From Streptosporangiaceae bacterium (GTDB lineage: Bacteria > Actinomycetota > Actinomycetes > Streptosporangiales > Streptosporangiaceae): a stretch of DNA of 40,045 nucleotides. The translations under genes were made by a program, and so were the position numbers. The stretch's first letter is position 1, and every line of letters starts with the position of its first letter. The stretch lies in contig JASHPF010000341.1 in assembly GCA_030038295.1 (NCBI GenBank), positions 1 through 40,045 of the forward strand, given 5' to 3'. Below, piece after piece: positions 1 through 40,045 of the stretch. The notes beneath the pieces are model-generated. The model made no database searches, had not been told where the DNA came from, and worked only from the letters and a program-made list of their open reading frames with translations.

Positions 1-2
1 TG

Positions 3-1490
3 GCCGGGCCGGCCGGGGGAATACGGCCGGCCGGCGCCAGTTCGGCCCTGGACCGCCTGACTGCGGGGATCCCGGCGGTGGCCAGCCCTCCCGAGGCAGG
101 GCCCGCGGCGGTCGGCCCGGCAACGGGAAGCGCGCCGCCAGCGGGGCCAGCAACCGCGCCGGAGCCGCCGGGCGAGCCGGCGGCGGCGGGGCCGGTACCC
201 GCCGCCGAGCCCACCCAGGCGGCGGGCAGCCCGCACGTGTTCCTCGTCGACGCGAGTCGCGTGGCGCTGAGCTGGGCGCGTCGACGTCACCTCGGACTCA
301 GCTCCGCGTGCGGGATATCGGTCGCGCTCGCGGGCTGCGCGGCCATCTGGTTCTCGGTCGGCACACAGGCCGGCATCATTCGTGGCGTCGCGGCGCTGTG
401 GGCAAGCTACCTGGTGCTCGCCGCCGGGCGCATCATCGCCGCGCAGTCGGCTGACCTCGACGGGACGGCCGCGGCCCGTCGCCGTGCGGGGCCCGTAACG
501 TGGCTGGCCGCGCTGGGAAGTGCCCTGGCCGAGGCTGCCGTCTACGGAGGGATCGTGGTCGGCGCGGCGGCTGGCGACTGGCCAGCCGCCTGGCAGCTCG
601 GCGTCATGGTGCTCGGTCTGGTTGCGGTGCGGAACGTCATGACGGCCTGTTCTACGCCGTACGGCTTCAGTGCGTCACCCGGCAGCTTGATCGGCAAGAT
701 CACCGCTGGGATCGTCGTGATGCCGGCCGGCGGACGCATCCTCGTGGTCGGCCTCGTGGCGCCGATCTGGGGTGCCCGGACTACCCTGCTGGTGCTCGTT
801 GCCTGGGCGATCAGCTCCGTCGGGTATGGATTGGCCGGTCGCCCGCGGGCCGACGTTGCCCCGGAGGCCACCGGACCAGACGGCAGTGGTCCGCTGATCG
901 CGTCGCCGACGCTGGTTCGGCTGCGGGATGACGGAGCGCTGGCGCGCGGCCTTGGCGCGCTCGTCCGGGGCAGCCTGCTGCCGCTGCCGCCGGCCATCCT
1001 CGGGCTGGCCGGGGTGTCGGTCCTGGCCGTGCTCGGCCTGCACGGCCTGCCAGGGGCGCTCATGATCGGCCCTGCGATCGTCATGCTGGTCGCCGCGCCA
1101 GGCTCGGCCAACGCGCACGCCGGCCGGCTTGACTGGCTTGTCCCGGTGCTGCTGATCACTGCCCAGGTGCTCTATCTCGCTGCCGTTGGCGAGGGCGTCA
1201 AAGTCCCGGGACCGGTGACTTTTGCGCTGGTGGGGGCCCTGCTGCTGCGGTACACCGACCTGGCCTGCTCGCGTCGGCCCGTGCTCCTCGCCGAGCCTCG
1301 CCGGCACCGGCGAGCGCACCGCGAGTACGGCACTGAACTGGGCTGGGAGGGCCGCCTGCTCTTCGCGGGGGTGGCCGCCGCCATGGGCATCGCGACGGTC
1401 GGCTACCTCCTGCTGACCGTCTACCTGGTGGGCCTGGTTGGTGCGAAGGTCGTGCGGAGCTGCTGTGCGCCCGAGCAGGACCTCCGGTGA
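3..1490 (+). CDS. DUF5941-like integral membrane protein, 5' end outside the window
   Basis: Frame is open from base 3 with no stop before the annotated GTG at 78; multiple hydrophobic segments; C-terminal GTELGWEGRLLFAG resembles DUF5941 proteins. Confidence 0.6.
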   Translation, partial: AGPAGGIRPAGASSALDRLTAGIPAVASPPEAGPAAVGPATGSAPPAGPATAPEPPGEPAAAGPVPAAEPTQAAGSPHVFLVDASRVALSWARRRHLGLSSACGISVALAGCAAIWFSVGTQAGIIRGVAALWASYLVLAAGRIIAAQSADLDGTAAARRRAGPVTWLAALGSALAEAAVYGGIVVGAAAGDWPAAWQLGVMVLGLVAVRNVMTACSTPYGFSASPGSLIGKITAGIVVMPAGGRILVVGLVAPIWGARTTLLVLVAWAISSVGYGLAGRPRADVAPEATGPDGSGPLIASPTLVRLRDDGALARGLGALVRGSLLPLPPAILGLAGVSVLAVLGLHGLPGALMIGPAIVMLVAAPGSANAHAGRLDWLVPVLLITAQVLYLAAVGEGVKVPGPVTFALVGALLLRYTDLACSRRPVLLAEPRRHRRAHREYGTELGWEGRLLFAGVAAAMGIATVGYLLLTVYLVGLVGAKVVRSCCAPEQDLR

Positions 1491-2224
1491 TCGGCCTGGT
1501 CATGGCGGCTGGTGCGAGCCGCCGCCTGCGGCCGGAGACCGACCACCTGCCCAAGGCACTGCTACCCGTGGACGGCACGTCGACCATTCTCGACCTGGGG
1601 CTTCGGAACCTCGCCGGGGTCGGGATCGCTGACGTCGTCGTGCTCGTGGGCTATGCCGCGGCGGCCGTGGCTGCCCGCGTCCCGGAGCTGGAGCGTCGGC
1701 ACGGGGTGGCGATCGAGCTCGTCTATAACGCTCACGCCGAGGACTGGAACAACGCCTACTCGCTCTGGCTCGCGCGTGACCATTTTCGCCGGGGCGTCCT
1801 GCTGGTCAACGGCGATACCGTGCACCCAGCGAGCGTCGAGCGGGCGCTGCTCGCGGCCAGGGACGGTAGCTCGGACCTCATCCTGGCGCTGGATGACGTC
1901 AAGAAGCTGGCTGCCGAGGAGATGAAGGTGGCCCTTGGGGCGCACGACCGGCTCAGCCGGATCAGCAAGCTGCTGGACCCAGCCGATGCCGACGGTGAGT
2001 ACATCGGCGCGTCCCTGATTGAGTCCCGGGCAGCCGCAGCCCTGGCGGACGCCCTGGAGGCGACGTGGCGGCGCGATCCCGGCCTGTTCTACGAAGACGG
2101 CTATCAGGAATTCGCCAACCGAGGCGGCGTCGTCGTGGCGGCCCGGATCGGCGCCGTGGACTGGATCGAGGTGGATGACCACCGGGACCTCCGCCGAGCC
2201 AGGAACATCGCCAGCCGTTGCTAG
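1487..2224 (+). CDS. NTP transferase, sugar/alcohol-phosphate cytidylyltransferase-like
   Basis: N-terminal MIGLVMAAGASRRLRPETDHLPKALLPV nucleotidyltransferase signature; LLVNGDTVH; GTG start overlaps the upstream TGA (GTGA). Confidence 0.8.
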   Translation: MIGLVMAAGASRRLRPETDHLPKALLPVDGTSTILDLGLRNLAGVGIADVVVLVGYAAAAVAARVPELERRHGVAIELVYNAHAEDWNNAYSLWLARDHFRRGVLLVNGDTVHPASVERALLAARDGSSDLILALDDVKKLAAEEMKVALGAHDRLSRISKLLDPADADGEYIGASLIESRAAAALADALEATWRRDPGLFYEDGYQEFANRGGVVVAARIGAVDWIEVDDHRDLRRARNIASRC

Positions 2225-2312
2225 TCGCGGTTGGCAGCGGCCGCGCTGGGGGAGCACCTGAGCAGGCCGCCGCACGGGCCTCGGATGCGAGCGACCAGGA
2301 CGGGGGACAGCG

Positions 2313-3365
2313 ATGCCGCTGCTGACGCGGATGCTTCCGGCGCCGCTGGTCATCGACGTTCGGCCGGGCGCGGTTGCAGGCCTGACCGGACTACTGGCCG
2401 ACCATCGGATCGCCACGTCCGGCAAGGTGGCGGTGGCCGTGGGACCGGGCCAGGGTCAGAGCATTGCCGCGGAGGTCGACGTCGGGGCGGCGGAGATCTT
2501 CCAGGTGTCCGGGGGCACCCATGAGGCGGCCGCCGCGCTCGGTCACCGGCTGCGGACCGGCTCCTTCGAGGTGGTCGCGGGGATCGGCGGCGGTCAGACT
2601 ATCGACGTCACCAAGTTTGCGGCGCACATGGCGGGGATTCCGATGGTCGCCGTGGCCACGAGCCTGTCGCACGACGGCATCTGCTCACCGGTCAGCACGC
2701 TGCGGCACGAGTCTGGCGCTGGCTCGTACGGAGTGGCGATGCCCGTGGCCGTGATCGTTGACCTCGATCGGGTGCGCCGCGCGCCCGGCCCCATGGCTAC
2801 GGCTGGGATCGGCGACGTGCTGGCCGACCTCTCGGCGATAGCCGACTGGGAGCTCGCGGCCGCGGATCTCGGGGAGAAGGTCGACGGCCTGGCCATCGCC
2901 ATGGCCAGATCCGCCGCCGAGGCGGTCGTGCATCAACCGGGCCACGCCAGTTCTGACGGGTTCCTTACCGTTCTCGCCGAGTCGCTCATCCTGTCCGGGC
3001 TGGCGATGGCGGTGGCCGGCTCCAGCCGACCGGGGAGCGGGGGCGAGCACGAGATCATGCACGCCATCAACCAGCTGTACCCGGGGGCGGGCAGTCATGG
3101 CGAGCTGGCCGGGGTGGGCACCGTGTTCTGCGCGTTCCTGCGCGGCGACATCGAGCAGCTGGAACTGATTTCCGGGTGCCTGTCCCGGCACGGCCTGCCG
3201 CGGAACCCGGCCGAGCTCGGCATGTCGCACGCCGACTTCGCCAGGGCCGTCTGGTGCGCGCCCGAGACCAGGCCGGGCCGGTACACCATCCTGGAGCGGC
3301 TCGCCCTCAGCGAGGCTGACATCGCCGAGCAGGTGGACGCGTGCGCCAAGGAGGTCGCCGGGTAG
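2313..3365 (+). CDS. Iron-containing alcohol dehydrogenase / glycerol-1-phosphate dehydrogenase-like protein
   Basis: GIGGGQTIDVTKFAA, ATSLSHDGICSPVS and SSRPGSGGEHEIMHAIN match G1PDH/EgsA-type motifs. Confidence 0.8.
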   Translation: MPLLTRMLPAPLVIDVRPGAVAGLTGLLADHRIATSGKVAVAVGPGQGQSIAAEVDVGAAEIFQVSGGTHEAAAALGHRLRTGSFEVVAGIGGGQTIDVTKFAAHMAGIPMVAVATSLSHDGICSPVSTLRHESGAGSYGVAMPVAVIVDLDRVRRAPGPMATAGIGDVLADLSAIADWELAAADLGEKVDGLAIAMARSAAEAVVHQPGHASSDGFLTVLAESLILSGLAMAVAGSSRPGSGGEHEIMHAINQLYPGAGSHGELAGVGTVFCAFLRGDIEQLELISGCLSRHGLPRNPAELGMSHADFARAVWCAPETRPGRYTILERLALSEADIAEQVDACAKEVAG

Positions 3366-3372
3366 CGGCCGG

Positions 3373-5307
3373 CTAGCCCGAGCCGCTGGTGGAGATTCCG
3401 GCGCCGGGGGCCAGCCGCCAGCCGAGCACGCTGCCGATGTGGATGGTCGGCTGGCCGAATAGCTGGATCAGGAAGCTGCCAAGGCGGCTCGTCGTCGTCG
3501 TCACGGCGACGAGGGCGGCGGGCCGCCACGTCGCGAGGTCCGCGTTGATCTGCTGGCGGGAGGGCTCCGGCTCGGAGTAGTCGCCGACATACAGGTAGTC
3601 GATGTAGTACGAGGTGGGAGTCATCCCGGACCGGCCTGCCCGGCCCTGCCGGCCGGGCTGATTCGCGGCGATGAAGTCACCGCCGATCATGGTGGCTGGC
3701 TCGCCGCTATCGGCCTGCCAGCGCATCACCCCCGACGTGCCGGAATACGGGTACGGTGCCAGCAGCACGCGGGCATCCGCGGGCAGGTGCAGCGCGGCGA
3801 AGGTCGCGGTCCAGCCGACCGGCAGCCGGTTCACCTGGACCGGGGCGTACGGCGCCGGCACGAGGGGGAGCAGGGCCACCGCGGCGATGCCAGTCGCGAT
3901 CTTCGCCCCGTGCCGCCAGTTCGCGAACGGGGCAAACTGGCGGCTCCGCGCCAGGTCGAGCGCGAAGGCGAGCACCGCTGCCGCCGCGGCGTCTGCCAGG
4001 ATGCAGAGCCGGTCGGGCACCATGCCCTTGATCACCGGCAGGTGCTGCATCAGCCCCCACGGCAGCAGGAACGCCGGCAGCGTGGCGTGCGGCTGCATGG
4101 GCTTGGCGCCGAGCCCGAGCCACTCGAGCAGGACGCAGGTCAGGCCGGCCACCCGGATCGACAGTTCGTGCCAGAAGTAGACGATGGCGGCCACCAGCAA
4201 GATGATCATCGGTACGCCCAGGTAGGCCAGGTACTCGGGCAGCGGCTGCGGGTAGTTGTTGGCGATCACGCCGGTCGCGTGGGTGTGCAGCAGCACCCCC
4301 TCGGACGGGTTGATGAACGCGTATGGCAGCGTGCCCAGGTTCGTCAGCTGGCCGTGATAATTGATGATCGTCGTGGTCGAGGCGCCGCTGGCTGGCACAC
4401 CGTGGAACTGCACCCACAGCGCCCGCGCTGTCAGCACCAGGCCCACAACCGCCGCGGTCGCCAGCCCGACCGCCGCGGGCCGGAGCCGCTGCAGGACCTC
4501 GTGCGGCCTGCACGCGGCCAGCACGACGAGCAGGATGACGGCGGCGATGGCGGCGTCAACCAGCGCTTCCTCGCTGATGAACAGCTGGGCGGCGGCCATG
4601 AGGCCCAGCCACGCGCCATTGCGGACCGGCCGGCCGCGGCCGATAGCGAGCCGCACCACCCGGTCGATCATCAGCGGCGGCAGCATCGCCAGCACCAGCG
4701 AGTAGTGCCCGATTCCCGAGTTGACCAGGGCGGGCGAGAAACCGTACATGGCGCCGCCGAGCGCCGCCGCCAGCGGGCTCGCCTGCCAGCGGCGGAGCAC
4801 GTAATACATGGCCGCGGCGGAGCCGGCGAAGCCGATCAGAAGCAGCAAGGTCAGCCCAACCTGCGGGCCGAACGCCAGCGTGACAGGCGATACCACGATC
4901 CCCGGTAGCAGGACGGAGGTATTCCACATCAGGTTGACGCCGTGCGGTGCGTTCATCGCTGTCGTCTCGAGCGCGGGGAGACGCAGATGCTCCACCGCCG
5001 ACGCGGTATAACGAAGGAACCAGGTCGCCTGGTTGACGTCCTCGACGTCGCCGTTCTGGCGAGTAGTCGCCGGGTGGGCCAGCAACCGGGAGGTGACGTA
5101 GACGGCACCGAGTACGTAGCAGTACAGGGTGATCGCCTCGGCGCTGCGGGCCCAGGAGAGCACGCCACGACGGGTCGGCTGCTGCGATGACTCGACCGCC
5201 TCGGTGGCAAGTCTTGTCACCGTTGCCTCCCTCGGGGGAATTCCCTCAGCTTTTCTCAAGCTAGTAATAGCCGCATCGCTGCGCGGCAAAGATAACGCAA
5301 TACGCAC
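3373..5307 (-). CDS. Multi-pass membrane protein, GT-C glycosyltransferase-like
   Basis: 644 aa ORF with many transmembrane stretches and an extracytoplasmic C-terminal part; start codon not certain. Confidence 0.6.
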   Translation of the reverse strand: MRIALSLPRSDAAITSLRKAEGIPPREATVTRLATEAVESSQQPTRRGVLSWARSAEAITLYCYVLGAVYVTSRLLAHPATTRQNGDVEDVNQATWFLRYTASAVEHLRLPALETTAMNAPHGVNLMWNTSVLLPGIVVSPVTLAFGPQVGLTLLLLIGFAGSAAAMYYVLRRWQASPLAAALGGAMYGFSPALVNSGIGHYSLVLAMLPPLMIDRVVRLAIGRGRPVRNGAWLGLMAAAQLFISEEALVDAAIAAVILLVVLAACRPHEVLQRLRPAAVGLATAAVVGLVLTARALWVQFHGVPASGASTTTIINYHGQLTNLGTLPYAFINPSEGVLLHTHATGVIANNYPQPLPEYLAYLGVPMIILLVAAIVYFWHELSIRVAGLTCVLLEWLGLGAKPMQPHATLPAFLLPWGLMQHLPVIKGMVPDRLCILADAAAAAVLAFALDLARSRQFAPFANWRHGAKIATGIAAVALLPLVPAPYAPVQVNRLPVGWTATFAALHLPADARVLLAPYPYSGTSGVMRWQADSGEPATMIGGDFIAANQPGRQGRAGRSGMTPTSYYIDYLYVGDYSEPEPSRQQINADLATWRPAALVAVTTTTSRLGSFLIQLFGQPTIHIGSVLGWRLAPGAGISTSGSG

Positions 5308-5548
5308 GTCGCCTTGCGGCGACCGGCGCAGAGTTATTGTGCCTATGCCGCGATTTCCGTCGGCGCCTTGCCTGATGTCGGCGGAAATGCAGTCGCCAGT
5401 TTACGGTACGAGTTACCCGGGCTGCGGCGACTCGGCTTTGTCTCCTACCTGACCGAGCTGCGCCGACCGAAACTGGCCCGAGCGGCTGCTGGGCCGGAGG
5501 CGGCCGGTAGGCTCATGGCGCTGCCATCGGGCTCACCGGGAGTCGTTC

Positions 5549-6955
5549 GTGCATGACCTCAAGGTAAGCGACCCGCAGGCGACGGCCACCGGCCGGCCTC
5601 TGCGTAGGCTGCCGGGCCTCCAGAGCCCGGTGTGGCTGGTCCTGGTCGCTGCTGCGCTGCTGGTCGCAGAATTGACGCCCGCGCTACTCCGGCTGCCGCT
5701 CGGTGCGGACGAGATTACCTACATCGCCAGGACGAGTGTTCGCGTCTCGGGGGTGATGCTGCCGCCGGTGCACGGCCAGGGCGCCGGCCTGCTCGCGGCC
5801 CCGGTGACGCTGATCACCGGCTCGCTGACGGCGGTCAGGGTCTGGATGTCCGTGCTATCGGCGGTGGGCCTGTTCCTCGCCCTGCTTACCTGGCGCGGGC
5901 TGCGCCCGATGTGGGTGCTTGCCGTGGCCGGCCTGATCCTGGCGAGCCTCGCGATCACGCAGGACAGTGGCGTGCAGATCTACCCCGACTGGTGGGGCGC
6001 GCTCGGCGTGCTCGCGCTCACCGGGCTGATCCTCCAGGCCGTCAGCGGCAGGCTGCGGTCCCAGGCGGCGCTGCCGCTGATCGCCCTGGCCAGCCTGCTC
6101 ATCGTGCTCATGCGGCCGCAGAACATCGTGTTCATCATGGGGCCGGCGATCCTCGCAGTCGTCGTCGTGCCCGGCTGGCGCAAGCCCAGGCTCCTGATCG
6201 CCATGGCGATCGGGGCCGCCCTCGGCTGCCTTGAGTGGATCATCGGGGCGTACGTCTGGTACGGCGGGCTCGCCACCCGGCTGCACGAGGCCGGCCAGGA
6301 GCCGCCCGCACTCAGCCTGTACTTCGCGCTCGGCACTCAGGAGAGGGTGCTGAGCGGGCCGTGGTACTGCATCCCGCCGGCCGGCTGCAAGGGCTGGACC
6401 ATGCCGGCGGAGACGATCTGGTGGGCGGTATTCCTCGGCGTCGCCATCCTCGGCGTCGTGGCTACCTGGCGAACCGCGGCACGGGCATCCGCGATGCTCG
6501 CGGCGGCCACCGCAGTGTGGGTGTTCGCCTGCTATTCGTTCCTGGTGCCGTTCGGCGCGCCGCGCTACATCCTGCCCTCGCTGGCGTTCCTGTCCGTCCT
6601 GGCCGCGGACGGGGTCGCCTGGCTTGTGACAAGGACCCGCTGGCGGACCGCGGGGGTGGCGTTTGCGTGCGTGTTCCTGCTGTCCGGCGCCATCTCCCAG
6701 CGGTTCGTGCTCCAGCACCTGGTGGCCTCCGAGCGCACCGAGCGGCCGTTCCAGGCCGAGGCCGCGAAGCTCCGCAGCCTCGGCGTCCGGCCGCCGTGCG
6801 CCATCTGGTCGCCGTCGGTTGCCTACTTCGTCGGGTGCACCGCACCGTGGACGGGCGAGACGATGCACGAGTTGCTCAGCCACACCCCGCAGGGGGCAGA
6901 GGGCTGGCGCCAGGTGACGCTGCCGGACGGCAAGCGGATTTACGTTCCGCGCTAG
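5549..6955 (+). CDS. Multi-pass membrane protein, GT-C glycosyltransferase-like
   Basis: 468 aa, many TM segments; LGADEITYIARTS in the first extracytoplasmic loop is GT-C-like. Confidence 0.6.
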   Translation: MHDLKVSDPQATATGRPLRRLPGLQSPVWLVLVAAALLVAELTPALLRLPLGADEITYIARTSVRVSGVMLPPVHGQGAGLLAAPVTLITGSLTAVRVWMSVLSAVGLFLALLTWRGLRPMWVLAVAGLILASLAITQDSGVQIYPDWWGALGVLALTGLILQAVSGRLRSQAALPLIALASLLIVLMRPQNIVFIMGPAILAVVVVPGWRKPRLLIAMAIGAALGCLEWIIGAYVWYGGLATRLHEAGQEPPALSLYFALGTQERVLSGPWYCIPPAGCKGWTMPAETIWWAVFLGVAILGVVATWRTAARASAMLAAATAVWVFACYSFLVPFGAPRYILPSLAFLSVLAADGVAWLVTRTRWRTAGVAFACVFLLSGAISQRFVLQHLVASERTERPFQAEAAKLRSLGVRPPCAIWSPSVAYFVGCTAPWTGETMHELLSHTPQGAEGWRQVTLPDGKRIYVPR

Positions 6956-6973
6956 CCGGGCGGGCAGCTCGGC

Positions 6974-8566
6974 CTAGGAACCATCAGGACCGGCAAATGC
7001 GCTGCTGTCGTCGCAGATGTTGACGCTGCCGGTAATCCCGCCGTAGGTGGTGGCGATGTCCGAGATCGAGGCGCTGCTGCTACTCCCGGCCGAGCTGGCG
7101 GACTGGAGTGACGTAAAGGTGGAGCCGAGGATAAGCTGCACCGCCGAACCGGTAAGGCTCGGATCCTCCTCGAGCGTGACGCTCGGGATCAGCTGGGCCA
7201 GCGTCTGCGCTTCCGCTAGCTCGGCCTTGCCGCTGTACTCGATGACCGAGTTCGTGTACGTGTCGGCGGCCGCGTCGGCGGGCGCGCCGACCACGTTGTA
7301 GCCGAGCTGGCTGAGGCTCGCGGACGTGGACGTCGCCAGCCCGCCGGTCGTCGTGCCGTTCAGCACCTCGACATCGACGTCAGAGGGGCTGACGGTCGCC
7401 GTCGCCGGGGTCGTCTTGCCGGACTTGGGCAGCGTGTTGTCGTGGGCGATGGCCGAGAACAGCTCGTTAGCCTCCGGCTGCACCCACTGAACCCAGTTGA
7501 CGTTGCCGTAGCTCGGCGTCTCCGACGAGCTGATCCACTGCGCGTTCCCGGTGTAGGTCGTCCACGGCACCGTGACGAACTGCACCGAGTCTCCCTTAAG
7601 CCCGCGCAGGTCCTCGGCGATGCGCAGCATGACCGACGGCGTCAGGCCACTGTCGGTCACCACGTCCTGATGGGAGGTCAGCGTGTCGATGACCGACAGC
7701 ATCGTACTGGGACTGGTCATCAGGCTGCTGTGCTCGAGGCCCTGGAACAGAGCCGCCATGAGGAACTGGTCACGCTGGATGCGCTGCGGGTCAGAGCCGG
7801 TGCCAAGATCCTCCCTGGTCCGCCAGAACGCGAGCGCCTCCGGGCCGTAGACGTGGTGCATACCCGCGCTGAGGTTCAGATTGGACAGCGGGTCGTCGAC
7901 GGCCTCCGGCAGGCACACGTTGACGCCACCCAATTCGTTGACGACCTGCTCGAAGCCCGAGAACGTGAGCTCGACGAAGTCGTTGATGTGGATGCCGGTG
8001 GTCTGCTCGATGGTCTCCCAGAGGCAGCCGGGACCGCCGTAGGCGAATGAGGCGTTGATCTGCTCGATGTCGTACAGCGGCTCGGCCGTCTGCCCCGACG
8101 TGCCGCCCTCGGGCGTGCAGTTGAGGATGGGGACGACGGAGTCGCGCGGGAAGCTGAGCACGTCGACCTCGTGTGCCCCCGGTGCGATGTGGACCACGAT
8201 CACGGTGTCGGAGCGGGCGCCTTCGATTGCGTCAGCGCCGCCGGTGCCGCCGATCTCGCCGTTGACGCCGACCCGGCTGTCGGAGCCGATGAGCAGAATG
8301 TTCAAGGCATTCGGGTCGGCGGGCGGCCGCTTCGCGGCGTTCAGGTCGCCCGACACGTCGACCCGCGCGATCCCGTCCCAGGCGGCGCGGTACTTGAGGT
8401 AGATCGCCAGCGAGCCACCCGCGACGACGACGGCCAGGAGCACGGCGAGCGACCGAACGACCAGCGTCGAGGTCTTGTACCTGCGGCCTGGTCCTCGGCT
8501 GGGCGGGCCGGCAGGATCGGCGGATGGCGGTGACCAGCCGGTGGCGGCGTCGTCGTCGGTAGGCAT
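6974..8566 (-). CDS. LytR-CpsA-Psr (LCP) family protein with LytR_C-like C-terminus
   Basis: Single N-terminal TM; NILLIGSDSR, ARSDTVIVVHI, LSFPRDSVV, INASFAYGGPGCLWETIEQTTGIHINDFVELTFSGF; C-terminal VDVEVLNGTTTGGLATSTSASLSQLGYNVVG. Confidence 0.92.
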   Translation of the reverse strand: MPTDDDAATGWSPPSADPAGPPSRGPGRRYKTSTLVVRSLAVLLAVVVAGGSLAIYLKYRAAWDGIARVDVSGDLNAAKRPPADPNALNILLIGSDSRVGVNGEIGGTGGADAIEGARSDTVIVVHIAPGAHEVDVLSFPRDSVVPILNCTPEGGTSGQTAEPLYDIEQINASFAYGGPGCLWETIEQTTGIHINDFVELTFSGFEQVVNELGGVNVCLPEAVDDPLSNLNLSAGMHHVYGPEALAFWRTREDLGTGSDPQRIQRDQFLMAALFQGLEHSSLMTSPSTMLSVIDTLTSHQDVVTDSGLTPSVMLRIAEDLRGLKGDSVQFVTVPWTTYTGNAQWISSSETPSYGNVNWVQWVQPEANELFSAIAHDNTLPKSGKTTPATATVSPSDVDVEVLNGTTTGGLATSTSASLSQLGYNVVGAPADAAADTYTNSVIEYSGKAELAEAQTLAQLIPSVTLEEDPSLTGSAVQLILGSTFTSLQSASSAGSSSSASISDIATTYGGITGSVNICDDSSAFAGPDGS

Positions 8567-8758
8567 GACTCCTCACGGGTCAGGGCCAACGCGCTGGTCA
8601 CTGGCCTGGTTGCGATCCATCGTATGTCCGGTTCATGGGAACACAGAAAATTGTCGGTAACAGTATGAGAAGCTGACAGTTTTCTGAGAGCACGCCGGGA
8701 CTCCGCTCACGCTGGTACTTATTCCGGCCGACAGAACCTGCACCTCTACAGTTGACCT

Positions 8759-11218
8759 GTGCTTCCATCCGACATGGCGGACAGCAGTCCGAGCGCGGGC
8801 CAGCGCCCGGCTGAGGCCGATGTCGCGGACTCGGGCGAGATAGTCGCGGACTCCGGCGAGATAAGCGCGCCAGGGTTTCCCCGCCGGGTCGCTGGCCTGC
8901 GACCCCTGACAACCATGTTCGCCCCGGTCACCCGGACGCTGATACGGATCCGCCCGGCGGAACGGTCGGAGGATCAGGCCGGGCGGCTACGGCTCGCCGA
9001 CGGCGCGGGCCTGCTGCTGGCACGGCTGACCGTGCTGCCGGCCGTGCTGGTCCTGGCGTGGCTGATTCCCGGTCTGCCGCTGCTCCTCGGGCACGCATTC
9101 CGGCCGCTCCCCGCGTTGCTGATCTCGGTGCCGCTCGCGGTGGTGTTCGTCGTCGTGGGGTTGCGGGTCGTGCCGGCCGCGTGGCCGCGGCTGCTGCCCG
9201 CCCGGCGTCGTGCCGAGCCCGGCTGGGCTTCGTTGTTCGGGTTGCTGGCGACCGTCGTCGTCGTTGCTGGCCTGATGGGGTGGCAGTTCCGGGAGAGCTC
9301 GGAGGCGCTCATCGTGCTCCGGGATCCGGGCACATACCTGCAGGCGGGGTACTGGATCTCCCAGCACGGCGGGCTGCCCATCACCGAAAGGCTCGCGGCC
9401 TTCGGCGGCGCTCACTCGGGTCTGAACTTCGCCACGACCGGGTTCCTCACGCAGGGGACCGCCATCTATCCGGCCGTCACCCCGGGCCTTCCGCTGGTGC
9501 TGGCCGGGGCTTTCTGGGTGAACGGTGTTGCGGGCGCGACCGCCATGGGCCCGGTGCTCGGCGGGCTCGCGGTGCTGAGCTTCGCGGGTCTCGTCGCCCG
9601 CCTGGTCGGCCCGCAGTGGGCCCCCGCCGGAGCCCTCGTGCTCGGGCTGAGCATGCCCGAGCAGTACGTCGGCCGGACGACGCTCGCCGAGACGGCGCTG
9701 CAGATCGTGTTGTTTGGCGGGCTGTGCCTGCTCGCCGACTCGTTCGCGGTCCGCGGCGCTGGCCGGATCGCCGGCGGGTGGCTGACCGCGGCCGACCCAG
9801 ACGAGCCGCTCGCCGCCCGCCGCTTCGTGTCGCGGGTCACGCCCGACCGCGTCCTGGCCGTGCTGGCGGGACTGTCGCTGGGCTTCGGCCTCGTGGTCAG
9901 TCTCGACGCGCTGCCGTACCTGGTCGCCGTCGTCCCGTTCGGCTGCGCGCTGAGCATCGGGCGGCGGCGCCAGGCAACCCCGTTCCCCATCGGACTTCTC
10001 GTTGGCGTGTGTTACGGGGTGGTTGGCTGCCTGCTGCTGGATCGCCCGCTGCTCGACCGGGTCAGCCACCCTGTGGACCTCGCCGGGCTCGTGGCTGTCT
10101 GGCTGATCGCGCTGTCCTTCGTGGCGATTGAGGTCAGCCGGCTGGGCTGGGTGCGGCGGAACGTACCGCGCGCGCTGGCGGCCAGGCCGCTGCGCTGGCT
10201 GCCCGAGTTCGGCGCGTTCCTCGTGCTCCTAGCGCTGATCGGCCTGTTCGTCCGGCCCTACGTGCAGAAGGTGCACGGTCAGCCGGGCGCGGTGGTTGCC
10301 GCCTTCATCGCCTCGCTGCAGCGCGCAGAGGGGCTGCCGGTCGACCCGACTCGCACCTACGCGGAACAGGCACTGTACTGGCTGATCTGGTACATCGGCC
10401 TGCCGGCCGTGCTGCTGGGCGCCGTGGGCGTCATGCTGGTGGTCCGTCGCACCCTTCGCTCGCTGCTGACCTGGCGTGACCCCACCGGCGTGTGGCGCGG
10501 CTGGGCGCTGCCGACCGCGATCATCTGCGCCGGATCCGCGGTCGTGCTCTGGGCGCCCGACATCGTTCCCGATCAGCCGTGGGCGAGTCGGCGCCTCGTG
10601 GTTTTCGTCATCCCCGGGCTGATCTTGTGCGGGCTGTGGGCCACGTCCTGGCTCGCCAGGCGGGCCAGGGACCGGGGGGCCGGGCCGGTCACCGCGGGCG
10701 TCGCGGGGGTGTTCTGCTGCGCGGCGATGCTGCTGCCGACGGTGGCGACCACGTTCGGCCTCGGGCTGAGTCACAACAGCCAGACCGGCGCGCTGCGTCC
10801 GGTGGCGCAGGACGCGAACGCGCTGACTCGTATCGGAGCGGGGCAGCTCGGAGCCGTCCGCGCCATGTGCGCGCGGATCCCCGGCAACGCTTCGGTCGTG
10901 ATCGTCGACTGGGCCACGGCCGCGCAGTTCGCTCAGGTCGTCCGCGGAATGTGCGACCTGCCGACGGCATGGATGAGCGGGCAGGCGGTTTCGTCGGTCG
11001 ACCGCGTGATCGCCTCGATCGCTGCGACGGGCCGGCAGCCCGTGCTGCTCGCCGGGACACCTCAGCAGCTGGCGGCGTACAGCGGGGCGCCGGAATCCGT
11101 GCTCGACCTGACCACGACCAGTGACCCGCACGAGCTGACGGAGGTCCCGACCGCGCCTCAGGTCGTTCGGTACCGGGTCTGGATGACGCTGCCTGATGTG
11201 TCCGGGATCGGGGCCTGA
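8759..11218 (+). CDS. Large integral membrane protein, GT-C-like
   Basis: 819 aa, many TM segments, DPGTYLQAGYWISQHGGLPI extracytoplasmic loop; GTG start. Confidence 0.65.
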   Translation: MLPSDMADSSPSAGQRPAEADVADSGEIVADSGEISAPGFPRRVAGLRPLTTMFAPVTRTLIRIRPAERSEDQAGRLRLADGAGLLLARLTVLPAVLVLAWLIPGLPLLLGHAFRPLPALLISVPLAVVFVVVGLRVVPAAWPRLLPARRRAEPGWASLFGLLATVVVVAGLMGWQFRESSEALIVLRDPGTYLQAGYWISQHGGLPITERLAAFGGAHSGLNFATTGFLTQGTAIYPAVTPGLPLVLAGAFWVNGVAGATAMGPVLGGLAVLSFAGLVARLVGPQWAPAGALVLGLSMPEQYVGRTTLAETALQIVLFGGLCLLADSFAVRGAGRIAGGWLTAADPDEPLAARRFVSRVTPDRVLAVLAGLSLGFGLVVSLDALPYLVAVVPFGCALSIGRRRQATPFPIGLLVGVCYGVVGCLLLDRPLLDRVSHPVDLAGLVAVWLIALSFVAIEVSRLGWVRRNVPRALAARPLRWLPEFGAFLVLLALIGLFVRPYVQKVHGQPGAVVAAFIASLQRAEGLPVDPTRTYAEQALYWLIWYIGLPAVLLGAVGVMLVVRRTLRSLLTWRDPTGVWRGWALPTAIICAGSAVVLWAPDIVPDQPWASRRLVVFVIPGLILCGLWATSWLARRARDRGAGPVTAGVAGVFCCAAMLLPTVATTFGLGLSHNSQTGALRPVAQDANALTRIGAGQLGAVRAMCARIPGNASVVIVDWATAAQFAQVVRGMCDLPTAWMSGQAVSSVDRVIASIAATGRQPVLLAGTPQQLAAYSGAPESVLDLTTTSDPHELTEVPTAPQVVRYRVWMTLPDVSGIGA

Positions 11219-11353
11219 CCGTCCACCCCCGCCCACGGTCAGGAGCCGTTTTCAGCCCGGCGGGCCGCCCGGCCGACAGGGTTGCGTAGCGGTGCGGGGG
11301 CTCGGCGCGGATTTGCCAGCGCGCGACGGCGGCCCTAAAGTAAGGGCACGCGA

Positions 11354-11430
11354 CGCGGGGTGGAGCAGTTCGGTAGCTCGCTGGGCTCATAACCCAGAGG
11401 TCGCGGGTTCAAATCCCGCCCCCGCTACCA
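11354..11430 (+). tRNA. initiator tRNA-Met (CAT)
   Basis: Cloverleaf cgcgggg...ctgggctcataacccag...gcgggttcaaatcccgc...ccccgctacca; CAT anticodon; three consecutive G:C pairs in the anticodon stem and a 1-72 mismatch, initiator hallmarks; encoded CCA. Confidence 0.95.
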
Positions 11431-11473
11431 GGTCAGAGGCCTTCGGCAGACAGCCGGAGGCCTCTTTTGTCGG
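11394..11473 (+). repeat. Direct repeat, left copy (attL-like): 3' half of tRNA-fMet plus terminator
   Basis: 11394-11466 identical to 17447-17519; 80 bp with one mismatch (T11467/G17520). Confidence 0.93.
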
Positions 11474-11850
11474 ACTTTTTGTAAACGGGATCTTCATCAG
11501 GTGGCGTGATCACGGCCGTCGGGGCGTCGTCGGCAGGCACGCGGTCCGAGGCCAGAACGCCGCCGATGATCAGCTCAGCGAGCGCTGTGGCGACCTGCCG
11601 GTCTGTCTCAAGGTCGGACTGGACGTACTGCCGCATCGTGAATGCCACGTCGGCATGGCCGATTCGCTGGCTGAGCGCCTTCCAGTCGATCTTGGCGTCT
11701 CGACCTGCCGTCGCGTAGCTGTGACGTATGTCATGCAAATCGATGAGCGGCAGCTCTGCGCGCGGCCACCCGCGTCCGGGCCGAACTCGGCGCGCTCCGT
11801 GTCGAGCTGCTCGATTAGGACCCTCAGTGCCGCGTAAAAGGATCGAGCGC
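11433..11850 (-). pseudogene. Tyrosine recombinase/integrase remnant (catalytic C-terminus)
   Basis: LHDIRHSYATAGRDAKIDWKALSQRIGHADVAFTMRQYVQ contains the HxxR...H...Y catalytic segment; upstream LDTERAEFGPDAGG is in a different frame from WPRAELPLIDLHDIRH; N-terminal domains missing. Confidence 0.8.
11435..11468 (+). terminator. Rho-independent terminator of tRNA-fMet
   Basis: AGAGGCCTTCGGC-agaca-GCCGGAGGCCTCT hairpin followed by TTTT. Confidence 0.75.
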
Positions 11851-11948
11851 TATCACCCGTTGCGCGTTCGCGGTCGATTATGAGGCGCGCATCGCGCTGG
11901 GCGTCGGCCTCGTGGGCGGGCGATTGAAGTCGTCGTGCTGCGGTGGAC

Positions 11949-12557
11949 TCACGGACTGGTACTGGTACGGGCATGGGATGGCTCGTGGGTGACGCGCTCG
12001 GGGTAGGTCTTGGAGAGCCTCAGCATGTACGTGAGGATCACGCTCGGCAGGAGCAGGCCGAGTATCAGCTCCGGCCACCGGCGGACGGTGTGCTCGTTGG
12101 CGACGGCGGCCAGGACGCGGGAGACGCCCACGAAGAAGATGGCCGCGCCCCAGCCGGCGCTGAGTACCCGGTTGATCTTCTTAAAGGTCGGCGAGGACCA
12201 TTCGGCCTGCGGGACGGATTCGCGGGCAAACTGCTCGGTGAACGGCATGACCGGGATCAGGACCACGATGATCGTCCCCAAGACGAGGCCCACGCCGGCG
12301 CCTCCCCAGGTGGCCAGCCAACGGTCATGATTCTTGCCCAGCGTGAAGCCGAGGACGGCGATCACGGCGAAGAGCATCAGCGAGCAGGAATTGAGGATCT
12401 TCGGCGGCCATATGGGGCGGCTGGTGGCTATGACGATCAGGGCGGTCACGGCCGCAGCGAGCCCGGCGACGCCGATGTATCCGTGCGGCAGGAACCGGGA
12501 CAGCACCGAGAAGACGATCAGGGGCGCGAAAGCGAGGATGAGCGCAAGCGGTTTCAC
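11949..12557 (-). CDS. Integral membrane protein of unknown function
   Basis: 202 aa with repeated hydrophobic segments. Confidence 0.6.
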   Translation of the reverse strand: MKPLALILAFAPLIVFSVLSRFLPHGYIGVAGLAAAVTALIVIATSRPIWPPKILNSCSLMLFAVIAVLGFTLGKNHDRWLATWGGAGVGLVLGTIIVVLIPVMPFTEQFARESVPQAEWSSPTFKKINRVLSAGWGAAIFFVGVSRVLAAVANEHTVRRWPELILGLLLPSVILTYMLRLSKTYPERVTHEPSHARTSTSP

Positions 12558-12611
12558 GGCTGGGATCCTCCGGTCGTCTGGCTCGTGAAGCGACGGTCTT
12601 GGCAGATGCTG

Positions 12612-12767
12612 TTATGGCTGCCGGGACGGCAGGTGGTCCGCCAGCCAGTCCAGCATCTGGGTGTGCGTCAGCTGCCGGCCCGTGGGCTGGCAGTGGAAGT
12701 TCGCGCCCTGCGCCTGGCTAAACTCGATGATCTCCTTCTTCCCCGGCAGCAAGTCATATAGCTGCCG
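12612..12767 (-). pseudogene. C-terminal fragment of an alpha/beta hydrolase
   Basis: RQLYDLLPGKKEIIEFSQAQGANFHCQPTGRQLTHTQMLDWLADHL resembles the His-containing C-terminus of acylaminoacyl-peptidase-like hydrolases; the rest of the domain is absent. Confidence 0.5.
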
Positions 12768-12936
12768 CGGGCTCTTGATCGTTTGATCGTCGGTGGACCG
12801 TCGGACCGGATGCGATCGCGTGTTCATTCGCGTCCCTAAGCGGCAGTCGGCGAGCCCCGCGAGCGCGCCGAGTCGGTGCCGGGCGGTGGTGATGTTGTCG
12901 AAGGCGAGTGCGGGTTCCAGGTGCGTGAGATCGGGA

Positions 12937-13272
12937 TCAGACGCCGACCTTGCGGCGTGCCACCTTGATGGCGCCAATCTGGATGCCGAGCAGCACGCAC
13001 ATGACGATCGGAAGGATGACGTAAGGGGGTGCCTTGGACGACGTGCCATTTGCCGAGTGGCTGTGGCCCAGCAAGGCAAAGATCACAAGAAACACCGCAC
13101 CTACGGCCGGGTGCATGACAAGCCCCACGCGCTTGGGCACGAAGTTGTTGTAAGAGACTCCGAAATGGATCGGAACGCGCGCGTCACTCGGCAGGGTGAC
13201 CGCGCCATACCAGGAAACGCAAATCATCGCAAGCAGGACCACACCGCCGATGACGAGTGCCGCTGTCACCAC
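12937..13272 (-). CDS. Small membrane protein, DUF1648/SdpI-like
   Basis: RBS-like GGGAGG before GTG at 13272; LPSDARVPIHFGVSYNNFVPKRVGLVMHPAVGA resembles the DUF1648 motif. Confidence 0.6.
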   Translation of the reverse strand: MVTAALVIGGVVLLAMICVSWYGAVTLPSDARVPIHFGVSYNNFVPKRVGLVMHPAVGAVFLVIFALLGHSHSANGTSSKAPPYVILPIVMCVLLGIQIGAIKVARRKVGV

Positions 13273-13516
13273 AGCACCTCCCTGCAACGCTTCGTCCAGG
13301 TCCCTCGTCCGCGGCAGGCCGGAATCGGCGCGCGCCGGGCCTGGCTGCAATGCTGGCGGCATCGCGTCGCCTCGCGCTGCCCGGTGGCCCGGCTCTGCCG
13401 GTCCAGGCGGCGGTCGTCTCGATCACACCGGGGGTCGGCCTGGCCGGGCCTTTTCGTACCCGGCTGACGTGAGTCATTGTCTTTCATCGGTCTTGCCTTC
13501 CGCTGGTCGTTGCGGT

Positions 13517-15139
13517 TCACCCGCCGGCGGCTAGCGCCAGTGCACCCTTGATGGCCTGGTTCAGCGTTACGTCGGCCGAGGACGGGATGGGCGCGGACGG
13601 GTTCTCGGCGAGCACGCTCACCAGGTAGTTCTTGCCGCTTCGGGTCGTCGCCAGGTAGTTGAGCGTGAGGACGCCCGGTACAGAGCCGCCCTTGTACCAG
13701 ACCGACTGCCACTGGGTGGAGCTGAGACCGAACGCGCCGGGAAGATCGAGAATGGTCGCCAGCGGAGCCAGCCCTGGCTGCCGGGCCAGGGCGGCGAGCG
13801 ATGCGAAGACGTGGCACATGTCGGTGGGCGAGGCGAACCACCCGATCGAGTTGATGTCGCGCGGGGTGGTCCACGGCGACTGATCGCTCGGTGTCACACG
13901 GTCAACGGTGCTGACCAGAAACCCCGCACGCGCCGCGGGTTCAAGCGCAAGGTAGCGCTCGGCGAGCTTTGGCCAGTCGTAGCGGTCCAGGGTGAACTGC
14001 TCGCGCGTGGTGAGGAACGGCGTGTCCAAAGCGGGGTCTGCCATCCCTGAGGCCCTTGTCGCCTCTTCGACGGCACCTCGGCCAAGCAGCTCAATGAGCA
14101 TGTCAGCGGCGGTGTTGTCGCTGATAGAGATCATGAGAGAAGCCACGTGCTGCACGGTGACGCGAGTGCCGGCAGGCTCGTCTTGCAACGTGCCCGAGCC
14201 TGCGCTCTTCACCTTGCTGGTGATGGTCAGCTCTTGATCCCAGCTGACCTTGCCCGAGACGATCGCTCTGGCCAGGGCGTCGAGGACGTAGAGCTTGAAG
14301 GCCGAGGCGAGCGGGGCCGGGGTGGTCGAGTCGATGGACTCGATCGGCCGACAAGTGCTGCCGGTCACCGAGGCGGCGAGGAAGCCGACCCTCGGTGCCA
14401 CGGATCGGACATCGTGGTCGACGCCGGCCCATGTGGACGGCTCAGGCGGCAGAGGAGACGTAGCTGGCGGGGGGGCTCCCACGGGCTGGATCTGAAAGCC
14501 GCTGATCAGCCCTTGCGCGTCGACGGAGACGCTGACCTTCACCCTGGACGTCCGGCGGGCCGTGACCACGATCACCACCGTGTCAGGCGAACTGGCTGCG
14601 ACCGAGTCCAGCACGAATCCGCTGAGCGCCACGAATACAGCGTTGAGGTCGGCTGGCGGGCTCTTCGCGAGGAACGGCTGGTCAAAGTGGGCGGCGATAT
14701 CCGCAGTGGCGACCGGCAAGTGGGTCACTGCGCCGAAGAGCCAGCGCGCCTGAGCCCCGGCCGGGGTGTCCGGGAAGCTCAGCGTGGTCTGTGACGGTGC
14801 CGACGGCGTGGTCTGTGACGGCGGCGCGGTCTGTGACGGCGGCGACGACCGGGCTGACCTGCCGCAAGCGGCCGTGGCGATGAGGCAGGCAACGCTCAGG
14901 GCAAGGGCTGCCAGCCGGCGGCCATGGTGCTGAGACCGTGCTGCCCTGCGCGCCAGGACCCTGACGTGTCGCCGCCCGGCGCGCAAGCATGATCGAGCGG
15001 GCACCCCGGGCGCCGGCCTGGCCGGGCCTGTCGTACCCGCCTGGCGTGCGGCGCCCGCGGGCTTGTCCGTGCCTGGCCAGACGATGGTCACCCTGGATTC
15101 CGATTTGCCGCTGGCGAGGGGGGTGCCGGCCGTAGCCAC
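13517..15139 (-). CDS. Cpe/LpqF-like lipoprotein, class A beta-lactamase-fold serine hydrolase
   Basis: Lipobox-like LSVACLIATAACG; SAFK (SxxK), SDN in SISDNTAAD, KGG in YKGGSVPG. True start probably downstream of 15139. Confidence 0.8.
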   Translation of the reverse strand: MATAGTPLASGKSESRVTIVWPGTDKPAGAARQAGTTGPARPAPGVPARSCLRAGRRHVRVLARRAARSQHHGRRLAALALSVACLIATAACGRSARSSPPSQTAPPSQTTPSAPSQTTLSFPDTPAGAQARWLFGAVTHLPVATADIAAHFDQPFLAKSPPADLNAVFVALSGFVLDSVAASSPDTVVIVVTARRTSRVKVSVSVDAQGLISGFQIQPVGAPPPATSPLPPEPSTWAGVDHDVRSVAPRVGFLAASVTGSTCRPIESIDSTTPAPLASAFKLYVLDALARAIVSGKVSWDQELTITSKVKSAGSGTLQDEPAGTRVTVQHVASLMISISDNTAADMLIELLGRGAVEEATRASGMADPALDTPFLTTREQFTLDRYDWPKLAERYLALEPAARAGFLVSTVDRVTPSDQSPWTTPRDINSIGWFASPTDMCHVFASLAALARQPGLAPLATILDLPGAFGLSSTQWQSVWYKGGSVPGVLTLNYLATTRSGKNYLVSVLAENPSAPIPSSADVTLNQAIKGALALAAGG

Positions 15140-15930
15140 AGCCCGGCGACCTTGCCGTCATCGTCGAAGATGACTCGTCCGGTCGCCTCGCCGGCCTCGA
15201 AGTGCAGCGGCACCTCGACGACAGTGTGATCGCCGACGCGGTGGGCGAACGGCTCTCCCATGCCCTCGTAGCGGCCGATCATGGCGACTGTGCGCGCCCA
15301 GCCGCCGGCCAGCCGCCCGGCGTCGCCGCCTTCGCGCATTCTCGCGTTGAAGTCCGCACGCGCGCGTTCCCAGCGGCCCTCGGCAAGGCAGGTGATGATC
15401 CCGGCCGCCCGGTCAGCGGCGCCGGGCGGGACGACGGTGCTCATCGGGGCGCCGGTGCGAGGGTCAACCGGATGCCCGAACCGCTGGAACGCGGCCTGCC
15501 GGGTGGTGCCCAGGACATCGCCGATCTCCCTCCAGCTGTGGCCGGCGGCGCGCGCCCGGTCAACGGCCTCCTGCAGTGCCGCGCCGGTGGCGGCTGACAG
15601 CTCTCGTGCCGCCGTCATGGCCGCCACCGGCGAGCCGGCGCTGGCTAGCTCGGCCGCGAGGCGGCCCGCAGTCTCGCTGACCCTCCTCGCCATCGGGTCG
15701 GCTGCGACGGACCCGCCACCCACAACGTCAAGGCTGTCATGACGCCCCTCGGCCGTCAAGTTTGCCTTCACATAGCCACCCCGGCTGCTGCCGTCGGCGA
15801 GCTCCCTCTTGCGCCGTCCGGCGCTGCGGCAGGTAGCCCCGCAGTACCGCCGCCGCCTGCCTCTGCCGTGTTGCGGTGGTAGCTGGCGCCCGCACGCCTC
15901 GCACGCCGCCGGTCCCGCAACATCTGCCAT
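15088..15930 (-). CDS. Zn-ribbon-like / HTH / DUF3887-type protein
   Basis: CEACGRQLPPQHGRGRRRRYCGATC; HTH HSWREIGDVLGTTRQAAFQRFGHP; C-terminal DFNARMREGGDAGRLAGGWARTVAMIGRYE...VEVPLHFEAGEATGRVIFDDDGKVAGLWLRP. Confidence 0.75.
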   Translation of the reverse strand: MADVAGPAACEACGRQLPPQHGRGRRRRYCGATCRSAGRRKRELADGSSRGGYVKANLTAEGRHDSLDVVGGGSVAADPMARRVSETAGRLAAELASAGSPVAAMTAARELSAATGAALQEAVDRARAAGHSWREIGDVLGTTRQAAFQRFGHPVDPRTGAPMSTVVPPGAADRAAGIITCLAEGRWERARADFNARMREGGDAGRLAGGWARTVAMIGRYEGMGEPFAHRVGDHTVVEVPLHFEAGEATGRVIFDDDGKVAGLWLRPAPPSPAANRNPG

Positions 15931-15956
15931 GACATCACCCTAACGTCATCAGACGG

Positions 15957-16007
15957 ATTATCCGTGCTGGCACGAAATTACAAATCGTGCCCACCCCCCA
16001 GCACGGA
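15957..16007 (-). promoter_or_regulatory. Promoter with nested inverted repeats upstream of the HTH-DUF3887 gene
   Basis: Minus-strand TTTGTA (15979-15984) and GATAAT (15957-15962), 16-bp spacer; tccgtgctgg/ccagcacgga and ggcacga/tcgtgcc inverted repeats. Confidence 0.55.
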
Positions 16008-16060
16008 AAACGTTTTGGAACCCATCACATCCCGCTGCCACCCCGTGTGCATTCGCATCC

Positions 16061-16301
16061 CTACGCGTCCGTTGGTGGCTTCTGCAACTCTTCTGGGCTC
16101 GTGCCCATCAGCCGCAGCAGGTCGGCGGTCGACACGCGGTAGAGATGCCTGACGCGGATCGCCAGGCATGGAAAGCTGACGTGACGCGCGAGTTCGTAGG
16201 CCTTGGTGCGGCCGACTGCCGAGGATCCGTGCGGCGGTCATCAGGTCGATGGTCGGGGCATGCTGACGAGCTGACAGACGGTAAGCGGGGGTGGCGTTGA
16301 T
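16061..16301 (-). pseudogene. Excisionase/HTH (Xis-like) with a single-base frameshift
   Basis: Frame 1 INATPAYRLSARQHAPTIDLMTAARILG, then frame 2 GRTKAYELARHVSFPCLAIRVRHLYRVSTADLLRLMGTSPEELQKPPTDA*; removing C16216 gives ILGIGRTKAYEL. Confidence 0.8.
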
Positions 16302-16521
16302 GGTGTCCTCCTTAGGGTTCGGTTCGGGTGGTTGTAAGCGGCACCGGTTGCCGCAGGCGCGGGCATGGTGGCCAAGGTCAGATCACGTTCCGGGCGGGCT
16401 CGGACTCTAGTAAGCGAGGCTGCCGCGGGCGGCGTGTGTTCCCGAGTAATGGGAAGAACCCGCCGTAGATGCGGTCTGTCTTGCGGCCGACCGTCTCGTC
16501 CAGCACTGGAGTCACGACGTC

Positions 16522-17397
16522 ATGACCTGCCCGCACTGCCGAGGTATCGACCGCCGCGCACTTCTCGGCCTCCTCGGGGTCGGTGTCGCCAGCGTTCTCG
16601 TTGGCTGCGACGTCAACCCCCGCAATGTCGTCGACGTCAAGCCCAAGAGTGTTTCGACCACTGCTGCCAGCCGGGTGCGCCCGGGCCCGCATCCCGCCGC
16701 CACATCGAGCACGAACACCCTGCCTCCGATCCCCCCACCGGTGCCGGGGGCATCACAGGTCTTCTGGCAGGGGCCACCCGCAGCAGTGGGAGCCAGACAG
16801 GTTGCCATCACCATCGATGACGGTTTCTGCGCTGAGTGCGCTCAGGCCTACGCTGACCTAGCGCAGGCCACCGGTATTCACATCACGTTCAACCCAAACG
16901 GCTGCTACGGCGAAATCTGGACCCCGCTGGCCACCATCCTCAGGCCGTTGATCGAAGCCGGGCAGGTCCAGATCGGCAATCACACCTTCAACCACTGGTG
17001 GCTCACCGATCTCAGCGACTCCCAGGTCACCGCCCAGCTCGAACAGAATGAGGAGTGGATCGAGCAGACCTACGGAATCACTGCCCGCCCCTGGTGGCGC
17101 CCGCCCTATGGCGCCCATGACGAGCGCACGGACGAGCTTGCCGCCTCCATCGGCTACACCAACGTGCTGATGTGGAACGGCAGCTACGGCGACTCCACCG
17201 CGATCAGGCCCACCGAAATCCTGGCCCTGGCCAGGCAATACCTCAATCCCGGCGTCGTCATGCTCGGCCACGCCAACTACCCAGAGGTCACCGGGATCTT
17301 CCCGCAGCTCGCCGAGCTCGTCACCGCCCGCAGCCTGCACCCCGTCACCCTCGACGAGATGTTCGGAACCAGCCGCAGCACTGGACGATCAACATAA
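16522..17397 (+). CDS. Polysaccharide deacetylase (NodB-like) lipoprotein with Tat-like signal
   Basis: DRRALLGLLGVGVASVLVGC signal/lipobox; VAITIDDGF, IGNHTFNHWWL, RPPYGAHD NodB motifs. Confidence 0.88.
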   Translation: MTCPHCRGIDRRALLGLLGVGVASVLVGCDVNPRNVVDVKPKSVSTTAASRVRPGPHPAATSSTNTLPPIPPPVPGASQVFWQGPPAAVGARQVAITIDDGFCAECAQAYADLAQATGIHITFNPNGCYGEIWTPLATILRPLIEAGQVQIGNHTFNHWWLTDLSDSQVTAQLEQNEEWIEQTYGITARPWWRPPYGAHDERTDELAASIGYTNVLMWNGSYGDSTAIRPTEILALARQYLNPGVVMLGHANYPEVTGIFPQLAELVTARSLHPVTLDEMFGTSRSTGRST

Positions 17398-17446
17398 CGT
17401 CACGGTGCCCCTGGGCCATATCCGCCCCGCGCCCGCAGATACATCG

Positions 17447-17526
17447 CCAGAGGTCGCGGGTTCAAATCCCGCCCCCGCTACCAGGTCAGAGGCCTTCGGC
17501 AGACAGCCGGAGGCCTCTTGTGTCGG
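17447..17526 (+). repeat. Direct repeat, right copy (attR-like)
   Basis: ccagaggtcgcgggttcaaatcccgcccccgctaccaggtcagaggccttcggcagacagccggaggcctctt present in both copies; the 5' half of a tRNA is absent here. Confidence 0.93.
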
Positions 17527-17562
17527 CTCCGCTCCGTCCGCAGCGGCTGCGTGCCGTTCCGA

Positions 17563-18357
17563 TCAAGCCAGGCCAGCCCACAGGTACCGGACGCCGATGG
17601 CAACGACGAGGATGCCGATCAACCTTCGGATGAGCAGCTCAGGGATCCTGGACTGGATTCTGGCGCCGGTGTACGCGCCGGCGAGGCCGCCGACGCCGAG
17701 CGCGATCCCGGTCGGCCAGCTCGGAGCCACGTGCGCGTGCTGGTGGAGGGACAGGATCGTGAACGTGATCACTCCGGCGAGCGATGTCACAAAGGTGGCA
17801 GCCAATGCGGCCGGGGCGACCTCGGACGGTCTGCGGCCGGTTCCGATGAGCATCGGGGCGAGGATCGAGCCGCCGCCGATACCGTAAATCCCGCCGACGC
17901 AGCCCACCATCGCGGACAACGCGATCAGCCCAGAGGCCGGGATCGGGTGCCGACCGGCAGCTGACTTGTCGGCAGGCTGCGGGCGCGAGAGTGCGATCCA
18001 GCCGCCCAGCGGTGCCAGGACGGTACCCACCACCACGTCAAAGACTCGGGGACCCGGAATCAGTTCCACGCGGATGATCGAGCCCGCGATGACACCGGGC
18101 AGCGTCCCGCTGATGAGGACAAGCGTCAGACGGCCTCCGGTCTGGCCCTGGCGCCAGAATCGATAGATCGCTCCGGGCGTGGCCACCACGTTGTAGAGCA
18201 GGTTCGTGGGGGTGACCGCCGGGCTTGGCGTGCCCAGCACGCTCACTTGAAAAGGCAGCAGGAGCACCGCGCCGGAGATGCCCGCCGGACTCGCGACCAG
18301 GGCTATGACGAACGCGGCGACCAGGGCGACGGCCTCTGTCCAGCCAGTTCCGAGCAC
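17563..18357 (-). CDS. Sulfite exporter TauE/SafE family (TSUP) membrane protein
   Basis: SPAGISGAVLLLPFQ..GTPSPAVTPTNLLYNVVATPGAIYRF and GCVGGIYGIGGGSILAPMLI repeats. Confidence 0.88.
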   Translation of the reverse strand: MLGTGWTEAVALVAAFVIALVASPAGISGAVLLLPFQVSVLGTPSPAVTPTNLLYNVVATPGAIYRFWRQGQTGGRLTLVLISGTLPGVIAGSIIRVELIPGPRVFDVVVGTVLAPLGGWIALSRPQPADKSAAGRHPIPASGLIALSAMVGCVGGIYGIGGGSILAPMLIGTGRRPSEVAPAALAATFVTSLAGVITFTILSLHQHAHVAPSWPTGIALGVGGLAGAYTGARIQSRIPELLIRRLIGILVVAIGVRYLWAGLA

Positions 18358-18471
18358 CCGGCGACGCTACCTCGGCTGCGGGTACCAAATCGGTCAGTGG
18401 AGGACTAATTGCGCCGAGCAATCGAGACTGGCGGCGCGGCTGGAGTCAAGCAGGCCGAGTTGGTCGCCGGC

Positions 18472-18891
18472 TCACTGGCCCGATCGCCCCATGAGCTCAT
18501 CGGCCAGAGCAGCAACCCGCCGTTCAATCTCATCTCTGATTGGCCGAACATCTTCGAGGGCAAGTCCAGCCGGGTCTGGCAGCTCCCAGTCGATGTAGCG
18601 CTTGCCGGGATAGACGGGACACGCATCACCGCAGCCCATGGTGATGACGATGTCGGCGGCGTGCACGCTCTCGGTGCTGAGCCGCTTGGGGATCTCGCGC
18701 GAGATGTCGACACCGATTTCGGCCATGGCCTGGACCACCGCGGGGTTGAGCTGTCTCGCGGGCTCCGAACCGGCCGACGTGACGCGAACTCGGCCAGCAG
18801 TTGCGCGGTCGAGCAGCGCGGCGGCCATCTGGGACCGGCCCGCGTTGTGCGTGCAGACGAAGAGGACCTCGGGAACGTCCGGCATCGGCAT
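18472..18891 (-). CDS. arsC: Arsenate reductase, low-MW phosphatase type
   Basis: VLFVCTHNAGRSQMAAAL P-loop; ITMGCGDACPVYPGKRYIDWELPDP. Confidence 0.92.
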   Translation of the reverse strand: MPMPDVPEVLFVCTHNAGRSQMAAALLDRATAGRVRVTSAGSEPARQLNPAVVQAMAEIGVDISREIPKRLSTESVHAADIVITMGCGDACPVYPGKRYIDWELPDPAGLALEDVRPIRDEIERRVAALADELMGRSGQ

Positions 18892-18900
18892 GCCTCCGCG

Positions 18901-19620
18901 CTATCCGGCAAGCTGGGCTTGAGTGCGTGCGGCCGGCTGGTTGGCTCGTATCGGAACCACGACCACGGCGAGCACCGCGCCGAGGATGCCGCCGACGATC
19001 TGGGCGCCGATGAAGGCAGGGACCGAGCTGGGCGCGATGCCCGCGTAGGAGTTCGTGAGGCTGCGGCCGATGGTGACAGCCGGGTTCGCGAACGAGGTCG
19101 AGGCTGTGAACCAGTAGGCCGCGCCAATCCAGGCGCCGACTGCCCAGCTCGCGTGCTGCAGACGGCCCGTCCGCGCGAGGGTGACGATCACCAGGAGCAG
19201 ACCCGCGGTCGCGATGACCTCGCTGAGCAGCAGTGGCGTGCCCGCACGGTGGTGATGCGAGGGGCTGAGCACGGCCTGGCCGAACATGCCATCGGCCAGC
19301 GCCGCTCCGGCGATGGCGCCGGCGATCTGGCAGGCGATGACGGCGACGGCCTGGCCAATGCCGTAGCGGTGCACGGTGCGCCGGCCAAGCAGCCAGTCCG
19401 CTCCGGTGACGACGGGGTTGAACTGCGCGCCGCCGGCTGGCATCAGGATCAGGATGAGCACGGCCAGGCCCATTCCCGTGACGAGCGAGTTGATCAGCAG
19501 CCGCAGGGCAGCGTCGGCGGTGAGCTGGGTGGCCGCGATGCCCGAGCCGATGACGATGGCGGCCAGGAGGCACGTGCCGATGAATTCGGCGAGGAGCCGC
19601 CGGCCGACAGTGGAGTTCAC
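18901..19620 (-). CDS. MIP/aquaporin family channel
   Basis: LLAEFIGTCLL; AQFNPVVT and FANPAVT NPx motifs; located inside the ars operon. Confidence 0.88.
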   Translation of the reverse strand: MNSTVGRRLLAEFIGTCLLAAIVIGSGIAATQLTADAALRLLINSLVTGMGLAVLILILMPAGGAQFNPVVTGADWLLGRRTVHRYGIGQAVAVIACQIAGAIAGAALADGMFGQAVLSPSHHHRAGTPLLLSEVIATAGLLLVIVTLARTGRLQHASWAVGAWIGAAYWFTASTSFANPAVTIGRSLTNSYAGIAPSSVPAFIGAQIVGGILGAVLAVVVVPIRANQPAARTQAQLAG

Positions 19621-20435
19621 GCGGGCTTGACGGCGCGGACGATGGCCGAGTGGATGCCGGGGCGGGCCTCAGTGGTGAAGGTGACCGACGTATCGGTGAA
19701 GCCCGCAGCTGCCAGGCCGTCGAGGTATTCGCTGCGGGACAGCGCGCCCGCGATGCAGCCGACGTACGACCCGGCCGCGGCGCGATCGGCCGGGGTCAGC
19801 TGATCTTCGGCCACGACATCGGAGATGCCGATCCGGCCACCGGGGACCAGGACGCGGAACATCTCGGCAAGCACGGCGGCCTTGTCGACGGACAGGTTGA
19901 TCACGCAGTTCGAGATCACCACGTCGACCGAGGCGTCGGGCAGCGGTATGGCCTCGATGTCGCCCTTGAGGAACTCCACGTTCGCCGCGCCGGCCTTGGC
20001 GGCATTGGCGCGCGCCAGCGTGATCATGTCATCGGTCATATCGACGCCATAGGCGTATCCAGCGGGCCCGACCCGACGTGCGGACAGCAGCACGTCGATG
20101 CCGCCACCTGAGCCTAGGTCCAGGACGCGCTCTCCTTCGTGGAGGTCCGCGACGGCGATCGGGTTGCCGCAGCCCAGGCTGGCGAGGACCGCTTCCTCGG
20201 GTAGCCCGTCAGTCTCGCCCGCCCGGTAGAGCGGGCCGCCGAAGACGTCGGCGGTGTCCAGCGCTGCCGCCCCGGTTCCGCGGCACGAGCCCGAGTGAGA
20301 CGTTCCGCAGCAGCTCGCGCGGCGGCCCTGCTCGGGTTCCAGCACCGCCCGCGCGGCCGCACCGTAGCGGGCACGCACTTCCTCACGCAGGTCTGCGCTG
20401 GCCTGCTCAGGCACGGCTGGTACCCCCTCATGCAT
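19617..20435 (-). CDS. arsM: Arsenite S-adenosylmethionine methyltransferase
   Basis: LGCGNP, VLDLGSGGGIDVLLSARRVGPAGYAYGVDMTDDMI, SNCVINLSVDK; 4-bp overlap with the aquaporin gene. Confidence 0.92.
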   Translation of the reverse strand: MHEGVPAVPEQASADLREEVRARYGAAARAVLEPEQGRRASCCGTSHSGSCRGTGAAALDTADVFGGPLYRAGETDGLPEEAVLASLGCGNPIAVADLHEGERVLDLGSGGGIDVLLSARRVGPAGYAYGVDMTDDMITLARANAAKAGAANVEFLKGDIEAIPLPDASVDVVISNCVINLSVDKAAVLAEMFRVLVPGGRIGISDVVAEDQLTPADRAAAGSYVGCIAGALSRSEYLDGLAAAGFTDTSVTFTTEARPGIHSAIVRAVKPA

Positions 20436-20499
20436 AGATCACTGTCGATACGAACAGGATCGAGCACAGATAGACGATTGTCAATATGTGCCGCATACT
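20434..20499 (+). promoter_or_regulatory. arsR/arsM divergent promoter-operator
   Basis: Two related 18-mers (atagatcactgtcgatac 20434-20451; atagacgattgtcaatat 20470-20487); TAGACG (20471-20476) and CATACT (20494-20499), 17-bp spacer. Confidence 0.45.
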
Positions 20500-20505
20500 A
20501 GGCGC

Positions 20506-20874
20506 ATGAGCGTCGCCGTCACCAGCCAGTCGAGCCGCGAGCTGCCGCTCCTGGCCGATGAGTGCTGCACCCCGCTGCTGCGCGAGCCCCTGACCGCGAG
20601 CCAGGCTGCCGACCTGGCGCGCATCCTCAAGGCCCTGGCTGACCCGACGCGCCTGCGCCTGGTTTCGATAGTGGCCGCCCACGAAGGCACGGAGGCCTGC
20701 GTCTGCGAGCTGACGGACCCGCTCGGGCTCACGCAGCCGACCATCTCGCACCACCTCAAGATCCTGGTCGACGCCGGGATCTTCACCCGCGAGCAGCGAG
20801 GCAAGTGGGCCTACTACGCGCTCGTCCCGAGAGCCCTCGATGCCCTGTCGGCGGTCCTCAGCACAACCGCCTAG
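20506..20874 (+). CDS. arsR: ArsR-family regulator
   Basis: LKALADPTRLRLVSIVAAHEGTEACVCELTDPLGLTQPTISHHLKILVDAGIF; ATG at 20506 preferred over GTG 20488 because of the -10-like box. Confidence 0.9.
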   Translation: MSVAVTSQSSRELPLLADECCTPLLREPLTASQAADLARILKALADPTRLRLVSIVAAHEGTEACVCELTDPLGLTQPTISHHLKILVDAGIFTREQRGKWAYYALVPRALDALSAVLSTTA

Positions 20875-20888
20875 GCCGGGCAGTGTTG

Positions 20889-21581
20889 TCAAGCCTCGGA
20901 AACGGCACGGCCGCCGACAGGCCGGGAAGCGGTGGCCCGGCCGACGATGAGTGGCCGCACGATCGGCGGCATCCCGTGCCATGACCCTTCGCGCGCCTGG
21001 TCGAGCCTGAGCCCGCAGCTGACGATCAGCTCCGCGGTGGCGCGGTTGCACCGACAGCCGCGCGCAAAGCGACGCCACGGCCCGGCCAGCCGGTCCTGCC
21101 AGCGGGCTAGCGTCGGTGACTCGGAGCGCACGTGCTCGAGGAATAGCAGCTGGCCGCCAGGGCGCAACACCCTTGCGATCTCCCGCAGCGCAACGTCAGG
21201 GGCGTCGACGGTGCACAGAACGAGGGTCGAGACAACCGTGTCGACCGATCCATCGGGGAACGGCAAGCACTCCGCCGGCGCGTCAATCAGCCGCGTCCGG
21301 CGGCCGCTGCGCCGCAGTCTCTTCTCCAGCCGGGCGCGCATCGCGGCGTCTGGTTCGGCCAACACAAGCTCGTCGAGGTGGCCGGGGTAGTGCGGCAGGT
21401 TCAGGCCGGTGCCGCTGCCAATCTCAAGCGTGCACCCGCGTGCCCCGATGAGCAGCTGCTTTCGGTGAGCGCGCAATCCCGCTCGCTCAGCCACCCACAC
21501 GAAGGGGTCATACAGCAGGGCAAAAGCGCGCGCCCAGGCCGAGTCGCCCGCTGGTGTGCCGTGTGTGACGTGGTGCTCCAT
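20889..21581 (-). CDS. Class I SAM-dependent methyltransferase
   Basis: TLEIGSGTGLNLPHYP; DTVVSTLVLCTVDAPDVALREIARVLRPGGQLLFLEHV. Confidence 0.85.
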   Translation of the reverse strand: MEHHVTHGTPAGDSAWARAFALLYDPFVWVAERAGLRAHRKQLLIGARGCTLEIGSGTGLNLPHYPGHLDELVLAEPDAAMRARLEKRLRRSGRRTRLIDAPAECLPFPDGSVDTVVSTLVLCTVDAPDVALREIARVLRPGGQLLFLEHVRSESPTLARWQDRLAGPWRRFARGCRCNRATAELIVSCGLRLDQAREGSWHGMPPIVRPLIVGRATASRPVGGRAVSEA

Positions 21582-21665
21582 GCAGGCGACGGTACGGACC
21601 CGGACGCCTGGAGCGCATCGCTCGACCGGGCCATCGGACCAGAATGGCCCGTTCGGGTGATCGCC

Positions 21666-22706
21666 TCAGAGCAGGCCCAGCCGCGCGGCCTCAGCGACCG
21701 CGGCCGTCCGAGAACCCCGCCCGAGCTTGTTGCGGATGTTCGCGACGTGACGGTGCACGGTGTGCTGGCTCAAGACCAGCTGGTCGGCAATTTCCGGGTC
21801 GCTCAAGCCCTTCGCCACCAGGGCCAGCACCTCGCGCTCTCGGGCAGAGAGCAGCACCGCCGCAGGCTCGCCGGCCATGCGGGCCGGGGCTTCGGGCGCC
21901 AGCACCGTACGCAGCGCGCGCGCGACCGACTGCGTATCACCGGCCCACGGGAAATGCGCGCTCCCGGCGAGCGGAACCAGCGCCGCCCCGGGGATCGCCG
22001 CCGCGAGCTCGCGGCCGAGGTGGTAGGGAATCGCGCGGTCGCCCCGGCGGTGTACGACCAGCGTCGGGGCGCGCACCCGCGGCAGCTCTGCTCGAACGTC
22101 GTTGCGGTAGATGAGCTCCAGCAACGCCGCCGCGGTCTGCGGGCTCGCCGCCGCGCGCTGATGGCGTGCCAGCCGCTCCTCGGCGCCACTGTCGGTGTCG
22201 CCCAGGAAGATGTCGGCGAGCACGCGAGAACCCAGCCCCCAGTGCGAGCGCACGGTTGCGACGATCGCCTCGCGCACCTCAGGGGAGGTGATCGAGGATC
22301 CGTCGGCGTACGCGCCGTACAGCAGGAGACGATCTACCCGCTCGGGGAAGCGAGCTGCGAACGCGATCGCCGCGCAGCCGCCGGACGAACCCCCGACCAA
22401 CACGGCGTTTTCCAGCGCCAGCTCGTCGAGGACGGCGCCCAGCAACGCGACCTCACCGTCGATGGTCAGGTCATCGTCGCGCAGATCGCGATCAGACATC
22501 CCCACGCCGAGCCGGTCATATCGCACGAGGGTGTAGCCCTCGCCCACCGATTCCCACAGCCCCCGGAAGGTCTGGTCTGCCCAGTCAAGCTCCAGGTGAC
22601 TGACCCACCAGGCCGGCGCGACGAGCGGCGGCCCGGTGCCGGTCAGTGCGTAAGCGACACGACGACCCGCGAAGTGCAGAAACCGGATTTCCGCTCGGTG
22701 TGTCAT
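21666..22706 (-). CDS. Alpha/beta hydrolase fused to a C-terminal LuxR-type HTH
   Basis: VRYDRLGVGMSD; VGGSSGGCAA nucleophile elbow; SAREREVLALVAKGLSDPEIADQLVLSQHTVHRHVANIRNKLG. Confidence 0.88.
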   Translation of the reverse strand: MTHRAEIRFLHFAGRRVAYALTGTGPPLVAPAWWVSHLELDWADQTFRGLWESVGEGYTLVRYDRLGVGMSDRDLRDDDLTIDGEVALLGAVLDELALENAVLVGGSSGGCAAIAFAARFPERVDRLLLYGAYADGSSITSPEVREAIVATVRSHWGLGSRVLADIFLGDTDSGAEERLARHQRAAASPQTAAALLELIYRNDVRAELPRVRAPTLVVHRRGDRAIPYHLGRELAAAIPGAALVPLAGSAHFPWAGDTQSVARALRTVLAPEAPARMAGEPAAVLLSAREREVLALVAKGLSDPEIADQLVLSQHTVHRHVANIRNKLGRGSRTAAVAEAARLGLL

Positions 22707-22757
22707 CGATGCGACAGTACCTGCGCGCGGACCGCTTCGGCAGGAGCGGGAGGCTCG

Positions 22758-23331
22758 TCACTGCCCGGCGAATGCATCGGCCGCGGCCTGAATCCTGGCG
22801 ACATACTCCCGCCAGGTGGCTTCGTCGAAGGCGTTCTGATCGGGACCGCCCTGCCCGTCAATGAGCTCCCTGATGATGTCCGCGTGGCCGGCGTGCTGCG
22901 CCGTCTCGGCGACCATTCGAATGAGCAGAAGACCCAGGGTCGTCTCCCGCCGATCCGGGGGCCAGTGCGGTACCGACCCCGGCGCGTCCAGGTCGAGGCT
23001 GGCTATGACGCCATCGGCGTGGCTGCACGCTCGCCGGTAGAGATCGATGATGTACCCGCTGGACTCGTCGGGCTTGGCCCACATGTCGGCGCCGTCCCAG
23101 ATAGAGCCGTCCTCGATCCACGGGATGGTCTCGGGAGCAGGGTGGCCGAACGAGCCACCGAGGTATCCGTACTCGAGGCCGGCCAGGTGCTTCACCAGGC
23201 CGAGTAGGTTCGTGCCGGTCGGCGTCATCGGGCGGCGGCGGTCGTACTCGCTCAGGCCGTCGAGCTTGGACACCATCACGGCCCGGCCGGCCTGGAGCTT
23301 GTGGTGCAGCTCCGCTTTCAGGTCAGGCACG
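22758..23331 (-). CDS. DinB/DUF664 family protein
   Basis: VPDLKAELHHKLQAGRAVMVSKLDGLSEYDRRRPMTPTGTNLLGLVKHLAGLEYGYLG and AETAQHAGHADIIRELIDG; start estimated from similarity (track ORF runs to 23510). Confidence 0.8.
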
Positions 23332-23558
23332 ACGTTCCTCTCATCGAGAGCCCTGCGCCAACATACATTCCTGCCGCCCCGGAAGACTCCTGCCCGGGCG
23401 GATGACCAGGCCAGGGCCTCGGTGCTGCCCGTCAGGTCAGCTCGGTACCGCGCGTGGTCGCGTCGGGACCCCGCGGCGCTGCCGGTCTTGCTGCTGGCCA
23501 AACCAGCCACCTACGCTTCTTGCGTCGCGCCGCGAGGAAGATGTTCGGAGGGAAAATC

Positions 23559-25256
23559 ATGGCCGCAGCGGAGCCCTCCTATGCCACCCTGTGGCCGCTC
23601 GGCCGGTCCACGCAGCGCGGCAGGCGCGCCCAAGCCGGCCTGGAGGGGTTCTCCGGTGCCCGCATCGCCCTGGTGTGGGACCACCTCTTCAAGGGCGATG
23701 AGATCTTGCGTGCGTTCGAGGAACGACTCGGCGCCCAGTTTGCGGACGTCGAGTTCATTGATCACACGCATTTCGTCGGCGATTTCGGCGACGACTACTC
23801 CGGGTTCGACACCCTCCGAACCCAGCTCGCGCACGCGAAGGCGGACGCCGCGGTGGTGGCGGTCGGCGCGTGCGGACGCTGCACGGCTGGCGTGATGCGA
23901 GCGGTCGCAACCGCGGAGGAGGCGAACCTCCCCGCGGTGGGGGTCGTATCCAGCGGGTTCGAAGCGATGGCCCGCGCGATCGCGTCGATCTTCGGCGACG
24001 ACGATCCTCGTCTTGCGGTGTACCCGGGTTCGATCCAGACCGACACCGATGAGACGTTCCGGCACAAGGTCCGCGACGTAGTCCTCGATGAGGTCGAGGC
24101 CGCGTTGCGGCGGTCCAAGGGCGGCGTCGCGATCGAGGAAGTCGGGGTCGAGCCGGAACCGCGGGAGGTCGTCTTCGCCGGGTCCCTCGACGAGGTCCAG
24201 GAGCACTTCCTGGACCAAGGGTGGAGCGACGGCCTGCCGATCGTCCCGCCGACGCCCGACCGGGTCGACCGTTTTCTCGCGGCGACCCGCGAGGATCCCG
24301 ACGCCGTGCTGGGGTCGCTGCCGCCCGAGCTTCGGGAGATCAGCATCACGAACATCGCGGTGAACGGTGTCATGGCCGGGTGCCGGCCGGAATACATGCC
24401 GGTGCTCATCGCGGTGGCGCGCTGCCTCATGGATCCGCGTTTCCGGCTGGAGGACCTGACCTCGACGTTCGGCCTCGAGCCGCTGATCGTCGTCAGCGGC
24501 CGGGTTGTCGAGGCGCTCGACTTCAACGCTGGGACCGGGGCGATGCGGGTCGGCAGGCAGGCGAACGCCAGTGTCGGACGCTTCTTGCGGCTGCTGCTGC
24601 GAAACGTCGGCGGGCTGCGCATTCCGCCGGGAAGCAGCGACGCCGGAGCGATCGGGTACTCGTTCAACGTGGTGATGGCCGAGGACGAACCGTCGACGCG
24701 GGCGATCGGCTGGGATCCGTTCCGGGTCGATAACGGCTTCGCACTGCACGACAGCACCGCGAGCGTGCTCCTCGTGACGAACCACTCCGCGCCGATTTAT
24801 ACCGCCGGTGAGTCAGCCGAGGAGCACCTCGAGACGATCGCGCGCATCCTCGCGAACGCGATCGGCCCGTGGGCGTACACCGCTGCGGTTCACGGCGGGT
24901 TCAACCCGCTGCTGCTGTTGTCACCGAGCGTTGCCCGGGCGCTGCATGAGTTTGGTGTCGACAAGGACGGGATCCGCGCCTACCTCTACGAGCAGCTGCG
25001 GATCCGCGCGGACGTCACCGAGCGGTATGCGCATCAGGTAGGGCGGACCGACTTCAGCTTCGCGACGAGCATCGACGATCCGGTGCTGCGTGAATCGTGG
25101 GTCGCGTCACCCGATCCGGCGCGGCTCGTGCCGATGCTCATCGATCCCGACTGGACGAGCATCGTCGTAGGCGGAAACCCGGGCCGCAACCAGTCCCGTG
25201 CGTACGTGGGCAACCTCGTGGCGGGCCGACCGGTGACACACCGGATCGAGTTCTGA
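23559..25256 (+). CDS. UGSC-like thiol domain fused to a large conserved domain of unknown function
   Basis: VVAVGACGRCTAGVMRAVATAEEANLPAVGVVSSGF resembles the UGSC (seleno)protein motif with CGRC; C-terminal DQGWSDGLPIVPPTPDRVDRFL...AVNGVMAGCRPEYMPVLIA. Start could also be ATG 23541. Confidence 0.7.
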   Translation: MAAAEPSYATLWPLGRSTQRGRRAQAGLEGFSGARIALVWDHLFKGDEILRAFEERLGAQFADVEFIDHTHFVGDFGDDYSGFDTLRTQLAHAKADAAVVAVGACGRCTAGVMRAVATAEEANLPAVGVVSSGFEAMARAIASIFGDDDPRLAVYPGSIQTDTDETFRHKVRDVVLDEVEAALRRSKGGVAIEEVGVEPEPREVVFAGSLDEVQEHFLDQGWSDGLPIVPPTPDRVDRFLAATREDPDAVLGSLPPELREISITNIAVNGVMAGCRPEYMPVLIAVARCLMDPRFRLEDLTSTFGLEPLIVVSGRVVEALDFNAGTGAMRVGRQANASVGRFLRLLLRNVGGLRIPPGSSDAGAIGYSFNVVMAEDEPSTRAIGWDPFRVDNGFALHDSTASVLLVTNHSAPIYTAGESAEEHLETIARILANAIGPWAYTAAVHGGFNPLLLLSPSVARALHEFGVDKDGIRAYLYEQLRIRADVTERYAHQVGRTDFSFATSIDDPVLRESWVASPDPARLVPMLIDPDWTSIVVGGNPGRNQSRAYVGNLVAGRPVTHRIEF

Positions 25257-25284
25257 GCGCGATCGTCCGCCGGTGCGCCGTCAG

Positions 25285-25678
25285 CTACCCGGAGGCCTCC
25301 GCGCCCCGGGCCGTCCGGAAGCGCGCGGGCGCGATCGTCTGGTGGGCCTCCCGGCAGATCGTCGCCACCTCGTCCCAGTCGACGTCGCCGTCAAGGCGAA
25401 CCCCGATCCAGCCGCGGTGGCCGACGTAGGGCGGCCGGAAGAACCGATCTGGCTCCGTCCGGGCCAGCTCCTCCTGGACACCCTGCGGGGCCGCGCACCA
25501 CAGGTGCGGGAAGCCGTCGTCATGGTGCCCACTCGGCCACAGCATCACGAACTGGCGCCCGACAAAGAACGCGGGTGAGCCATGGCTCGATCGCTCCTCG
25601 CAGCCGGGCAGCGCCAGGCAGATGGCCCGGACCCGGTCTTCGATGCCGGACGGACCGGTGTCGCCCGAGGGTGGCCGC
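25285..25678 (-). CDS. MmcQ/YjbR-like protein
   Basis: IEDRVRAICLALPGCEERSSHGSPAFFVGRQFVMLW...RPPYVGHRGWIGVRLDGDVDWDEVATICREAHQTIAP; 5' end approximate (track ORF to 25833). Confidence 0.75.
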
Positions 25679-25739
25679 ACGCGGCCGATCCTACGCTGCG
25701 GGCGACCGGCCCGGCCGGGACGCACGTCGCCGCGCGCCG

Positions 25740-26129
25740 CTATCGGGCGAGACGTTGCAGCGGTGACGGATCGCCCACGGTCCACACGTGCCCGAACGGA
25801 TCGGTGAACCCGCCTTGCCGGTGCACGCCCCACGGACGCTGGTGCTCCCGGATCGGGTCCGCCGAGCCGTCCGCCCCCGCCGCCACCGCCCGCGCGACGA
25901 AGGTGTCCGGGTCGTCGCTGAACACCTCGACCCGTGCGCTGGTCGCGCCGAGCTCGGCCGGGCTGCCGAACCCGAAGGGCGTCGGCTCATGCAGAAAGAA
26001 CGCGGCGCCGTCGATCTCCAGGCCGGCCACGCTGCCGAGACTCCAGAGCAGGGTGGCGCCCAGCGCGCGCTGGTACCAGTCCACGGCGGCGGGCGTCGAC
26101 GAGACCGCCAGCATGACCGAGATGCGCAT
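25740..26129 (-). CDS. VOC/glyoxalase family protein
   Basis: MRISVMLAVSSTPAAVDWYQRALGATLLW...GRVEVFSDDPDTFVARAVAAGADGSADPI-type layout, ending GGFTDPFGHVWTVGD. Confidence 0.85.
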   Translation of the reverse strand: MRISVMLAVSSTPAAVDWYQRALGATLLWSLGSVAGLEIDGAAFFLHEPTPFGFGSPAELGATSARVEVFSDDPDTFVARAVAAGADGSADPIREHQRPWGVHRQGGFTDPFGHVWTVGDPSPLQRLAR

Positions 26130-26229
26130 GGGAGCACCTCCTGATGCGGGGAACGGGCGCGTCGTGGTCACTCTAAGCCGGCCGGCGTCCGCCGTGCGGG
26201 CTCGCCCGACCCGGTTTCATGGCGTGCCG

Positions 26230-26640
26230 CTACGCGCTCAGGTCCGCGGCGTTGACCTTGACCGGGTGCAGCACCACCTTCGACCTCGTCTCGCCGGGCC
26301 GGTCGTGACGATGGAAATCCGCGCCGTACTTGGCCCCGGCCGTCCGGCAGAACTCCAGCTGCGGATCGGCCATCAGCTCCGCCTCCGCCCGGATCTCCAG
26401 CGTGCGCAGCCGGTTGTCCGGGTCGAGGATGAACAGCGTGGCGCGCGGGTCGCGGCGGAGGTTCTTCGTCTTCTGGCGGGTGTCGTTGAGCGAGATCTTG
26501 ACCAGGTCGTCAGCCTTGTCGTGGTAGAAGGCCACGGCGGTGACCTGCGGGAGTCCGTCCGGGCCCTGGGTGGCGAGGATGGCGGTGTGCGTTTCGAGTA
26601 GGTCGCGGTGCGACTCCGGGACCACTGCACCTGCTGACAT
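26230..26640 (-). CDS. Pyridoxamine 5'-phosphate oxidase-fold protein
   Basis: HTAILATQGPDGLPQVTAVAFYHDKADDLVKISLNDTRQKTKNLRRDPRATLFILDPDN; ATG at 26640. Confidence 0.85.
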   Translation of the reverse strand: MSAGAVVPESHRDLLETHTAILATQGPDGLPQVTAVAFYHDKADDLVKISLNDTRQKTKNLRRDPRATLFILDPDNRLRTLEIRAEAELMADPQLEFCRTAGAKYGADFHRHDRPGETRSKVVLHPVKVNAADLSA

Positions 26641-26799
26641 CGAACCTCCGTGCGCGCAAGTCTCGGCCCGGGCTGGTGCACGGGCTGTCCAGCCGGACTG
26701 AGCGCGCCGGCCGGGTGGTTCTATTCCGGCGCGCGCGAGACCCGCGTACTGCCCCGCCGCAGTAGCGTGAGACAGACGTCTGCAGCGAAGGAGACTGCC

Positions 26800-27651
26800 A
26801 TGCCGCGGTTTACCAGTCAGTCCAGCGCCCCGGGTTCCGGGATCTGGGAGCCGCAAGCCGCGGACAGCAGGCTGGCGGACACCGCCGGCGCGGCGGAAGG
26901 CGGAATATTCACCTCGGACCTGTCGGTCTCCGAGTACGTCCTGCTCGGCGAGGCAAACTTCGAGCCGCTCGGGTTTGTCGTCGGCTCGTCCATCTACCAC
27001 GTGGGCATCCAGATCGGCCGCTGGTCGCAGAACCAGGAACTCCAGGTGCTCACCCAGGCCATGTACAACGCCAGAGAGCTAGCGATGGCGAGGATGCAGG
27101 CCGAGGCGGACCACCTCGGCGCCGACGGAATCGTGGGCGTCAATCTGAAGATGCAGATGTATGCGTGGGGCCAGGGCGTGCTCGAGTTCGTCGCGACCGG
27201 CACGGCGGTGCGCGCCATGGCGGGCGCCGGCGTGCACAGGGCGCCGGATGGCCGCGCGTTCACGTCGGACCTGTCAGCGCAGGATTTCTTCCGGCTGCTC
27301 GCGGCCGGTGCGGTGCCGGTGGCGTTTGTGCTCGGCACGTGCGTGTACCACATCGCGCACCAGTCGGTTATGCAGTCGCTGCGGCAGACGGGTCAGAACC
27401 AGGAGATGCCGCAGTTCACCCAGGGCGTGTACGAGGCACGCGAGCTGGCGCTGTCGCGGATGCAGGCCGAGGCCCACGGGGCTGGGGCGTCCGGCATCGT
27501 CGGGGTTACCGTCGGTGTCCACAATCATGTCTGGGGCGAGCACGCTACCGAATTCCTCGCGACCGGAACCGCGATCCGTCGGCTCGCGGCCGAGCACCGG
27601 CTGCCGGAGACGACCCCGAAGCCTACGTTCACGCTTGGCCTGGATGCCTAG
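26800..27651 (+). CDS. YbjQ-like heavy-metal-binding-domain protein, tandem duplicated domain
   Basis: Two copies of FTSDLSxxx(Y/F)...A..EARELAxxRMQAEAxxxGAxGIVGVxxxxxxxxWG...EF(V/L)ATGTA(V/I)R; ATG at 26800 after GAAGGAGA. Confidence 0.8.
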   Translation: MPRFTSQSSAPGSGIWEPQAADSRLADTAGAAEGGIFTSDLSVSEYVLLGEANFEPLGFVVGSSIYHVGIQIGRWSQNQELQVLTQAMYNARELAMARMQAEADHLGADGIVGVNLKMQMYAWGQGVLEFVATGTAVRAMAGAGVHRAPDGRAFTSDLSAQDFFRLLAAGAVPVAFVLGTCVYHIAHQSVMQSLRQTGQNQEMPQFTQGVYEARELALSRMQAEAHGAGASGIVGVTVGVHNHVWGEHATEFLATGTAIRRLAAEHRLPETTPKPTFTLGLDA

Positions 27652-27680
27652 CGCGAGCCGGATTGGCCGCGACTCTCCCG

Positions 27681-28472
27681 TCAGCCAGCCGCTGACCGTG
27701 CGCTGGTGAAGTCCAGGATGGTAGCCAGCAGCTCGGCCGGGCTCTCAAGCTGCGGCAGATGACCAGTCGCCGCGAGCAGCTGGAACTGCGCCCCCGGGAT
27801 GGCGGCCGCGAACGCGAGCCCGTAGTCGGCGTCCGCGATCCGGTCGCTGTCGCCCCACACCACGAGCGCCGGGACGTGCACCTGGGCAAGCCGACCGCCG
27901 AGGCTGGCATCCAGCATGGCGGTGCCCGCGTAGATGCCAAGGGCCGCGCGATTGCCTGCCATGGCGGCTCGTCGGTCGGCGCTCATCGACGCGGGGTCGA
28001 TCCGGAACCGGTCCGGATCGTGATAGCTGAGGTCGGCGACCTGATCGAGCGTCAGGGAGAAGAAGTCCGCGACGGGGTGGCCGGGCACCTCGATGCCCAC
28101 GGCATCGACGAGGATGACACCGGCGATCCGCGCCGATCCCGCTGCGGCCATCTCGGCCGCCACCCAGCCGCCGATCGAGTTCCCGATGACGGTGACGCTG
28201 GCCAGACCTAGCTCCTCGAGCAGCCCGGTGTAGAGCGCAGCCAGTCCGGGGACAGTGGCGAGGCCGGCGGGTCGCGGCGTCCCGTCGAAGCCCGGATGGA
28301 CAGGGACGATGACGCGGCCAGGCGCGGCCGCGGCGAGCGTATCGGCGAAACCACTCACCGACTGCGGCCCGGCGCCCCCATGCAGCAGCAGAAAGGTGCG
28401 GCCGGCGCCGTGGTCGGTGTAGCTGACCGGCGTGGCGCCGATACCGTCGAGCTCGACCGTCGACGTGACCAT
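27681..28472 (-). CDS. Alpha/beta hydrolase
   Basis: LLLHGGAGPQSVSGFADTLA; VTVIGNSIGGWVAAEMAA; VVWGDSDRIADADYG; ATGHLPQLESP. Confidence 0.9.
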   Translation of the reverse strand: MVTSTVELDGIGATPVSYTDHGAGRTFLLLHGGAGPQSVSGFADTLAAAAPGRVIVPVHPGFDGTPRPAGLATVPGLAALYTGLLEELGLASVTVIGNSIGGWVAAEMAAAGSARIAGVILVDAVGIEVPGHPVADFFSLTLDQVADLSYHDPDRFRIDPASMSADRRAAMAGNRAALGIYAGTAMLDASLGGRLAQVHVPALVVWGDSDRIADADYGLAFAAAIPGAQFQLLAATGHLPQLESPAELLATILDFTSARSAAG

Positions 28473-28511
28473 GTCTGTTCTCCTCTCCTCTGGGCCGGAC
28501 CGAGGGCGCCG

Positions 28512-28976
28512 TTAAGACGGCGCGTACTCGCTGGCGGGTACGGTCGCGTACCGCGCCATTACCCGCACTATGTCCGCCGGCGCAACGGGCTGGCCTGCGG
28601 CGATCATGTCGTGCAGGTCGCGGAAGTACTGCACGTACAGGTCAGGCGTGAAGGTGTTGAGCAGGACGACCGGCTCGTCGGTGACGTTCGCGAAGGTGTG
28701 CGGCGCGCCGGGCGGGACCATGACCAGCGTGCCCGCCGGGGCGTCGTAGGTCTGGTCCCCGACGGTGAAGCGGGCCGTACCCGAGACGACGTAGAAGCCC
28801 TCGTCGTGCTCGGCATGCCGGTGCTGCGGCGGCCCGCCGACGTGCGGGGCGATGGTGATCTCCCCGATGCCGAGCCGGTGCGATGTCGTGCTGCCGTCCT
28901 CGAGAATCCGCATCTGCACGGGCCCAGCCAGCGCGATCTCGCCGCCGCCCGGCCCAACGATCACGACGTCTGCCAT
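28512..28976 (-). CDS. Cupin-domain protein
   Basis: PHVGGPPQHRHAEHDEGFYVVSGTARFTVGDQTYDAPAGTLVMVPPGAPHTFAN. Confidence 0.9.
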   Translation of the reverse strand: MADVVIVGPGGGEIALAGPVQMRILEDGSTTSHRLGIGEITIAPHVGGPPQHRHAEHDEGFYVVSGTARFTVGDQTYDAPAGTLVMVPPGAPHTFANVTDEPVVLLNTFTPDLYVQYFRDLHDMIAAGQPVAPADIVRVMARYATVPASEYAPS

Positions 28977-29006
28977 GTCACGCTCCTGATGAGACTAGCT
29001 CTTAAG

Positions 29007-29050
29007 ATGAGAGTACACTCTCATTAGCTATCATGCAAGTACACTCTCAT
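29007..29050. promoter_or_regulatory. Two TetR-type operator palindromes between the cupin gene and tetR
   Basis: ATGAGAGT-AC-ACTCTCAT at 29007-29024 (perfect arms); ATGCAAGT-AC-ACTCTCAT at 29033-29050. Confidence 0.75.
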
Positions 29051-29114
29051 GGTGAGGGCAAGGTCACACTCGGGCCCTGGCCGGGTAGGCCAGCCGAGTA
29101 GGGAGGCAAGTGCG

Positions 29115-29720
29115 ATGACCACGGACGCCCGCGCCGGACGCTCGAATCAGAAGGAACGAACCCGGGCCGCAATCGTGGCTGCGGCCCGCGAGGCCATCGC
29201 CACCGGGGGCGAGGTCACCATGCCGGAGGTGGCCAGGCGGGCGCTGGTCTCTGAGGCGACGGCCTACCGATATTTCCCCGATCTGGCGTCGCTGCTGCGC
29301 GAGACGCTCGCCGGCCTACGGGAGAGTCCGGCGCGGGCGATGGCGCCGGTGGCGCGCTCGGACGACCCGGTCGAGCGGATCGGGTTCGCCACCGAGGTAC
29401 TGCTGCGCGAGGTGCTGGCCTACCAGGGCGCCGTGCGGGCAATGATCGCGGCCGCTATCACCAAGCCGGGCGTGGTGCGGCGGCCAGGACGCCGTTTCGG
29501 GCTGATCGATGAGGCGCTGCGACCGCTGGAAGACACCATGGCCGTTCAGCAGCCAGCCCGGTTCGCGCAGCTCAAGCGCGGCCTCGCCGTCGTGGTGAGC
29601 GCCGAGACGCTCTTTACGCTGACCGATCTGTGCGGGCTGACCCCGGAGCTGGCGATCGCCAGCGCGATCGAGACGGCTCGCTCGCTGACCGCGGCCGCGA
29701 TCCGGTCCGCCGGGCGGTAG
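29115..29720 (+). CDS. TetR/AcrR-family regulator
   Basis: RAAIVAAAREAIATGGEVTMPEVARRALVSEATAYRYFPDLASLLRETL; ATG at 29115. Confidence 0.9.
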   Translation: MTTDARAGRSNQKERTRAAIVAAAREAIATGGEVTMPEVARRALVSEATAYRYFPDLASLLRETLAGLRESPARAMAPVARSDDPVERIGFATEVLLREVLAYQGAVRAMIAAAITKPGVVRRPGRRFGLIDEALRPLEDTMAVQQPARFAQLKRGLAVVVSAETLFTLTDLCGLTPELAIASAIETARSLTAAAIRSAGR

Positions 29721-29739
29721 ACCGACGCAGCCGCCCTGC

Positions 29740-30603
29740 TCACAGGCCGAACAGCCGCAGCCCGTTGTGCCAGATCACGCCGCGCAGCCAGTCCTCACCA
29801 AGGCCGAGGCCGACCAGGCCCGACACCTGCGCGGCGAGCGCGTGCGGGATGGTCGGGAAATCGGAGCCGAACACGATCCGGTCGCCGAGCGCGGCGAGCC
29901 GGCCGACCAGGTGCGCCGGCGCCGGGCCAAGGTAGGGCGGGTCGGTGAACACCATCGCGGTGTCCAGCCACACGCCCGGGTGCTGCTCAGCCAGCGTCAC
30001 GAACGCGTCGTAGTCAGGAGCGCCGAGGTGGGCGACCACGAGCCGGAGATCGGGGAACTTGCGCAGCAGCCGGCGGACCGGCGCCGGGCCGCACCACTGC
30101 TCGTTGCCAGAGCCGTCCGCTACCGCGCCCGCGTGCAGAATGACCGGCGTTCCCCGCTCTTGTAGCTGGGACCACGAGTCGTCGAGCAGCGGGTCGGTCG
30201 CGTCGAACCCGCCCACCTGGAGGTGCACCTTCACGGCGCGCCCGCCCGCGGCGAGGCAGCGGGCGGTCTCCGCTGCCACGCCCGGCTCGGGATAGATGGT
30301 GAACGTGGGGATCACGGTCGGCCAGGTCGCAGCCAGCCCGAGGGTGTGATCGTTCAGGAAGCCGAGCATGCCCGGCCGGTGCGCGTAGGCCAGCGCGGTG
30401 TGGTGCCGGACGCCCAGCCTGGCCAGCGTGGCGAGCCGCTCGTCGGCCGACGTCCGGTAGGCCACTGGCCACGGCGGGGTGAGCTGGTCGAACCACCGCC
30501 AGACCGCCTGCTGCAGGGCGTCGGGCAGGAAATGGACATGCGCGTCAGCGATGCCGGGGATCCCGAGCGCCGTCAGGAAGCTCGGAACCTCGTCATCAGT
30601 CAT
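29740..30603 (-). CDS. Amidohydrolase (TIM-barrel, amidohydrolase_2-like)
   Basis: GIADAHVHFLPD; PVILHAGAV; LRLVVAHLGAPDYDAFV; IVFGSDFPTIPHA. Confidence 0.88.
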   Translation of the reverse strand: MTDDEVPSFLTALGIPGIADAHVHFLPDALQQAVWRWFDQLTPPWPVAYRTSADERLATLARLGVRHHTALAYAHRPGMLGFLNDHTLGLAATWPTVIPTFTIYPEPGVAAETARCLAAGGRAVKVHLQVGGFDATDPLLDDSWSQLQERGTPVILHAGAVADGSGNEQWCGPAPVRRLLRKFPDLRLVVAHLGAPDYDAFVTLAEQHPGVWLDTAMVFTDPPYLGPAPAHLVGRLAALGDRIVFGSDFPTIPHALAAQVSGLVGLGLGEDWLRGVIWHNGLRLFGL

Positions 30604-30767
30604 CGGGCCCAGGGTAGCGGCCGGTGACGCCCGCCGCCCGCGCCGGGCATGAGCGCTGAGCTAGGCGTCAGGAAGGCGAGAGGAGACTTCCAGCCAACGC
30701 GAAGGGTTGCCGCCTACGCTCGCCGGAGAACGTGATAGGCAGGGCCTGAGCAGGAAGGATCGACACC

Positions 30768-32195
30768 GTGCCGGACAACGTCAGCATCTCCTACCGCGGC
30801 GCGACGTACGCGCTCGGCCAGGGGCCGCAGTTCTACGGCATCTGGTACGCCACGGCGCCGCACGGGCAGCCGCTCGAGTGGTGGCCACTGACTCCTGAGG
30901 GCTGGACGGCCGCCTGGTCGAGGTTTGCCTCGGTCGAGGATCCCCGCACGATCGGGCCGGTGGCCCAGCCGCCGGTCGCGCCCATGACCGGGCCGACGGG
31001 GCCACCCGCCGGGTACCCCGGCACCCCTGCGGCCGGCCAGCAGGCTGGCTGGCAGGCAGAGTCGGCGCCGGACCCGGCCTCACTCACCCGCAACGCCCGT
31101 CTCTCGGCGGTCCTGCTCGGCCTCGGAGTGGTACTCGGCATCCTCGGGCTGTTCCCCGTGTACACCGCGGGCGTCAGCCTGGCCTCGCAGGCCTTCAACC
31201 TCGCGCCGCACGTCATCTACCTGGCCGTGTGGACGCTCAGCGCCGTGCTGATCCTGCTCGGCGGCACCCGGCTGCGGGTGGGCGCGCTGCTCGGCCTCGG
31301 CACCAGCGCGGTGACGCTCGGCCTGTTCGTCGCCGATGCCGGCACGCCTGCCGCGGACGGCGCGCACGGCGCGGGGCTGGTGCTGGGCATTCTCGGCTGG
31401 GTCGCGTGCTCCGCGGGCGTCGCGCTGGCGACTGTCAGCGGGCTAGCGGTCCGGCGGGGACTCGTGGCGGCGCGCGGGGGCGCAGGCCGGTTCGGCGCGC
31501 AGCCAGGCCACGACGTGGTGCCGCTGGTGTCGCTGATACTCGCCGCGCTCGGCGCCGCTATCGCCTTCGCGCCGTCCTGGGACAGCTTCACGCTGCTGAC
31601 CTCGAGTGGCGCGTCGCAGACCGTGACCGCGGGCAACGCATTCGCCAACCCCGGCGCCGTTATCACCGGTGACGTGCTCGTGATGATCGCCCTGGTCGCC
31701 GTCGTGGTCGTGGCCGCCCTGTGGCGCCCGCTGCGGCTCGGCGCGGCGCTCGCGCTGGGCGCGGCGATCCCCATGGTGGCGCAGGCGATTTCCGCGATAA
31801 TCCAGGTCAGCCAGCCGACTTCGCCGCTGCAGTTCGGCATCTCGTCGGCCGAGGCGGCGCGCCTCGGCCTGACCATTCACTCCGGACTGACCCCGATGTT
31901 CTGGGTCTACTGCGCGTTCCTCGGCACGCTGATCCTGCTGTGCGCGTGGATGGTCCTCGCCCACGGCCAGGCGGTGGGCAGCCCGGCTGTGCCCGGCGGG
32001 CGCCTGCCGGGCGGCCCAGCGGCCGACCAGGCGCCGGCCACCCCGGCCTATCCGGGCGCCGCAGACGGACCAGGCAGCCCGACCGGACCGCCGACGGCCG
32101 GCGGGGCAGCCTCGGCCACTGGTGCTCCCTCCCCCGTCGGGACGGTCCCGGCCGCGGGTGGCGTCCCCGCGGGCGGCGAGTCCGGCGCACCATAG
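30768..32195 (+). CDS. Multi-pass membrane protein with N-terminal soluble domain and Pro/Ala/Gly-rich tail
   Basis: VSISYRGATYALGQGPQFYGIWYATAPHGQPLEWWPLTPEGWTAAWSRF, then several TM segments. Confidence 0.65.
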   Translation: MPDNVSISYRGATYALGQGPQFYGIWYATAPHGQPLEWWPLTPEGWTAAWSRFASVEDPRTIGPVAQPPVAPMTGPTGPPAGYPGTPAAGQQAGWQAESAPDPASLTRNARLSAVLLGLGVVLGILGLFPVYTAGVSLASQAFNLAPHVIYLAVWTLSAVLILLGGTRLRVGALLGLGTSAVTLGLFVADAGTPAADGAHGAGLVLGILGWVACSAGVALATVSGLAVRRGLVAARGGAGRFGAQPGHDVVPLVSLILAALGAAIAFAPSWDSFTLLTSSGASQTVTAGNAFANPGAVITGDVLVMIALVAVVVVAALWRPLRLGAALALGAAIPMVAQAISAIIQVSQPTSPLQFGISSAEAARLGLTIHSGLTPMFWVYCAFLGTLILLCAWMVLAHGQAVGSPAVPGGRLPGGPAADQAPATPAYPGAADGPGSPTGPPTAGGAASATGAPSPVGTVPAAGGVPAGGESGAP

Positions 32196-32305
32196 CGGGG
32201 CCCTACTCAGCCAGCGCGGAGACTTGGCGTCCGGATCCGACGGCACGTCTCCGCGCTGCTCTGCCGGGCTGCCCACTGTCACCGCACGGCAGTACTGTCG
32301 CACCC

Positions 32306-33775
32306 GTGAGCCTCGACATCGCGACCGCAACGGCGGCCGAGCTCAGCCGGGCCATCCGGGACCGGACGATCTCCAGCCGCGAACTCCTCGACGCACTGCT
32401 GACCAGAGCGGAGCGCGTGAACCCGGCGCTCAACGCCATCGTCGCCTGGGATGTCGACCGGGCGAGGGCCGGCGCGAGCGCCGCCGACGAAGCCAGCGCC
32501 CGCGGCGAGTTCGCCGGGCCGCTGCACGGGCTTCCGATGACCGTGAAGGACGTCTTCGAGACGGCGGGACTGGTCACCACGTCCGGGGCGCCGGCCCTCG
32601 CGAAGCACGTGCCGGCCACGGACGCGCTCGGCGTGGCGAGGCTCAGGCGGGCCGGCGCGATCATCTTCGGCAAGTCCAACACGCCGGAGTACGCCGGTGA
32701 CTGGCAGACGTACAACGACCTCTACGGCCGCACGAACAACCCGTGGGACCTGAGCCGGACGACGGGCGGCTCGTCCGGTGGCGGGGCAGCCGCGGTCGCC
32801 GCGGGGCTGACGCCGCTGGAGTTCGGCAGCGACATCGGCGGCTCGATCCGCAACCCGTCCCATTACAACGGCGTGTACGGGCTCAAGCCGTCCTGGGGAG
32901 TCGTGCCGGTGCGCGGGCATATCCCCGGTCCGCCGGGCAGCCTCACGACCGTCGACGTCGGCGTGGCCGGCCCGCTCGCCCGCAGCGTCGGCGATCTGCG
33001 GATCGCGCTCGGGGTGCTGGCCGGCCCGGTGCCAGAGGACGCCGCGGGCTGGCGACTCGAGCTGGACGCGGGCCCAGACCCCGGCGCGGCCAGCAACCTG
33101 CGGATCGCGACGCTGTTCGGCGAGGGCGCCGATGTGCTGCCCATCGCAAGCGACGTCCGCGCGTGTCTCGACGGCTTCGCCACGCGGCTCGGTGCCGCCG
33201 GTGCGGTGGCCGAGCCGGCGAGGCTGCCGGTGCCGCTCGCCGACGCCGTGGCGACCTGGCGCGACATCACGCTGCCGATCATCGGTTCCGGGCTACCTGA
33301 CGGGGAATTTGCCGCCTTCGCCGAGCTCGAGAAGGTGCCCGCTGACGATCCGGCGATAGCGCTGGGGCGGGCGCTGGCCAGCCGGTTCCGGGAGGTGCTG
33401 ACCGCAACCGACGTGCGGCAGCGGCAGCGCGTCGCGTGGGCCGACTTCTTCCGGCGCTACGATGTGGCGCTGGCGCCGGTGATGCCGACGACGGCGTTCC
33501 CGCACGACACGGACCGGCCGATCGCCGCGCGGCTGATCGACGTGGACGGCGTCGCGGTGTCGCACTTCGCCGCCGCGGCCTGGTGCTGCGCAATCGGCGT
33601 GATGCTGCTGCCGGTCGTCACGCTGCCGACCGGGCTGAGCCGGGGCGGCCTGCCGGTCGGCGTGCAGGTGATAGGGCCGTTCCTGTCCGACCTCCGGCTG
33701 CTGCGCATCGCGGAACTGCTCGACGCCGCGGTCGGCGGCGGCTTCCGACCGCCGCCGGCGACCGCGGCTCCCTAG
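32306..33775 (+). CDS. Amidase signature family enzyme
   Basis: LHGLPMTVKDVFETAGLVTTSGAPALAKHVP; NPWDLSRTTGGSSGGGAAAVAAGLTPLEFGSDIGGSIRNPSHYNGVYGLKPSWG; GTG start 32306. Confidence 0.92.
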   Translation: MSLDIATATAAELSRAIRDRTISSRELLDALLTRAERVNPALNAIVAWDVDRARAGASAADEASARGEFAGPLHGLPMTVKDVFETAGLVTTSGAPALAKHVPATDALGVARLRRAGAIIFGKSNTPEYAGDWQTYNDLYGRTNNPWDLSRTTGGSSGGGAAAVAAGLTPLEFGSDIGGSIRNPSHYNGVYGLKPSWGVVPVRGHIPGPPGSLTTVDVGVAGPLARSVGDLRIALGVLAGPVPEDAAGWRLELDAGPDPGAASNLRIATLFGEGADVLPIASDVRACLDGFATRLGAAGAVAEPARLPVPLADAVATWRDITLPIIGSGLPDGEFAAFAELEKVPADDPAIALGRALASRFREVLTATDVRQRQRVAWADFFRRYDVALAPVMPTTAFPHDTDRPIAARLIDVDGVAVSHFAAAAWCCAIGVMLLPVVTLPTGLSRGGLPVGVQVIGPFLSDLRLLRIAELLDAAVGGGFRPPPATAAP

Positions 33776-33936
33776 CCCGACGGCTGGCGGGCGCTTCGTC
33801 AGCGGGCTCGCGCCTGTCCGTCTGGTCCCAGTCGCGACATGAGGCACCCGGCAAGTACGTCACAACAGGAGTCATTCGGCGCTACTCTGCTACCGCCCCG
33901 CATCACCTTTTTCGTCATACCTGGGAATTGGGAGCT

Positions 33937-34464
33937 ATGACCACGCAGCAGCACGACGACGGAAGCGCTGGCGAAAGGCTCCGGAACATCGGCCTTGTGG
34001 TGGATAGGGGCAACAGGCTGGAAAGGACGCTGTGCGAGGCTTTCTGCTCCATCGTCGGGAGCAAGTATGCGGCGGTTCTTGCCGAGCGGCAGTCAGCCAA
34101 ATGGCTCATCGACAACTGCCGTGCCGTGCTCGACAGACATCGGGAGATAACCGGTGAGCACCGCGCGAACATCGGGTTGGCGCTAGACGTCTGCGACGGC
34201 GCGAACAAGCGCCGCAATGACCTGGTGCACGGGATCAGGATGGCGACGGCTGCCGCCGACGCCCAGTCCGCCGCCAGCAATGGCGCTGAGTCGCAGAGCG
34301 ACGTATGGCCGGCGGAGATGATCCTCGAGGTCGCCGACGAAATCTCGGCGGCGGATACCAAGCTTGTCTGTGTGCTGCGGAACGTCTTCAGCCCGGAAGC
34401 CATGGTGATCGGCGCGGCGCTGGCGTGGGAGGAGCGCCGGGAGCGCGGCACTCTCTGTGAGTAA
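33937..34464 (+). CDS. HEPN-like protein of unknown function
   Basis: 175 aa, predicted mainly helical; KRRNDLVHGIRM contains an RNxxxH motif (34213-34230). Confidence 0.5.
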   Translation: MTTQQHDDGSAGERLRNIGLVVDRGNRLERTLCEAFCSIVGSKYAAVLAERQSAKWLIDNCRAVLDRHREITGEHRANIGLALDVCDGANKRRNDLVHGIRMATAAADAQSAASNGAESQSDVWPAEMILEVADEISAADTKLVCVLRNVFSPEAMVIGAALAWEERRERGTLCE

Positions 34465-34578
34465 CCGCAGGTAAAAAAGGCTGCTGAAGAGCGCTCGACC
34501 GATAACCGTAATAGAGCCAGTTCCGGGCATCCCGAGCAGATGTCGGCGTTCCGCAGCGCTGACCGCCGGATCGCGGGC

Positions 34579-34610
34579 TTGACTCCGTACCGGGGTACGG
34601 CCGGTACGGT
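34579..34610 (+). promoter_or_regulatory. MerR-type promoter/operator
   Basis: TTGACT (34579-34584), 20-bp spacer, TACGGT (34605-34610); CCGTAC-CGGG-GTACGG dyad at 34585-34600. Confidence 0.8.
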
Positions 34611-34616
34611 GCAGCC

Positions 34617-35033
34617 ATGACCGGGATGACGATCGGCAAGCTGGCCGCGGCCGAGGGCGTCAGCGTCGAGACCGTGCGCTTCTACCAGCGCCGCGGCCTG
34701 CTGGCACAGCCACCGCGGCACCGTGCGGGCTACCGTGAGTACTCCGATGAAGACCGAGCTCGGCTGGTCTTCATCCGGCGGGCTCGAGCGCTCGGCTTTA
34801 CCCTCGGCGAGATCGCCGACCTGCTGGGTCCGGCTGCGACCCAGTCCAGCCGGGAAATCGCGGCGGCCGCGCGCGCCAAGCTCGCCACCATCGACGATCA
34901 GGTGCGCGAACTGATCCGGCTGCGCTGCAGACTTCGGCAGCTCGCGGACGTGTGCGAGCACGGCGACGACGCGCAGTGCGCGGCGCTCCGGCTGCCGGCT
35001 GGTCGCGACGAGCCGGCCGGCTCGCCGCGATGA
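34617..35033 (+). CDS. MerR-family metal-responsive regulator
   Basis: MTIGKLAAAEGVSVETVRFYQRRGLLAQPPRHRAGYREYSDEDRARLVFIRRARALGFTLGEIADLL; C-terminal ADVCEHGDDAQCAAL. Confidence 0.9.
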   Translation: MTGMTIGKLAAAEGVSVETVRFYQRRGLLAQPPRHRAGYREYSDEDRARLVFIRRARALGFTLGEIADLLGPAATQSSREIAAAARAKLATIDDQVRELIRLRCRLRQLADVCEHGDDAQCAALRLPAGRDEPAGSPR

Positions 35034-35455
35034 GCACGGCCAGGGTCGTCACGGACGACAGCTTCGAGGCCGAGGTCCGGCGCAGTCCGCGACCGGTCAT
35101 CGTGGAGTACTGGGCAGCGTGGTGCCCGCCGTGCCGGCAGGTCGCGCCGGTCCTCGACGAGATCGCAGCGGACTACGCGGGCCGCGTCGACCTCGTCACC
35201 GTGAACATCGATGAGAACCCGCGGACGGCATCGCGCTACCGCATCCTGGCCGTCCCGACGGTCAGCGTCTTCGCGGGCGGCGAGGTGATCGGGCAGGTCA
35301 CCGGGGCCAGGTCCAAGTCGGCGCTGCTCGTCGCGTTCGCGGAGCTCCTCGGGCCGCCGCCCGGCCGTTCTGCCGCTCGGCCGACGGCCGAGGCTAGCCC
35401 CGGCCGGCGGGGCGACGACGGTAGACGAAGAACACCCGATCGGAGTCGTCACTGA
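35030..35455 (+). CDS. Thioredoxin
   Basis: VIVEYWAAWCPPCRQVAPVLDEIA...VNIDENPRTASRYRILAVPTVSVFAGGEVIGQVTGA; ATGA overlap with the merR stop. Confidence 0.88.
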   Translation: MSTARVVTDDSFEAEVRRSPRPVIVEYWAAWCPPCRQVAPVLDEIAADYAGRVDLVTVNIDENPRTASRYRILAVPTVSVFAGGEVIGQVTGARSKSALLVAFAELLGPPPGRSAARPTAEASPGRRGDDGRRRTPDRSRH

Positions 35456-36155
35456 CCGGGCTGCCGTCCAGGCTCTCCTCTTCGAGCAGCTCGAACCGGC
35501 CCGCGAGCGCGGCACGGATCTGGGCCAGCGGCACGCCGAGCTCGTAGATCCGCTCGTGGTGCAGCTGGTAGATGTCGTTGACCTGGTGCGCGAAGATCCT
35601 GGTCTCCCACAAGGACAGCGCGTCCCGGCCCGGCCGTACCGTCATCACGACCACGTTCCCGTCGAACTCGTCGAAGTACGGTGGCGCGTCCCAGAGTCGG
35701 CGGAGCCGCCCGGTGGTATTCACGTCGAAGACGAACAGGCCGCCGTCGGTCAGGTGCTCGTGCGCGCATCGAAAGACGCCGAGCCAGCCGTCCACGGTCA
35801 CGACGTGGTTGAGCGTGTCGAACATGCACATCACAACGTCGAACCGGTAGGGCAGGGTCACCGCGGTGATGTCCCCCTGCAGCAGCCGGGCTCCCGGTAC
35901 GGCGCGGGCCGCCACCGAGAGCATCTCCGGCGAGCGGTCGACGCCGGTGACCGAGTAGCTCCTCGCGAGCCCGGACAGCAGCGCGCCGGTGCCGCAGCCG
36001 AGCTCGAGTACGGTGCGGGCGCCAGGCCGATGCCTGCTGATGTACGTCCTGATCCGATCGATCTCCGGCGTCCGGTCGCCCATGATCCGGTCGTAGAACC
36101 GCGCGAACCCGGCGTAGTCCGGAGTCGGGCCCTGTGGTCGCGTCCGCGCTGCCAT
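35394..36155 (-). CDS. Class I SAM-dependent methyltransferase
   Basis: YAGFARFYDRIMGD; TVLELGCGTGALLSGLA; FDVVMCMFDTLNHV. Confidence 0.88.
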   Translation of the reverse strand: MAARTRPQGPTPDYAGFARFYDRIMGDRTPEIDRIRTYISRHRPGARTVLELGCGTGALLSGLARSYSVTGVDRSPEMLSVAARAVPGARLLQGDITAVTLPYRFDVVMCMFDTLNHVVTVDGWLGVFRCAHEHLTDGGLFVFDVNTTGRLRRLWDAPPYFDEFDGNVVVMTVRPGRDALSLWETRIFAHQVNDIYQLHHERIYELGVPLAQIRAALAGRFELLEEESLDGSPVSDDSDRVFFVYRRRPAGRG

Positions 36156-36158
36156 GCC

Positions 36159-37289
36159 TCAGCCAGCCAGGCCAGACGCCAGTGCCTGATCGATGTCGGC
36201 GATGAGGTCGGCCGCGGGCTCGATGCCGATCGACAGCCGGATGAGAGCCGGCGGCGCGGTCTCGCGCGGCCACCTGCCACGGCGCTCCCAGCTGGACTCG
36301 ACGCCACCGAAGCTGGTGGCCGGCACGATGAGCCGAGCGGCCGCGACCACGGCGTCGGCGTCTGCTGCCGCGCCGTTCACCTCGAACGAGAGCAGCGGAC
36401 CGAACCCGCGCGGCATCTGCGCCCGGGCCAGGTCTAGCGTTTCCGCGCACACGCCCGGGTAGTACACCCTCCGGACCGCGGGCTGCTCCGCCAGGTGCGT
36501 CGCGATCGCCAGGGCGCTGGCGGACTGGCGCTCGATCCGCAGCGGCAGCGTCCTGAGCCCGCGCAGTGCCAGCCATGCCTCCATCGGCCCGAGCACGCCA
36601 CCACCGAGCGCGCGCCAGTTCCTGAGCTCGTCGGCGAGCGCGGGATCGCGGGTCATCACCGCGCCCGCGAGGACGTCCGAGTGGCCGGACGCGGACTTGG
36701 TGAGGGAGCACAGCGAGGCGGTCGCGCCGAGCTCTAGCGGCTGCTGCAGCAATCCGGTGACGACCGTGTTGTCGACCACCATCGGCGCGCCCGCGGCCGC
36801 GGCGAGCCGGCCGAGCGTGGTTAGATCCGCGACTCGCAGCAGCGGGTTGGTCGGCGACTCCGTCCATAGCACCGCGCGGCCGGCGGCCAGTTCCTCCTCG
36901 ATGGCTGCCGTGTCGTCCTGGTCGACGAAGACGGGAACGGCGCCGTGCGGCCGCAGTTGCTCGGCGAGCGCCCTGGCGTTGTAGTACCCGTCCCGCGGCA
37001 ACACGATCCGGTCGCGGCCGCGGGCGAGCGCGAGCATCAGCGCCATCGACGCGGCCTGCCCGGAACTGAACACGACGGCGTGCGCGGCCTCGACGGCGCC
37101 GAGCGCCGCCTCGAGCCCTGCCCACGTGGCGTTCGCGCCCCGGCCGTAGTCGGCCTCGCCCGGCTCGCCCGCCGAGGCAAGGATCGTGGCCAGCACGGGC
37201 GGCTGCACCACCGGCTCACCAGCCCGCCACCCCGAGCCGGCGTGCGCGAGCAGGGCGTCCGCAGACACGGTCCAGTCGGTCACAGCCAT
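36159..37289 (-). CDS. PLP-dependent cystathionine gamma-lyase/synthase-like enzyme
   Basis: FSSGQAASMALML; LWTESPTNPLLRVADL; VVDNTVVTGLLQQPLELGA; SLTKSASGHSDVLAG. Confidence 0.88.
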   Translation of the reverse strand: MAVTDWTVSADALLAHAGSGWRAGEPVVQPPVLATILASAGEPGEADYGRGANATWAGLEAALGAVEAAHAVVFSSGQAASMALMLALARGRDRIVLPRDGYYNARALAEQLRPHGAVPVFVDQDDTAAIEEELAAGRAVLWTESPTNPLLRVADLTTLGRLAAAAGAPMVVDNTVVTGLLQQPLELGATASLCSLTKSASGHSDVLAGAVMTRDPALADELRNWRALGGGVLGPMEAWLALRGLRTLPLRIERQSASALAIATHLAEQPAVRRVYYPGVCAETLDLARAQMPRGFGPLLSFEVNGAAADADAVVAAARLIVPATSFGGVESSWERRGRWPRETAPPALIRLSIGIEPAADLIADIDQALASGLAG

Positions 37290-37421
37290 AGCTCCGTTCT
37301 CGCCGGCACCGCCCGGGCGGGACGCCGGCTGTCCGCATCGCGAACATTCGTTTCACCGTCAGGCACGGTCACCCTAACCGTGTCTGGCATACCGGACCGC
37401 CACGAGCAAGTGACAGTTGCG

Positions 37422-38090
37422 TCATTTTCCGGACCCGCTGAACCCGGCGGCCAGGGCGCGCAGCGCCTGGTCGAGGTACCTGGTGAGGTCAGCGTCGGCC
37501 CGGTCGACCCAGCGGTCGTACGCCGCCCGGCACACCGCGAGCGTCGCGCGGCCGATGGCGAGCGGGTACAGCGCGTCGGCCGGCTCGCCGAGTCTCGCGG
37601 CGGCGAACTCCGACACCGCGCGTTCCCACGCGTCGTAGTGCTGCGCCGCGCTCGCCTGCAGCGCGGGCACGGAGCTGATCAGGCTCATCCGGGTGCGCAG
37701 TTCCGGCACGTCTTCGGCGCGGTACCGGTTGACGCCGACCACCGCCCGGCGAATCGCTTCGAGCAGTGGCACGTCGGGCGGGATCGCGGCGAACGCGGCG
37801 CGGAGCGACCGGACCTCGCCGTCGAAGGCGTGCCAGAGGACGTCGGCCTTCGAGTCGAAGTAGCGGAAGAACGTTCGCTTGCTCACCCCGGCGGCGGTGG
37901 CGATCCGCTCCACCGTGGTGTCCTCAAACCCGTCCCGGGTAAACAGTCGCAGGGAAATCAGCTCGAGTTCGCGCGCGCTCGTGCCGCGCGGCCGCCCGCG
38001 CCGGCCGGTGCCCGCGGCCAGGTCGGCGGCCAGCACGTGACCACCGCCCGGCTTGCGGTCGGCCGCCTGTGCGCGCTTGCCCGTTCCCAT
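37422..38090 (-). CDS. mftR: TetR-family regulator of the mycofactocin cluster
   Basis: ISLRLFTRDGFEDTTVERIATAAGVSKRTFFRYFDSKADVLWHAFDGEV; divergent from mftA. Confidence 0.85.
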   Translation of the reverse strand: MGTGKRAQAADRKPGGGHVLAADLAAGTGRRGRPRGTSARELELISLRLFTRDGFEDTTVERIATAAGVSKRTFFRYFDSKADVLWHAFDGEVRSLRAAFAAIPPDVPLLEAIRRAVVGVNRYRAEDVPELRTRMSLISSVPALQASAAQHYDAWERAVSEFAAARLGEPADALYPLAIGRATLAVCRAAYDRWVDRADADLTRYLDQALRALAAGFSGSGK

Positions 38091-38105
38091 CAGGTCTTGA
38101 TTGTG

Positions 38106-38151
38106 TCATCCGGTGACGATTAGCCTGATGCCCATTCGTCACCCGGTGCCG
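38106..38151. promoter_or_regulatory. Putative MftR operator pair
   Basis: GTCATCCGGTGAC (38106-38118) and GTCACCCGGTGCC (38139-38151); also GGTGACGA-N16-TCGTCACC dyad (38113-38144). Confidence 0.55.
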
Positions 38152-38169
38152 AAACTAAGGAGCCAGGAC

Positions 38170-38331
38170 ATGCCCGACAGCGCCACCGACCTGCTCGAGC
38201 GGTCGGCCGAGGAGGCCGCGGACACCGCAGCGGCCGCCCCTGCGCCGACCGCTGCAGCTTCCGAGGACGTGATCGCCGCGGACCTGCTGGTCGAGGAAGT
38301 CTCCATCGACGGCATGTGCGGGGTCTATTGA
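38170..38331 (+). CDS. mftA: Mycofactocin precursor peptide
   Basis: 53-aa peptide ending VSIDGMCGVY; AGGAG RBS-like element upstream. Confidence 0.96.
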   Translation: MPDSATDLLERSAEEAADTAAAAPAPTAAASEDVIAADLLVEEVSIDGMCGVY

Positions 38332-38609
38332 TGGACGCGTTCGACCTGGACTCGGCGTATCGGCTGCATCCCCAGGTCTCGGTCCGGCCGGAGCGGTTCG
38401 GTGCGCTGCTGTATCACTTCGGCACGCGGCGGCTGTCGTTCCTCAAGAGCCCGGCGCTCCTCTCCGTGGTCATCGCGCTGGACGGCGCGCCGACGGCGCG
38501 CGCGGCGTGCGCACAGGCGGGCGTCGGCGCGGCCGAGCTGCCGGCTTATGCGAGGGCGCTGGCCACGCTCACGGCGAGCCAGATGATCTGCGCGCGGACC
38601 CCGGCATGA
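38331..38609 (+). CDS. mftB: Mycofactocin biosynthesis chaperone
   Basis: YRLHPQVSVRPERFGALLYHFGTRRLSFLKSP; follows mftA with TGATG overlap. Confidence 0.94.
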   Translation: MDAFDLDSAYRLHPQVSVRPERFGALLYHFGTRRLSFLKSPALLSVVIALDGAPTARAACAQAGVGAAELPAYARALATLTASQMICARTPA

Positions 38610-39895
38610 CCATCGGGGGGCTACGCGGGGTCGTCCCCCCGGCTGGCACGGCGAACCTGATCGAGGAGTTTCGCTCCGGCCTGGCCGCGCCGATCTGCCT
38701 GACCTGGGAGCTGACGTACGCCTGCAACCTGTCGTGCGTGCACTGCCTGTCCAGCTCCGGCCGCCGCGACCCGCGCGAGCTGAGCACGGCGGAGTGCAGG
38801 CGGGTCATCGACGAGCTCGAGCGGATGCAGGTGTTCTACGTGAACATCGGCGGCGGCGAGCCGACGGTGCGGCCGGACTTCTGGGACCTGGTCGGCTATG
38901 CCAACGCCCACCACGTCGGCGTCAAGTTCTCCACCAACGGCGCGCGGATCACCCCGGAGGTGGCCGCGCGGCTGGCCGCCAGCGACTACGTGGACGTGCA
39001 GGTCTCGCTGGATGGCGCGACCGCCGAGGTGAACGACGCGATCCGCGGTTCCGGCTCGTTCGAGCTGGCGCTGCGCGCGATGCGCCACCTGGCCCGCGCC
39101 GGGTTTGCCGGCTTCAAGATCTCGGTGGTCATGACGCGCCAGAACGTCGGCCAGCTCGAGAAGTTCCAGGCGCTCGCGGACTCGCTCGGGGCACAGCTGC
39201 GGATCACCAGGCTGCGTCCGTCGGGCCGGGGGGCCGACGTCTGGGACGAGCTGCACCCGACGGCGGGGCAGCAGCGCCAGCTGTATGACTGGCTCGTGGC
39301 GCACGGCGAGAACGTGCTCACCGGCGACTCGTTCTTCCACCTGGCCGGGTACGGGCAGGCGCTGCCCGGACTGAACATGTGCGGGGCCGGCCGGGTCGTG
39401 TGCCTGATCGACCCCGTCGGCGACGTGTACGCGTGCCCGTTCGCCATCCACGACGCGTTCCTCGCCGGAAACGTGAGGTCACCGGGCGGATTCGCCGCGG
39501 TGTGGCGCGACTCGGAGCTGTTCGCCCGGCTGCGCGGGCCGCAGTCCGGCGGCGCGTGCGCGTCCTGCTCGGCCTACGACGCCTGCCAGGGCGGCTGCAT
39601 GGCGGCCAAGTTCTTCACCGGCCTGCCGCTCGACGGCCCGGATCCGGAGTGCGTACGGGGGCTCGGGCAGCAGGCGCTGTCGCTGGTGGACGCCGCCGCA
39701 CCGCCGCGTCCGGCCGGAGACCACTCGCACCGCACCAGGGTCACCGCAGCGACCGGTCCGGTGCCGGTGTCGATCGGTCCGCGGCCGGCCGACGTGGTCG
39801 CGAAGACCGCCGCGTCGCCGTCCCGGCGGAGCGTACCGGACCGGGCCTGCGACCAGGATCCGCTGGCCGGGTTCACGCCCGCGGCCGTGGGATAA
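38606..39895 (+). CDS. mftC: Mycofactocin radical SAM maturase
   Basis: TWELTYACNLSCVHCLSSSG CxxxCxxC; C-terminal SPASM-like cysteines CASCSAYDACQGGCMAAK; ATGA overlap with mftB. Confidence 0.95.
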   Translation: MTIGGLRGVVPPAGTANLIEEFRSGLAAPICLTWELTYACNLSCVHCLSSSGRRDPRELSTAECRRVIDELERMQVFYVNIGGGEPTVRPDFWDLVGYANAHHVGVKFSTNGARITPEVAARLAASDYVDVQVSLDGATAEVNDAIRGSGSFELALRAMRHLARAGFAGFKISVVMTRQNVGQLEKFQALADSLGAQLRITRLRPSGRGADVWDELHPTAGQQRQLYDWLVAHGENVLTGDSFFHLAGYGQALPGLNMCGAGRVVCLIDPVGDVYACPFAIHDAFLAGNVRSPGGFAAVWRDSELFARLRGPQSGGACASCSAYDACQGGCMAAKFFTGLPLDGPDPECVRGLGQQALSLVDAAAPPRPAGDHSHRTRVTAATGPVPVSIGPRPADVVAKTAASPSRRSVPDRACDQDPLAGFTPAAVG

Positions 39896-39932
39896 CCCAT
39901 GCGCCGGTCGACGGGGCGTCATGGTGCCGCCC

Positions 39933-40045
39933 ATGACCCTGGTGGGGCGTGACGTGCACACGCACGCCCCGCGGGGCCGCCAGGGCAGCGGGCCGGGCGC
40001 GGCTGGTCGCGTCGCGCTGGTCACCGGCGCCGCGCGGGGGATCGG
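39933..40045 (+). CDS. SDR-family oxidoreductase, probably mycofactocin-coupled; truncated by window end
   Basis: GRVALVTGAARGIG Rossmann motif directly downstream of mftC. Confidence 0.75.
   Translation, partial: MTLVGRDVHTHAPRGRQGSGPGAAGRVALVTGAARGI

Follow-up and report, generated by a model that had tools for sequence, protein, structure and literature searches.

Archaeal-type ether lipids require sn-glycerol-1-phosphate (G1P), supplied by sn-glycerol-1-phosphate dehydrogenase (G1PDH) as the first enzyme of the route and used by PcrB/GGGPS. The handedness of G1P is what sets archaeal membranes apart, and evolutionary studies have left open what actinobacteria do with its synthase (PMC6431249, PMC5059525). 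The set of genes closest to the ones described here comes from Streptomyces: a 2026 synteny study treats araM, a CDP-alcohol phosphatidyltransferase, a GT2, a sugar-phosphate nucleotidyltransferase, tagG, tagH and crtB as one set, which by annotation it assigns to teichoic acid biosynthesis and to secondary metabolism (PMC13118837). This Streptomyces synteny is already published; we found no functional study of the cluster in the literature, and what we describe is a rearranged variant of it.

The class I CDP-alcohol phosphotransferases (CDP-APs), among them AF2299, IPCT-DIPPS and PIP synthase (PMC4634129), have a family signature that reads D1xxD2G1xxAR...G2xxxD3xxxD4. AF2299 was crystallised with CDP-glycerol (PMC4634129, PMC8633023) and probably serves PI-phosphate synthesis (PMC8633023). 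In MtPIPS the last Asp of the signature (D4) is the proposed base, and its replacement by Asn nearly abolishes activity (PMC4634129).

The window (the whole stretch of 40,045 nucleotides that was analysed, contig C420) belongs to an 87%-complete Streptosporangiales MAG, which has near named relatives among Streptosporangiaceae MAGs (G1PDH 89% identical) and many cultured Streptosporangiales. Its first three genes are the form taken, after rearrangement in one branch, by a cluster that is conserved in many soil actinobacteria. This cluster probably produces glycerol phosphate of the mirror-image ('archaeal') form and activates it for use in a polymer of the cell envelope or in a lipid head group.

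Three genes at a contig end

We confirmed three ORFs, all on the + strand and with a coding-like third-position GC of 0.85-0.89: gene 1 (3-1490), gene 2 (1487-2224, GTG start) and gene 3 (2313-3365, ATG start). Base 1 of the window is the end of the contig, so gene 1 is truncated and its 5' side is open. The original prediction had described three consecutive genes, the first two coupled by a GTGA overlap, and both the ORFs and the overlap (at 1487-1490) were borne out. It was also right about the nucleotidyltransferase in second place and the G1PDH motifs in third, while a simple DUF5941 identity for gene 1 and partner genes just to the left did not survive.

Gene 3 encodes a G1PDH-like protein of the EgsA/AraM type. 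It matches PF13685 in Pfam (87 bits) and the NCBIfam G1PDH model NF002022 with 217 bits, below the equivalog cut-off of 413, which is why we call it G1PDH-like; NF002022 is still its best family by far, the glycerol dehydrogenase model reaching 55 bits. Among proteins of solved structure, archaeal G1PDHs match it best (E ~2e-37). The predicted TSxSHDG/HE-type motifs are present as TSLSHDG at residue 116 and as GEHE/SHGE, and an alignment to 4rgq and 14 orthologues finds the metal ligands intact, whereas their loss would have spoken against the prediction. Three residues occupy these positions on the + strand: D168 (codon 2814-2816) is nearly invariant and aligns with the conserved Asp of the M. 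jannaschii G1PDH, and H246 (3048-3050) and H262 (3096-3098) are invariant in the 14-orthologue alignment and align with the archaeal His residues. Asp, His and His at such places presumably bind the metal, as in the G1PDH family at large. Gene 3 thus resembles archaeal EgsA and Bacillus subtilis AraM in its domain, its predicted ligands and its SSRPxSGxEH and HGE motifs, and differs from them in falling below the equivalog cut-off and in having a nucleotidyltransferase and CDP-APs as partners, instead of PcrB.

Gene 2 (NTP) encodes a LicC/IPCT/PntC-type nucleotidyltransferase, a probable CTP:phosphoalcohol cytidylyltransferase. Both PF00483 and PF12804 match above cut-off, in support of the predicted nucleotidyltransferase, and LicC is its best PDB match by sequence. 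A Foldseek search with the AF2 model (pLDDT 92) placed three CTP-using enzymes at the top, LicC (E 1.1e-15), the T. maritima inositol-1-phosphate CTP transferase and PntC; enzymes of the RmlA and GalU types came shortly after them. Since both fold and sequence lie nearest to cytidylyltransferases, use of CTP is likely. Motifs invariant in the family are kept in the window protein, which shares with LicC, inositol-1-phosphate cytidylyltransferase and PntC the fold, the nucleotidyltransferase signature and a WNNxYSL-type stretch; it differs from them in sequence (~20% identity in the fold comparison) and in being paired with a G1PDH.

Gene 1 was harder to place. It had no Pfam match, DUF5941 included, even at E=10, NCBIfam gave it no family name, and a sequence search of the PDB returned no match. 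In relatives, its position is held by a pair of genes, DUF5941 and AP1, the latter a CDP-AP whose N-terminal region is large, and the protein from the window can be aligned with either. The C-terminal half of gene 1 scores 135 bits against a DUF5941 profile built from syntenic orthologues, while a same-genus orthologue of gene 1 reaches 19.6 bits with PF19365 (DUF5941), under the 27-bit cut-off. A full-text search of the literature for DUF5941 was without result. In the N-terminal half, alignment to AP1 orthologues shows that the CDP-AP signature is lost, with the metal-binding and base Asp residues absent; this half is by descent a CDP-AP relative and not a catalytic member. The AF2 model is poor (pLDDT 49), and Foldseek ranks 16 CDP-AP chains first, none with an E-value <0.05. 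We therefore read gene 1 as a polytopic membrane protein in which a degenerate AP1 domain and a divergent DUF5941 domain are fused. The DUF5941-like protein first predicted is recovered in the C-terminal half through the orthologue profile, though neither as a Pfam match nor over the N-terminal half, and an intact partner enzyme is no longer to be sought here, as the catalytic signature is gone.

Loss of the AP1 signature is not peculiar to the window. It is also seen in the gene 1 orthologues of six near genomes (L077, L078, L037, L079, L084 and L085), and among 89 loci the signature is complete in 72 and absent in 17. Some lineages keep the rest of the cluster all the same, so AP1 catalysis is dispensable in them, and the AP1 protein may there have a structural role.

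The cluster in relatives and its rearrangement

G1PDH was found in 200 of the 201 genomes sampled from Streptosporangiales. Its surroundings usually follow the order LCP< GT2> IspD< AP1> DUF5941> NTP> G1PDH> AP2> GT2>, sometimes with TagG-TagH. Among the 80 best-matching loci of our named collection, which is not an even sample, NTP lies near G1PDH in 76, AP2 with its GT2 in 72, DUF5941 in 71 and LCP in 70. An NTP-G1PDH pair adjoining two CDP-AP genes and a GT2 recurs in many genera, also in other families of the class. For the lone G1PDH paralogues of Nonomuraea-like genomes we found no conserved neighbours common to them. The window has its own LCP (LytR-CpsA-Psr) glycopolymer transferase gene on the - strand (6974-8566; PF03816 at 137 bits, and PF13399), a putative participant in the cluster, which it often adjoins in relatives.

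Conserved co-occurrence in other genomes, by which the predicted association could be judged, was found across genera and, for AP2, outside the window's family. In a class-wide sample of 297 genomes, whose counts are not phylogenetically independent, G1PDH was present in 72, and AP2 accompanied it in 65 of these as against 36 of the 225 genomes without G1PDH. With the window's family left out, the contrast is 37/44 against 36/225. Seven G1PDH genomes had no AP2 match. Actinobacteria without G1PDH retain AP2-GT2, in many cases together with TagGH and another nucleotidyltransferase, ~235 aa long. AP2-GT2 hence seems to be an envelope module of general use, to which G1PDH would supply the alcohol phosphate in particular lineages.

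In the window's genus this arrangement has been broken up. AP1 and DUF5941 are fused, AP1 is without catalytic residues, and AP2-GT2 is not downstream of G1PDH. In the window's genome AP2 and its GT2 lie on another contig, C343, where AP2 passes the Pfam cut-off for CDP-OH_P_transf (36 bits); although unlinked, an AP2 match is present in 9 of 9 genomes of the genus. The AP1-DUF5941 fusion is also found in the near MAGs L084 and L085, where AP2-GT2 is still in place. The gene set of the Streptomyces araM cluster (PMC13118837) equals that of the relatives studied here, from which the window's genus departs by its fused, non-catalytic AP1 and its unlinked AP2-GT2. Near AP2, in three inspected genomes of the genus and in the window's own, there is an ORF that by eye we named histidine-ammonia-lyase-like.

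The partner genes had been expected to the left of the window. Contig C66 of the same genome ends PhoH> GT2> IspD<, and the same arrangement stands to the left of the G109 orthologue, so C66 probably abuts the window on that side, although we found no sequence overlap joining the two. The left neighbours of the window are thus probably IspD (on the opposite strand), GT2 and PhoH. Synteny with L037 and G109, taken with contig C66, led us to reject a missing CDP-AP immediately to the left, and the transferase, AP2, is instead the one on C343.

AP2 and a proposed route through CDP-glycerol

AP2 keeps seven of the eight residues of the CDP-AP signature (D1, D2, G, AR, G and D3). The exception is D4, where 81 loci have His and 16 have Ala, the AP2 of the window's genome having His. 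These seven residues it shares with AF2299, IPCT-DIPPS and PIP synthase, and AF2299 is the closest and its best solved relative (E 1.9e-8); the departure at D4, like that of the window's AP1 domain, without the signature altogether, sets the cluster apart from all three. It could be speculated that another group substitutes for D4, or that the acceptor, a phosphate nucleophile for instance, requires no deprotonation. An acceptor whose nucleophile is already ionised, such as polyprenyl phosphate, would explain the absent base. The cluster draws attention to a subfamily of CDP-APs in which the catalytic motif is not the established one, and the D4 gap makes AP2 a sharp target.

The route that we favour, with a little less than an even chance of being correct, leads from DHAP through G1P to CDP-glycerol and, with AP2 as the transferase, on to a glycopolymer or lipid of the envelope. 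G1PDH (gene 3) would reduce DHAP to G1P, and the nucleotidyltransferase (gene 2) would join G1P and CTP to give sn-1 CDP-glycerol. AP2 would then move phosphoglycerol from CDP-glycerol onto a membrane-linked acceptor with release of CMP, and the product may be extended, exported or attached by the GT2 next to AP2, by LCP transferases and, in loci that have one, by a TagGH-type exporter. Gene 1, a CDP-AP domain devoid of catalytic residues joined to DUF5941, would probably be a membrane partner with no catalytic part in this. Our observations are the family assignments, the residues, the synteny and the co-occurrence, whereas every substrate, the acceptor and also the product are inferred.

This CDP-glycerol route is favoured by the likeness of AP2 to AF2299, by the absence of PcrB and by the absence of TagD at cut-off where TagF is present. 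PcrB (PF01884) was found in 0 of 61 Streptosporangiales genomes and in 0 of 20 further genomes of the class that carry G1PDH, in searches whose positive controls matched. TagD (TIGR01518) reached its cut-off, below which divergent TagDs could score, in 0 of the 61 genomes of the order; its four strongest sub-cut-off matches were three HldE-type proteins and one without a family. The TagF-type polymerase (PF04464) is present in 60 of the 61, and in the window's genome it lies on C366, fused to a GT2. The G1PDH ligands, the likeness of gene 2 to cytidylyltransferases, the synteny of the cluster, the co-occurrence of AP2 and its retention throughout the genus, and the LCP and TagGH neighbours also support the route, as does the teichoic acid heading under which the Streptomyces study places its cluster (PMC13118837). 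It is weakened by the sub-equivalog score of G1PDH, by the missing fourth Asp of AP2, by the 36 genomes with AP2 and no G1PDH and the seven with the reverse, and by the unlinked parts in the window's genome. The predicted CDP-activated alcohol pathway from G1P therefore gains from the two CDP-APs and GT2 adjoining G1PDH-NTP, from AP2 co-occurrence and from PcrB absence, and has to be amended in that the transferase is on another contig. Literature searches on CDP-2-glycerol, actinomycete teichoic acids and sn-G1P teichoic acids yielded nothing usable for a G1PDH-NTP-AP2 pathway.

The cluster and the absence of PcrB offer a concrete answer to what actinobacterial G1P is for, namely activation by CTP for the cell envelope. 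If true, bacteria would here be using archaeal-type glycerol phosphate for something other than ether lipids, and organisms with TagF-type polymerases and no recognisable TagD would have a source of CDP-glycerol. The TagD/TagF pathway of glycerol teichoic acids would then share with the cluster the proposed CDP-glycerol intermediate and, in the window's genome, a TagF-type polymerase, and would differ in its TagD, absent over cut-off from the order sample, and in a glycerol phosphate of the opposite handedness. A wider claim, that in Streptosporangiales and Streptomyces CDP-sn-1-glycerol from a G1PDH and LicC-type route replaces TagD and feeds a CDP-AP without the canonical base Asp, placing archaeal-handed glycerol phosphate in an envelope polymer, is unlikely to hold.

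Competing readings of the cluster

G1P could instead be the acceptor of a CDP-AP, in the way that inositol phosphate serves PIP synthase, with NTP activating some other alcohol phosphate and AP2 or AP1 linking both to form a glycerophospho-diester head group. Inositol-1-phosphate CTP transferase and LicC among the fold neighbours of NTP fit this arrangement, and AP1 and AP2 also match models of PIP synthase and archaetidylinositol-phosphate synthase, whose acceptors are alcohol phosphates; AP2 moreover occurs without G1PDH, near a different nucleotidyltransferase. Against it, NTP and G1PDH are the tightest pair of the cluster, as hand-over of a substrate would have it, and the cluster has no constant second enzyme forming an alcohol phosphate. 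We place this reading on the unlikely side.

Quite unlikely, in our estimate, is that G1PDH and NTP make CDP-glycerol mainly for TagF-type polymerases encoded elsewhere, in replacement of TagD, giving a wall polymer with sn-glycerol-1-phosphate units while the CDP-APs act on something different. The near-universal PF04464, the lack of TagD over cut-off and the HldE character of three of the four strongest weak TagD matches speak for such a supply, which leaves the adjacency of AP2 and GT2 unexplained, however, and TagD may be present in divergent form. TagF-type enzymes may also use CDP-ribitol, and an IspD-SDR gene adjoining the cluster in some genera suggests a CDP-ribitol route.

That the copy in the window is a decaying remnant, no longer working, is very improbable: the AP1 signature is lost and the locus is split, but the family-invariant residues checked in NTP and G1PDH are kept, the split is common to related genomes that all retain AP2, and the signature is equally lost in other lineages keeping the rest. 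An archaeal-type ether lipid, or a B. subtilis-type heptaprenylglyceryl phosphate, made by prenylation of G1P by PcrB/GGGPS is hardly credible and was rejected by the absence of PcrB from all 81 genomes, even though G1PDH opens that route and Streptomyces has been reported with all three archaeal genes (PMC6431249).

As a minor observation, weak PF04464 matches several kb from some G1PDHs seemed to sit at LCP positions.

Second G1PDH copies in related genomes

Nonomuraea-like genomes carry a lone second copy of the sn-glycerol-1-phosphate dehydrogenase-like enzyme (G1PDH; loci L039, L040, L080, and L083), which is about 70% identical to the G1PDH of the window, as against about 60% for the clustered G1PDH of the same genomes. 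It is possible that these lone copies derive from a transfer from the window's lineage. A comparison among the four loci found no neighbours common to them. Streptomyces-like genomes (L071 and L074) also have a second G1PDH paralogue, separate from the AP2-GT2 cluster and with conserved neighbours of its own, one of them a very large ORF (approximately 1100-1400 aa). In the alignment of orthologues, Glu replaces the metal-ligand Asp in the clustered G1PDH of L073 (SGVGEAVSN); this Asp is otherwise conserved.

Genes adjoining the cluster

In Nonomuraea-type loci, the IspD gene adjoining the cluster (L041:13687-15783) bears a C-terminal SDR-like extension. Because of this extension, and of a score slightly under the IspD cut-off, it may encode a CDP-ribitol-type enzyme rather than the IspD of the MEP pathway.

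The LCP (LytR-CpsA-Psr) gene of the window is flanked by genes for three large polytopic proteins (3373-5307, minus strand; 5549-6955 and 8759-11218, plus strand), for which a Pfam search gave zero matches. The first two are kept next to the cluster, together with the LCP gene, in the same-genus genome G109. All three may be GT-C-type glycosyltransferases acting in the same envelope pathway as the cluster.

tRNA-Met site and probable arsenic-resistance group

Immediately after a tRNA-Met(CAT) gene (11354-11430) comes a short antisense ORF (11433-11738), whose match to a phage integrase is weak, partial, and under the Pfam cut-off. The site (11354-11738) probably retains a leftover of an element that had used the tRNA as its integration point.

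Further along lies a probable arsenic-resistance group (18472-20874). Judged by their Pfam domains, its genes encode an arsenate-reductase-like protein of the low-molecular-weight phosphatase fold, a MIP channel, an ArsM-like methyltransferase, and a regulator of divergent ArsR type.
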